DNA of 64,000 nucleotides from Argopecten irradians (lineage: Eukaryota; Mollusca; Bivalvia; Pectinida; Pectinidae). Made by a program: the position numbers and the translations under genes. The stretch lies in contig NC_091135.1 in NCBI RefSeq assembly GCF_041381155.1, forward strand, positions 64,445,067-64,509,066. The letters are read 5' to 3'. Numbering within the stretch: the first letter of the stretch is position 1; every line of letters begins with the position of its first letter. The notes below the pieces were generated by a model. The model made no database searches. It was not told where the DNA came from and was given only the letters and a program-made list of their open reading frames with translations. Shown here piece by piece: positions 1-64,000 of this stretch.

Positions 1-1083
1 CGATTACCGTAAATGCATATAACCGCTCTGACACCCACAAAATGATTACCGGCGATTACCGTAAATACATATAACCGCTCTGACACCCACAAAATGATTA
101 CCGGCGATTACCGTAAATACCCATAACCGCTATGACATCCACAAAATGATTACCGGCGATTACCGTAAATACATATAACCGCTCTGACACCCACAAAATG
201 ATTACCGGCGATTACCGTAAATACATATAACCACTCTGACACCCACAAAATGATAACCGGCGATTACCGTAAATACATATAACCGCTCTGACACCCACAA
301 GGTGATTACCGGCGATTACCGTAAATACATATAACCGCTCTGACACCCACAAAATAATAATCGGCGATTACCGTAAATACCCATAACCGCTCTGACATCC
401 ACAAAATGATTACCGGCGATTACCGTAAATACATATAACCGCTCTGACACCCACAAAATGATTACCGGCGATTACCGTAAATACATATAACCGCTCTGAC
501 ACCCACAAAATGATTACCGGCGATTACCGTAAATACCCATAACCGCTCTGACACCCACAAAATGATTACCGAAGATTACCGTAAATACCTATAACCGCTC
601 TGACATCCACAAAATGATTACCGGCGATTACCGTAAATAGTTATAACCGCTCTGACACCCACAAAATGATTACCGGCGATTACCGTAAATACATATAACC
701 GCTCTGACATCCACAAAATGATTACCGGCGATTACCGTAAATACGTATAACCGCTCTGACATCCACAAAAATGATTACCGGCGATAACCGTAAATACCCA
801 TAACCGCTCTCACACCCACAAAATGATTACCGGCGATTATTGTAAATACCCATAACCGCTCTGACATCCACAAAATGATTACCGGCGATTACCGTAAATA
901 CCTATAACTGCTCTGACATCCACAAAAATGATTACCGGCGATTACCGTAAATACCCATAACCGCCCTGACATCCACAAAATGATTACCGGTAATTACCGT
1001 AAATACCCATAAACGCTCTGACATCCACAAAATGATTACCGGCGATTACCGTAAATACCTATAACCGCCCTGACATTCTCAAA
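1..1083. repeat. 52-bp tandem minisatellite, about 20 copies
   Basis: The phrase GATTACCGTAAATAC recurs every 52 bp, followed by ATAACCGCTCTGACA and CCACAAAATGATTACCGGC. Units differ by point changes (ACATATAACC versus CCCATAACC) and by single-base indels. The array begins before the window and decays into unique sequence near 1083. No coding role is visible. Confidence 0.95.
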
Positions 1084-1089
1084 ATGTAT

Positions 1090-2021
1090 TGTTAGTTCTT
1101 GTAAATTTATATGCGTTCCTGTTAGATGAAACATACGGCAGAGAGTCAGAATAATAAAACAGTCGTGAACTTTTGCTCTGGTAAATATGATGTGGTACGA
1201 AATGGAAAAAAAGGGATATTAACATCGGCTCAATATCCTTTTTTCCATTAACTGTACAATAGTAAATAAACGATCTGAAATAAAGTTAAACTAAACTAAC
1301 ATAAACATGTTATATATTCGACGGATTCCACTTGTTGGACATACTGTATTGTTATATCCGTCACATTTGCTTGTTATTTCATCACAACACGTGTAGTTAT
1401 AGAGAAAGCACCTGTGTGATAGCAGGAAGACGTAAGGATCATATGTTACGTTCTAATGAGTCTACCTGTGTTAGACCCTTCACCGGAAGTACAAAAAGCA
1501 CGGTAAAGTTTTACTAATGGTCTGCATCCATGCAACAGACAGAACATAGTCATAGCAGACCGAATAGCAATATTTCCTGGGCTTAATTTGAGTTATAGAA
1601 TTCCAAAACTGGTACAATCCCCCGACAATAGCCAAGAGAGAGGCACATTTAATAGGTTATTAAAAACTTGTATTACGTTCTCAAAGGCTGTGAAATTCTA
1701 TACTATGTTCGTGATCTTTAATTCTAAAATCAAGTTTTGAAATGTAAACAGTTTGACAAAGAGGAAAGCGACATCGCTTAACGTGTTAGATAAACTATCA
1801 AGACAGTGTCAATATATATACACAGTGTACTCCATGATCACGACAAAAACTATTGTCATAGCAAATACATTAGCATTTGCGCTACTGCTAATAAACTGAC
1901 AACTAGCGAACCTCCTCGATAATCCAGGGGTTAATTACTATCGCCATAGTGAGGATGGTGAACGAATGGATAGCCAGTTTTGTAGTAGCAAATGCTGAGA
2001 CAGTCCGATAATCCACTCCGA
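1090..2021. other. Intergenic, no feature recognised
   Basis: Unique AT-rich sequence between two satellites. A short open frame of 61 codons has no recognisable domain, no splice context and no homologous copy elsewhere in the window. I see nothing else here. Confidence 0.6.
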
Positions 2022-3100
2022 AAGAGTATGAGTATCGAACTGAATACCCTTGAGAGTAGAGTATTGGGTTGAATGCCCATGGGAGTAGAGTATCGGACTG
2101 AATATCCTTGGGAGTAGAGTATCGGACTGAATATCCCTGGGAGTAGAGTATCGGGCTGAATACCCTTGGGAGTAGAGTATCGGACTCAATATCCCTGGGA
2201 GTAGATTATCGAACTGAATATCCTTGGGAGTAGAGTATCGGGCTGAATACCCATGGGAGTAGAGTATCGGGCTGAATATCCTTGGGAGTAGAGTATCGGG
2301 CTGAATACCCATGGGAGTAGAGTATCGGACTGAATATCCTCGGGAGTAGAGTATCGGACTGAATATCCCTGGGAGTAGAGTATCGGGCTGAATACCCTTG
2401 GGAGTAGAGTATCGGACTGAATACCTTTGGGAGTAGAGTATCGGTCTGAATACCCTTGGGAGTAGAGTATCGGACTGAATATCCTTGGGAGTAGAGTATC
2501 GGACTGAATACCCTTGGGAGTAGAATATCGGGCTAAATACCCTTGGGAGTAGAGTATCGGCTGAATACCTTTGGGAGTAGAGTATCGGCCTGAATACCCT
2601 TGGGAGTAGAGTATCGGACTGAATATCCTTGGGAGAAGAGTATCGGACTGAATACCCTTGGGAGTAGAGTATCGGACTGAATACCTTTGGGAGTAGAGTA
2701 TCGGACTGAATATCTTTGGGAGCAGAGTATCGGATTGAATACTCTTGGGAGTAGAGTATCGGACTGAATATCCTTGGGAGTAGAGTATCAGGCTGAATAC
2801 CTATCCTTGGGAGTAGAGTATCGGACTGAATACCCTTGGGAGTAGAGTATCGGACTGAATACCCTTGGGAGTAGAGTATCGGACTGAATACCTTTGGGAG
2901 TAGAATATCGGACTGAATACTCTTGGGAGTAGAGTATCGAACTGAATATCCTTGGGAGTAGAGTATCAGGCTGAATACCCTTGGGAGAAGAGTATCGGAC
3001 GGAATACCCTTGGGAGTAGAGTATCAGGCTGAATACCCTTGGGAGTAGAATATCGGGCTGAATATCCTTGGGAGTAGAGTATCGGGCTGAATATCCTTGG
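2022..3100. repeat. 29-bp tandem minisatellite, about 37 copies
   Basis: The unit is CTTGGGAGTAGAGTATCGG followed by (A/G)CTGAATAYC, repeating every 29 bp. Because 3 x 29 is 87, each minus-strand frame reads a 29-residue pseudo-peptide period. This explains the 124- and 131-residue open frames here. They are repeat artefacts, not genes. Confidence 0.95.
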
Positions 3101-3810
3101 CTAACGAATTTCCTGGTCATATACAATTGTACAGTATTATATTTTACTGATTTTCTACTCCGGTACGTCCATATGAACTGCAATGAATCCTCAGACCCTG
3201 TGGTCTAGACCCGCTACCTATCCAAGAGCAATGGCTGATTTTCTTACATCATAAATAGCAATAGGACTTCCACCGAACTGCTGTACATCGTCGGGCAAAT
3301 ATCTTGAACATGAAACCGTAATGTTTAAACATGAAGTTCAGAATTTCCCATAAAGAAGTTAATTTCTAAAATTAAATGAAAGGACCTTCCATAAAATCTT
3401 CAATGCTTTCCTAAAGAGAAATTCCTTAACCCATGTAGTTCGGAGATAGGGAAGGGGAAGCAACCCTGCCGCTTGCAGTTGGGGTCACTCGATCTGAGTT
3501 GTGTCTGTACATGCGTACCTGTGAAGTAGGGCACTAGGCCACGCTGTCTAGTGACTCAAGATAACTCGTGGAAAATTTCATTCATAAAACCGAAGTTTAA
3601 AAGTCAACATGTATATTACCCTTTCATGTGGAAATGTGTGTCACGCTTCACCTGGCGGTATCTGCCAGGTATGGAAAAGCAGTTGTCAAGTCATGCCATA
3701 ACAGGAATATTTTATACACAATTGGTCACGTTTCGATCGTCAATTCATTGTAGGCGTCTCAGCACGAACTCAACACGACTGCCAAGTGACTAAATTATGA
3801 GTTACTATCC
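3101..3810. other. Intergenic, no feature recognised
   Basis: Unique sequence between the 29-bp satellite and the foldback element. No exon-like segment, RNA gene or repeat was recognised. Confidence 0.5.
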
Positions 3811-4809
3811 TTAAGGTTCATGTAATGGCTTTAAACAGTGATATTTTGCAAGCCTAAAACGCATTACTGTGCTGCAATTGAACAGAACTAATTTCATTAA
3901 TTGTTGGTATATACCCTGGCTAACTGTCAGTCTTACTGTTGATATGTAATTTGTGGAGCTGCGTGTAAAATACAGTAAAATATGAGAAAAATGTATAGTT
4001 CTGGAGAAGACATAGAACTCGTGTGAATTGCATTGATGGAACCAAATAATCATGCCATCGTGTTCAGTTGTGAATATGCCAGGTACTCCAACAGTTTGTT
4101 TGGCAAAATCGGACCAGCAACTAGCGCAGGAGCCTAGTGTTGTAAATGCAAATGGCTGCTATAAATGGCGGATCGAAAATATCGCATATAAGAAGCCATC
4201 TCAATTGATACAAATGTTTTTATAGACACCAAAAGGTAGTCTGAACTTAACAAGAAGACTCTTCACGAAAAAAATAGTTCAAACAATCTGTTTGGGGCGA
4301 AAAATGCAAATTTCCGGAAAGAGCCTCAAAGTCCACATTTTAACTATTTTTTCGTAAATATTCTTCTTGTCATGTTCAGAGTACCTTATAGTGTATATAA
4401 GAGCACTTGTATCAATTAAAATGTCTTTTTATATGCTATATTTGTGATCCGCCATTTAAAGCAGCCATTTGCATTTACAACAATAGGCTCCTGCGCTATT
4501 CGCTGGTCCGATTTTGCCACACAAACTGTTGGAGTACCTGGCATAGTCACTACTGAACACGATAGCATCTTTATTTGGTTCCATCAATGCAATTCACACG
4601 AGTTCTATGTCTTCTCCAGAAATATACATTTTTCTCTTATTTTACTGAAATTTACAAGCAGCTTCACAAATTACTTATCAACAGTAAGACTGACAGTTAG
4701 CCAGGGTATATACCAACAATTAATTAAATTAGTTCTGTTCAATTGCAGCACAGTAATGCGTTTTAGGCTTGCAAAATATCACTGGTTAAAGCCATTACAT
4801 GAACCTTAA
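3811..4809. mobile_element. Foldback (long-TIR) DNA element with TTAA ends
   Basis: The two halves are inverted copies of each other. The left arm runs about 3815-4283 and the right arm about 4337-4805, with a loop of roughly 50 bp. The ends read TTAA-GGTTCATGTAATGGC and GCCATTACATGAACC-TTAA, so TTAA is the likely target duplication, as in piggyBac and Kolobok groups. Arms differ at scattered positions, so this is not a recent hairpin artefact. The same 70-codon open frame appears in both arms on opposite strands, simply because the arms are copies. No transposase is present, so it is non-autonomous. Confidence 0.85.
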
Positions 4810-5183
4810 TCTCACAAACGTTAAAGGTTGCATGTATATGACGATTTCTTTCAAGATAGAGTAGTTTTTTGGACAACATAAGACGTAGCAAAGATAAAGT
4901 GTGGCGTGTACGTTATTCTGCGGGAGTAATTCACGTATCGAGGTTGAAAACTACATCTATTTTTTTTAAAGAAGGTTGTTTTGGTTATATTGCGGATAAG
5001 ATAAATACCCTCGAAACTCAAGGGGTTACTATCACTAACGTTAACGTCAGTGATAGTAATTCCTGGATTATCGAGGATGACGGTGTACTAAACCCCAAGA
5101 CATTCGGTAATATAAAGTTTCTTTTTCATGTGATTATTTGTTTTGTTTTGATAGCAACAATGAATTACTGGTTAAATTTCAGA

Positions 5184-5189
5184 TTTATT
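5184..5189 (-). terminator. Poly(A) signal of the CFAP90-like gene
   Basis: Minus-strand AATAAA lies 47 bp beyond the TAA stop at 5236-5238. This is a normal distance for a short 3' UTR. Only the hexamer was seen, with no downstream confirmation. Confidence 0.5.
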
Positions 5190-5235
5190 TATATGTCCAC
5201 TTCCTCGCCTGATACTGTCGATATTTAGCATAGTG

Positions 5236-5394
5236 TTACGGATCAAGGGGAGGTAACCCTGTCCCCCGTTTGTGGTAGAAACCTTTCTGGATGTGTTCAA
5301 TACAAACGTGTGTACGACTGAATGTTTCCAGTGGCTTGTACACACGGTTTCCATACTGGGATGAGCTCAGAACCGGAACTGTCCGGCGTGTTTC
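5236..5394 (-). CDS. CFAP90-like gene, exon 4 (terminal coding exon)
   Basis: Acceptor TTTTCAG ends at 5395; 52 codons, then TAA. The peptide begins ETRRTVPVLSSSQYG and ends GTGLPPLDP. The VPVLSSS block is the most diagnostic part of the DUF4541 family. The poly(A) hexamer follows at 5184. Confidence 0.75.
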   Translation of the reverse strand, partial: ETRRTVPVLSSSQYGNRVYKPLETFSRTHVCIEHIQKGFYHKRGTGLPPLDP

Positions 5395-6823
5395 CTGAAA
5401 ACCAAATAAAATAATTAATACAACCGATTCCATGCAGTGTTAATGTTACATACGATATAAATTTTATTGACATATATATATACAGTCACAAGGATAAGAC
5501 AGTAGGCAAAGCCTATCATCTACATGTAAGTCTTCTCCTTAATTTCTAGTGAACATTTATGTTCCGGGAGGACCTTACCTGAATGGCATACATACATATG
5601 GGAGACTGTAGCATTTATTTGTTAGTCTCCTTGCGTCATTAAAAACAATATCAAAATAATACACGGAACCTTTTCATAAATTCCTCACTGGAAATTGGTT
5701 TCCCCTCATGCAAAAGGCAAACTAGTTTTGTGCAAAAAAAAAGATGTCTTTACTGTTGTCATTCTACACAAAATAACCAATCAAATCATATCATAGAAAA
5801 CATAACATTTTGCATGCCAGATTAAGAAACAAATCCAGCACTCTTAAGTCTTAATAATGACTTATTTCAAGCTAATTTAATTAATTACAAACACTGTCAA
5901 TGAGGACATCCTATCGAAGATGCACATCATTTCTTTTTCGTATGCAACAATTATACTAATCAACGCCTAAAACTATTTCGTGAGCTAAATGATTTCATCC
6001 CGTTAGACCTGCACCTACTTCTATTCGGTAATTCTATTTTATCCAAGCAAGATAACGAAACTTAAAGATACTAATAGATTTAATTAGAATATAGCTTTGT
6101 TTGTTTTAATATATTACATCATTCTGGTCTTTCCCGGCTCGGGTGACAAATATGTTTGTGATAAGATTTTATAGAAGAATCAGCGAACGAAAAGGAGAAA
6201 GACATCGAAGGCACGGTATGTGTTGAACGAATACGTACCCGGCCTACTATACCTTTCGGCCAGGTACGAATTGGTCCCTATGTGTCGTAGTGGAGCACTG
6301 CCTCCGAAAATCACTCGGGCATCGTTTTCTTTACTTTTTTGTAGGTTTTCAGATATTTTATGCGTATACATGCGTTTACATATGATTTTTGTCCAAAACA
6401 AACATAACTACCATTCTTAATACCTACCGTACCGCTCACAAGACGTCAAATTTGTGGACTTGCCGTATAAATTTCCTTCAGAAAGACCTTCATATGTATT
6501 ATGTAAAAAATAATGCCTCGATGAGAATTTGATATTTTATGTGGTTCAGTTTTATTCCCTAGAAGGTAAGCGATATCAAACAAGTACGATAAAATGCAAA
6601 CAAACGTTTTATAATGCTTTGCATAATCATTACTTTGCTCCATTAGTAGTAATAGGCACCAATTGTAGCTCTAAAGACGACACAATTTTCTGTCAAAAAG
6701 TCTTTTGAGCTACAATATTGCAGCTACGGTATGTGATGATTGTCACCTGAGCCGGGATGGACCATCTACTTTATTATATATATATATATATGTTATATAT
6801 GCTAATAAGGTTCTTTCCTCTCT

Positions 6824-6880
<57 letters not shown>

Positions 6881-9800
6881 ATATGTTTGTATATAGTTAA
6901 GGTCATCCGTTTGTTGTTGTATATAATAGATAATAATTGGAGCAGGCTTAATATAAGTTTGTGAACTTTTGCCCAATCCTTTTTGTGTATGAATTTACAA
7001 ATAAACTATGTTTAAATCGATATCACTATAATGCATGAAATATATATCTACCTCTTCATGCATGGCTTGTCCGGTGGTGGACATCGGCTTGCGGTCATCC
7101 CTATGAATCTTACTGTCGTAATCATACTTTATATGGAACAGACGCTTGTAATTGGTCGACACATCCGCCTGCAAACAAGAAAGGTAATATAATTTGGATA
7201 CAGAGAACAACAATATCATAATTCAGTTCAACGTATTGCTTTCTTGCATCCATACAAAAGGGATCGAAAGCAGAACATATACATTAAAACAACAACGTAG
7301 ACATTTATCAATCAAGTTTTCCTCAGTTCAAATGACTTTTCAATAAAGATGCCTAAATCGAAGAGTCGTATAAAATTTTCAAAATCTGTTAGATGATGGT
7401 TAATTTCATCTTTATGTAAATTCTCACTGTAGAGTTAACGGGCCACTTAAAAATAAAGTGGGTTTCATTCTCCACGTCATTACAGCGAAACGCAGATGAC
7501 GGGGAATGTTTTTTACCCTACCCGCCTCGATTTCTAGACTGTTTGCTAATTCGCAGTTTTGCGAGCAATTTTCTGAATTCAAAATCCTTTATAGAAACAT
7601 AGGGTTCTTCCTTAGAGTTTTGTTTGAGTTTACTACACAGAAAAAAATTACTATTGTTATCTGACTGATTTATCTTAGTTGTACAAATCGCCTTGAATGT
7701 ACCTTGTATCGATTTCTAGAATAATAGTTTCAGACTACGTTTTAACATCCTACTAGAATTGTCATTTTCAAAGTTGTAAGAAATTTTCTTTTCTTTTATA
7801 ATATTTGAAACATAGGAAACCCACGGATACGTTCCATTTGCATGTATATTTTTACTGACAGTCGGTGCTTCTTTCACCAGGACATTGATGTTTTTTGTGA
7901 AATCCTTCTTAAATAGCATAAAGCTTGTATATTAAACTATATATGATTTAGCCCTGGAAGCTATATTCACCGCATACTAAGCCATTTTGCAGAATTTCAA
8001 ATTAATTTACTCGAATGGTGTTTTATCAATTATGGAAAATGGATCAAACCATGTCTTGTTCGAGCAAGCTCTATTACTCACATTCGCTATCTTGCTATAA
8101 TAATCTGCATACCAAATTTCAGTTATACGTCAAAATTGGTCCGACTAGGGAATTGAATTATTTTTTTCCATAGCCATATGGGCATATCAGCTATTCCGTT
8201 AGCAATTGTTTAATTGATAATAAACTTTTTTTTTTCACTTTTCGCACAAATTCCTAACAATGTTCGGAGCGTCAGATGAGGAATGGTATGGGCTTTACGC
8301 AGGTTACAGATACTGGGACCCAACCAATGAGGAATGGTATGGGCTTTACGCAGGTTACAGATACAGGGACCCAACCAATGAGGAATAGTATGGGCTTTAC
8401 GCAGGTTACAGATACTGGGACCCAACCAATGAGGAATGGTATCGGCTTTACGCAGGTTACAGATACTGGGACCCAACCAATGAGGAATGGTATGGGCTTT
8501 ACGCAGGTTACAGATACTGGGACCCAACCAATGAGGAATGGTATGGGCTTTACGCAGGTTACAGATACTGGGACCCAACCAATGAGGAATGGTATGGGCT
8601 TTACGCAGGTTACAGATACTGGGACCCAACCAATGAGGAATGGTATCGGCTTTACGCAGGTTACAGATACTGGGACCCAACCAATGAGGAATGGTATGGG
8701 CTTTACGCAGGTTACAGATACAGGGACCCAACCAATGAGGAATGGTATCGGCTTTACGCAGGTTACAGATACTGGGACCAAACCAATGAGGAATGGTATC
8801 GGCTTTACGCAGGTTACAGATACTGGGACCCAACCAATGAGGAATGGTATGGGCTTTACGCAGGTTACAGATACAGGGACCCAACCAATGAGGAATGGTA
8901 TGGGCTTTACGCAGGTTACAGATACTGGGACCCAACCAATGAGGAATGGTATGGGCTTTACGCAGGTTACAGATACTGGGACCCAACCAATGAAGAATGG
9001 TATGGGCTTTACGCAGGTTACAGATACTGGGACCCAACCAATGAGGAATGGTATGGGCTTTACGCAGGTTACAGATACTGGGACCCAACCAATGAGGAAT
9101 GGTATGGGCTTTACGCAGGTTACAGATACTGGGACCCAACCAATGAGGAATGGTATGGGCTTTACGCAGGTTACAGATACTGGGACCCAACCAGCAGTCG
9201 TGAAGGAACAGCAGTCGTGATTGTGTGTATATTCTACTGTGTGTCCAGATTTCTGAATGTCCGGAGCTGCTGACGAATACTTCGTGATGGTGTTGTTTTG
9301 TTTAAGTGGAAATAAAGTGTTTCGTGAGATGCAATCAATTAAATTTTCCCCAAATCATGACTACTGGTCCTTTACGACTACTAGTAGAATCCCAGTAAAG
9401 TTAAATTTACCAGTTTTTCACCCCGGGCATCGTGGTATATGGTCTCTTACCAATGGTGTCCTGCACGGGGGTGTGGATTAATCAATATCAATCAATATTT
9501 TTTATTTCAGTGTCACACATCGTAAAAATATACAGCCAAGTAATTTTTGATGCCCAGCCGATATCGGCTTATGAGACACTTATGAAAAGGTATAGAGTTA
9601 AACATTCCTCGCTGTTTTAAATAATAAAACTATGTTTAAAATCACATTGGAAGTACAGAAGTAATTTCATCATGTTATCATTTAAAATATTTCTTTACAT
9701 TCTTAAAATAAGCCTTCTTCGTTTCATCATTTGATAAATTGTTTTAGATAATAGAAATTGAAGTCCATTATTACAGATTAAATACAACACATTTTCAATT

Positions 9801-11529
9801 GAAGTGAGTTAAAAATGAACAGAGAAAATGAGGTTCATCTTCCACTTTATCTGGACAAAAACGACCGATTTACGCTGCTCCATCGGCAAGTTAGTGTATT
9901 GCCCAGTTTCTGATAGTAAAGGGAGACAACCGAGTCTAAGCTTGGCGAGGTGGCTCCAATAGTGACGTGGTAAAATTGTATTAATTAAATATTAATTAAT
10001 TATGTCATTCCATATGACGAAAGTATATACTAAGCAGGAAACTTACATATGCCTGTCCAACATGTGGAAAAAGTATTGTAGAAATACGTGTTCCGTTTGT
10101 GGAGGTCACATAGGTTCAGGTTAGTTACTTATCACGGTATTCCGTGTGTATGGACCGTACATAGTAAAACATGGTTATAACGAACATCTGGGGACCAACA
10201 AAATCACTTCGTTATAACGAACATCTGTGCACCAACAAAATCACTTCCTTATAACGAACATCTGGGCACCAACAAAATCACTTCGTTATAACGAACATCT
10301 GGGGACCAGCAAAATCATTTCGTTATAACGAACATCTGGGCACCAACAAAATAATAACGAACATTTGGGTACAAATAAAATTACTTCGTTATAACGAACA
10401 TCTTGGTACCAACGAAATCGCGTCGTTATTACGAACATCTGGGTCCAAAAAATCGCTTTGTTATAACTAACATCTGGGGACCAACAAAACCACTTCGTTA
10501 GTAACATACATAATTTGTCTTACACGTATTACAGATACTTATAAGACTCTTGACGGGAACGAAAACTAATAAGTTATAATTGATTATAAGTGTTCCGTTA
10601 TCATTGAACGATGCTTTACTGTATACTTACCACGGTGTTGCGCGTGCGGGGACCGTAAATGGTATCCCTGCCTTCATCAATCATCTGCCGGGACCACTGT
10701 TTGATGCCAGTCCATGTTTTTGATCCATCTCCAACAGTGGCCAGGTGACGCTTGCTGATCCTATCCCTTCTCTGATAGAGTAAACATTGCTCTTACAATG
10801 GCATCTACTATGGTCACAGAAACATCCACCCTTTTTAAGATGTATTTACCAGCCGATATTTTGACAGGGTATTTGATAAATTCTAGCGTTCATTAACGAA
10901 TGACATCAAAAGGAGAAGAGAAATATTCGGTACATGTATAATCATGATTTCATGACTTAGTCGCTTCCATCAAAAGATATTCAAAATTTCAAATGAATGA
11001 TAAATATTGCTTGGACAATAAAACAATTGGTTGTTTTCTAGGATAATATTCTCAATTTAAGAAGTAAAGCAACATTATACGATAAAGAAGTCGCAGATTT
11101 GTTTTCAATCAACCAGGGATCAAGTACCCGCGGACATGATTTGAAAGTGTACAAAGAGCATTCAAGGCTGTGCGTGAGAAAACACTCGTTTACCCAGAGA
11201 GTCGTGAATACTTGGAACAGTCTCCCATCAAATGTTGTTCAGTCTAGGACAGTTAAGCAATTTGAATATGAACTCGATTCACATTGGAAAAATCAGCCAC
11301 TAAAGTATTTATACACTGAAAAAATAAATCCATGAATTTCTAAGAGCTGACTATTATAGGATTATAAAAAATCCTGTACATGTTAACATGTATGTTGTCA
11401 GAATAAATCTATGTATCTATGTATTATTTGTACCTGTAAGACGTTTTTCCACAAACCAGCTAATTCCCCAGGGGACGGCGAACTCTTCCCATAAAGGGAC
11501 ATCCTTCCTTCCATTAATCTCTCAGACAT
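5236..11529 (-). CDS. CFAP90/C5orf49-like (DUF4541) ciliary protein, four exons
   Basis: Spliced gene assembled by hand. Coding exons in transcript order are 11527-11529 (ATG) back to 11434, 10771-10631, 7168-7052 and 5394-5236 (stop), giving 170 codons plus stop. Every junction is phase 0, with donors GTACAA, GTAAGT, GTAGAT and acceptors ending CAG. The C-terminal half has YDSKIHRDDRK and then a segment with VPVLSSSQYG and FYHKRGTG. From memory this pattern (HRDDR, then VPVLSSSxYG, then a KxFYxK-type tail) is that of CFAP90/C5orf49, which binds inside ciliary doublet microtubules. The N-terminal 79 residues are basic and not recognised. Introns hold a 51-bp satellite, a 37-bp satellite and a LINE tail. 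The family name is an inference. The exon structure itself is well supported by consistent phases and in-frame joins. Confidence 0.65.
5395..7051 (-). other. CFAP90-like gene, intron 3
   Basis: 1.66 kb. It contains a TA-rich run near 6772-6795 and a (CT)n microsatellite at 6817-6877. Short open frames here are shadows or microsatellite products such as Arg-Glu and Ser-Leu runs. Nothing else was recognised. Confidence 0.6.
6817..6877. repeat. (CT)n microsatellite
   Basis: About 30 CT dinucleotides with one interruption (TCCTC). It lies in intron 3 of the CFAP90-like gene and is likely length-polymorphic. Confidence 0.95.
7052..7168 (-). CDS. CFAP90-like gene, exon 3
   Basis: 39 codons in phase 0, from ADVSTNYKRLFHIKYDY to AMHEE. 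The acceptor is TTGTTTGCAG and the donor GAG-GTAGATA. It contains the HRDDRK motif of the family. Confidence 0.75.
7219..7437 (-). repeat. Dispersed repeat copy, inverted relative to 14605-14875
   Basis: The reverse complement matches 14605-14875 over about 220 bp. Shared blocks include the segment around ACAGATTTTGAAAAT and the GATCCCTTTTGTATGGATG block. The plus-strand partner ends in TTGAATTGAATTG, a short-repeat tail of the kind seen at 3' ends of some non-LTR retrotransposons. Probably a LINE 3' UTR or a short element. The identity is inferred. Confidence 0.65.
7440..8270. other. CFAP90-like intron 2, unique part
   Basis: AT-rich intronic sequence upstream of the 51-bp satellite. No exon, RNA gene or repeat was recognised. 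Confidence 0.5.
8275..9192. repeat. 51-bp tandem minisatellite, 18 copies
   Basis: The unit begins ATGAGGAATGGTATGGGC and continues through CTTTACGCAGGTTACAGA to the next copy 51 bp on. 51 is a multiple of three, so a 314-codon frame (plus) and a 326-codon frame (minus) stay open as a 17-residue repeat. The copies differ by a few substitutions (ATGGGC/ATCGGC, ACTGGG/ACAGGG). It lies inside an intron of the minus-strand gene. I do not call it coding. Confidence 0.95.
9196..10120. other. CFAP90-like intron 2, unique part
   Basis: About 0.9 kb of intronic sequence. Open frames of 62-74 codons have no recognised domains and no matching neighbours. Confidence 0.5.
10121..10165 (-). pseudogene. 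Ghost copy of CFAP90-like exon 2 (3' end)
   Basis: On the minus strand this reads T-M-Y-G-P-Y-T-R-N-T-V, then ATAAGT and an in-frame TAA. The 3' end of the real exon 2 (10631-10663) reads T-I-Y-G-P-R-T-R-N-T-V followed by the donor GTAAGT. Nine of eleven residues agree, and most differences are at third codon positions. The donor G is changed to A, so it cannot splice normally. The upstream part of the copy has been replaced by the 37-bp satellite. Confidence 0.6.
10168..10506. repeat. 37-bp tandem repeat, about 9 copies
   Basis: The unit reads GTTATAACGAACATCTGGG, then GACCAACAAAATCACTTC. It carries the short palindrome GTTATAAC. Some copies are truncated. It lies between the ghost exon and the real exon 2 of the CFAP90-like gene. 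Confidence 0.9.
10631..10771 (-). CDS. CFAP90-like gene, exon 2
   Basis: 47 codons in phase 0, beginning RRDRISKRHLATVGDG and ending GPRTRNTV, with donor GTG-GTAAGT and acceptor TCTATCAG. It is basic and shows no recognised domain. It is placed in this gene because the phases and frames join both neighbours. Confidence 0.7.
11041..11425 (+). mobile_element. 5'-truncated non-LTR retrotransposon, reverse-transcriptase C-terminus
   Basis: The open frame to 11335 contains GSSTRGHDLKVYK, then VRKHSFTQRVVNTWNSLP and a QFEYELDSHW tail. The pattern STRGH..K followed by FxxRVVNxWNSLPxxVV is the common C-terminus of CR1/L2/Jockey-group LINE polymerases. No upstream polymerase domain is present, so this is a dead 5'-truncated copy. 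The 3' end carries an octamer-like repeat of TCTATGTA. It sits in intron 1 of the CFAP90-like gene in the opposite orientation. Confidence 0.8.
11434..11529 (-). CDS. CFAP90-like gene, exon 1 (start)
   Basis: ATG at 11529-11527 opens 32 codons, MSERLMEGRMSLYGKSS and onward, ending VLQ before the donor GTACAA. A second in-frame ATG (residue 6) is possible. The first was chosen because the frame joins exon 2 either way and no further upstream ATG was seen in frame. Confidence 0.65.
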
Positions 11530-11611
11530 CTTCAGTTAATTCTTCCTTCGTTTTCTTAATATTTTATATTTGTGCTCCAACTTTACTCGCCGTCTCTAGG
11601 ATAAATAACTA

Positions 11612-11657
11612 TGACGTCATTCAATTATGGGCGAAAAGGAATGTGACTATGACGTCA
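11612..11657. promoter_or_regulatory. Two perfect CRE palindromes upstream of the CFAP90-like start
   Basis: TGACGTCA occurs at 11612-11619 and 11650-11657, which is 83 and 121 bp upstream of the ATG. Full palindromic CREs bind CREB/ATF-type bZIP factors. Two copies 38 bp apart close to a start codon fit a promoter, but function is inferred. Confidence 0.45.
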
Positions 11658-11929
11658 TAAGCGCATTGGAACGAAATACTGTCATGTGGTTCCAGTTAGG
11701 GGCTCCTGTTACAAATCGAATGCCAGAATTTTTCAATTTGTTTCTAACAGAAAATGTTTCGACGAGAAATAAAAAAAAAATGGCCATCTTCATTTCATAG
11801 TGCCTCCTTCCTCAACCCTCTTACGCCAGCCGTCCTGTGTTTCCACGACAGATATATCGACAGTGATATTAACCATGAAATATAAGGGAAGTCCCCCGAG
11901 ATTCCGAGGTCTCTAGACTTCCTCAAACA

Positions 11930-12060
11930 TGACTCAGTGGGGACCGACTCCCCCAGGGCTCTAGACATCCCCAAACATGACTCAGTGCAGACCGACTCCC
12001 CCAGGGCTCTAGACATCCCCAAACACGAGTCGACTCAGTGTAGTCCGCTAGACTCAGTGG
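11930..12060. repeat. Short tandem repeat, about 45-bp unit
   Basis: Nearly three copies of GACTCAGTG..GACCGACTC, followed by CCCCAGGGCTCTAGACAT. It ends at the poly(C) tract. Confidence 0.7.
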
Positions 12061-12066
12061 GGACTG

Positions 12067-12067
<1 letters not shown>

Positions 12068-12097
<30 letters not shown>
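12068..12097. repeat. Homopolymer of 30 C
   Basis: Uninterrupted run of 30 cytosines. A second C12(CT)n tract lies at 12244-12276. The minus strand is G30, a potential G-quadruplex former. The stated length may be a sequencing estimate. Confidence 0.9.
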
Positions 12098-12099
<2 letters not shown>

Positions 12100-12244
12100 G
12101 ATCTGGACATCCTCAAACAGACTCCCCCAATTTATCACATTTATACCCTTCTTATGTGATAGCACTATACCTAACCGTATTGCTGTGTCCACCTCTCAAC
12201 GCCCCACTCACCAACACGTCATTGGTGTTAACTAGCCTTAACAC

Positions 12245-12276
<32 letters not shown>

Positions 12277-12279
12277 GAA

Positions 12280-12880
12280 ACTGGATAAATGATGTTTCAT
12301 GTGTCTGCGAGCCATCTAAGCCCCTATGTATATCGTATGCTTCCGGTTTTGTTACACTGGCATGCATGATCGTCCACTACTCCCAATTGTTTTGCATGTT
12401 TTGGTGATGACAGGACATCATGTTTCTAGATCTCTTTCCGGGAATTTCCTATCTGCAGTCACACTAATCGTTCTTTATCTCCATTTTCAGCGCCTTCACT
12501 TTCCTGACATATTCTTTTTGTTGTCCAATCCCAATTCTTTGTGTTTGTTTGTTTGATTCAGTTAACATCCTCTTAACTGCTAGGGTCATGTAAGTACGGA
12601 CTCCCATGTATGCGGTGTATTGCGTGTACCTGTTTTGGGATACTGCGATTTATTACTGTTGTCTTCTTGTATAGTGAAATTACTGTCCTTTTTATAGTGC
12701 TATATCACTGAAGCATGCCGCCGAAGACACCTGGCAACACACCCCACCCGGTCATATTATACTGACAACGGGCGAACACACTCGTTCCAATCCCAGTATG
12801 CTGAGCGCTAAGCAGAAACTACCACTTTTATAGACTTTGCTGTGTCTCGGCCAGGGGACAGCACCCAGAGCCTACCTCAC
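12280..12880. other. Intergenic, no feature recognised
   Basis: Sequence between the C-rich tracts and the 501-bp MITE. No supported exon or RNA. Confidence 0.5.
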
Positions 12881-12890
12881 AGAGGCGAGC

Positions 12891-13391
12891 CACAGGGACC
12901 TGGCACGAAAATTTTTAACCAATAGTATACATACATATATTATAGTATCAAGGGTATGAACTCGGCGGTCGAGAAAAACGGACCTATTTTTTTAAAACCA
13001 TGATTATTTTAATAAATGGGTTCTATACAACATTGACGGATATTTTACCTTAAAGAGAAATAATTTATCTTTCCATTGAGTGCTTGATGAACAAAATTGG
13101 CCAAGTATTGACGAAGTTATGGCTTGATGAATCGTGAAATTTACGAAAAATATGCTAGGTAGACATTTCCCTGTCCGGTCGAAATGTCGTCTCGGCTCTA
13201 ATGGGTACCTCAAAAACCAAGCCAAAATCTACGCTTGTGGTGGTAAACATTACCCATAACTGGGTTCATCCACAATCTCATTTGAAGGTGTCATGACCAG
13301 TACTTTGTAGAAACTACATTTAAACACCCTTGATACTATAATATGTATATATGTATACTGTTAGTTTAAAAAATCGTGCCAGGTCCCTGTG
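12891..13391. mobile_element. 501-bp MITE with ~65-bp TIRs and 8-bp target duplication
   Basis: Both ends are CACAGGGACCTGGCACGA as inverted repeats, and the TIR similarity continues for about 65 bp to ATCAAGGGT. The flanks on both sides read AGGCGAGC (12883-12890 and 13392-13399), an exact 8-bp target duplication. An 8-bp TSD with a CA-initial, GGG-containing end fits hAT or P-type elements. No transposase is present, so it is non-autonomous. Confidence 0.9.
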
Positions 13392-13399
13392 AGGCGAGC

Positions 13400-14600
13400 G
13401 CTCAACAAAAGGCCAAAAGTGAGGCGGTGTCAAGGGAGACGTTTGGAAGTATAAAGTCAGTTAGAAAGAAGAGAAAAGATAAGATCCTAAATTTAGCCGC
13501 CTTTTACAATTATGCAATGGGGCAGCAGGTATAATTCTATTAATTTGTGGCTGGATGACCAAACCTTTTTGCAATACAGGTTGTTCCTTCGATGTCCTGT
13601 TAACGTAATCTGCTCTCTGCCCCGGACAATGGACTTGGTGAGTAACCACCTTCGTACTGATGTCACCTCTTTACTTCTGCTTGTCCTTTTAGTGTCATGG
13701 TAAGTATCACCCCCAAACCCCCATTTGAATTCATCATCCGAAGATGTAAATGGCAGATGCCGGTTTGATACCCATTAATGCACTAGGGAACCCGAAGCCA
13801 TCTTCTGGTACGTCTATCTTGTCCCACTACTGTTGGTAGGGACATCACATATAGGCTAATAAACCATCCATGGCCATGACAGTCAAGACAGTAGACCTTG
13901 TCTGAATGAATACCCACAGCTGGAAGTTATCCTGTGGACCAGACGATGTTCACCAGTCCTTCACAATCTTGCCGCTGCTCCACTTACAATTGTTGTTTGG
14001 AGTCCTTTAAACTACCGTCGTACCATAGTTCATAATTTTCTTCTCTTTCAATAGGTGACTTTTCTTGTCACCGATTGCTCTTAAGATCAATCATCTGGAT
14101 TTTCCTGGATCACGTTTCATTCTGGAATAGGATATTGTATCCCCTAATACCGTCAAAATAAAAATTGCTTTGCTACTAGGTTCTCCCCGTGCGGCACGAC
14201 GATTTACCCAAACTACCCAAAGTAGTTTTGGGTAAATCGTTACACCCCTCCCGTGACCGTCCGATCATCCATACATCCCTTTGTTCATCGTTCAGAACAG
14301 CGGGCCTCTCGTCTCCCTTTCGGATGATGACTGGCGATTTCTGTTAATTTCCAATTCTTACTTTTAAATAATTAAGACAATAAAGGGTAGACATGGTTAT
14401 CCTTTGTACTGTGAGACAAATTTTAGACTCGTATCAGTTAACCTCTTCAACTTCCCGCCCACGCTTATTATGCTGCATTTTTAATATAATTTCACCATTC
14501 ATCCAAAGTCAGTACAGTCAGCTGACAAAAGCATTAACCACCAATCTGACTGAATTGAAACGGCACGATGATGATGCGTAATGCCGGGTTTACTAACTAT
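13400..14600. other. Intergenic, no feature recognised
   Basis: Short open frames only, with no domains. No splice-bounded exon with a partner was seen on either strand. Confidence 0.5.
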
Positions 14601-14604
14601 ATTC

Positions 14605-14875
14605 TCTACAGTGAGAACAATTTTCTTTAATAGTCATTAAGATGTAATTAACCATCTAACAGATTTTGAAAATTCGATACGACTCTTGTCGTCTAATGAT
14701 CTAAAACTTCTAAAGGATTTAGGCCTCTTTGTTAAAAAGTCATTTGAACTGAGGAAAGCTGACTTGATAATTGTTTAAGTTGTTGTTTTGATCTATTGTG
14801 TTATGTACATGCATGTTTGGCTATCGATCCCTTTTGTATGGATGTAAGGAAGTAATGAAGTTGAATTGAATTGAA
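14605..14875 (+). repeat. Dispersed repeat copy with (TTGAA)n tail, partner of 7219-7437
   Basis: Inverted copy of 7219-7437, about 7.3 kb away. The TTGAATTGAATTG end suggests the 3' tail of a non-LTR retrotransposon, so this is likely its plus-strand orientation. Confidence 0.65.
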
Positions 14876-15920
14876 TTTTTGTTTAGTCATTTCCCTCGTG
14901 AACGATCTTGTCTTCACTCATGGCCCTCATTCCTATATTTGCTTACCAAAGTCGGTATCAGCAAAACTGTTTGAAGTTTCTCCAGTTACACACAACGGAA
15001 AGATATGGAAATATATGTGAATATTGAACTAACTGTCTTATTTTAGTCAAAGTCGGCTTACAAATTAAAAAGTTAAGGATTTTTACAAATGGGTGTATCA
15101 GAACACTCGTGAGATGTCATGATGTAATTGCTTTTTCATTCTCTAGGCTAAATTGACATTGTCACATGCAGCACGTTATTTCACCCCATGTCAATATTTG
15201 CATGCTTCTTGGGATGAAGCGACTTGTGTGGTTATGTAAAACTACGTACAGCATTATTAGGGGATAGAATGCCATTTTTTTAGTAACTTACTGGAAATGA
15301 GATCACAAATTTTAGTTTTAACACTTCCAACGTACCTTTCTGTGATTTCTTTGGCAACGACTGTATAAGGACAGAAATGCACTTTATCACCTACACAGAT
15401 AACTTTGTGGTGTACTGTAGAGCTGTTGAATTTATACAGGTACTATAGATCTAACTTGTGAAGTGTGTGTAATCTGGATTTTACAGTATACAGGTACTGC
15501 AACCCATCATATGGTATTTTCAACAAGACATCAATAATGTTACCCACCTTTGTTTTCCCCACCTGATTCTATACTCTATTTTGATTTATTATCAAAAGCT
15601 TTGAATGTTTTACTATCAATTTAATCTAAGCTTTACATGATTTTACCCAAATCTAAATCAGGAAAAGTTTCAGGCAAATCTTCAGATTCACCAGAACACA
15701 ACACCAAAATGGGTGGTATCAGGTCCTCTTAATCCGTCTTTGCATATTACAGTTAGCTCCCTTGCGGGTAGGTATTGATTGTTACGTCATGATTTTGTGA
15801 GGGCATTTCAAGTTGTTTTCTCCGAAATTTATGACGTTATGCTCGAAAACACATGAAGTTGTAATCAATAACTACATGCAAGGGCAGATAACTCTGTAAT
15901 ATGCAAATACAAAACTAATG

Positions 15921-16014
15921 CACCTGCTCTACTTGACATTTGAACTTGCAACCCAGAGGTGGAAGGCTAGTGGTACTATATCAGGACATCCTAACCACTT
16001 GGCCACCGCCAAAG
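15921..16014 (-). mobile_element. tRNA-derived SINE head
   Basis: The minus strand reads GGTGGCCAAGTGGTTAGGAT, a clear tRNA-Ser/Leu-type A box. It continues with CCACTAGCC and CCACCTCTGGGTTGCAAG, and ends in the degraded B box AGTTCAAATGTC. This head arrangement is familiar from tRNA-headed SINEs of bivalves. The 3' body is not clearly recognisable, so the copy looks old or truncated. Confidence 0.65.
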
Positions 16015-16083
16015 TGAAAAGAGATATATTTGTACTTAATAACTTTGTTTTCTCCAAATGACTAAAACTTCTGACAAACTTAA

Positions 16084-16637
16084 AGGGACAATTCACTCAG
16101 GCTAATTCTTTTACATAACCAAGAAGCAAAATATGGCATAAATGTATTGTTCTACATTTCTTATGAAACATATAACATAAGATATTGACAAATTCCGCGT
16201 CATTGTTTAGTATTTTAATTGATACTGTTGTAATAACAAATCGTTGATCAATACGATAAAGCAGGTACAATATGTACGCTGTACCCATATCCGAGCCAAA
16301 GTCACGCATCTTAAACAAATGAACTACATGTACATAACCACAGTGGAAATGATATAATGATTTTTTAGGCAAGTTCACCTAATAAGGTAAACACAATTCT
16401 GTCATAGCAATTTGAGCAGTTTTAGACAAAAGTAGCATTACTCTACGAGCAAGGGACTGGGTTCGGCATACAAGATATTCAACCACAATGTGTAATGGCA
16501 GACAGCGAGTGAGTTTGAGTATTTCACACGCGTTTCACCACCATGGGATTTTTTGGACATGTCACAGTAAAACCATTAGAACGGTTTTTTTTCTAATATA
16601 TACAAGTTTTGATGTTCTTGTAGAATGAATTGTCCCT
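16084..16637. mobile_element. TTAA-flanked MITE, complete copy
   Basis: Ends are AGGGACAATTCACTC and GAATGAATTGTCCCT in inverted orientation, each flanked by TTAA (16080-16083 and 16638-16641). A second complete copy lies at 29434-29993 and a fragment at 26072-26124. It ends about 35 bp downstream of the RPL14 poly(A) hexamer, so it directly borders that gene's 3' end. Confidence 0.85.
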
Positions 16638-16674
16638 TTAAAACATGCGAAATTCATAGAAATCAAATGAAACA

Positions 16675-16680
16675 TTTATT
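16675..16680 (-). terminator. RPL14 poly(A) signal
   Basis: Minus-strand AATAAA, 215 bp beyond the RPL14 stop. It is the best hexamer between the stop codon and the MITE. Confidence 0.55.
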
Positions 16681-16765
16681 GACCACTAACATCTTCAGAA
16701 ACATTGCCTCCCTTTCCTCCCTCTAGGTATAAAATGTTTCTGTTCTGTGGTATGTGGTTAACTTC

Positions 16766-16851
16766 GAATACCCATAGAATATCTTACAAGACACAAGAAG
16801 AAATGATGGAATACCCATAGAATATCTTACAAGACACAAGAAGAAATGATG
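16766..16851. repeat. 43-bp tandem duplication in RPL14 3' UTR
   Basis: The segment starting GAATACCCATAGAATATC is present twice with no difference, 43 bp apart, between the RPL14 stop codon and its poly(A) signal. Confidence 0.9.
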
Positions 16852-16894
16852 TTACACCAGCTTTTTAATGTACAAGTCCTCTGTATAAAAAAGT

Positions 16895-16990
16895 TTAACT
16901 TTTGCGCTTCCTGACCCTCAGGGGCTTCGCTGGTGCCTTCTTGGCCTGCTTCTTCAGTTTTCCACACTCAATAGCTATCAAGCGGTTTCT
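16895..16990 (-). CDS. RPL14: RPL14 exon 5 (terminal)
   Basis: Begins [18 protein letters not shown] and ends LRVRKRKS, then TAA. Acceptor TTTTTAACAG. It corresponds to the RNRIIKNEVKKLQ region of mammalian eL14. Confidence 0.92.
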   Translation of the reverse strand, partial: RNRLIAIECGKLKKQAKKAPAKPLRVRKRKS

Positions 16991-19900
16991 CTGTTAAAAA
17001 TAACAAACAATGGTTTTAAACAAGTCTAAGATGGTCCCTTATTATAGAGCGTATAACATTCACTGACAAAATACAACAAGTGTTTGTATCGGTCGTGACC
17101 TATAAACTGATGTCGCAGCTCAGTAGCTACCGTGATAGGTGTGCGAGCCTATACAGCAATTAGAAAATTGAAGTATGTAATCCGTGGGCGTGGCTACGGT
17201 ACGAAGAACAATCTTTCACAAGAGATTAGAGATAAGAAAGCAACAACATACAACACTGCCACATCTTTTTAATCGGTATTATCAACGTATCTATATAAGT
17301 CTCAGTCACAACAGTCTTTTCCCCAGCAAATAAATTCACGCATATCCACATTTTCCCCTCCAACAGATTAAAAAGAAATGAATCTTTGGTTTGTGAAGTT
17401 GTAACTGGGTTATTCAGTAAAGTTGTACGTTAGCCGTGAGTTTTTCTGTAATCCATGACTCATGAGTCAAAATATATATTCCGGTACATTAAATCCGGAG
17501 ACTGATAGTTATATAACACCTGGCTGCAACAACGTAGCTCTGAACGACGAACGGAGGACTTCAGACAGATGTTCGTTGTCAGTGCTACCATTCCATCCCA
17601 AAACATCCAGCCGTGAAAATGATACAATACACATGTGTCATGTAAATTTGCAATTAAATTCAACAATATCCAACATTTCTAAAACAAACTGATTATATTT
17701 TTACCCACCTTTATGTCCAAATTATGTTTGTAAGCACATTTCAACTCGCATCTCCGACACGGTTCACTTGGCCGCCATCATGATGCTCATATTGCTTTAC
17801 CATATTTGGAATAACCTACTTGCATACAATTTTTACTACGAAAGATGATTTCAGTCTTTTTAACTCGAGTTCGAAAAATAATTCAGGGTGAAATCCAAAT
17901 GATTCTGGTGTTTCACAATGTTTATTCTGAGTTTGTTGACTTTTTTTAACTTCAAAACTTTTTACCTGTTGATTGTTTCATTTGGTCACGGTTTCCGTAT
18001 ATCATGGCGGTGTATTTGAAAAGAACTATGTGTGTGTTGTGTTTGCCTTGAATTTTGTCACTTATAGTTGAGGAAACATTATAATCAGCAGATTTGTTAT
18101 TTGAAAATTGATCATAGTTGTTAGTACAATATATTTATATATGGATATTATCCGAAAAATGTGTTTGTATCAGCCTGACACTAGATCTGACTCAGAAAAT
18201 GCAGAGTAAGGTAACATATGCCCCGCCTTTCAGTCGCCATGATAACCAATGAGAGGCCTTGTTACTAATGGCGCTGGGAGCCTCACAGCATCATCCACCT
18301 GCTGTGTTACCTACTGGCCCAGTGAGCGAGCTATTACATCAGCGACACCCCCAACACTTGTTGAATTTTGCAAGTAAAGGGAAATAACTCTGATTCCAAA
18401 AGTAACCATTTGGAAATACCAGCTTTAATTTCTGTCTATGTATGGAACATGTTTTAAGATTATATATATGTACAATAATGACAATAACTACAGACTGACA
18501 AAGCGATACACAGTCTATAACAGGTTTACATCACTGTGATACTTACTGCTTGCTTGGCCTTCATCAACTTGAAGCGGTCAAAGTCTGATAGTGATTTTCT
18601 CTGTAACAGAACACATTTTCATTAAAATTGATCTAAACAAATCTAAAACGACAAAATAAACAGGTCAAGAAAGCACATCAGAACTGGTGTTTGTCATCCA
18701 AAAAATTCAGACGGCAATTCCTATCAAGAACATAGGTTCATCATTTATGCTCTCTTCAAGTCCACACTGACCTAAAGAAATTTCATACAAAAACCTGCTT
18801 AAATTTGACTGAAATACATTGAAATTCTGTGAACTTATTCAAAATATTGCCCTGTCCACTTGCCTTCATTAATTTTGTTTTCCTGGTTTATTTGAAAACA
18901 GTCAATTTAAGGTGTATTTAAGATTCCTTCATAATTTTTATTTAGCACTCGGTTAACCATTGCATCTGTAAGCAAACTCCTGCTAACACAGCAGGAAATC
19001 ACCTTAGCCACAAACTTTATGCATTATCTAAAGACTACAATTACCAGTGTGTTGAAGTAAAGATGGACTGATAGACTGTGGCCAAGACAATATCAGAAGG
19101 TCTAGGTAAAAATCAAGTGCATAGATCAAAAGACTAGACAATAACCAAGGTTATTAGGTAGGGAAATTTGAAAATAAACATCAGTGATTTACACACTTGC
19201 CAAATTTTGGGAACCCTCTAGATTTCCTTTTGATGGGACTCATTACAATTAGTGTTCTGGACTCGCCTTAAAAAATCCTACTAGATTGCTAAACATACAC
19301 TACAATATTTTGTTCATTTTTATGGGTGTCACAAATATTTGTGTGTTTAATGTCCGGTATTAGCTTGTTTTATTTGTAACCCAAATCCTATAAGTGAATC
19401 TATTTTAAAATTTTCTGTTTGAAAAATTCCTTCAAGATGTTTTGTTCTACACAACAATTGATTGGTATATGCATTCTGAAATTGTATAGACCCACGGTTG
19501 AAGAGCATACCAATAAATCCAGTCTAGACAAAATTGGGCCGGAATCCAATCTGTTTGTGAACTTTATGCTATTTAGAAAAGCATGTCAGAACTGTTGTTT
19601 GTCTTCCAATTTAATTCAGACGGCAATTCCTATCAAGAACTCGGGTTCATCATCCATGCTTTACCTCGTCATGAAAACATCTTCAAACTTGTTTTCTAAG
19701 ATTTAATTTCTTCTCCAGGCTATCTAATATAGATACTGATACACTTGTTTCCCATATAAATACTGATAACAATTTACAACATTTCTATCACTAGGCTTTT
19801 TAGTTAAAAATAAACAGATTTTGAATGGCATCAATTTTTTAACAATATGCTAAATTTGAAGATTGATTCTTATAGTCTTATAATTTATAGCTTTTAAGCA

Positions 19901-22900
19901 TTAAAACTATTAAATAAATTGGCAGTGTTCCCGGATATAACGATCAGTCCCGAGACTACCGATGGTTATGGGTATGGTCTCAGATTTTATCAAAGGACAA
20001 AGCAATACCATCCCATGTCATTTCTAAATTTCTGATTTGTTATTTGATGCCTTTCTCATTAAAATTGTCAAAAATATTTGCTATTAATGTCAAAAAACTT
20101 ATCACTTGAGTCCCGTAGGTCCGCCATCTTTTTGTCACTTTCGTTTTTTCAGTCATCATTTTGTTTGCGATCGAAAATTCAACCTGAATTGCATGGTACA
20201 GACAGCAGCCATGCTATGTAAATAAACAGGAAGTAGTGCTCTAGCGAGATCTCGTGAGACTATAACGGGATGTAGAATTAGGTGGGAGTAGTCTCCACTG
20301 TAAACAAGCAAGGAAACTGAGGCGGCCTCGGCCGGTTCAACTCTATACGAGCGATGGCGGTGTAGGGCGCAATGGCACTTAAAGGGTTAATTGATAGCAT
20401 GTCAGAACTGGTGTTTGTCATCCAATTAATTCAGACGGCAATTCCTATCAAGAACACAGGTTCATCAGCCATGCTTTGTGGAACAAGAGGATATTCTCGT
20501 TTTTCTCTACTATTTCCAATGATACCAAAATACTAGCTTTCATTATTTACAGTTACATTTATTATAGCAGGGATTTTTTAAGTTCAAAGGTCATTTCCCC
20601 TAGTGAAATTTTGCTGTATTTTCCCAATTTTATTGAGATATTTTCCCAAATTATTTGGGATAATATCAAAATAAAATATGGAAATACAGCAAAATTTCAC
20701 TAGGTATTGTTCTTGAAATATGTAAATTTTAGAGTTTTTCTTTATTTGAAATAAAGAAAAACTCTAAAATTTACATATTTCAAGAATAATACAATGTAAA
20801 TTTTTCCCTATTTAAAAAGTACAGGGCTCTGAAATTAAGAGTAGGAAAATCCTGAGGATGGTGACACTTATTGTCTGGTGTACCTAATGGTAGAGTTAGA
20901 TCTATACAAATAGTGATTCTTACAAGAGACTTGTTGGCAATCTTCTTGGCCCAGGATGTAGCATCCCACTTGGACTGCATGCTTTCTTTATTCCAGACCT
21001 TCAGCAGGTTTCCTGTACGCATGGCTCTACCGATGTTTAACTTAAACTGTGTGAGATGTAGAGATTTGTAGTTGACCTGCTTCCTTTTAACGCCTGTGGC
21101 TGGTCCATCAACTAATGCCTGTTACAAATGAGAAAATTGTTTTCATCCTAGTAAATCTAACAAATTAGTTTTCTATTGGCAATATACAAATGCTATACAA
21201 AATTCTACAGTAAAGATGGAAATGCATGTCTCTATATACTATGCAACAATGATCACAGAGCAGAACCTCCAAAAATAATGCAAGTAAGGTTTAGACAAAT
21301 ACCAGGGTAACATCGTTGCTAATTCAAAATATCTGATGTATTTATAATACATCCTTCTTAAATGAGAATAAACTCTTAATTATTTCTACACATGAAGTGA
21401 ACAAATTTACAAATCTTACCCTGTTCTGGTCAATAACATCTACGATGACGCAGAGTTTGCCTTTATCTGGGCCATAGGCAAAAAGGGCCACCCGCCCAAT
21501 TTCTACGAAGTGGAACTGAAAAATGTAATATTATTTAATTAGTATATAGAGCATCTGGAGATCTCACATTATTATTTTATATAAGTTGTTAAATAAAACT
21601 GGACAATTTCACTTTTATATGGAGTACCAGGTCATCGAACCAAATTCAACATTCATTTATTTTATATGAAATACAAAAGGGAATAGATAATACAGAAAAA
21701 AATTCACTGCATCTTATTGTCTGAAAGTTTTTGTCAGCCTTTCTCTTTATCTTTAAGCTGGTTTATCAACTAACATGTCTTTGTGACAGTTTTCCATTGC
21801 ACATTTAGTAACAAATTCAACATTTACACAATATGAAATGCTAGCTGGTTCACCAATTCAGTCCATTTCTTATAATGTTTTTAACACTATTTATTGACAA
21901 AATTATTCAAACATCTTTATGGGTTTTCCCCCCTTGAATCCTGCATTTGGGTAATTCACTAAATGTTGATTAATAATCCAAATTTGCTTAAGATCTTTGT
22001 ATAGAAATGTTAATGGTCAGGTCTGGTAGCACCGCTAAGTCTGGCTATAAAGCTAAATCTGTTTGCACGTAAACAAATGGGTGAGGTCTGGTCACATTTT
22101 CTTCATGCAGTATGAAAGCATGGGTGGCGAAACATGAAAGTCTGTGATATGAATAATGTTTGCCTATAGTGTTTCCCACAGCCCCGATTAGCATGGCGCC
22201 GCGCCGTGCCCTTTTTACCCGACGCCATGCCCCTATGACATAACGCCGTGCCCTGTTTGTCCCCAGTACACTTCTACTAAACTACCAAAATACCAGGTAG
22301 TGGCTTGATAATTAAGTAAACAAAAGAAGTGTGACCACTCCCTGACCCCCTGACCAACACCCCAGTGGCCCTAATTAGCAGCCTTGGGCTATTTCCACCT
22401 TGGCTTGTGGTGTCACTTTCAGGTCTGTGTATTACGTAAGCTGAAGTCAAGCAGCCGATCGGCAGCCTAGAAAACAATCAGCTGGCCTTTCAATAAGTTT
22501 TATGACTACAGCTAGTGAGCATTACTTCAAAAACAAATACTGCTTACAACTGTAAATGATTTACTCACGTTTTTAATGTTAAATAGGCCTATCTATATCT
22601 GATGGATGTCACAAGATTTGCAATCGTAATGGCCGCCATTTTGGGTGTATTGTAATAGTAGATCCGGAGGTATTGAATTTCAGGATTTTACTAATATTCA
22701 CGTTTTTAAAAATGAAAACGGTATTATTTTTTTTAGAATTTCGGTGTGAATTTATTTTTAGAAAAGATATCTTAATAATAATAAAATTATTAATAGCAAA
22801 GTAATTAAAATAAATCAAATTAAAAAGAAATCAACTTTTTTCTCTATCAGATTAAATTGAAATATTTTGCATACTACTCTAACACTTATCTGTATTTTCT

Positions 22901-24995
22901 TAATTTAGTGCTTGTAAAATTAGAACATTATTTTAATTAATTGTCCATTATTATGAAACATGTTATCTTATTCAAATCAATACAGTATTTTTAATATTTA
23001 AATAAAGATATATATTAAAATAAAGGTAATTGGATTGAAATAAAGGAATACATTTTGAATTTTCCCATTCTTTTAATTAATATAAATGAAATTTAGATCT
23101 TTATTGTGAATCAATTATAGTCATGATCATATGATCTGCAGATTACAATTTTCAAAATCATTTTTTCACTCAGAATAATTAAATAGATGTCCTGATATTA
23201 CTTAGCAACACAGAGAGTTTAAAGCATTAAAATGATATTAAGTTGAACCAGAATTAATAAACAACAAGACAGTTTTAAAGTTTTCCCCTTGTATTGGAAG
23301 TTGCCGATATAACCTTTGTGCCCCTCTGATGGTTATTTATCGCGGTCAAGGTGCCCTTTTCAAAACCCAGCACCATGCCCTTTTTTTTCCTGTGGGAAAC
23401 ACTAGCCTATTTGCTCATTTTCAGGCGACTTTTTAAATTCTATCGTTACAATAATCAAGTATCCATTATCTCTCCAGGTAATAAAACTATAGTGAGTCGA
23501 TCCAATATGGTGTTGTGATGTCGTCTGCAGATAAGCATCCACCTAATGAAGATTTGGGCAACAGATGCCCTTGGAGCATGCAGATCATGTGCAAAATTGA
23601 CCATGTGCAAAAAGTGCTCTATTGGCTCGTCAACAACGAACAATATGGCATATTTCAAATGAAAATAATTTTTTCATAGGAAAATGAGGATGAATGGATA
23701 TGAATATCAACAAATGCATCAATGGTTTTAAAAATCACCGGAAATGATCTTGGATGACAAAAATATTTCGTTCTGACAATTTGCAAGATTTGTCATTCAA
23801 TTTTTGGATGTGTACACTGGTTTTTTGACCAGGTATGTCACTTTTGTTTACATTTGTCCACTATACTTGTTGTCAGATTTGGCTATATAGCCAGATTTAG
23901 CAGTGCTACCGGACTCAATGGTATTATTAGTTTATCAACCTCCATGTGTCGAAGAAAACCTATCAATTTCAATTAGTGTTGAGAATTGGTTGAAATTTTA
24001 TGATCTATCATCAGTTTTGTGTAACCAATCGATGATCGATTCAAATCAATTATATTTTTCTTTGGTCCCACTGATGATCCCGTTCGTTTTCCAGGAAAAT
24101 CGCACAAACTTTCTTCTACATATGTTGCCATGGTCTTGGGTCACTTATGTTTTTTTCACAAATAAAATCATGCTCCTCTGAACGTTTACATTACTACATA
24201 GTGCTAATGCGCTCAATTCATTTAAACGCTTGATATTTGAAATGATATGAGTGACAACACACACAAGCAATTGATTGTGACAAGTTTTCAATGACATTTC
24301 TTGCATGTTTTACTGATCGGCTATTTATATACCTTCGTTTATCGTGATGTCGAACAATTCCGAAGAACTCGATTACAGTTTTCTTACTCAATTAATTGGT
24401 CAAACACCCCAAACCAACAATTGACGAACTTGATTGATCGGAACACCACTAATTTCAGTATGTAGTAATTTCATATTTTCTATATATTATTTCTATTGCA
24501 ATTTTATAAATGTATTGTGAGCTTCAATATATTATGATTGAGGATTTTGTAATGCCCGTTGTTGTTTTATCGAGAGTCGGTGTATAACACTATGATAGGC
24601 AAGAGTCGCCTCCCTTCCCTTACACGTTCAAAAAGATTTATTTGCAAACACAATGGATGTCTTGGTAACCAAAGATACATATCATTCCAGGCCATTTAAA
24701 ATAAAGTATTCTACATTGGTCAAAGTATAAAACTAAGGGAACTATTGATCAATGTGTTGATGTGTTCGTGCTTCGCCATGGAGGCTGCCATTTTTGTTTC
24801 CACGAGGTACACCAGTCACCAAGAAAGATAGATGAAATTAAAGCATTTTCAACTTATTTTGTGAACTAACTTTTCAAAAACACGTAACATTAATCCTGAA
24901 GTATGAACATTTACAACATTGATATTGTTTATTGAACTAATTCACCAACATATCGACATTTAGATCAGCAAGGAAAGTACCTGGCTCAACACCAT
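16895..24995 (-). CDS. RPL14: Ribosomal protein L14 (eL14), five exons
   Basis: Structural protein of the large cytosolic ribosomal subunit. Coding exons in order are 24995-24981, 21515-21420, 21118-20924, 18600-18547 and 16990-16895, all joined in phase 0 to give 151 codons plus stop. Exon 2 has [18 protein letters not shown] and VIDVIDQNR-like residues (VDVIDQNR); exon 3 starts [10 protein letters not shown]; exon 4 carries [13 protein letters not shown]; exon 5 ends in a short basic tail. These match eL14 block by block in the correct order. The tail is much shorter than the alanine/lysine-rich vertebrate one and closer to insect length. Exon 1 encodes only MVLSQ, after a 5'TOP-like leader. 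This short first exon is the least certain part. Intron 3 contains three C/D snoRNAs. Confidence 0.92.
16991..18546 (-). other. RPL14: RPL14 intron 4
   Basis: 1.56 kb, from GTAAGT to CAG. No snoRNA with paired C and D boxes and no other exon was recognised. Confidence 0.6.
18547..18600 (-). CDS. RPL14: RPL14 exon 4
   Basis: 18 codons, [18 protein letters not shown], with donor GCA-GTAAGT and acceptor GTTACAG. The DFDRFKxMKAK block is the strongest eL14 signature. Confidence 0.95.
18673..18750 (-). ncRNA. C/D-box snoRNA copy 1 in RPL14 intron 3
   Basis: 78 nt on the RPL14 sense strand. It has a terminal stem GCATA/TGTGC (with a G-U pair), C box ATGATGA, D' box CTGA after GGAATTGCCGT, C' box-like GGATGAC, and D box CTGA five bases from the 3' end. 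It is paralogous to the copies at 19581 and 20397. Guide-like segments upstream of D' and D are kept. I could not assign a target RNA from memory. Confidence 0.8.
19581..19659 (-). ncRNA. C/D-box snoRNA copy 2 in RPL14 intron 3
   Basis: 79 nt, with terminal stem GCATG/CATGC, C box ATGATGA, D' CTGA and D CTGA. The C' box is weaker than in the other copies (GGAAGAC). The 18 bases before D' are unchanged relative to copies 1 and 3, whereas the guide before D has one difference (ACAACAGTT for ACACCAGTT). Confidence 0.8.
20397..20474 (-). ncRNA. C/D-box snoRNA copy 3 in RPL14 intron 3
   Basis: 78 nt, with terminal stem GCATG/CATGC, C box CTGATGA, D' CTGA, C' GGATGAC and D box CTGA. It is the closest copy to exon 3, about 450 bp from the 5' splice site. 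Intronic C/D snoRNAs in ribosomal-protein genes are normally released by exonucleolytic trimming of the intron lariat. Confidence 0.8.
20597..20703. repeat. Inverted repeat (hairpin) in RPL14 intron 3
   Basis: Left arm CCTAGTGAAATTTTGCTGTA and right arm TACAGCAAAATTTCACTAGG frame an imperfectly paired interior (CCCAAAT/ATTTGGG at the tip). Confidence 0.85.
20706..20790. repeat. Near-perfect 85-bp palindrome in RPL14 intron 3
   Basis: Arms of 42 bp around a single central G at 20748 pair with one mismatch. Outer arm sequence is TCTTGAAATATGTAAATTTT. It starts 2 bp after the preceding hairpin, so two cruciform-forming units are adjacent. Confidence 0.9.
20924..21118 (-). CDS. RPL14: RPL14 exon 3
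   Basis: 65 codons, from [20 protein letters not shown] through a tryptophan-containing [11 protein letters not shown] segment to KSL. Donor CTT-GTAAGA, acceptor GTAACAG. It matches the VDGP and KWAATRWAKKI blocks of eL14. Confidence 0.95.
21420..21515 (-). CDS. RPL14: RPL14 exon 2
   Basis: 32 codons, [20 protein letters not shown] and on to DVIDQNR, with donor AGG-GTAAG and acceptor TTTTTCAG. This is the KOW-like N-terminal part of eL14. Confidence 0.95.
21516..24980 (-). other. RPL14: RPL14 intron 1
   Basis: 3.46 kb. It holds a TIR element at about 22167-23404. The remainder is AT-rich with no recognised snoRNA or exon. Confidence 0.6.
22167..23404. mobile_element. hAT-like non-autonomous element in RPL14 intron 1
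   Basis: Inverted ends are TAGTGTTTCCCACAG at the left and CTGTGGGAAACACTA at the right. Both sides also carry CATGC/GTGCCCTTTT-type subterminal motifs. GCCTA flanks both ends, which may be a 5-bp target duplication or the remnant of an 8-bp one. TAGTG/CAGTG-initial ends with GTTTCCCA are common in hAT elements. No transposase frame is visible. Confidence 0.65.
24981..24995 (-). CDS. RPL14: RPL14 exon 1 (start codon)
   Basis: GCCATGG context, codons MVLSQ, donor CAG-GTACTT. A five-codon first exon after a short pyrimidine-led leader is typical of ribosomal-protein genes. The join gives MVLSQ before FHFVEIG, two residues longer than the mammalian start, so the exact donor should be confirmed on cDNA. 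Confidence 0.7.
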
Positions 24996-25003
24996 GGCGG
25001 ACT

Positions 25004-25018
25004 TGCGAGAAAGAGGCT
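25004..25018 (-). promoter_or_regulatory. RPL14: 5'TOP-like start region of RPL14
   Basis: The minus strand reads CAGCCTCTTTCTCGC about 10-25 bases before the ATG. A transcript starting at a C in this pyrimidine run would have the 5' terminal oligopyrimidine tract that places ribosomal-protein mRNAs under growth (TOR/LARP1) control. The exact start is inferred. Confidence 0.55.
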
Positions 25019-25165
25019 GAAGCGGAAACGGAACTTTCTAACGAAGCAAAACGCAATGGTTTCTGGGTAAAGTTTATTGATTGTTGGTAAAATCACGAGG
25101 CCTTCCGGGAGAATTTTTGCGTAATTGTTTTAATTTTTCCAACAGCAGTAATAATTACATACAAA

Positions 25166-26124
25166 AACAGTTCAATTAATTATTTTAAAATCATATAGAT
25201 TATCATATTCCTTCTAATTATGCACACTATTTCTTATCATCATTATCATTCTCACCAAAGATTATTATAATTTTAAATCTCTAGTCAGTCACCAAATTTT
25301 CATTCACATTTAAAAGTTCATCCTCATCAGTCATAATTGATCCTCATCAACAAACTCAAAATTATCATTCTCAAAAGTCATAGCCATTCATCATCACTTT
25401 CACCAATCAGTTAATCCTTTCATCATTTACATTTACTGATAATTTTTACAGTAATTCATCATTTTCATCACTCATCATCATGGCCACCCATCATCAATGC
25501 TGTAATCATTCATTATCGTCCTACGGTGGCTGTTTTAATTCTCTGTTTTTCGTCTTTTCGCCCCGAAAAGACGAAAATTAACAAATTTAAATTTCGTCTT
25601 TTCGCGGCGAAAAGACGAAATGTCAAATACGAAAAGACGAAAGTGAAGCACGCTAATTAGCGCCTTTAATTTTCGTCTTTTAGCCTTCAAAAATATCGTC
25701 TTTTCGTCTTTTCGCCCCGAAAAATTACAAATTACAGATATACTCTGTCATCTTTCATATATGACGGAGATTGTAATGTAATTTCTAATGTACAATTATG
25801 ATGAAGACCATGTCATGTACATGTAGTCAAATTTTCTTTTCAAATAATGCACAGTACCTACTGATTGACTGTTATAATTAACTGTATTTGAGAATTTTCT
25901 TGGTACAAGTCCTTCCTTTAAACTCAAAGTCTTCACGAGTTGTCTTTAAATTATTTTGTTAACAAGTTGATCCGTGGTTCAAACGCTTTCAAATATTACC
26001 CGCCGAAAACCTTTTTTTCAAGTTGTATGTAGGGGAGGCAACTCCTATAAGTGCTATGTTTAGCATCTTAAAGAGACAATTCACTCAGGCTAATTCTTTT
26101 ACATAACCAAGAAAACACCTCCGA
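25166..26124. repeat. Segmental duplication, copy 1
   Basis: About 957 bp nearly identical to 28530-29485 in the same orientation, with only a few substitutions and small indels. It contains ATCATT-rich sequence, then a palindrome cluster, and ends inside the first ~50 bp of the TTAA MITE. Confidence 0.9.
25553..25722. repeat. Cluster of CGTCTTTTCG palindromes
   Basis: Repeated arms TTTCGTCTTTTCG and CGAAAAGACGAAA form successive hairpins with loops such as CGG and CCC. The same cluster is found at 28913-29090 and, in inverted orientation, at 30377-30460 and 32205-32345. Confidence 0.9.
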
Positions 26125-28200
26125 ATTTTTCATTTAATTTGCATGATAAACAACCAAACGATAAGATTTCGTTATGAAATGACACTTAATCCTCTAAACA
26201 ATAGAACAGCCAACTCTAGATCACCGAAAACTTATTGTTTTGATGTGGTCATGAACAATGTATCACACCTGCACGCTTGGCTGCACACTGCTACAGATAC
26301 GAAAGAGATGTATATGGTTATCTATCCCTTTAATCTTTGAAATATTTTTCTCGAAAACCCAGCTCCCTACCGCTCCGAACCGCTGTAATCATGTAAAAGC
26401 ATGTGTATGAGCAAAATGAAAAATGTGAGATGAGCAAGGGACGTCAGAAACATTATATAACATGTGTTGAGAATATGTATAACAGTATTTACATTAAAAC
26501 CTATCTATTAAAACCACCCTTTGGTCTGAGTAAAAGTGGTCTTAATAGCGAGGTGGTCTTAATTCTGAGGTGGACCAGGTTTCTTCTATGATCATGACGA
26601 TCAAGAACAGAAACTCTGTATCCTAGCTGACCGGTACATAATATATGCACTGTAATTTTTGTTTCAAAATTGAAATTTTATGAAAAATGCAATATACATG
26701 TATATATAAATGTATATTATATGTAATATATATTTTTAATTTTTTTTGTTCAATTTTTTGCATTTAACACATTTACAAATACATGGGACATCAACATAAA
26801 CTTGACATGACATATACATTACATTTATATAAAAAAAAAACCATAAGAAACATAACATAGCATGCTGAGTATGTACATGTACGTGTGGGGAAAAACCAGT
26901 TTGATATATTTTTGGTTAAGATAAAATTTGCAAATTTACTATATTTGATCAATTAGTTTTGTCGGCCATTAGAATCTTAATCATATCGATATTTTAATGC
27001 ATGCGTATCTAATCAAAACCAATAATTTACAAATATTTTTTAAAGTTTGATAAATTAGGGACATATAATGACTATACCATTTATTTCTAGAGCATAAACA
27101 TATTTTTTTCATTAAAAAAAGTTAATGGTGTGTGCTTATTTAAATCTTAAACTGAATTTCACTGAAGTAATTGTTGACAATCTAAATGAAAATACTTTTT
27201 CTAGACATTACTTTCTATTATGTTTTAATTATAATTCAAATACATATCGTTAGTTTAATCAGAGATTTAGATAGTTATTAAATTATCTATGTCTCTGGTT
27301 TAATTATCACATAGTATCACCTGAGGTAAATGAGAATCTATGTGTTTTTTAAAATTAGTATTGATCTGTGTTAAATTATTATTAATATTTACGTAAATCG
27401 ATTTTAATTATCCCGCCATGTGCAATGATTGGTCAAATAATAACTTACGATTACAATCGGTAAAGTGTTTTGAAAGACTACTGTGCAATAGTCAAGCGTA
27501 CTTTTAACTAATGCAAAACACCGATTGTTTACCGCAACAAAATAGATGACACATCTATTGAAATGAGATGATTGACGTACGGTACTTCATAAATATCTGA
27601 AATAAGATCAATATATCTATTTCTCATGCATTAAAGAATTTTAATTCCATTGGCGTTACACGTATGAGAAAGAACTGCCCTAAATCGTTAGAACGTTGCA
27701 TTACTTGTGGTTTCGATCACGTCAACTGCAAATGATGGCGATTAACACTCTCCTAGTACAGGTAGATAATCTGATAATTAGGTCGACGGAAACAAAAGAC
27801 TGACTGATGTACCTGCGGGTAGTTGTTCACGGGTTGCTGCGTGCGGGAAGGTGAGGCACAGCGAGGTGTGAAGTCACATGTGCCTGTGGTCATAATCAAA
27901 GGGTCAATTAGTGTTAATTTAGTGGTCGTTGGGACTATGAAAATTGGTCGTAAAACGGAATAGCGGTTGTGATTGTATTTCTGAAGAGAAAAAAAATCGG
28001 AACTGAAAATAAGTGGCCGTAATAGTGGGATGTTCGTAATTTAGTGTATATGCTATACATGTCTATGTTTGGAATAAACTTTTGGAAAATAAAAATAAAA
28101 TAAAACAAAAATAAATAAAAGACAAAATAAAAGAATATTTTCAAGCATGGTGAATTAACAACAAATAAAAATATGAAATAAAAAAAAAATAAAATTAATC
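26125..28200. other. Intergenic, AT-rich, no feature recognised
   Basis: About 2 kb between the duplication copies, with no supported exon. A TATATA-rich stretch lies near 26690-26740. Confidence 0.5.
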
Positions 28201-28266
28201 TGCCGACGATAGGGGTTGAACCCGGGCCGTCAGCTTTGAAAGCTCTGGACTTACCACGACACCACT
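28201..28266 (-). repeat. tRNA-like pseudogene or SINE promoter
   Basis: The minus strand reads GTGGTGTCGTGGTAAG (A-box-like) and, 40 bases on, GGGTTCAACCCC, a near-consensus B box. The acceptor-stem halves do not pair, so it is not a functional tRNA. Probably a SINE head or a tRNA pseudogene. Confidence 0.4.
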
Positions 28267-28529
28267 TATATCTGCTAATTGTCTTGTGAATATCATTAAC
28301 TTAATAATGAAATGCAGTTCACTATATTTTCTTATTTTCTTCGCAATCCACTTAAAATGATATTGATGCTGCTGAATAAGTTTACAGAATGATTCTAAAC
28401 TAGTTTATATTGTATCTGGGTGCAAATGACAACTAACATATACCACAAATGTGTGGTTATTCAGTTTATTCTTCACGACACCAGCCGGGGGGGTAAAAAA
28501 GCTAGTTCCGGAATTGCGATCCCAATAAA

Positions 28530-29485
28530 AAAACAGTTCAATTAATTATTTTAAAATCATATAGATTATCATATTCCTTCTAATTATGCACACTATTTCT
28601 TATCATCATTATCATTCTCACCAAAGATTATTATAATTTTAAATCTCTAGTCAGTCACCAAATTTTCATTCACATTTAAAAGTTCATCCTCATCAGTCAT
28701 AATTGATCCTCATCAACAAACTCAAAATTATCATTCTCAAAAGTCATAGCCATTCATCATCACTTTCACCAATCAGTTAATCCTTTCATCATTTACATTT
28801 ACTGATAATTTTTACAGTAATTCATCATTTTCATCACTCATCATCATGGCCACCCATCATCAATGCTGTAATCATTCATTATCGTCCTACGGTGGCTGTT
28901 TTAATTCTCTGTTTTTCGTCTTTTCGCCCCGAAAAGACGAAAATTAACAAATTTAAATTTCGTCTTTTCGCGGCGAAAAGACGAAATGTCAAATACGAAA
29001 AGACGAAAGTGAAGCACGCTAATTAGCGCCTTTAATTTTCGTCTTTTAGCCTTCAAAAATATCGTCTTTTCGTCTTTTCGCCCCGAAAAATTACAAATTA
29101 CAGATATACTCTGTCATCTTTCATATATGACGGAGATTGTAATGTAATTTCTAATGTACAATTATGATGAAGACCATGTCATGTACATGTAGTCAAATTT
29201 TCTTTTCAAATAATACACAGTACCTACTGATTGACTGTTATAATTAACTGTATTTGAGAATTTTCTTGGTACAAGTCCTTCCTTTAAACTCAAAGTCTTC
29301 ACGAGTTGTCTTTGAATTATTTTGTTAACAAGTTGATCCGTGGTTCAAACGCTTTCAAATATTACCCGCCGAAAACCTTTTTTTCAAGTTGTGTAGGGGA
29401 GGCAACTCCTATAAGTGCTATGTTTAGCATCTTAAAGAGACAATTCACTCAGGCTAATTCTTTTACATAACCAAGAAGCAAAATA
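28530..29485. repeat. Segmental duplication, copy 2
   Basis: Direct copy of 25166-26124. At its right end it continues into a complete TTAA MITE, while copy 1 breaks off inside that element. Confidence 0.9.
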
Positions 29486-29993
29486 TAGCATATTGTTCTA
29501 CATTTCTTATGAAACATATAACGTAAAACATTGACAAATTCCACGACATTGTTAAGTATTTTAATTAATATAATTGAAATATCAAATCGTTGATCAATAC
29601 GATTAAGCAGGTACAATATGGACGCTGTACCCATACCCGAGCCAAAGTCACGCACGTTAAACAAATGAATAACATAACCACTGAGAAGGTGATAAAATGA
29701 TTTTTATGCAAGACAATTCACCTAATAAGGTAAATACACTACTGTCAGAGCGATATGAGCAGTTCTAGACAAAAGTTGCATTACTCTACGAGCAAGGGAC
29801 AGGGTTCGGCATACAAGAAGTTTGACCACAGTCTGTAATGGCGGACAGCGAGCGAGTATGAACATTTCACACACATGTCGCCACCATGGGCTTTTCAGGC
29901 ATATCACAGTGAAACGGACTGATCTAATTCCATTTGAACTGTTTTTTCCGATATATGTACAAATTTTAATGTTCTCTTAGACTGAATTGTCCC
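29434..29993. mobile_element. TTAA-flanked MITE, second complete copy
   Basis: Starts TTAAAGAGACAATTCACTC and ends GACTGAATTGTCCCTTTAA. It is clearly homologous along its length to 16084-16637, with substitutions and small deletions. Confidence 0.85.
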
Positions 29994-30376
29994 TTTAAAT
30001 TCATTATGGTCCTAACATATATACACGGCAATGTTTTGATTAGCGTTATTGCTAAATAGGGCGATTGGAACACAAAAAAATAAGATATTAATGAATTTTA
30101 GAAAATGTATCAATCACGCTAAAAGATTTGCGGAATGATGAATCTGTTAGTGGCACGTGGCATATGCCACGTGTGAGAAATCTACGTAACTGCTGTAAAC
30201 ATACATGTTGTCTTCTGTTTTAAAACTTCTAATCTTAGTTATTGATGAAGATACTTGTAATACTATCAATTTAATAAATCGATTGTTATCATAAACTACT
30301 TTGATGCTTCCATATTGAACAATTAAGTCAATATTAAGATAAAAAGATTTCAAAATGACTTCCACATCGGACCGAA

Positions 30377-30460
30377 AGACAAAAAGACGAAAATTAAGGT
30401 TTGTTAATTTTCGTTTTTTCGAGGCGAAAAGACGAATATACGAAAATTAAGGTTTGTTAA
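30377..30460. repeat. CGTCTTTTCG-type palindrome fragment (left flank)
   Basis: Contains AAAAGACGAAAATTAAGG twice and a CGTTTTTTCG/CGAAAAGACG hairpin. The matching right-hand cluster is at 32205-32345, so the element between them seems to have inserted into this repeat. Confidence 0.75.
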
Positions 30461-30468
30461 TTCGTCTC

Positions 30469-32205
30469 AAGTGACCTATTCTAATCGCCTTTTGTCCGTC
30501 GTCGTCCGTCGTGCGTCGTCCGTCGTCCGTCGTATGTCCGTAAACAATTGACATTTTCGACTTCTTCTCCAAAACCGCTGAAGCAATTTCAATGAAATTT
30601 TGCACAAACCTTCTAAGGCATAAGGCCAATCAAAATTGTGAATTATATGGTCCCCACCCCCCAGGGAGCTATGGGAGGGGCCAAAAGGGATAAAATTGAA
30701 TAAAATTTCAAAATCTTCTTCTCCACTCACAGATGTGATGGAATTAAATACTCTTCATAGATATAAAGGTCCTAAGGTCCTTTACAAAAATTGTGAATTA
30801 TATGACCCTGGGGTCTCAGGTTTCCCCCTGGGGAAGGGGTTAAGTTTACTATAGTTTATATAGGGAAAACACATTTTGAGTATTATTTGATCATTTGTAA
30901 TAGGAAATGAGTCAAATATTGTCAGAATTATCAGTATGAGATGGCCATTGAATCCTATTAACCAATTTTCCATGACTGATCCCCAGGGGTCTTAGGGGCG
31001 GGGTCAAAAGGGGTCAAATAGGCTATAACTTCAAAAATCTTCTTCTGAAATTCTGGAAATGATAGAATCACATACTCTTCATAAATGGAAAGGTCTTAAG
31101 GTGTTTTATAAAAATTGTGATTTATATTGCCCTGGGGTCTCACATTTCCCCCTGGGGAGGGGGTTAAGTTTTCTGTAGTTTATATAGGGAAAACACATTT
31201 TTGAGCATTATTTTGTCATTATAATAGGGAATTAGTCAATTGTTGTCAGAATTATCCCTATGTTATGCCTATTGAATCTTATTACCAAATTTTCCATGAC
31301 TGATCCCCAGGGGCCTTAGGGGCGGGGCCAAAACGGGTCAAATAGGCTAAAACTTCAAAAATCTTCTTCTGAAATTCTGGAACTGGTAGAATCAAATACT
31401 CTGCATAGATGGAAAGGTCTTAAAGTCCTTTACAAAAATTGTGAATAATATTACCCTGGGGTCTCATTTTTCCCTTCTGGGGAGGGGGTCAAGTTTACTT
31501 TAAATATATAGGAAAAACACATTTATGAACATTATTTGCCTATTTTTCATAGGAAATTAGTCAAACTGGGTTAGAATTACTAGTCTGAAATAGCATTTTA
31601 ACATCATATCCATATTGGTCATGGCCAACCCCCAGGGGCCAGAGGGGCGGAGCCAAAAGGGGTCAAAATGGTAATTTCAAAAATCTTCTTTTCGAATTCA
31701 CAGATTTGATGGAACCAGATACTCTTGATAGATTGGAAGGTCTTAAGGCCCTTTACAAAAAATTGTGAATTTCATGGCCCTGGGATTTCAGATTTTCCCC
31801 TGGGGAGGGGGCCAAATTTACTATAGTTTATAAAGGAAAAACACATTTAGGAACATTATTTGCTTAGTTTTCATAGGAAATTAGTCAATCTGGGTTAGAA
31901 TTATTAGCCTGAGATAGCATTTTACATCATATCCAAATTGATCCTGGCCGACCCCCAGGGGCCAGAGGGGCCAGAGGGGTGGGGCCAAAAGGGGTCAAAA
32001 TGGATAACATTTCAAAAATCTTACTTCTGAATTCACAGATTTGATGTAACCAAATAATCTTCATAGATTAAAAAGTCAAATTTATAAAATCACTGACTGA
32101 CTTCAAGGGCCTGATGGGCAAATATATAGTGTTTATATGCATGTCTTTGTTTCATTCTGTATCTGATATCAGGTGACCGCTAAGGCCCATATGGGCCTCT
32201 TGTTT
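30469..32205 (+). mobile_element. GGCCC-hairpin element with ~325-bp internal repeats
   Basis: Begins AAGTGACCTATTC with a CGTCGTCCGTCG-rich stretch and ends ATCAGGTGACCGCTAAGGCCC-type sequence, then a GGCCC/GGGCC hairpin and CTCTTGTTTT. The interior has 4-5 degenerate units of about 325 bp, each with CCCTGGGGTCTCA and CCCCTGGGGAGGGGG. The short inverted GGTGACC/GGTCA(C/T) motifs at both ends recur in related elements at 46752, 52043 and 53300. Confidence 0.75.
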
Positions 32206-32345
32206 TCATCTTTTCGGGACGAAAAGACGAGATTTTTGAAGGCGAAAAGACGAGAATCAAAGTCACTAATTAGCATGTATCACTTTCACTTTTCGTCTTT
32301 TCGTCTTTTCGCCGCGAAAAGACGAAATTTAAATTTGTTAAACTA
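32205..32345. repeat. CGTCTTTTCG palindrome cluster, inverted copy
   Basis: The reverse complement matches the clusters at 25553 and 28913, including the AATTTAAATTTCGTC block. Confidence 0.85.
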
Positions 32346-34185
32346 TCAAATAGATATTATAAAGGGGAGCGAATAATTGTGCAAAAATTGTCTATAAATA
32401 TAGACGTTTATTTTTGGCTGTTTCCGTTTAATACCCCTCACAAATATTACCGGATTTTCTCGAAACTTTGTAACATGGTTAAATGTCTCGGAGGAGAGGG
32501 TGGGGGTGGGGCTTGGCCAATTTGCATCGACCCTTTGGCAGAGTTATGGGCCTTTGATTAATGAAATAGGGGATATTTTGCTTGTTTTAATACTTATATT
32601 ATCAATTAAGACAAGCATACTTCTAGAATGTCGTATGATACTTGCTATCTTTATTTTAGACAAATAATGACATAAATGTACAATGGACATGTCAGACCTC
32701 AGTGTCGATAGTTTGTAATTGGGGAGTTTGACAGTACAACCCATTCATAGCCCACCAATATCTGTTGAGGTCAAATCTAACTTAAATAATCACTTAATGC
32801 TTAATAACAACATGTACATGCTTTTATGTGTGTTGTTAATGTTCTGTAGATACAAAACTGTAAACAGCTGATTTAGATGTAATAGTTCTATATTTTGGTC
32901 CCATGCCATGTTGTGTATCGGGACAGTACTAGTTACATATGTATATTTCGGCAGACTTGACTGCCCTGACCTTTAACTATTTCCTGGATTTTAGATAACA
33001 GTGAGTACAAATATTGTATTGTAAAAATCTCATTTTGATAACATGAGGTCACTTGACCACCGGACTAGGTCGGATAATTTAAGGCCATGTGTGTTCAATA
33101 GGCAAATCGAAAGTAGGAATTAGCTACCCGGAAGTTGATTTCCTGTAAAATCTAGATTAGTTCCGAAAGGATGTTTATCAGCTGTTCTGCTCAGCTGATA
33201 ACGATATACTGACCTCCAATATGTATTGTAGAACACTTCTCCTCTCGGTTTGTCGACAGACTCAGCGACTGTATCACCGATCTGCTGTTTTAAACGCGCA
33301 TGCACAGGTTGGCCATAATCCAATAATATTAGACGTCGATATTGAGAAACTTCTGATGGGCAATACCGACGTAATGATCAATTAGTATCTCGTCGTGCTA
33401 TATCTCCATGATATCTAACATTGCTGGAGTAACATCTCCACATGGCGGCAGTCTAAGACAAGAACACGTCCTCAAACTTTACTCCTCGCGATCGTGGCTG
33501 TCTTTATATATTTTATAACTAATTATTATGATTTCCATTGCTGCCTGCACCTGTCTCATTTCAGATACAAGTACATGTACATTGTATAACAACGATTGTC
33601 ATCAATAACTTTCGATTTTACTTATAATTTTCAATTTCAAAATATATTTATTGGTTATACAATAAATATAATTATGATATAGGTCATAAATATAATAAAG
33701 TAAAATGCAAAACCTATACAAATCCGTTCCAAAACTTATAATTTCAAATTGAAAAAAAATCTTGATTTTAGTTAGCAATCCCACAGATTTACATAATGTA
33801 ATCAGAGATTTAGATAACCATTGTTTATAATATTGACCAACTTCATCAAGCTAAAGTACTCAGGCGTTTAATTATACAGGGATATTTATGTATATTGTTG
33901 TTTAACAGACATGCACATGTACATTGTAGCACCAAATTCCTGTGATTTACATGTATGTCAAATGGTGTGAGCTGTAGACAAAAGAGAGAAATAAAACAAA
34001 AAACAAAAGCTATCAACTAAATACTGTATGTACATCGCAGATAACTGCTGACAAAAGCTTGAGTTGATCATAGGAGATGTTTAGAGATAGTATAGGGAGT
34101 TCCAGTCTGAGTTACACAATTACAGCCGTGCTACCCGGACTGAGAACGACGCGTGTATATAAAAATTAAGTCCTTTCTTTGTCAG
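32346..34185. other. Upstream region of LDHD, first exon not found
   Basis: LDHD needs an upstream exon with the start codon and mitochondrial presequence. I examined ATG-led frames on the plus strand here and none has both a presequence-like peptide and a donor in the right phase. The exon may be present but unrecognised, or lie before a repeat farther upstream. Confidence 0.4.
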
Positions 34186-34310
34186 ACAGCAACAAAGGCC
34201 AAGATTCCAGATCGTTTTGTACAGGCTGTGATTGATGTGGTTGGTGATGGAAATGTATCCACCACAGATGCCGTTAGGGAACAGCATGGTCATGACGAGT
34301 CCTACCATGA
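34186..34310 (+). CDS. LDHD: LDHD exon 2 (first one found)
   Basis: Starts after CTTTGTCAG and ends CATGA-GTAAGT. It encodes [20 protein letters not shown] and [12 protein letters not shown], matching the VREQHGRDES block of vertebrate LDHD. Ends in phase 2. Confidence 0.93.
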
Positions 34311-37300
34311 GTAAGTATTTATTACATTTTTTCGCAGTAAAATATAAGGTTTTTACGGTGAACCTATTAATGCAATATACTTAACGCCAGTGAAAATATC
34401 AATTTTGATATATTCACTCGCTTTTGACCAATCGGAATGCTGCATTGACAGTGAAAATATCATTTTGATTGTTATGTCATTAGTTTGTACACTGATTTGT
34501 GTAGAAATGTGACATTATGCAAATAAAAATGCGATGTAATATTGCATGGGCAAAGAACTCTGTGAAATACAATGACAGAAGTAGTAGTGATGGTCTTCTG
34601 TAAATGGAAACAAGAAAACAAATGTAATAAATAGAATGTTCCTTGTTTCTTGATGAATAACAATAATATTTCACCTCGTGAGGTGGAAACTTGGATAGTT
34701 TCCATTCATGCGAATCTATTTAAGCTTTTAACTATCTATGGTCTATATTGATGCCAGAGCTTTGCAGACAATCTTCATAAAGTGCGTTAGATGATTGTCT
34801 GCAAAGCTCTGGCATCTATATAGACCATAGATGCCATAGGGAGATAGTTTAATGCTTATATTTACATTATCAACACACTTTAGGATATCTGCATTAACAT
34901 TGTTTAAGCTAGACCAGGAAAACCGTTTATCAACGACGATTTAATCCACAAGAATGAACAGCCATTTTGACAGTGATCAGTTGACGTCATCACGTCAGCG
35001 TTAGTGACGTCATAATGGTCAAGTTTTGGGTGTCAGTTATGCTGTCATATACTTCACTTTGCCTTAGTTAGTTTATATAGTAGAAGTGGCAAGCAAATGT
35101 AAATATATATATCAATAAGCAGTGTAACCTTTGACCTATATTTTTGAGCGTGGCTGACTGTTGAAGTAGTTGAAGTAAAGAACATGCTATGGAAAGGTGA
35201 TGACTAAAAATTACTGTGTTGTACATACCTTTACATTGGTGATATTGTTGACTTCAGCACCTCCCCACCTGATATCGTTGCTTTTGCTGAGAGTACAGAA
35301 CATGTGAGTCAGGTGGCCAAACTCTGTAACGACCACGAGGTACCTCTCATCCCGTTTGGGAGTGGTACGGGACTAGAAGGGGGCATCAATGCATTGAAGG
35401 TGAGTATGAACAGTAAAAGATTAGGATGTTTTACTACTAGGATAGAGTTTCTAAAATTGTATAATGTAGATTCACTTGATATTCATATCGTTGCATGCAG
35501 ACTATCTTTAGAATTAATGTCTTGTCTAAACAGGTTTGTGCTTTATGTTACATTGATATTTAGCTACTAAACATAGATTCTACAGACACATGTTCTCTCA
35601 CATGATTTAAAAAATTTGACCTTGATGTTATAGGGAGGTCTGTGCCTAGATCTTTCCAAAATGAATAAGATTGTGTCGGTGAATGCTGAAGATTTTGACT
35701 GTACTGTTGAGGCTGGTGTAACCAGGGTAACGCTCAACAACTACCTAAGGGACACTGGACTTACGTTTCCTATTGGTAAATTATCTTGTCTTATCTTTCT
35801 TTATATTTCTTATGTACCACTGATCTTTTAGTAAGCTGTCCGACAAGTTAACCTCTACAGATAATTTAAGGTATTCCAATATCAGGCAAATATTCTGTTA
35901 AATCGGACCACAAGTTTGAGCCAGGTTTTTTTCTGTTTTTGGTAGACCCTGGTGCAGATGCTTCTGTGTGTGGTATGTGTGCCACGAGTGCCTCTGGTAC
36001 AAATGCAGTGAGATATGGAACAATGAGAGAAAATGTCCTCAACATGGAAGTTGTACTCCCTGATGGCCGCATCATCCACACAGCTGGCAAAGGGAGGCGT
36101 ACCAAGTAAGATACAGTATTTAGGGTTTGTGTTGTGAAATGAGTTATAGCAATATTCAAAGAGTTTGGTTGAAAGAGGTCATTATAGATATCATAAGCTC
36201 AGTTATAGGAGTTTCCAATATAAAAGGCTGAATTTTTCTGAGCATCTTGTAGAATCTCTTTATTTGCATGACATTTTAAAGCAATGAAGTATCCCAACTT
36301 CAATATAATGTAAAATTAACATGGCTCTTTTTCTGTATGTTGCTGATATATGAACAATTTTGGTGATTGTGAAAATTCATCATTGAGCTAACATAGTCGT
36401 ATTATAAAGTAAAAATATTTCAAAATAATTAAGTTTACATTTTATACATTTTCCTATACATGGAATGGATGAATAGATATGATACATTTCTGTGATTTTA
36501 CAGAAAAACCTCAGCAGGATACAATCTCACCAATCTGTTTGTTGGATCCGAAGGAACACTGGGAATTATCACCCAGGCAACACTTCGTCTCCACGGTATT
36601 CCAGAGGCTGTAAGTGTAGCAAGAAGACCCATACCAAAGGATTCTTTATAGAGTTATTGGCCCTTTTCCATTTTTTTAGCAAATGCATATGTGTTTACCA
36701 TGTGGTAATAAAACAATTGCGTAATGTTTCCATTAAAACAATTGTGTAATGTTTACAACAATAGAGTAATGTTTACATTAAAATATAGAGCAATGTTTCC
36801 ATTAAAACAATTGCGTAATGTTTACATTAAAACAATTGTGTAATGTTTACATTAAAACAATTGTGTAATGTTTACATTAAAACAATTGTGTAATGTTTAC
36901 ATTAAAACAATTGTGTAATGTTTACATTTAAACAATTGTGTAATGTTTACATTAAAACAATTGTGTAATGTTTACATTAAAACAATTGTGTAATGTTTAC
37001 AACAATAGAGTAATGTTTACATTAAAATATAGAGCAATGTTTCCATTAAAACAATTGCGTAATGTTTACATTAAAACAATTGTGTAATGTTTACATTAAA
37101 ACAATTGTGTAATGTTTACAACAATAGAGTAATGTTTACATTAAAATATAGAGCAATGTTTCCATTAAAACAATTGCGTAATGTTTCCATTAAAACAATT
37201 GTGTAATGTTTACATTAAAACAATTGTGTAATGTTTACAACAATAGAGCAATGTTTCCATTAAAACAATTGTGTAATGTTTACAACAATAGAGTAATGTT

Positions 37301-40300
37301 TACATTAAAACAATTGTGTAATGTTTACATTAAAACAATTGTGTAATGTTTACATTAAAACAATTGTGTAATGTTTACATTAAAACAATTGTGTAATGTT
37401 TACATTAAAACAATTGTGTAATGTTTACATTAAAACAATTGTGTAATGTTTACATTAAAACAATTGTGTAATGTTTACAACAATAGAGTAATGTTTACAT
37501 TAAAACAATTGTGTAATGTTTACATTAAAACAATTGTGTAATGTTTACATTAAAACAATTGTGTAATGTTTACATTAAAACAATTGTGTAATGTTTACAT
37601 TAAAACAATTGTGTAATGTTTACAACAATAGAGTAATGTTTACATTAAAACAATTGTGTAATGTTTACATTAAAACAATTGTGTAATGTTTACATTAAAA
37701 CAATTGTGTAATGTTTACAACAATAGAGTAATGTTTACATTAAAACAATTGTGTAATGTTTACATTAAAACAATTGTGTAATGTTTACAACAATAGAGTA
37801 ATGTTTACATTAAAACAATTGTGTAATGTTTACAACAATAGAGCAATGTTTCCATTAAAACAATTGCGTAATGTTTACAACAATAGAGTAATGTTTACAT
37901 TAAAATATAGAGCAATGTTTCCATTAAAACAATTGCGTAATGTTTTCATTAAAACAATTGTGTAATGTTTACATTAAAACAATTGTGTAATGTTTACAAC
38001 AATAGAGCAATGTTTCCATTAAAACAATTGTGTAATGTTTACAACAATAGAGTAATGTTTACATTAAAATATAGAGCAATGTTTCCATTAAAACAATTGC
38101 GTAATATTAACATTAAAACAATTGTGTAATGTTTACATTAAAACAATTGTGTAATGTTTACATTAAAACAATTATGTAATGTTTACAACAATAGAGTAAT
38201 GTTTACATTAAAATATAGAGCAATGTTTCCATTAAAACAATAGCGTAATGTTTCCATTAAAACAATTGTGTAATGTTTACATTAAAACAATTGTGTAATG
38301 TTTACAACAATAGAGTAATGTTTACATTAAAACAATTGTGTAATGTTTACATTAAAACAATAGCGTAATGTTTCCATTAAAACAATTGTGTAATGTTTAC
38401 ATTAAAACAATAGCGTAATGTTTCCATTAAAACAATTGTGTAATGTTTGCATTAAAACAATAGCGTAATGTTTCCATTAAAACAATTGTGTAATGTTTAC
38501 ATTAAAACAATTGTGTAATGTTTACAACAATAGAGTAATGTTTACATTAAAATATAGAGCAATGTTTCCATTAAAACAATTGCGTAAAGTTTCCATTAAA
38601 ACAATTGCGTAATGTTTCCATTAAAACAACTTTGATTCACTGCTGCTATATGATGTTGTAATGTATTTGACAACTTTGATTATAGAATACATTATCACAT
38701 ATCACTTATTTTCACAAATACATATTTTTTTCAGACAATATCAGCCGTTTGTTCCTTCAATACTATACAAGAGGCTGTAGATTCTACAGTTCAGGTCCTA
38801 CAGATGGGCATTCCTATAGCTAGGATAGGTAACTATAAAATCTGTAAAGGAAATTCCTTATTTCTACTTAACAGCTTAATTTTTATATTCCAGAATAAAA
38901 TCAACTCTAGATTAAAGCTTCAGTTTAACAGTCATTGAAGGGCCCTTCTGATGTTTCAATTCTTAATTAGTTAAAATATTTTGACATTGAGGAGAAGAGC
39001 TGATAAAAAAAGGATTTATATTATATATGTGTATGTTTCCTTGCCGTAGAATTCCTGGATGAGGTGTCCGTCGATGCATGTAATAAGTACAGCAAGCTGG
39101 ACATGAAAGTGGCGCCATCTTTATTCTTCGAGTTCACAGGAAGTCCTGACACACTGGATAAACAGGCAGAGGTTGTCAGTAAGTTAGTCCAGCTTAATTG
39201 AGTGATCAAGTATTATCGAATGATGAAAAGATCTTGAACTTTTTCCATGTTAGTTATAAACAACAGGTCAGAGATAAAGGATGTTGGATACATTCACTAG
39301 GTTTAGAGATAGGATGTTGGATACATTCGCTAGGTTTAGAGATAGGATGTTGGATACATTCGCTAGGTTTAGAGATAGGATGTTGAATACATTTGCTAGG
39401 TTTAGAGATAGGATGTTGGATACCTTCGCTAGGTTTAGAGATAGGATGTTGGATACATTTGCTAGGTTTAGAGATAGAATGTTGGATACATTCGCTAGGT
39501 TTAGAGATAGGATGTTGGATACATTCACTAGGTTTAGAGATGGAATGTTTGATACCTTTGCTAGGTTTAGAGATAGAAAGTTGGATACATTCGCTAGGTT
39601 TAGAGATAGGATGTTGGATACATTTGCTAGGTTTAGAGATAGAATGTTGGATACCTTTGCTAGATTTAGAGATAGGATGTTGGATACATTCGCTAGGTTT
39701 AGAGATAGGATGTTGGATACATTCGCGAGGTTTAGAGATAGGATGTTGGATACATTCCCTAGGTTTAGAGATAGGATGTTGGATACATTCCCTATGTTTA
39801 GAGATAGAATGTTGGATACATTCGCTAGGTTTAGAGATAGGATGTTGGATACATTCGCTAGGTTTAGAGATAGGATGTTGGATACATTCACTAGATTTAG
39901 GTAGGATGTTGCGTACATTCACTATTTTGTCTATATATAACACACACCGACCGGATGTTGCATACAATCACTATTTTGTCTATATATAACACACACCGAT
40001 CGGATGTTGCATACAATCACTATTTTGTCTATATATAACACACACCGATCGGATGTTGCATACAATCACTATTTTGTCTATATATAACACACACCGATCG
40101 GATGTTGCATACAATCACTATTTTGTCTATATATAACATATAACACACACCGATCGGATGTTGCATACAATCACTATTTTGTCTATATATAACACACACC
40201 GATCGGATGTTGCATACAATCACTATTTTGTCTATATATAACACACACCGATCGGATGTTGCATACAATCACTATTTTGTCTATATATAACACACACCAA

Positions 40301-43300
40301 ACAATTTTATTCCTTGCAACACTTTATTGTCACTAAAGCAAATTTGTAATAAGTTAAGATCAGGAACCTGAATGATTATTTAACTGTAAATGTATCGCTT
40401 TGCAGAGGATATTGTATCCATGAACGGCGGATCTGAGTTTAAGTGGGCATCAGATCCTGAGGCAAGAAACCATCTTTGGAAGGCTAGACACGACATTCTG
40501 TACGCCTGTATGGCCCTCAAACCTGGCAGTAAGGTAGGCATGACATTCTGTACACCTGTATGGCCCTCACACCTGGTAGTAAGGTAGGCATGACATTCTG
40601 TACACCTGTATGGCCCTCACACCTGGCAGTAAGGTACACATGACATTCTGTACACCTGTATGGCCCTCACACCTGACAGTAAGGTAGGTAAGACATTCTG
40701 TAACTCAGTATGGCCCTCACACCTGACAGTAAGGTAGGCTGTATGGCCCTCACACCTGACAGTAAGGTAGGCATTCTGTACACCTGTATGACCCTCACAC
40801 CTGGCAGTAAGGTAAACATGACATTCTGCACACCTGTATGGCCCTCACACCTGGCAGTAAGATAGGCATGACATTTTGTACACCTGTATTGCCCTCACAC
40901 CTGGCAGAAAGGTAGGCATGACATTGACAGTAAGGTATACATGCCATTCTTTACACCAGTATGATCCTCACACCTGGCAGTAGGGTAGGTATGACATTCA
41001 GTACACCTGTATGGCTCTCACACCTGACAGTAAGGTACACATGACATTCTGTAACCCAGTATGGCCCTCACACCTGACAGTAAGGTAGGCATGACATTCT
41101 GTACACCCGTATGGCCCTCACACCTGACAGTAAGGTACACATGACATTCTGTAACCCAGTATGGCCCTCACACCTGACAGTAAGGTAGGCATGACATTCT
41201 GTACACCTGTATGGCCCTCACACCTGACAGTAAGGTACACATGACATTCTGTACACCTGTATGGCCCTCACACCTGACAGTAAGGTAGGCATGACATTCT
41301 GTACACCTGTATGGCCCTCACACCTGACAGTAAGGTAGGCATGACATTCTGTACACCTGTATGACCCTCACACCTGGCAGTAAGGTACACATGACATTCT
41401 GCACACCTGTATGGCCCTCACACCTGGCAGTAAGATAGGCATGACATTCTGTACACCTGTATGGCCCTCACACCTGGCAGTAAGGTAGGCATGACATTCT
41501 GTACACCTGTATGGCCCTCACACCTGACAGTAAGATAGGCATGACATTCTGTACACCTGTATGGACCCTCACACCTGACAGTAAGGTAGGCATGACATTC
41601 TGTACACCTGTATGACCCTCACACCTGGCAGTAAGGTACATGACATTCTGTACACCTGTATGACCCTCACACCTGGCAGTAAGGTACATGACTAAGATAG
41701 CATGACATTCTGTACACCTGTATTGCCCTCACACCTGGCAGAAAGGTAGGCATGACATTGACAGTAAGGTATACATGACAGTCTGTACACCTGTATGATC
41801 CTCACACCTGGCAGTAGGGTAGGTATGACATTCTGTACACCTGTATGGCCCTCACACCTGACAGTAAGGTACACATGACATTCTGTACACCTTTATGGCC
41901 CTCACACCTGACAGTAAGGTAGGCATGACATTCTGTACACCTGCATGGCCCTCACACCTGACAGTAAGTAAGTAGGCATGACATTCTGTACACCTGTATG
42001 GCCCTCACACCTGACAGTAAGGTAGGCATGACATTCTGTACACATGCATGGCCCTCAAACCTGACAGTAAGATAGGCATGACATTCTGTACACCTGTATG
42101 GCCCTCACACCTGACAGTAAGGTAGGCATGACATTCTGTACACCTGTATGGCCCTCACACCTGACAGTAAGGTAGGCATGACATTCTGTACACCTGTATG
42201 GCCCTCACACCTGACAGTAAGATAGGCATGACATTCTGTACACCTGTATGGCCCTCACACCTGGCAGTAAGGTAGGCATGACATTCTGTACACCTGTATG
42301 GCCCTCACACCTGGCAGTAAGGTAGGCATGACATTCTGTACACCTGTATGGCCCTCACACCTGGCAGTAAGATAGGCATGACATTCTGTACACCTGTATG
42401 ACCTCATACCTGGTAGTAAGGTAGGCATGACATTCTGTACACCTGTATGGCCCTCAAACCTGGCAGTAAGGTACATATGACATTCTGTACACCTGTATGA
42501 CCCTTACACCTGGCAAAACTGGTAACACATGACATTCTGTACACCTGTATGGCCCTCACACCTGGCAATAAGGTAGGCATGACATTCTGTACACTGTATG
42601 ACCCTCACACCTGGCAGTAAGATAGGCATGACATTCTGTACACCTGTATGGCCCTCACACCTGGCAGTAAGATAGGCATGACATTCTGTACACCTGTATG
42701 GCCCTCACACCTGGCAGTAAGATAGGCATGACATTCTGTACACCTGTATGGCCCTCACACCTGACCGTAAGGTAGGCATGACATTCTTTACACCTGTATG
42801 ACCCTCACACCTGGCAGTAAGGTAGGCATGACATTCTGTACATCTGTATGGCCCTCACACCTGGCAGTAAGGTAGGCATGACATTCTGTACACCTGTATG
42901 GCCCTCACACCTGACAGTAAGATACACATGACAGTCTGTACACCTATATGGCCCTCACACCTGGCCGTAAGGTAGGCATGACATTCTTTACACCTGTATG
43001 ACCCTCACACCTGGTAGTAAGGTAGGCATGACATTCTGTACACCTGTATGGCCCTCACACCTGGCAGTAAGGTAGGCATGACATTCTGTACACCAGTATG
43101 ACCCTTACACCTGGCAGTAAGGTACACATGACATTCTTTACACCTGTATGACCCTCACACCTGGCAGTAAGGTAGGCATGACATTCTGTACATCTGTATG
43201 GCTTTCACACCTGGCAGTAAGGTACACATGACATTCTGTACACCTGTATGACCCTCACACCTGGCAGTAAGGTAGGCATGACATTCTGTACACCTGTATG

Positions 43301-46300
43301 GCCCTCACACCTGGCAGTAAGGTAGGCATGACATTCTGTACACCTGTATGGCCCTCACACCTGGACAGTAAGGTAGGCATGACATTCTGTACACCTGTAT
43401 GGCCCTCACACCTGGCAGTAAGGTACACATGACATTCTGTACACCTGTATGACCCTCACACCTGGCAGTAAGGTACACATGACATTCTGTACACCTGTAT
43501 GGCCCTCACACCTGGCAGTAAGGTAGGCATGACATTCTGTACACCTGTATGGCCCTCACACCTGGCAGTAAGGTACACATGACATTCTGTACACCTGTAT
43601 GGCCCTCACACCTGACAGTAAGGTAGGCATGACATTCTGTACACCTGTATGGCCCTCACACCTGACAGTAAGGTACACATGACATTCTGTACACCTGTAT
43701 GGCCCTCACACCTGGCAGTAAGGTAGGCATGACATTCTGTACACCTGTATGGCCCTCCACACCTGGCAGTAAGATAGGCATGACATTGACTGTACATGCC
43801 TGTATACACCCTCACACCTGGCAGTAAGGTAGGCATGACATTCTGTACACCTGTATGGCCCTCACACCTGACAGTAAGGTACACATGACATTCTGTAACA
43901 CCTGTATGGCCCTCACACCTGGCAGTAAGGTAGGCATGACATTCTGTACACCTGTATGGCCCTCACACCTGGCAGTAAGGTAGGCATGACATTCTGTACA
44001 CCTGTATGGCCCTCACACCTGGCAGTAAGGTAGGCATGACATTCTGTACACCTGTATGGCCCTCACACCTGACAGTAAGGTAGGCATGACATTCTGTACA
44101 CCTGTATGGCCCTCACACCTGGCAGTAAGATAGGCATGACATTCTGTACACCTGTATGGCCCTCACACCTGGCAGTAAGTAGGCATGACATTCTGTACAC
44201 CTGTATGGCCCTCACACCTGGCAGTAAGGTAGGCATGACATTCTGTACACCTGTATGACCCTCACACCTGACAGTAAGGTAGGCATGACATTCTGTACAC
44301 CTGTATGGCCCTCACACCTGGCAGTAAGGTAGGCATGACATTCTGTACACCTGTATGACCCTCACACCTGCAGTAAGGTACACCTGTATAGCCCTCACAC
44401 CTGGCAGTAAGATAGGCATGACATTCTGTACACCTGTATGGCCCTCCCACCTGGCAGTAAGGTAGGCATGACATTGACAGTAAGGTATACATGTCATCCT
44501 TTACACCTGTATGATCCTCACACCTGGCAGTAGGGTAGGTATGACATTCTGTACACCTGTATGGCCCTCACACCTGACAGTAAGGTACACATGACATTCT
44601 GTACACCTGTATGGCCCTCACACCTGACAGTAAGGTAGGCATGACATTCTGTACACCTGTATGGCCCTCACACCTGACAGTAAGGTAGGCATGACATTCT
44701 GTACACCTGTATGGCCCTCACACCTGACAGTAAGGTAGGCATGACATTCTGTACACCTGTATGGCCCTCACACCTGACAGTAAGGTAGGCATGACATTCT
44801 GTACACCTGTATGGCCCTCACACCTGACAGTAAGGTAGGCATGACATTCTGTACACCTGTATGGCCCTCACACCTGACAGTAAGGTAGGCATGACATTCT
44901 GTACACCTGTATGGCCCTCACACCTGACAGTAAGGTAGGCATGACATTCTGTACACCTGTATGGCCCTCACACCTGACAGTAAGGTAGGCATGACATTCT
45001 GTACACCTGTATGGCCCTCACACCTGGCAGTAAGGTAGGCATGACATTCTGTACACCTGTATGGCCCTCACACCTGGCAGTAAGGTAGGCATGACATTCT
45101 GTACACCTGTATGGCCCTCACACCTGGTAGTAAGATGGGCATGACATTCTGTACACCTGTATGACCTCATACCTGGTAGTAAGGTAGGCATGACATTCTG
45201 TACACCTGTATGGCCCTCAAACCTGGCAGTAAGGTACATATGACATTCTGTACACCTGTATGACCCTTGCACCTGACAATAAGGTACACATGTCATTCTG
45301 TACACCTGTATGGCCCTCACACTTGGCAATAAGGTAGGCATGACATTCTGTACACCTGTATGGCTCTTACACCTGGTAGTAAGGTACACATGACATTCTG
45401 TACACATGTATGGCCCTCACACCTGACAGTAAGGTAGGCATGACATTCTGTACACCTGTATGGCCCTTACACCTGGCAGTAAGGTACACATGACATTCTG
45501 CACACCTGTATGGCCCTCACACCTTGCAGTAAGATAGGCATGACATTCTGTACACCTGTATGGCCCTCCCACCTGGCAGTAAGGTAGGCATGACATTGAC
45601 AGTAAGGTATACATGCCATTCTTTACACCTGTATGATCCTCACATCTGGCAGTAAGGTAGGCATGACATTCTGTACACCTGTATGGCCCTTACACCTGGC
45701 AGTAAGGTACACATGACATTCTGCACACCTGTATGGCCCTCACACCTTGCAGTAAGATAGGCATGACATTCTGTACACCTGTATGGCCCTCCCACCTGGC
45801 AGTAAGGTAGGCATGACATTGACAGTAAGGTATACATGCCATTCTTTACACCTGTATGATCCTCACATCTGGCAGTAGGGTAGGTATGACATTCTGTACA
45901 TCTGTATGGCTTTCACACCTGGCAGTAAGGTACACATGACATTCTTTACACCTACGTATGACCCTCACACCTGGCAGTAAGGTAGGTATGACATTCTGTA
46001 CACCTGTATGACCCTCACACCTGACAGTAAGGTACACATGACATGCTGTAACCCAGTATGACCCTCACACCTGACAGTAAGGTAGGCATGGCATTCTGTA
46101 CACCAGTATGACCCTCACACCTGGCAGTAAGGTAGGCATGACATTCTGTACATCTGTATGGCTTTCACACCTGGCAGTAAGGTACACATGACATTCTGTA
46201 CACCTGTATGGCCCTCACACCTGACAGTAAGGTAGGCATGACATTCTGTACACCTGTATGGCCCTCACACCTGGCAGTAAGGTACACGTGACATTCTGTA

Positions 46301-49300
46301 CACCTGTATGGCTCTCACACCTGGTATAAGGTACACATGACAATGACATTATGTATACCTCTATGGCCCTCAGATAATTAGACTCTTTTTCAGCCATTCT
46401 CTACAGATAATTAGACTCTTTTTCAGCTGTACTCTACAGATGATTTTTCTTTTTCTGTCATACTCAACTGATAATTTGATTTTTTTTTCAGTCGTACTCT
46501 ACAGATAATTTGTCTTTTTCAGCCATACTCTACAGATGTCTGTGTACCTATCTCCAGCTTACCAGAGGTCGTGGTGAGGTCAAAAGAAGCTATACAGAAG
46601 GCTGGGGTCATAGGTCTGTTCATTCTCTTATTGAGTTAGGATAAGCTTTCTTTATGCTTTGTTCAAATAAGTGCTACCTGCACTCTATTGCAATATATGG
46701 TGATCTGTTCTTTATAACTTAAGTTGTCTGAAACAATTTATAACTGTTTTTGTTAGCTCACCTGGCCCGTCGTCCATCGTCCGTCCGTCCATCAAAATTT
46801 CCTTTAAATCGCTACTAGTCATAGAGTTTTGCATGGATTGTAACCAAATTTGGCCACAAACATCCTTGGGAGAAGGGGAACAGAACTTGTATAAATTTTG
46901 GCTCTGATCCCCCGGGGCAGGAGGGGCTGGGCCCAATAGGGGAAATAGAGGTAAATCATATAAATCGCTACTTGTCCTAGAGTTCCCCATGGATTATAAC
47001 AAAATTTGGCCACAAGCATCTTTGGGGGAAGGGGAACAGTACTTGTATAAGTTTTGGCTCTGACCCCCCAGGGGCAGGAGGGGCAGGGCCCAATATGGGA
47101 AATAGAGGTAAATCCTATAAATCACTACTTGTCCTAGAGTTCTGCATGGATTGTGACCAAATTTGGCCACAAACATCATTGGGGGGAAGGAGAATATAAC
47201 TTGTATAAATTTTGGCTCTGACGCCCAAGGGGGCTGAAGGAGCGGGGCCCAGTAGGGAAAATACAGGTAAATCCTATAAATCTCTACTTGTCCTAGAGTT
47301 CTGCATGGATTGTGACAAAATTTGGCCACAAACATCTTTGAGGGAAGGGGAACAGAACTTGTATAAGTTTTGGCTCTGACCCCCCGGGGGCAGGAGGGGC
47401 AGGGCCCAATAGGGGAAATAGAGGTAAATCCTATAAATCGCTACTTGTCCTAGAGTTCTGCAGGAATTGTAAACAAATTTGGCCACAAACATCCTTGGGA
47501 GAAGGGGAACAGAATTTGTATAAATTTTGACTCTGACCCCTCAGGGGCAGGAGGGGCGGGGCCCAATAAGGGAATTAGAGATAAATCTTATAAATCGCTA
47601 CTTGTCCTAGAGTTCTGCTTGGATTGTAATTAAATTTGGCCACAAACATCCTTGGGAGAGGGGGAACATAACTTGTATAAATTTTGGCTTTGACCCCCTG
47701 GGGGCAGGAGGGGTGGGCCCAATAAGGGAAATACATGTAGAGATAAATCTTATAAATCGCTACTTGTCCTAGAGTTCTGCTTGGATTGTAACTAAATTTG
47801 GCCACAAACATCCTTGGGAGAGGGGGAACATAACTTGTATAAATTTTGGCTTTGACCCCCTGGGGGCAGGAGGGGTGGGGCCCAATAAGGGAAATAGAGT
47901 TAAATCCTATAAATCGCTACTTGTCCTATAGTTCTGTATGGATTGTAACCAAATTTGGCCACAAACATCCTTAGGAGAAGGGGAACAGAACTTGTATCAA
48001 TTTTGACTCTGACCCCTCAGGGGCAGGAGGGGCGGGGCCCAATAAGGGAATTAGAGGTAAATCTTATAAATCGCTACTTGTTCTAGAGCTCTGCATGGAT
48101 TGTAACCAAATTTGGCCACAAACATCCTTGGGAGAAGGGGCACATCACTTGTATAAATTTTGGCTCTGACCCCCTGGGGGCAGGAGGGGTGGGGCCCAAT
48201 AGGGGACTTCGAGGGAAATATTCAAATTCCTTCAGAAAAGAAACAATGAACCTGTATTCAGTACATTACTTGGCATTACAAACCAGGTGAGCGATACAGG
48301 CCCTTTGGGCCTCTTGTTTTGTTCCATGTTTGATCTTATCAAGGAAGCATTTCTGTTGCTGAGCATGCTGATGAAGTTCACTTCATGGAAACCTGCTTAG
48401 CCCAACCCTTGTTTTAAGCTAAATTGTCATTGCTGCCCTTACATCCCCCAGGAGACGATATTAAGGATATATAAATAGGAAAGATGCATGTAACATTTGT
48501 TTAATATTTTTAAAAAATGGTAACTCGGCCAAAACGATATTTTTACTATAAATGCTGTGTTCTGACTGGTCAACATTGAATGAAAATATCAAAACTGATA
48601 TTTTCAAAACTGATATTTTCACTCGAGTGAAAAATACCACATATATTTTCTCAATAAAACCATATATTTCACTGAAAAATGTATTATAGTGAATTATTAT
48701 ACCTCACTTTCATTTGGAATGTTCTGCTTGGATTAAACTTGATCACATGAAATTGAATAAGTTAATGTTTCACCGAGATTGGAAGGCGAAGGAAATAACA
48801 CCAGGAAAATAACCCCTGAGGGAAATAACCCCAGGAAAATAACCCCTTGGAAGCTCCGCATATGATAGGAAGTTGAAGTCATCTGCAACGTCAACCAACA
48901 ATGGCAATGCTGTTGCTTATTTATTTGCAGCCCGACGAATTTAGCAATGTTGTTTGAAAATATCTTCATGAGTTTTTTTACCAGAGATTTTTTTCTTTTA
49001 ATTTTGTTCGCTATTATAAAATAGTTATGTCCCTATGTGTCGGGATACAATTGTCTCCCTGGAAAAAGTTATTTTCTCTCGGGCTTCGCCCCCTTACAAA
49101 ATGATTTAGTAACAAGTATAATTCAAAAACAACATATGAAAACAGTATCAATTGATGCACATCAAGCTTTTATTACATGAACCCAGTGCATGCGTGTTTG
49201 TAAATTGCATACATGTACATGTACTCCATTATACATGTAGCTTCATGTCTTAAGGACACAGTCAGTTAAATGTACAGTTTGTTCTGCGTTGAAATAATAC

Positions 49301-52300
49301 ACTTCGACGTCAAACATATATAAACAGATTCAGATTGACATTAAGATACATTATCTTATGCTTAGTACTACATTCCGTAAAATAAAAATTGTATACATAC
49401 AGTAGGATTAGCCTAGGCCTAATGTTGTAAGTAGCCTAGGTGGAATTTTAATAATAAATATCAAACGTATTCACTATTAAATGGCTCCAGACGCTTAGTG
49501 AATGTTATTCGATTATTTCCTACTCTCCTACCGTGTTTATATTGAAACTTTAAAAACTTAAACTGTAGTCATCAGCTGGAAGTCATCATCATCGTTGTTA
49601 GAAACCGAAACAATCAATGCAACGTTGTCACATTTTGTGGTTACGCTTCAAACTCAGGTCATCAAAGCGTTTGTTTCAAAGTGCCAGGAACACGAAGGGT
49701 TTTGGTAACGTAGACGATAACGGTATCTAAAAATAACCGTGTAATATACTTTTTCTATAAACTACTTCCGGAAAAATCGTGCAATATAGTTTTTTATCGG
49801 TGATCACGTGGCATGTATTTGACCAATGAGAAGTGACAAAAAATCCAGAAATATAATAAACCATATTATAAAGTGATTTATTACATAATTTGTTTACATC
49901 AATTTATATATGAGGAAATATAATATTTTCAGCTATTATCCTGTGATATATACCGTATTACAAAGTGATATATACCATATTACAAAGTGATATATACCGT
50001 ATTACAAAGTGATATATACCATATTACAAAGTGATATATACCGTATTACAAAGTCAAAGTGCCAGGATTACAAAGGGTTTTGGTAACGTATACGGTATCT
50101 AAAAATAAGTGATATATACTTTTTCTATAAACTACTTCCGGAAAAATCGTGCAATATAGTTTTTTATCGGTGATCACGTGGCATGTATTTGACCAATGAG
50201 AAGTGACAAAAAATCCAGAAATATAATAAACCATATTATAAAGTGATTTATTACATAATTTGTTTACATCAATTTATATATGAGGAAATATAATATTTTC
50301 AGCTATTATCCTGTGATATATACCGTATTACAAAGTGATATATACCATATTACAAAGTGATATATACCGTATTACAAAGTGATATATACCGTATTACATA
50401 GAGAATACATGGTTAGTATCTTACAATACAAGGTTTATTTTGGTGCGAGACTTAGGAAAGCCAAGATGACGAGGCTTTGCTGAGTCATCTCGGCTTTCCG
50501 TGACGAGCACCAAAATAAACCTTGTATTGTAAGATACTAACCGTGTATTCTTTTTATCCTGCAACCATTATGCCATTCAAATGAAAGCAAAGTGACAGTT
50601 ATTTACTTGGTTTCGTTCGAATCGAGACACTTCTTTGATGCGGAGGTAAAGATTCATTCACTAAACTGAATGAGAGTGTACTCCTTTTTACTGCAATGGG
50701 AAATAAATAAGCGCATTCGCAAACAGTAACCGTAATCCTATTCAGCGTGATATATCGCTGAAACAAAATAAAAACACTCAAAAAACAATAAATACCCATG
50801 AAAGAATTACTTTACAATACATACATTTGCCATGAGCCAAGAAAAAGACGACACCACCATTCGAGATTTTCGATATCGTAAAATGACGTCATTCCGATGA
50901 ATGTGACGTCACATTTTAGCAGGACTGAATGACGTTTCATTCACTAGAAGGTTCAAGTTTTGGTTCAAGTTAGAAAAAGTTCCGTTAGATATGGAACAAA
51001 TTCACGTGATCGTATTGATGGATAAAGCATTTCGTATTGACGGATAAAGTACAAGTTTATCCGGCAGTAGTTATCGGTCAGTATGTGGGACAGTTGCAGG
51101 ATAAAAAGTGATATATACCGTATTACAAAGTGATATACCGTATTCGACCCAATAAGCGCCCATGTCCCTATAAGCGCCCTCCCCCATTTTGAGGCCTCGA
51201 ATTCAATTGTCCACGCATAAATAAAGACCAAAACTACAAAATACTGTCTAGATTTGCAATGATTTCGTCTTATTAGCACCTTTTCATTTTTTTCAATTTT
51301 TTAAACGCCCTGGGCGCTTATTGGTTCGAATACGGTGTACCATATTGCCTCTGTTGACGTTCCCCTCCGTGGCCTCCTTTGGATTACGAGTGTTTTCTCA
51401 TTACCAGGTCCAATTGTCGGCCATGTTGGGGACGGTAATTTCCATGTGTTTTTCCCCACGGATCGCTCCAATCCTGAGGAAGTGAAGAAGATCAGCGATG
51501 TTTCCGTGTATATGGCTGAGTAAGTGTCAACTATCTCTTTTGTAGATGCTTCCATGGTCGGCCATGTTGGAGATGGTAATTTTCATACACTGTTTACAAT
51601 CGACACTGAAAATAAAGGGGAAATAGATTTGGTTAAAGACTTGGCAGATACCATAGCTAAGTAAGTTAAAAGAAAGATTGATTTAAACTCGAAACATCAT
51701 TTTGAAATCATGCAAACAGGATGAGGTTTCCATAGTACACAATGTGACATCATCATGTGCAGTTTGTAAGTTTCTTTTAGAAAAAGGATGTAACAGGCTC
51801 ACACAGTCTTGATGCAACAATCGGTGTTTACCTGTGAAGTCAGATAATCTAATATGTAAATACACTGGACGAAAAAGACGGTCAAAACAGTTTCTTTAAA
51901 ATAATAGTACCTAGACAGAAAAGCTTTAATACTAATTTAGATGAAAAAATGCTGATTATATAGAGGTTTCAAAACAACAAGTGGTTGCTAGATATGGAAT
52001 TTATTCCACACAAGTTATTTACAAAAGATACAAGCTTTAGCTTTTTAGGTCATCTGACCTATTGTCATCATGCACCGTCCGTCGTCGTCCGCCGTGCATA
52101 AACTTTTCATTCAAACGACTTCTTCTCAAGACCGAGAAGGACCAGGGTACTGATATTTGGCCTGTAGCATGCTTGGATGAAGGGCTACCAAGTTTGTTAA
52201 AATAAATGACCTTGACCTTCATTCAAGGTCACAGAGTCAAGTAGGCTAAAAATCCTTTAAACAACTTCTTGTTAATAACTAAGAGGCCTAGAGACCTGAT

Positions 52301-55300
52301 ATTGGGCCCATTACATGCTTGCATGAATGGCTATCAAGTTTGTTCAAATGAATGACCTTGATCTTTATTCAAGGTCACAGAGTCAAATAGGCTAAAAATC
52401 CTTTAAACAACTTCTTGTGAATAACTAAAAGGCCTAGAGACCTGATATTTGGCCTGTGACATGCTAGGATGAAGGGCTATCAAGTTTGTTCAAATGAATG
52501 ACCTTGACCTTCATTCAAGGTCACAGAGGTCAAATAGGCTAAAATCTTTAAATGACTTCTCCTCAAGAACCAAAAGGCCCAGGATACATATATTGGGTCT
52601 TCAGCATGCTGAGATGAAGGGCTACCAAGTTTGTTCAAATGAATTACATTGACCTTCATTCAAGGTCACAGGGGTCAAATAGGTTAAAATCTTGAAACGA
52701 CTTCTTGAGAATAACTAGGAGGCCTAGAGACCTGATATTGGGCCTTTGACATGCTGGGATGAAGGGCTACCAAATTTGTTCAAGTGAATGACCTTGATCT
52801 TCATTCAAGGTCACAGAGGTCAAATATGCTAAAATCTTTAAACGACTACATTGTGTTGTGCTAATAGTCAGATGACCGTTAAGGCCCATGGGCCTCTTGT
52901 TGTAACTTACGGTTGTGGAATAAATTCCATATCCAACAACCACGTGGAGTGTGACCTGTTTCTATCACAATTAAAAAGGTCAAAAAAGTAATATCAACAT
53001 GATTTTCCAGATGACACGGGATACCATCAAACGTAAGTCTGTAGGATACGAATTACTTCAAATGGTAAATATGGGACAAAGAAGTAATTCCAACCGTATG
53101 GACAAAAAAATTATCAAATTTTCGAGGCGATCTGCCCCTTTATCAAGACACACAAAACGAACACGATTACATAATATGATGCGAGCAGTAATACGGGACA
53201 ATGAAATTAGACAAATATTCAACAGCACAATGGAGCACAATGAACCCTTCGGCAAGTGGCAGCCGAAGGCTGGATCTTTTTGGTAGATCAGTCCTTCGGC
53301 TGCCACTTTTTTTTAAATTGTGAATTTTATGGCCCTGGGGTCTCACGTTTCCCTCTAGGGAGGGGGTGAAGTTAACTATAGTTTATAAAGGGAAAACACA
53401 TTTATGAGCATTTTTTGCTCAATTTTCATAAGAAATGAGTCAAACTCGGTTAGAATTATTAGCCTGAGATTGTTTTTTAACATCATATCCATATTGGTTC
53501 ATGCTCACCCCCTTGGGGCAGAGGGTGGGGCCGAAAAGGGGTCAAATAGGCTAAAACTTCAAAAATCGCCTTCTAAAATTCTGGAAATGGTAGAATCAAA
53601 CACTTTTTTTATCCCCCGCCCAACGAAGTTGGCGGGGGATATACAAATGGGTTCCGTCCGTCTGTCCGTCCGTCCGTCCGTCTGTCTGTCCGTACGAATG
53701 GTTTCCGGAGCATAACTTTAAAACCAGTAGAGATATTTCCACGAAACTTCATACACACATTGGTCTTATGGTCTAGTAGTGCCTTTTGCTATTTTTAGGT
53801 TTTTATTTTTTGCATTTTTTCCGTAACCATGGAAATATCGCTGAAAATATCATATTTTTGTACCAGGTTCGTTTCTGGAGCATAAATCTAAAACCAGAAG
53901 AGATCTTTCCACGAAACTTCATAGACACATTGGTATTATGGTCTAATAGTGGCTTTTGCTATTTTAAGGTTTTCACTTTTTGTACTTTTTTCTGTAACCA
54001 TGGAAACATTGCTGAAAATGGCAGATTTTTGTGTAAGAATCGTTTCCGGAGCACAACTCTAAAACTAGTAGAGATATTTCCATGAAACTTCATAGAAACA
54101 TTGTTCTTATGGTCTAGTAGTGCCTTTTGCTATTTTTAGGTTTTATTTTTTTGCACTTTTTCCGTAACCATGGAAACATTGCTGAAAATATCATATTTTT
54201 GTACCAGGTTCGTTTCCGCAGCATAACTGGAAAACCGGTTGAGATATATGCACGGAACTCCATAGGCACATTAGTCTTATGGTCTAGTAGTGCCTTTTGC
54301 TATTTTAAGGTTTTCACTTTTTGTACTTTTTTCTGTAACCATGGAAATATTGCTGAAAATGGCAGATTTTTGTGTAAGAATCGTTTCCGGAGCACAACTC
54401 TAAAACCAGCAGAGATATTTCCATGAAACTTCATAGACACATTGTTCTTATGGTTTAGTAGTGCCTTTTGCTATTTTTAGGTTTTCACTTTTTGTGGGTT
54501 TTTTTCTGTAACCATAGAAACATTGCTGAAATTATCATATTTTTGTAGCAGGTTCATTTCCGGGGCATAACTCTAAAACCAGCAGAGATATTTCCACGAA
54601 ACTTCATAGACACATTCTTTTTATGGTCTAGTAGTACCTTTTACTATTTTAAGGTTTTCATTTTTTGCACTTTTTCCGTTACCATGGAAACATAGCTGAA
54701 AATATCATGGTAAATGATAAATGTTACTTTGCAAAACTCCACCCATCTTTGTGTATATAGTCTAATATAAATGTCAAGGCTGTATACCTGATTCAACAAT
54801 TGCAGCCCCGCTCTACTTGAATTATACTCCATCTTTCTTTAGCTCAACTTCCTTTTTCCTGGTTTTTTTTTCATACACATAAGTCTCCACAATCAAACTT
54901 ACTCCAGCTTTGACATCTCCATTGGCAGGGGATCTGAATGACTATGTCCTTGTTTTAGGTGGAAAGGTCTTAAGGTGTTTTATAAAAAAGTGTTAATATA
55001 TGACCCTGGAGTCTAACATATCCCCCTGGGGAGGGGGTCAAGTTTTTCCTAAGCTTATATAGGAAAAACACATTTATGAACATTATTTGCTCAATTTTCA
55101 TAGGAAATGAGTCAAACTTGATGACAATTATTAGCCTGAGATATAGCATTTTAACATCCATATCAGTCCCCGCTGATCCCTTCTGTGATCACAGGGGCGG
55201 GACCATATAGGGTCAAAATGACTAAAATTTCAAAAAAATCTTGTGAGTTCTCGTGTTTGATGGAAGCAAATACTCTTCATAGATTAAAAAGTCAAATCTA

Positions 55301-55675
55301 TAAAATCATTGGCTGACTTCAAGGACCAGTATGTAGTGTTTATATGTCTTTGTTTCATTCTATATTCGAACTCTGGTAGCTGTTAAGGCCCATTGGCCTC
55401 TTGTTTTTCTTTTAACAATGTCCATAGACCAATATTCTGTGAAATCTCTTTACAGATATTCAATCATACAAAATACTAATGAGCCTCATTTTAATGTTAC
55501 CAGGATCGCCATGGAGTTGGACGGAACCTGTACAGGGGAGCATGGTATCGGGATGGGAAAGCGTGGCCTCCTACAGCAGGAGATCGGAGATACAGGAATG
55601 GAAGTAATGAAACAGCTGAAGGCAACGTTTGATCCAAAAGGAATCATGAATCCTGGGAAAGTCTTTTTTGAATGA
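34186..55675 (+). CDS. LDHD: D-lactate dehydrogenase, mitochondrial (FAD, GlcD family)
   Basis: Oxidises D-lactate (and related D-2-hydroxyacids) to the 2-oxo acid, using FAD, in mitochondria. Coding exons: 34186-34310, 35258-35399, 35634-35775, 35946-36105, 36504-36609, 38735-38828, 39050-39178, 40406-40533, 46523-46613, then either 51408-51519 or 51546-51660, then 55504-55675. All phases agree; the sum is 466 residues (467 with the second alternative exon), lacking only the N-terminal presequence exon. [11 protein letters not shown] and the [15 protein letters not shown] block (here [16 protein letters not shown]) form the FAD-binding PCMH domain. HVGDGNFH and [11 protein letters not shown] lie in the FAD-oxidase C-terminal domain, where related D-2-hydroxyacid dehydrogenases bind a metal. 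The alternative exons and satellite-filled introns make it exceptional. Confidence 0.95.
34311..35257 (+). other. LDHD: LDHD intron with a foldback hairpin
   Basis: Contains the inverted repeat at 34729-34852. The rest is unique AT-rich sequence, including CRE-like TGACGTCA-type motifs near 34983-35010. Confidence 0.5.
34729..34852. repeat. ~124-bp inverted repeat (foldback)
   Basis: Arms GATGCCAGAGCTTTGCAGAC and GTCTGCAAAGCTCTGGCATC pair almost perfectly and extend outward through TATGGTCTATAT/ATATAGACCATA, with a loop of about 20 bases. Confidence 0.9.
35258..35399 (+). CDS. LDHD: LDHD exon 3
   Basis: Encodes [20 protein letters not shown] and [20 protein letters not shown]. The [11 protein letters not shown] loop binds the FAD pyrophosphate. 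Acceptor GACTTCAG, donor AAG-GTGAGT, ends in phase 0. Confidence 0.97.
35634..35775 (+). CDS. LDHD: LDHD exon 4
   Basis: Encodes [20 protein letters not shown] and [19 protein letters not shown]. Donor ATTG-GTAAAT, ends in phase 1. Confidence 0.96.
35946..36105 (+). CDS. LDHD: LDHD exon 5
   Basis: Encodes [40 protein letters not shown] and [12 protein letters not shown]. This is the core of the FAD-binding domain. Acceptor TTTTTGGTAG, donor AA-GTAAGA. Confidence 0.97.
36504..36609 (+). CDS. LDHD: LDHD exon 6
   Basis: Encodes [20 protein letters not shown] and [15 protein letters not shown], the conserved [16 protein letters not shown] block. Acceptor TTTTACAG, donor GCT-GTAAGT. Confidence 0.97.
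36703..38628. repeat. 25-bp minisatellite with 20- and 24-bp variant units
   Basis: The main unit is ACATTAAAACAATTGTGTAA followed by TGTTT (25 bp). It is interspersed with a 20-bp form (ACAACAATAGAGTAATGTTT) and a 24-bp form carrying AAATATAGAGCAATG. The variants recur in blocks, a higher-order pattern. The array fills nearly the whole LDHD intron 36610-38734. Confidence 0.95.
38735..38828 (+). CDS. LDHD: LDHD exon 7
   Basis: Encodes [18 protein letters not shown] and [13 protein letters not shown]. Acceptor TTTTTTCAG, donor ATAG-GTAACT, ends in phase 1. Confidence 0.95.
39050..39178 (+). CDS. LDHD: LDHD exon 8
   Basis: Encodes [18 protein letters not shown] and [16 protein letters not shown]. 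Acceptor TTGCCGTAG, donor GTCA-GTAAGT, ends in phase 1. Confidence 0.95.
39275..39903. repeat. 33-bp minisatellite, about 19 copies
   Basis: The unit is GGATGTTGGATACATTCGCT followed by AGGTTTAGAGATA. Its length is a multiple of three, which keeps four open frames of about 200 codons, none of them genes. It lies in the LDHD intron 39179-40405. Confidence 0.95.
39904..40300. repeat. 49-bp minisatellite, about 8 copies
   Basis: The unit starts GGATGTTGCATACAATCACT and continues ATTTTGTCTATATATAAC and ACACACCGATC. Its first 20 bases are a variant of the start of the adjoining 33-bp unit, so the arrays are related. Confidence 0.95.
40406..40533 (+). CDS. LDHD: LDHD exon 9 (source of the 50-bp satellite)
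   Basis: Encodes [20 protein letters not shown] and [18 protein letters not shown], ending PGSK. Donor AAG-GTAGGC. Its last ~45 bases (ATGACATTCTGTACACCTG-like, here ACGACATTCTGTACGCCTG) are the founder of the satellite that follows. Confidence 0.97.
40534..46365 (+). repeat. LDHD: 50-bp satellite made of exon 9 end plus 5' splice donor, ~116 copies
   Basis: Each unit reads CATGACATTCTGTACACCTG, TATGGCCCTCACACCTGGCA and GTAAG, then a new GTAGG. It corresponds base for base, with a few differences, to the last ~45 bases of exon 9 and its donor. Many units keep a usable AAG-GTAGGC or AAG-GTACAC donor, and some read AAG-ATAGGC, which lacks GT. The exon frame continued into the array meets TAG at 40585-40587, so only the first donor gives a normal message. 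Confidence 0.95.
46366..46522 (+). repeat. LDHD: ~32-bp array of 3' splice-site copies
   Basis: Copies of (TTTTTCAG)CCATACTCTACAGAT start at 46394, 46427, 46458, 46492 and finally at the true exon, 46523. The spacing is 31-34 bp. The third copy has lost its AG (TTCTG). The array abuts the 50-bp satellite directly, so this intron has virtually no unique sequence. Confidence 0.9.
46523..46613 (+). CDS. LDHD: LDHD exon 10
   Basis: Encodes [18 protein letters not shown] and [12 protein letters not shown]. Matches the [13 protein letters not shown] block of LDHD. Donor ATAG-GTCTGT, ends in phase 1, as required by both alternative next exons. Confidence 0.96.
46752..48320 (+). mobile_element. GGCCC-hairpin element with ~157-bp internal repeats
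   Basis: Starts TTAGCTCACCTGGCCCGTCG with CGTCCGTCCGTCC and ends ACCAGGTGAGCGATACAGG, followed by CCCTTTGGGCCTCTTGTTTT. AGCTCACCTGG and CCAGGTGAGC are inverted ends. The interior consists of about nine units with CGCTACTTGTCCTAGAGTTC, TTTGGCCACAAACATC and TTTTGGCTCTGACCCC. It lies in the LDHD intron before the alternative exons. Confidence 0.85.
48321..49690 (+). other. LDHD: LDHD intron, no feature recognised
   Basis: Intronic sequence with local inverted motifs (AAAACTGATATTTTC repeated near 48580-48630). No exon or RNA gene was recognised. Confidence 0.5.
49690..50400. repeat. ~370-bp tandem duplication with a 22-bp array
   Basis: The block with CTACTTCCGGAAAAATCG recurs 370 bp later with few changes. 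Each block ends in several copies of a 22-bp unit, GTGATATATACCGTATTACA plus AA. A stray pair of the 22-bp units reappears at 51109-51140. Confidence 0.9.
50402..50550. repeat. ~148-bp long hairpin
   Basis: Arms GGTTAGTATCTTACAATACA and TGTATTGTAAGATACTAACC continue inward through AGGTTTATTTTGGTGC/GCACCAAAATAAACCT and GAAAGCC..GATGAC/GTCATC..GGCTTTC. Confidence 0.9.
51138..51335. mobile_element. 198-bp MITE next to the alternative exons
   Basis: Inverted ends CCGTATTCGACCCAATAAGC and GCTTATTGGTTCGAATACGG pair over about 24 bp including GCCC/GGGC. It ends 72 bp upstream of alternative exon 11a. Confidence 0.85.
51408..51519 (+). CDS. LDHD: LDHD alternative exon 11a
   Basis: 112 bp, acceptor CATTACCAG, donor GA-GTAAGT. 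With the preceding G it encodes [19 protein letters not shown], then [18 protein letters not shown]. The frame is intact and the HVGDGNFH metal/active-site motif is complete. It starts after phase 1 and ends in phase 2, the same as 11b. About 16 of 36 aligned residues agree with 11b. Confidence 0.93.
51520..51545 (+). other. LDHD: 26-bp spacer between alternative exons
   Basis: Holds both the 11a donor GTAAGT and the 11b acceptor TCTTTTGTAG. At 26 bp it is far shorter than a splicing-competent metazoan intron, so 11a and 11b should not both be joined in one message. Confidence 0.9.
51546..51660 (+). CDS. LDHD: LDHD alternative exon 11b
   Basis: 115 bp, acceptor TTTTGTAG, donor AA-GTAAGT. With the preceding G it encodes [20 protein letters not shown], then [18 protein letters not shown]. 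Complete HVGDGNFH motif, same phases as 11a, and one codon longer. Both exons are free of stops. Confidence 0.93.
51978..52965. mobile_element. Short TIR element split by a GGCCC-hairpin element
   Basis: The flanks of the 52043-52902 element are inverted copies of one another: GATATGGAATTTATTCCACA on the left and TGTGGAATAAATTCCATATC on the right, with GTGGTTG/CAACCAC outside. This fits a small TIR element, or target, into which the GGCCC element inserted. Confidence 0.65.
52043..52902 (+). mobile_element. GGCCC-hairpin element with ~150-bp internal repeats
   Basis: Starts AGGTCATCTGACC with CGTCCGTCGTCGTCCGCCG and ends GTCAGATGACCGTTAAGGCC, then CATGGGCCTCTTGTTG. The inverted ends are GGTCATCTGAC/GTCAGATGACC. 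About five units each carry GACCTTGACCTTCATTCAAG and AAGGGCTA(C/T)CAA. Confidence 0.8.
53300..55405 (+). mobile_element. GGCCC-hairpin element of the 30469 family, interrupted
   Basis: Shares GGCCCTGGGGTCTCA, AGGGAGGGGG and CATTTATGAGCATT-type blocks with 30469-32205, and ends TTAAGGCCCATTGGCCTCTTG. Sequence homologous on both sides is interrupted at about 53605-54958 by a different element. Confidence 0.75.
53605..54958 (+). mobile_element. Nested insertion with six ~170-bp repeats
   Basis: Starts with TATCCCCCGCCCAACGAAG, whose CCCCCGCC..GGCGGGGG forms a hairpin, then a CCGTCCGTCTGTCC tract. Units of about 170 bp with TTTCCGGAGCATAACTCTAA and GTAACCATGGAAACATTGCT start near 53700, 53870, 54040, 54211, 54385 and 54556. 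Sequence on both sides (GGTAGAATCAAA.. / ..GGAAAGGTCTTAAGG) is contiguous in other family members, which fixes this as an insertion. Confidence 0.75.
55504..55675 (+). CDS. LDHD: LDHD terminal exon 12
   Basis: Acceptor TGTTACCAG. Encodes [20 protein letters not shown], then [18 protein letters not shown] and [15 protein letters not shown], stop [16 protein letters not shown] and DPxGIMNPGK are invariant C-terminal motifs of the family. The first codon is GAG (E) after exon 11a and AAG (K) after 11b. Confidence 0.97.
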
Positions 55676-56648
55676 AAATAACAGTTATAGCGTGATTGCA
55701 TTGATAGATAAAATTGTTCAGGGAAGTGATATTGATACTCCACACAAACAAACTTAGATGTTTCAGGGCCACTGTGGGTACCCGTACACCGGATATTGGT
55801 ATCGACGAGGCGAGGCCTGTCGCAACAAGGATACGTTTTACAATATTTGCACAATTCTAATGTAATTAATGTATCTGTAACTATTGTCCAGTTCAAGCTT
55901 ATTATATATCGCGTCCGTATGCAATCTGTCTACCCCCAGCGTCATATATTTATTGAGGAATAGACAGGAATCCAGGGTCACCTGTAGGGGGGTACCGCAA
56001 TGAAATCGACTGTGAACTATTGTTCGTGATATTGAATAACCATCTTGTTCCAGGTTACAATTTTTGGGTTGTATAGACGGGTTATGATGGGAAGTTCATG
56101 TTGAGGCCAATTTCGTACTGTCGTGGCCACGGATGTTTCAACAAGACGACTCAAAATTTAGCTTGTGTACGGGGGCTTGTTAAACTAGTGTACGGGGGCT
56201 TGGTTTATGTGATAAAACTGGTGTACGGGGGCTTGGCATAACTAAAATGACAAACTTAACAATATGTTTAAAACAGATAGCGTCTAGTCGTCCAAAAGAC
56301 AGATGTAAAGTTTTCCTTTGACGTCTATGTGTTCGTAGATCTCGTGTAAAGATGCCAATGGAATAGTAGGCCTACCAGACGAAGATGATGAATGTTGGTT
56401 AGTCTGTAGATTTTGTATACAATATCAGTTTGTTTGTTTGCTGGCAATTTTGTTAAATTCTTTAACGGAGGGGATCATTTTGAGGGAGGAATGTACTCGT
56501 ATTAACCATGTAGCGCAATAAGAAATACAACTTCACCTGGTGGAAATGTCATAATGTAATAGTAATAGTAAATTTTACTATTAAATTGTAAACCATGGCT
56601 AAGAATACGTATTTCCATTTTTTCTTTTTTTTTTCTTTTCGTTTACAG

Positions 56649-56810
56649 GTGCTGGCCGTTTACATTTGTTTTTACTGTCCGGAAAATTTCGATACGTTCC
56701 GTATGGCTACCTGCCACCTGATTGAATGTCATAGTGACTTGACATTAGAGCTACGTCGACGGGAAAATAATAAGAAGCGCGTGCATACTCATCACACCCG
56801 AGCTCTGTAG
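56649..56810 (+). CDS. Exon-like ORF with a C2HC finger inside the transposon
   Basis: After a long pyrimidine tract and TTTACAG, an open frame runs 53 codons to TAG: VLAVYICFYCPENFDTF, then RMATCHLIECHSDL, and a basic RRRENNKKR tail. The spacing C-x2-C-x12-H-x3-C matches a C2HC zinc finger. It may be a terminal exon of a captured or decayed transposase gene. An ATG at 56595 lies in frame upstream but within the pyrimidine tract region. Family unknown. Confidence 0.35.
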   Translation: MLAVYICFYCPENFDTFRMATCHLIECHSDLTLELRRRENNKKRVHTHHTRAL

Positions 56811-57789
56811 AGAGGAGGGCAAAACAATACCTGTTATTGACAAGGTCGGAAAAATCCACATTTCTAGGAGAGATGTTGTACCGAAAGATAGCCCATTCAA
56901 GAAAGATATCTAAAGATAATGTTTAAAGATGCTCCACCACTGACAAGTGGTATATTTTCACTATGAAAATCGGGAGCAGACGATTTAGTATTTTTCTTCA
57001 GTTATAAAAGTTACTTACTTTACACCATTACCACCATTGAAAAGTTTGAGCTTTTAATTTTACTTCAAGTTAAAAATATGAAAAATAATTAATTGTTTCC
57101 CGAAAAAAATCCGTGACACTATATTCTATATGGAATGAAGTACTGATTGCGTATGCACCAAAGGCGAAATAAATTATTTTATATTATTTTTTGTGTTAAT
57201 TAGGCATATATAAACACGATTAAATACCAGTTATTGTTCAAATGATGAATGCCATTTATGCTCTGTCGGCGGTGGAGCATATAAATACTTAATACTTTAT
57301 GTTGCCCAGGCTTAAATTAATTGAAAAGAACAGTTTTTTGCCTGAATTGATCAAAATCATAATGAATAATCATTCTACATTGCGTATCATTTCAATCAGT
57401 AATTTGATTAATCATATAGAACGTTATATATTGCTATTTAGAAAGAAATATTTGACTTAAAAAGCTGCGTTTCTCAACTCATCAATCAATTTTCCGTACA
57501 ATCGTCAACCAAGCTGCCGTACAATCAACATCCAAGCCCCCGTACACTTGATTTTTAACAACAAGCAAGCCTCCGTACACAACGTGATTTTCACTTATTT
57601 ATTTCGTAATCTTCATGACCTCAAATTTGTCATCGGGGCGTGAGATGCTTTCATATGACGTGAATTAGCCATAGAAAATGAATTCCGTTATCAGGAAAGC
57701 ATTAAATATCTATATCAGTGATTTATTTTAAACCGTCTTTTTCACTGCGGTACCCCCTACATGTGACCCTGGATTCCTGTCTATTCCTC

Positions 57790-57795
57790 AATAAA
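57790..57795 (+). terminator. LDHD: Candidate LDHD poly(A) signal inside the right TIR
   Basis: AATAAA on the plus strand within the right TIR. No plus-strand AATAAA was seen between the LDHD stop (55675) and the element's left end. If the transcript runs on, the transposon could supply the signal. Inference only. Confidence 0.3.
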
Positions 57796-57988
57796 TATAT
57801 GACGCTGGGGGTTGACAGATCGTATACGGACACGATATGTAATAAGCTTGAACTGGACAATAGTTACAGATACATTAATTACATTAGAATTGTGCAAATA
57901 TTGTAATACTTATCCTTGTTGCGACAGGCCTCGCCTCGTCGATACCAATATCCGGTGTACGGATACCCACAGTGAGGGCTATTCCAGT

Positions 57989-60900
57989 AAACACCAACCT
58001 GTATCAAAGCTGTACTTGGTGTCTATATAGCATCAATATAATAACACACACCAACCAAACACTAGTACTTGGTGTCTATATAGCATCAATATAATAACAT
58101 ACACCAACCAAACATTTGTACTTGGTGTCTATATAGCATCAATAACCTACACCAACCAAACATTAGTACTTGGTGTCTATATAGCATCAATAACCTACAC
58201 CAACCAAACATTAGTACTTGGTGTCTATATAGCATCAATAACATATACAACACCAACCAAACATTAGTACTTGGTGTCTATATAGCATCAATAACCTACA
58301 CCAACCAAACATTAGTACTTGGTGTCTATATAGCATCAATAACATACACCAACCAAACATTAGTACTTGGTGTCTATATAGCATCAATAACATACACCAA
58401 CCAAACATTAGTACTTGGTGTCTATATAGCATCAATAACATACACCAACCAAACATTAGTACTTGGTGTCTATATAGCATCAATAACATACACCAACCAA
58501 ACATTAGTACTTGTGTCTATATAGCATCAATAACACACCAACCAAACATTAGTACTCAAGTACTGGTGTCTATATAGCATCAATAACATACACCAACCAA
58601 ACATTAGTACTTGGTGTCTATATAGCATCAATAACATACACCAACCAAACATTAGTACTTGGTGTCTATATAGCATCAATAACCTACACCAACCAAACAT
58701 TAGTACTTGGTGTCTATATAGCATCAATAACATACACCAACCAAACATTAGTACTTGGTGTCTATATAGCATCAATAACATACACCAACCAAACATTAGT
58801 ACTTGGTGTCTATATAGCATCAATAACATACACCAACCAAACATTAGTACTTGGTGTCTATATAGCATCAATAACATACACCAACCAAACATTAGTACTT
58901 GGTGTCTATATAGCATCAATAACCTACACCAACCAAACATTAGTACTTGGTGTCTATATAGCATCAATAACATACACCAACCAAACATTAGTACTTGGTG
59001 TCTATATAGCATCAATAACATACACCAACCAAACATTAGTACTTGGTGTCTATATAGCATCAATAACATACACCAACCAAACATTAGTACTTGGTGTCTA
59101 TATAGCATCAATAACATACACCAACCAAACATTAGTACTTGGTGTCTATATAGCATCAATAACCTACACCAACCAAACATTAGTACTTGGTGTCTATATA
59201 GCATCAATAACATACACCAACCAAACATTAGTACTTGGTGTCTATATAGCATCAATATAATAACATACACCAACCAAACATTAGTACTTGGTGTCTATAT
59301 AGCATCAATAACCTACACCAACCAAACATTAGTACTTGGTGTCTATATAGCATCAATAACATACACCAACCAAACATTAGTACTTGGTGTCTATATAGCA
59401 TCAATAACATACACCAACCAAACATTAGTACTTGGTGTCTATATAGCATCAATAACCTACACCAACCAAACATTAGTACTTGGTGTCTATATAGCATCAA
59501 TAACATACACCAACCAAACATTAGTACTTGGTGTCTATATAGCATCAATAACCTACACCAACCAAACATTTGTACTTGGTGTCTATATAGCATCAATAAC
59601 ATACACCAACCAAACATTAGTACTTGGTGTCTATATAGCATCAATAACATACACCAACCAAACATTAGTACTTGGTGTCTATATAGCATCAAACATACAC
59701 CAACCAAACATTAGTACTTGGTGTCAGCATCATAACTACACCAACCAAACATTAGTACTTGGTGTCTATATAGCATCAATAACATACACCAACCAAACAT
59801 TAGTACTTGGTGTCTATATAGCATCAATAACATACACCAACCAAACATTAGTACTTGGTGTCTATATAGCATCAATAACATACACCAACCAAACATTAGT
59901 ACTTGGTGTCTATATAGCATCAATATAATAACATACACCAACCAAACATTAGTACTTGGTGTCTATATAGCATCAATAACATACACCAACCAAACATTAG
60001 TACTTGGTGTCTATATAGCATCAATAACATACCACACACCAACCAAACATTAGTACTTGGTGTCTATATAGCATCAATAACATACACCAACCAAACATTA
60101 GTACTTGGTGTCTATATAGCATCAATAACATACACCAACCAAACATTAGTACTTGTGTCTATATAGCATCAATAACATACACCAACCAAACATTAGTACT
60201 TGGTGTCTATATAGCATCAATAACATACACCAACCAAACATTAGTACTTGGTGTCTATATAGCATCAATAACATACACCAACCAAACATTAGTACTTGGT
60301 GTCTATATAGCATCAATAACATACACCAACCAAACATTAAACATTAGTACTTGGTGTCTATATAGCATCAATATAATAACCTACACCAACCAAACATTAG
60401 TACTTGGTGTCTATATAGCATCAATAACCTACACCAACCAAACATTAGTACTTGGTGTCTATATAGCATCAATATAATAACATACACCAACCAAACATTA
60501 GTACTTGGTGTCTATATAGCATCAATAACCTACACCAACCAAACATTAGTACTTGGTGTCTATATAGCATCAATAAAATAACATACACCAACCAAACATT
60601 AGTACTTGGTGTCTATATAGCATCAATAACCTACACCAACCAAACATTAGTACTTGGTGTCTATATAGCATCAATATAATAACATACACCAACCAAACAT
60701 TAGTACTTGGTGTCTATATAGCATCAATAACATACACCAACCAAACATTAGTACTTGGTGTCTATATAGCATCAATAACATACACCAACCAAACATTAGT
60801 ACTTGGTGTCTATATAGCATCAATAACATACACCAACCAAAACATTAGTACTTGGTGTCTATATAGCATCAATATAATAACATACACCAACCAAACATTA

Positions 60901-63900
60901 GTACTTGGTGTCTATATAGCATCAATAACATACACCAACCAAACATTAGTACTTGGTGTCTATATAGCATCAATAACATACACCAACCAAACATTAGTAC
61001 TTGGTGTCTATATAGCATCAATAACATACACCAACCAAACATTAGTACTTGTGGTGTACTTGTGTCTATATAGCATCAATAACATACACCAACCAAAATA
61101 GTACTTGGTGTCTATATACATCAATAACATACACCAACCAAACATTAGTACTTGGTGTCTATATAGCATCAATAACATACACCAACCAAACATTAGTACT
61201 TGGTGTCTATATAGCATCAATATAATAACTACACCAACCAAACATTAGTACTTGGTGTCTATATAGCATCAATATAATAACATACACCAACCAAACATTA
61301 GTACTTGGTGTCTATATAGCATCATAATAACCTACACCAACCAAACATTAGTACTTGGTGTCTATATAGCATCAATATAATAACTACACCAACCAAACAT
61401 TAGTACTTGGTGTCTATATAGCATCAATAACTACACCAACCAAACATATACTTGGTGTCTATATAGCATCAATAACATACACCAACCAAACATTAGTACT
61501 TGGTGTCTATATAGCATCAATATAATAACATACACCAACCAAACATTAGTACTTGGTGTCTATATAGCATCAATAACATACACCAACCAAACATTAGTAC
61601 TTGGTGTCTATATAGCATCAATAACCTACACCAACCAAACATTAGTACTTGGTGTCTATATAGCATCAATAACATACACCAACCAAACATTAGTACTTGG
61701 TGTCTATATAGCATCAATAACATACACCAACCAAACATTAGTACTTGGTGTCTATATAGCATCAATAACATACACCAACCAAACATTAGTACTTGGTGTC
61801 TATATAGCATCAATATAATAACCTACACCAACCAAACATTAGTACTTGGTGTCTATATAGCATCAATAACATACACCAACCAAACATTAGTACTTGGTGT
61901 CTATATAGCATCAATAACATACACCAACCAAACATTAGTACTTGGTGTCTATATAGCATCAATAACATACACCAACCAAACATTAGTACTTGGTGTCTAT
62001 ATAGCATCAATAACATACACCAACCAAACATTAGTACTTGGTGTCTATATAGCATCAATATAATAACCTACACCAACCAAACATTAGTACTTGGTGTCTA
62101 TATAGCATCAATATAATAACCTACACCAACCAAACATTAGTACTTGGTGTCTATATAGCATCAATATAATAACATACACCAACCAAACATTAGTACTTGG
62201 TGTCTATATAGCATCAATATAATAACATACACCAACCAAACATTAGTACTTGGTGTCTATATAGCATCAATAACATACACCAACCAAACATTAGTACTTG
62301 GTGTTATATAGCTATATATAATCCACACAACATATATTGGTGTCTATAACATACACCAACCAAACATTAGTACTTGGTGTCTATATAGCATCAATAAATA
62401 CACCAACCAAACATTAGTACTTGGTGTCTATATAGCATCAATAACTACACCAACCAAACATTAGTACTTGGTGTCTATATATCAATCAATAACATACACC
62501 AACCAAACATTAGTACTTGGTGTCTATATAGCATCAAATAAATACACCAACCAAACATTAGTACTTGGTGTCTATATAGCATCATCAATAACATACACCA
62601 ACCAAACATTAGTACTTGGTGTCTATATAGCATCAATAACATACACCAACCAAACATTAGTACTTGGTGTCTATATAGCATCAATAACATACACCAACCA
62701 AACATTAGTACTTGGTGTCTATATATAGCATCAATAAATACACCAACCAAACATTAGTACTTGGTGTCTATATAGCATCAAAATATAACATACACCAACC
62801 AACCAACATTAGTACTTGGTGTCTATATAGCATCAATAACATACACCAACCAAACATTAGTACTTGGTGTCTATATAGCATCAATATAATAACCTACACC
62901 AACCAAACATTAGTACTTGGTGTCTATATAGCATCATATAATAACATACACCAACCAAACATTAGTACTTGGTGTCTATATAGCATCAATATAATAACAT
63001 ACACCAACCAAACATTAGTACTTGGTGTCTATATAGCATCATAACCTACACCAACCAAACATTAGTACTTGGTGTCTATATAGCATCAATAAACATACAC
63101 CAACCAAACATTAGTACTTGGTGTCTATATAGCATCAATAACATACACCAACCAAACATTAGTACTTGGTGTCTATATAGCATCAATAACATACACCAAC
63201 CAAACATTAGTACTTGGTGTCTATATAGCATCAATATAATAACATACACCAACCAAACATTAGTACTTGGTGTCTATATAGCATCAATATAATAACATAC
63301 ACCAACCAAACATTAGTACTTGGTGTCTATATAGCATCAATATAATACACCAACCAAACATTAGTACTTGGTGTCTATATAGCATCAATAACATACACCA
63401 ACCAAACATTAGTACTTGGTGTCTATATAGCATCAATAACATACACCAACCAAACATTAGTACTTGGTGTCTATATAGCATCAATATAATAACCTACACC
63501 AACCAAACATTAGTACTTGGTGTCTATATAGCATCAATATAATAACATACACCAACCAAACATTAGTACTTGGTGTCTATATAGCATCAATAACCTACAC
63601 CAACCAAACATTAGTACTTGGTGTCTATATAGCATCAATAACATACACCAACCAAACATTAGTACTTGGTGTCTATATAGCATCAATATAATAAATACAC
63701 CAACCAAACATTAGTACTTGGTGTCTATATAGCATCAATAACCATACACCAACCAAACATTAGTACTTGGTGTCTATATAGCATCAATAACCTACACCAA
63801 CCAAACATTAGTACTTGGTGTCTATATAGCATCAATAACATACACCAACCAAAATTAGTACTTGGTGTCTATATAGCATCAATAACATACACCAACCAAA

Positions 63901-64000
63901 CATTAGTACTTGGTGTCTATATAGCATCAATAACATACACCAACCAAACATTAGTACTTGGTGTCTATATAGCATCAATATAATAACATACACCAACCAA
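57989..64000. repeat. 48-bp minisatellite, about 120 copies, runs off the window
   Basis: The unit reads TAGTACTTGGTGTCTATATA, then GCATCAATAACATACACC and AACCAAACAT. Variants insert a TATAA (52-53 bp) or replace CATACACC by CCTACACC. The 48-bp length (16 codons) generates long open frames such as 248 codons on the minus strand, which are artefacts. It begins right after the transposon target site. Confidence 0.97.

Follow-up and report, generated by a model that had tools for sequence, protein, structure and literature searches.

Can an intron consist of nothing other than copies of its own two splice boundaries and, if so, how would it have come about and what would decide which of its many 5′ splice sites is used? 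Intron 9 of LDHD in Argopecten irradians raises these questions. In the window (the whole stretch of DNA analysed, 64,000 nt), ten LDHD exons from 35634 onward were placed via splice signals and reading frame. Exon 9, in the numbering of an earlier note on this DNA, occupies 40406..40533 (+ strand, 128 nt) and has splice signals and a frame that is open across exons; exon 10 occupies 46523..46613 (+, 91 nt). Joined, the two match mouse LDHD (8jdb, E 2.6e-23) and PF02913 (E 5.3e-13). (For human LDHD, the accessible parts of two papers place the end of exon 7 at Q310 and state no position for intron 9.) The 5,989 bp between them (40534-46522) are divided between two tandem arrays, one of the donor side (97.5%) and one of the acceptor side (2.5%), which adjoin with zero unique intron sequence between or around them: the final donor unit stops within TATGGCCCTCA and CAGATAATT follows directly. 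What the earlier note described as an intron satellite born from an exon end and its 5′ splice site is thus real and exon-derived, as far as the donor array goes; the second array, the lack of unique intron sequence and the recurrence elsewhere in the genome were overlooked.

The donor array (40534..46371, +) repeats a 50-bp unit, made up of the exon 9 end and its donor, some 116 times directly downstream of the exon as had been claimed, with the last copy cut short. Tandem Repeats Finder (TRF) gives a span of 40480-46342, period 50 and 116.3 copies, and cyclic alignment divides the region into one exonic copy and 120 segments within the intron, of which 106 lack no more than two columns (‘full units’); the copy number is that of a single assembly. 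At least the last 42 nt of exon 9 (40492-40533) and 8 intron nt make up the unit, an amendment to the ‘last ~45 exon bases’ proposed earlier that leaves the exon origin standing. Because weaker similarity extends upstream to 40480, where the TRF span starts, the exonic copy is taken as 51 nt, or 17 codons (40480..40530, +). The exon 9 end, taken as 30 nt of exon and 12 of intron, reaches a score of 77 when compared with its intron, while 100 shuffles peak at 22, and so is closer to the units than chance. In a whole-genome DNA search with the unit there were at least 50 matches, and all those listed fall within this single array and none at other loci, on which ground a dispersed or centromeric satellite was rejected. 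The exon 9 copy retains residues common with mouse LDHD, and two CpGs in its 51 nt are TpG/CpA in the unit consensus (there being 5 CpGs in the entire array); as the exon keeps both these residues and the CpGs lost in the units, it is the source of the array. Two 223-bp blocks at 45477..45922 (+) are 97.3% identical and 387 bases match exactly at lag 50; the array would appear to have grown, at least partly, by blocks of several units. Divergence from the exon has no gradient along the array (Spearman 0.045, p 0.64). Expansion driven by a hairpin was considered and rejected, the two-unit fold being worse than 200 of 200 shuffles.

At its other end the intron closes with an acceptor array (46372..46522, +; TRF span 46371-46537), the last 151 bp, in which about four extra copies of a polypyrimidine-CAG segment together with the first ~15 nt of exon 10 recur with a period of 31-34. 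One copy lacks its CAG, having CTG at 46455-46459. The exon 10 acceptor scores 60 against its own intron with a shuffle maximum of 29, and the 14 other LDHD boundaries so compared, from exons at 35634 onward and with the two sides of the 26-nt gap that separates 11a from 11b set aside, are all below their own shuffle maxima. Derivation of the acceptor unit from coding exon 10 was entertained and is unsupported, the intronic, polypyrimidine part giving p 0.03-0.19.

Further tandem arrays are present in LDHD introns at 36709-38629, 39278-39924, 39904-40298 and 46800-48206, with units of 25, 33, 49 and 157 bp, and none of the four derives from the exon boundaries tested. Elsewhere in the window a 51-bp unit is repeated 18 times at 8276-9193, with long open frames on both strands, and a 48-bp unit 121.6 times at 58012-63980, reaching the window end and being about the size of the LDHD array. 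A translated stretch is identical at 25415-25747 and 28781-29113, a local duplication 3.4 kb apart. Within LDHD itself, exons 11a (112 nt) and 11b (115 nt), at 51408-51660, are a tandem pair 26 nt apart; both encode GHVGDGNFH and each joins exons 10 and 12 in frame. As the 26-nt gap is too short for splicing, they are probably mutually exclusive.

The reading that we prefer, with a probability of about 0.8, is that of a minisatellite spanning an exon-intron boundary: duplication across the donor followed by growth, tolerated since the exon-proximal donor remains. A segment over the 3′ end of exon 9 would have been duplicated in tandem and the duplicate then expanded to about 116 copies via slippage or unequal exchange, partly in multi-unit blocks, with each new copy adding a donor to the intron. 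At its 3′ end this intron would likewise have amplified its acceptor, to about five copies, until donor and acceptor arrays eventually met; because they now meet, the whole intron is copies of its own splice boundaries. With the exon-proximal donor still adjoining the exon, correct splicing would have stayed possible, and the array would for that reason have been free to grow under little constraint.

Two forms of the initial event can be envisaged. In one, 42 exon and 8 intron nt would have been duplicated, and no extra step is needed. In the other, the duplicated stretch would have been a coding in-frame segment of 51 nt lying between two AAGG motifs, and loss of a single base (GCTAG to GTAG) would have made the donor and turned the duplicate into an intron. 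The second, wholly coding form may be slightly favoured, since the main donor variants, GTAGGC and GTACAC, are each one base from the exon text with C deleted and the similarity passes through the donor: the alignment of AAGGCTAGACAC with AAGGTAGGCAT needs a single gap and has two mismatches (shuffle p 0.0016), a match equalled by 23 of 39,000 window 12-mers, and the same comparison with the other main donor variant gives p 0.0045 and 74 of 39,000. Counting against a coding-only origin, the intronic 8 nt alone are weak evidence (p 0.017-0.042) and an equally good match occurs in 5 of 1,234 coding 12-mers. A more radical proposal, that LDHD was once intronless here and that coding duplications on either side made both donor and acceptor, is of the Rogers/Hellsten type of intron gain, in which duplicated coding sequence reportedly supplies both splice sites. 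The zero unique sequence left in intron 9 would suit it, as would a donor unit that may be wholly coding, but the polypyrimidine part of the acceptor is without clear exon 10 origin at the p values given above and the exon/intron layout is otherwise ordinary for an old gene, and we consider this improbable.

Growth of a boundary-spanning array places potential decoy donors in the intron, and the many units in which GT has become AT had been ascribed to either mutation or selection against such decoys. GT is intact in 90 of the 106 full units and AT is present in 16, which belong to nine haplotypes, are evenly spread (4, 6, 3 and 3 per array quarter) and are unclustered (2 adjacent pairs vs 2.3 expected, p 0.71). 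The G column of GT is the fifth most variable of the 50 unit columns; the T column never varies, and several others are equally invariant. Those intronic units nearest exon 9 would be the most dangerous decoys and all seven keep GT, so decoys have not been purged. On column variability, the even spread, the absence of clustering and these nearest seven units, selection against decoys is unsupported and was rejected; the GT-to-AT pattern fits drift. (A weaker, GTACAC-type donor, with columns CA, is found in 26 of the 106.) With no divergence gradient and near decoys not purged the pattern is a neutral one, and we infer that growth of the donor array has been neutral.

Over a hundred near-identical donor contexts do stand in a row downstream of exon 9, as the earlier note held, and 50 is indeed not a multiple of three. 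The predicted true donor, AAG/GTAGGC (40534..40539, +), is the sole AAG/GT donor joining exon 9 to exon 10 without insertion. Paired with the true acceptor, the first extra donor gives a frameshift, and the TAG pointed to at 40585 is met in frame from the next two extra donors (the ones translated). The claim that the protein is broken by every later donor is nearly, and not entirely, correct. When 107 donors were paired with 8 CAG acceptors and the frame followed to the natural stop, 3 of the 856 pairs stayed open: the true donor with the true acceptor, the true donor with the acceptor ending at 46504 (+18 nt), and, as the exception, the second donor with the acceptor ending at 46491 (+81 nt). 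Calculated U1 pairing energies are -9.2 for AAGGTAGGC, -5.6 for AAGGTACAC and -3.2 for AAGATAGGC. The 9-mer of the true donor has the best U1 pairing among LDHD donors (-9.2, the others being -4.5 to -6.4) and is also present in 60 intronic copies, 23 of which are identical to the true donor over 26 nt (-12 to +14). As so many copies carry the same strong 9-mer, it is not obvious why the exon-proximal donor at 40534, the one predicted to be used, would be chosen.

The same design occurs in at least two other genes, likewise at the ends of coding exons. Eight further AGGTAAG-bearing arrays were sampled: two are at coding exons identified by homology, two likely so, and three are not exon-derived as far as seen; for the eighth (L088) the sequence seen stops short of the upstream end of the array. 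At L083 an exon reading HVEEIATMAIDLLAAIKQVKVPHTNSDHVQIRIGCHTG, from a guanylate cyclase (Pfam E 1.7e-5; no match in the PDB at 0.001), stops at the array's first donor and its last 20 nt recur in a 39-42-bp unit. At L086 the exon reads GGYHHTNTARCWTFLTAIAVGKKLPTDIPDHQ, is from HDAC8 (PDB E 1.5e-9; no Pfam or NCBIfam match) and also ends at the first donor, with its last 12-13 nt recurring at 32-bp steps. Both arrays are unrelated to that of LDHD. L084 and L078 score 50 and 55 (shuffle maxima 23); their exons, recognized by eye, gave no family match, that of L084 being presumably acyltransferase-like by its motif and that of L078 a possible first exon. At L082 repeats run up to the donor and no coding exon is visible by eye, and L085 and L087 do not exceed shuffles when compared with upstream sequence (18 vs 21 and 12 vs 19).

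Among exon loci picked regardless of arrays, 65 of the 69 in L009-L077 were scanned (L010 and L013, both LDHD itself, and L028 and L038 being omitted) and no boundary array was found; the set includes L016 (LDHD) and several of its loci are paralogues. Three loci scored 40 or more, none of them a boundary array: L033 has a two-copy repeat ~40 nt inside the intron, L051 a coding repeat within its own frame and L055, by eye, a single diverged copy of an exon end. (In L055, at about 2370-2800, a kinase exon end is followed downstream by this one diverged copy, perhaps an early step of such arrays.) With none in 65, boundary arrays are not common per exon, and the presence of two on one intron therefore needs a local cause or luck.

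Genome-wide, three AGGTAAG motifs spaced 18-48 gave 25,261 matches, compared with 4,076 for the reverse, 7,036 for a permuted motif and 5,572 for the reverse of the latter, an excess over the three controls of 3.6- to 6.2-fold by matches. For three CAGGTAAG spaced 22-24 the count was 978, with 12 for the reverse, 270 for the permuted form and 65 for its reverse, and for the acceptor-like TTTACAGG it was 4,404 vs 2,075. (An acceptor-like array at G000:C1:1195496-1195665, in which the unit starts with TTTACAG and then possibly coding sequence, is a candidate acceptor-side case.) These triplet figures count matches, not arrays. Among the matches listed, AGGTAAG accounts for 4 arrays over the initial 2.9 Mb of C1 and the permuted motif for ~4 in 7.1 Mb, and CAGGTAAG for 4 in 67 Mb vs 9-11 in about 560 Mb for the control, so that by arrays the excess is 2.5- to 3-fold and non-significant at such numbers. 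The sample of arrays being too small, preferential seeding at donors is unproven by arrays. By our estimate a good share of all AGGTAAG sites are real donors, and some AGGTAAG arrays would consequently coincide with real donors by chance. A wider proposal, that 5′ splice sites preferentially seed minisatellites in this genome, that many introns begin with an array of exon end plus donor as a mechanism of intron growth, and that LDHD is the extreme, with rows of U1 sites maybe useful, is accordingly tentative, and we hold it to be somewhat more probably wrong than right.

Rows of U1 sites could recruit U1 snRNP, shielding a long intron from premature polyadenylation or aiding splicing, and the arrays would then be kept as functional. 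The 90 of 106 GT-bearing units with their invariant T column, and the surplus of both AGGTAAG and CAGGTAAG triplets, are what might be expected from this, as is the finding that single donor motifs are no commoner than controls in 240 kb of loci (24 vs 29 and 36). However, other columns are as invariant as the T while the G is among the most variable, about a quarter of the full units have the weaker GTACAC-type donor, the match counts are driven by large arrays (per array the difference is ~2.5- to 3-fold, with 4 arrays each), and the donor excess is explicable through seeding alone; retention for function is accordingly unlikely. Least probable is an assembly artefact that inflated or misjoined the array, since, difficult as near-identical tandem units are to assemble, these carry many shared variants in an ordered pattern, are flanked by two exons of one open gene and have counterparts of the same design at other exons.

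The boundary-spanning minisatellite that we favor is not without precedent. The original report of the 31-bp VNTR of human CBS is said to be that of Lievers in 2001. Against the earlier note's belief that no satellite of exon terminus plus donor had been described, the CBS VNTR is just such a case: c.1444_1467+7(16_21), or 24 exon and 7 intron nt in 16-21 copies (PMC2630376). As in LDHD, where the unit likewise spans exon end and intron start and most copies carry the donor, the unit is a coding exon end plus the first intron bases, running from exon into intron; the difference lies in 16-21 copies of 31 bp as opposed to ~116 of 50 bp and in the CBS array being, judging by its name, on the donor side only, whereas donor and acceptor arrays are the whole of the LDHD intron. 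On the acceptor side, CBS 844ins68 duplicates the intron 7/exon 8 junction (PMC2630376) and potato RdRp gained an intron by a single tandem duplication across an acceptor (PMC4974935); both resemble the LDHD acceptor side in lying over an intron/exon junction, but each is one duplication and not an array. Human duplicated genes have internal tandem repeats at exon-intron boundaries, with 27 intron changes among recent paralogues (PMC2812944); like those of LDHD these repeats can alter introns, and unlike LDHD no intron wholly of boundary copies was found among the cases in the part of that paper available. In fission yeast SPOG_01682, an example cited in PMC4974935, four copies of an AGGT-bearing exonic repeat of 24 bp are spanned by an intron, an intron formed, like that of LDHD, within tandem copies of a coding segment, though with few copies and with the exonic repeat creating both splice sites. 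As CBS, potato RdRp and the human boundary repeats precede LDHD, the kind is already known. Searches of the mostly open-access literature brought up no account of an intron composed entirely of boundary copies, and what is new in the LDHD case is scale, two-sidedness and recurrence within a genome.

LDHD intron 9 offers a natural test of how 5′ splice sites are chosen, since its identical donors differ mainly in their distance from the exon; should splicing be accurate, the decision must lie with position or exon context and not with donor sequence. Were preferential seeding by splice sites to be true, this intron would be its most extreme example, both boundaries having multiplied to the exclusion of any other sequence. 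The recurrence suggests that introns may gain length from their own splice sites, something that is countable in annotated mollusc genomes.
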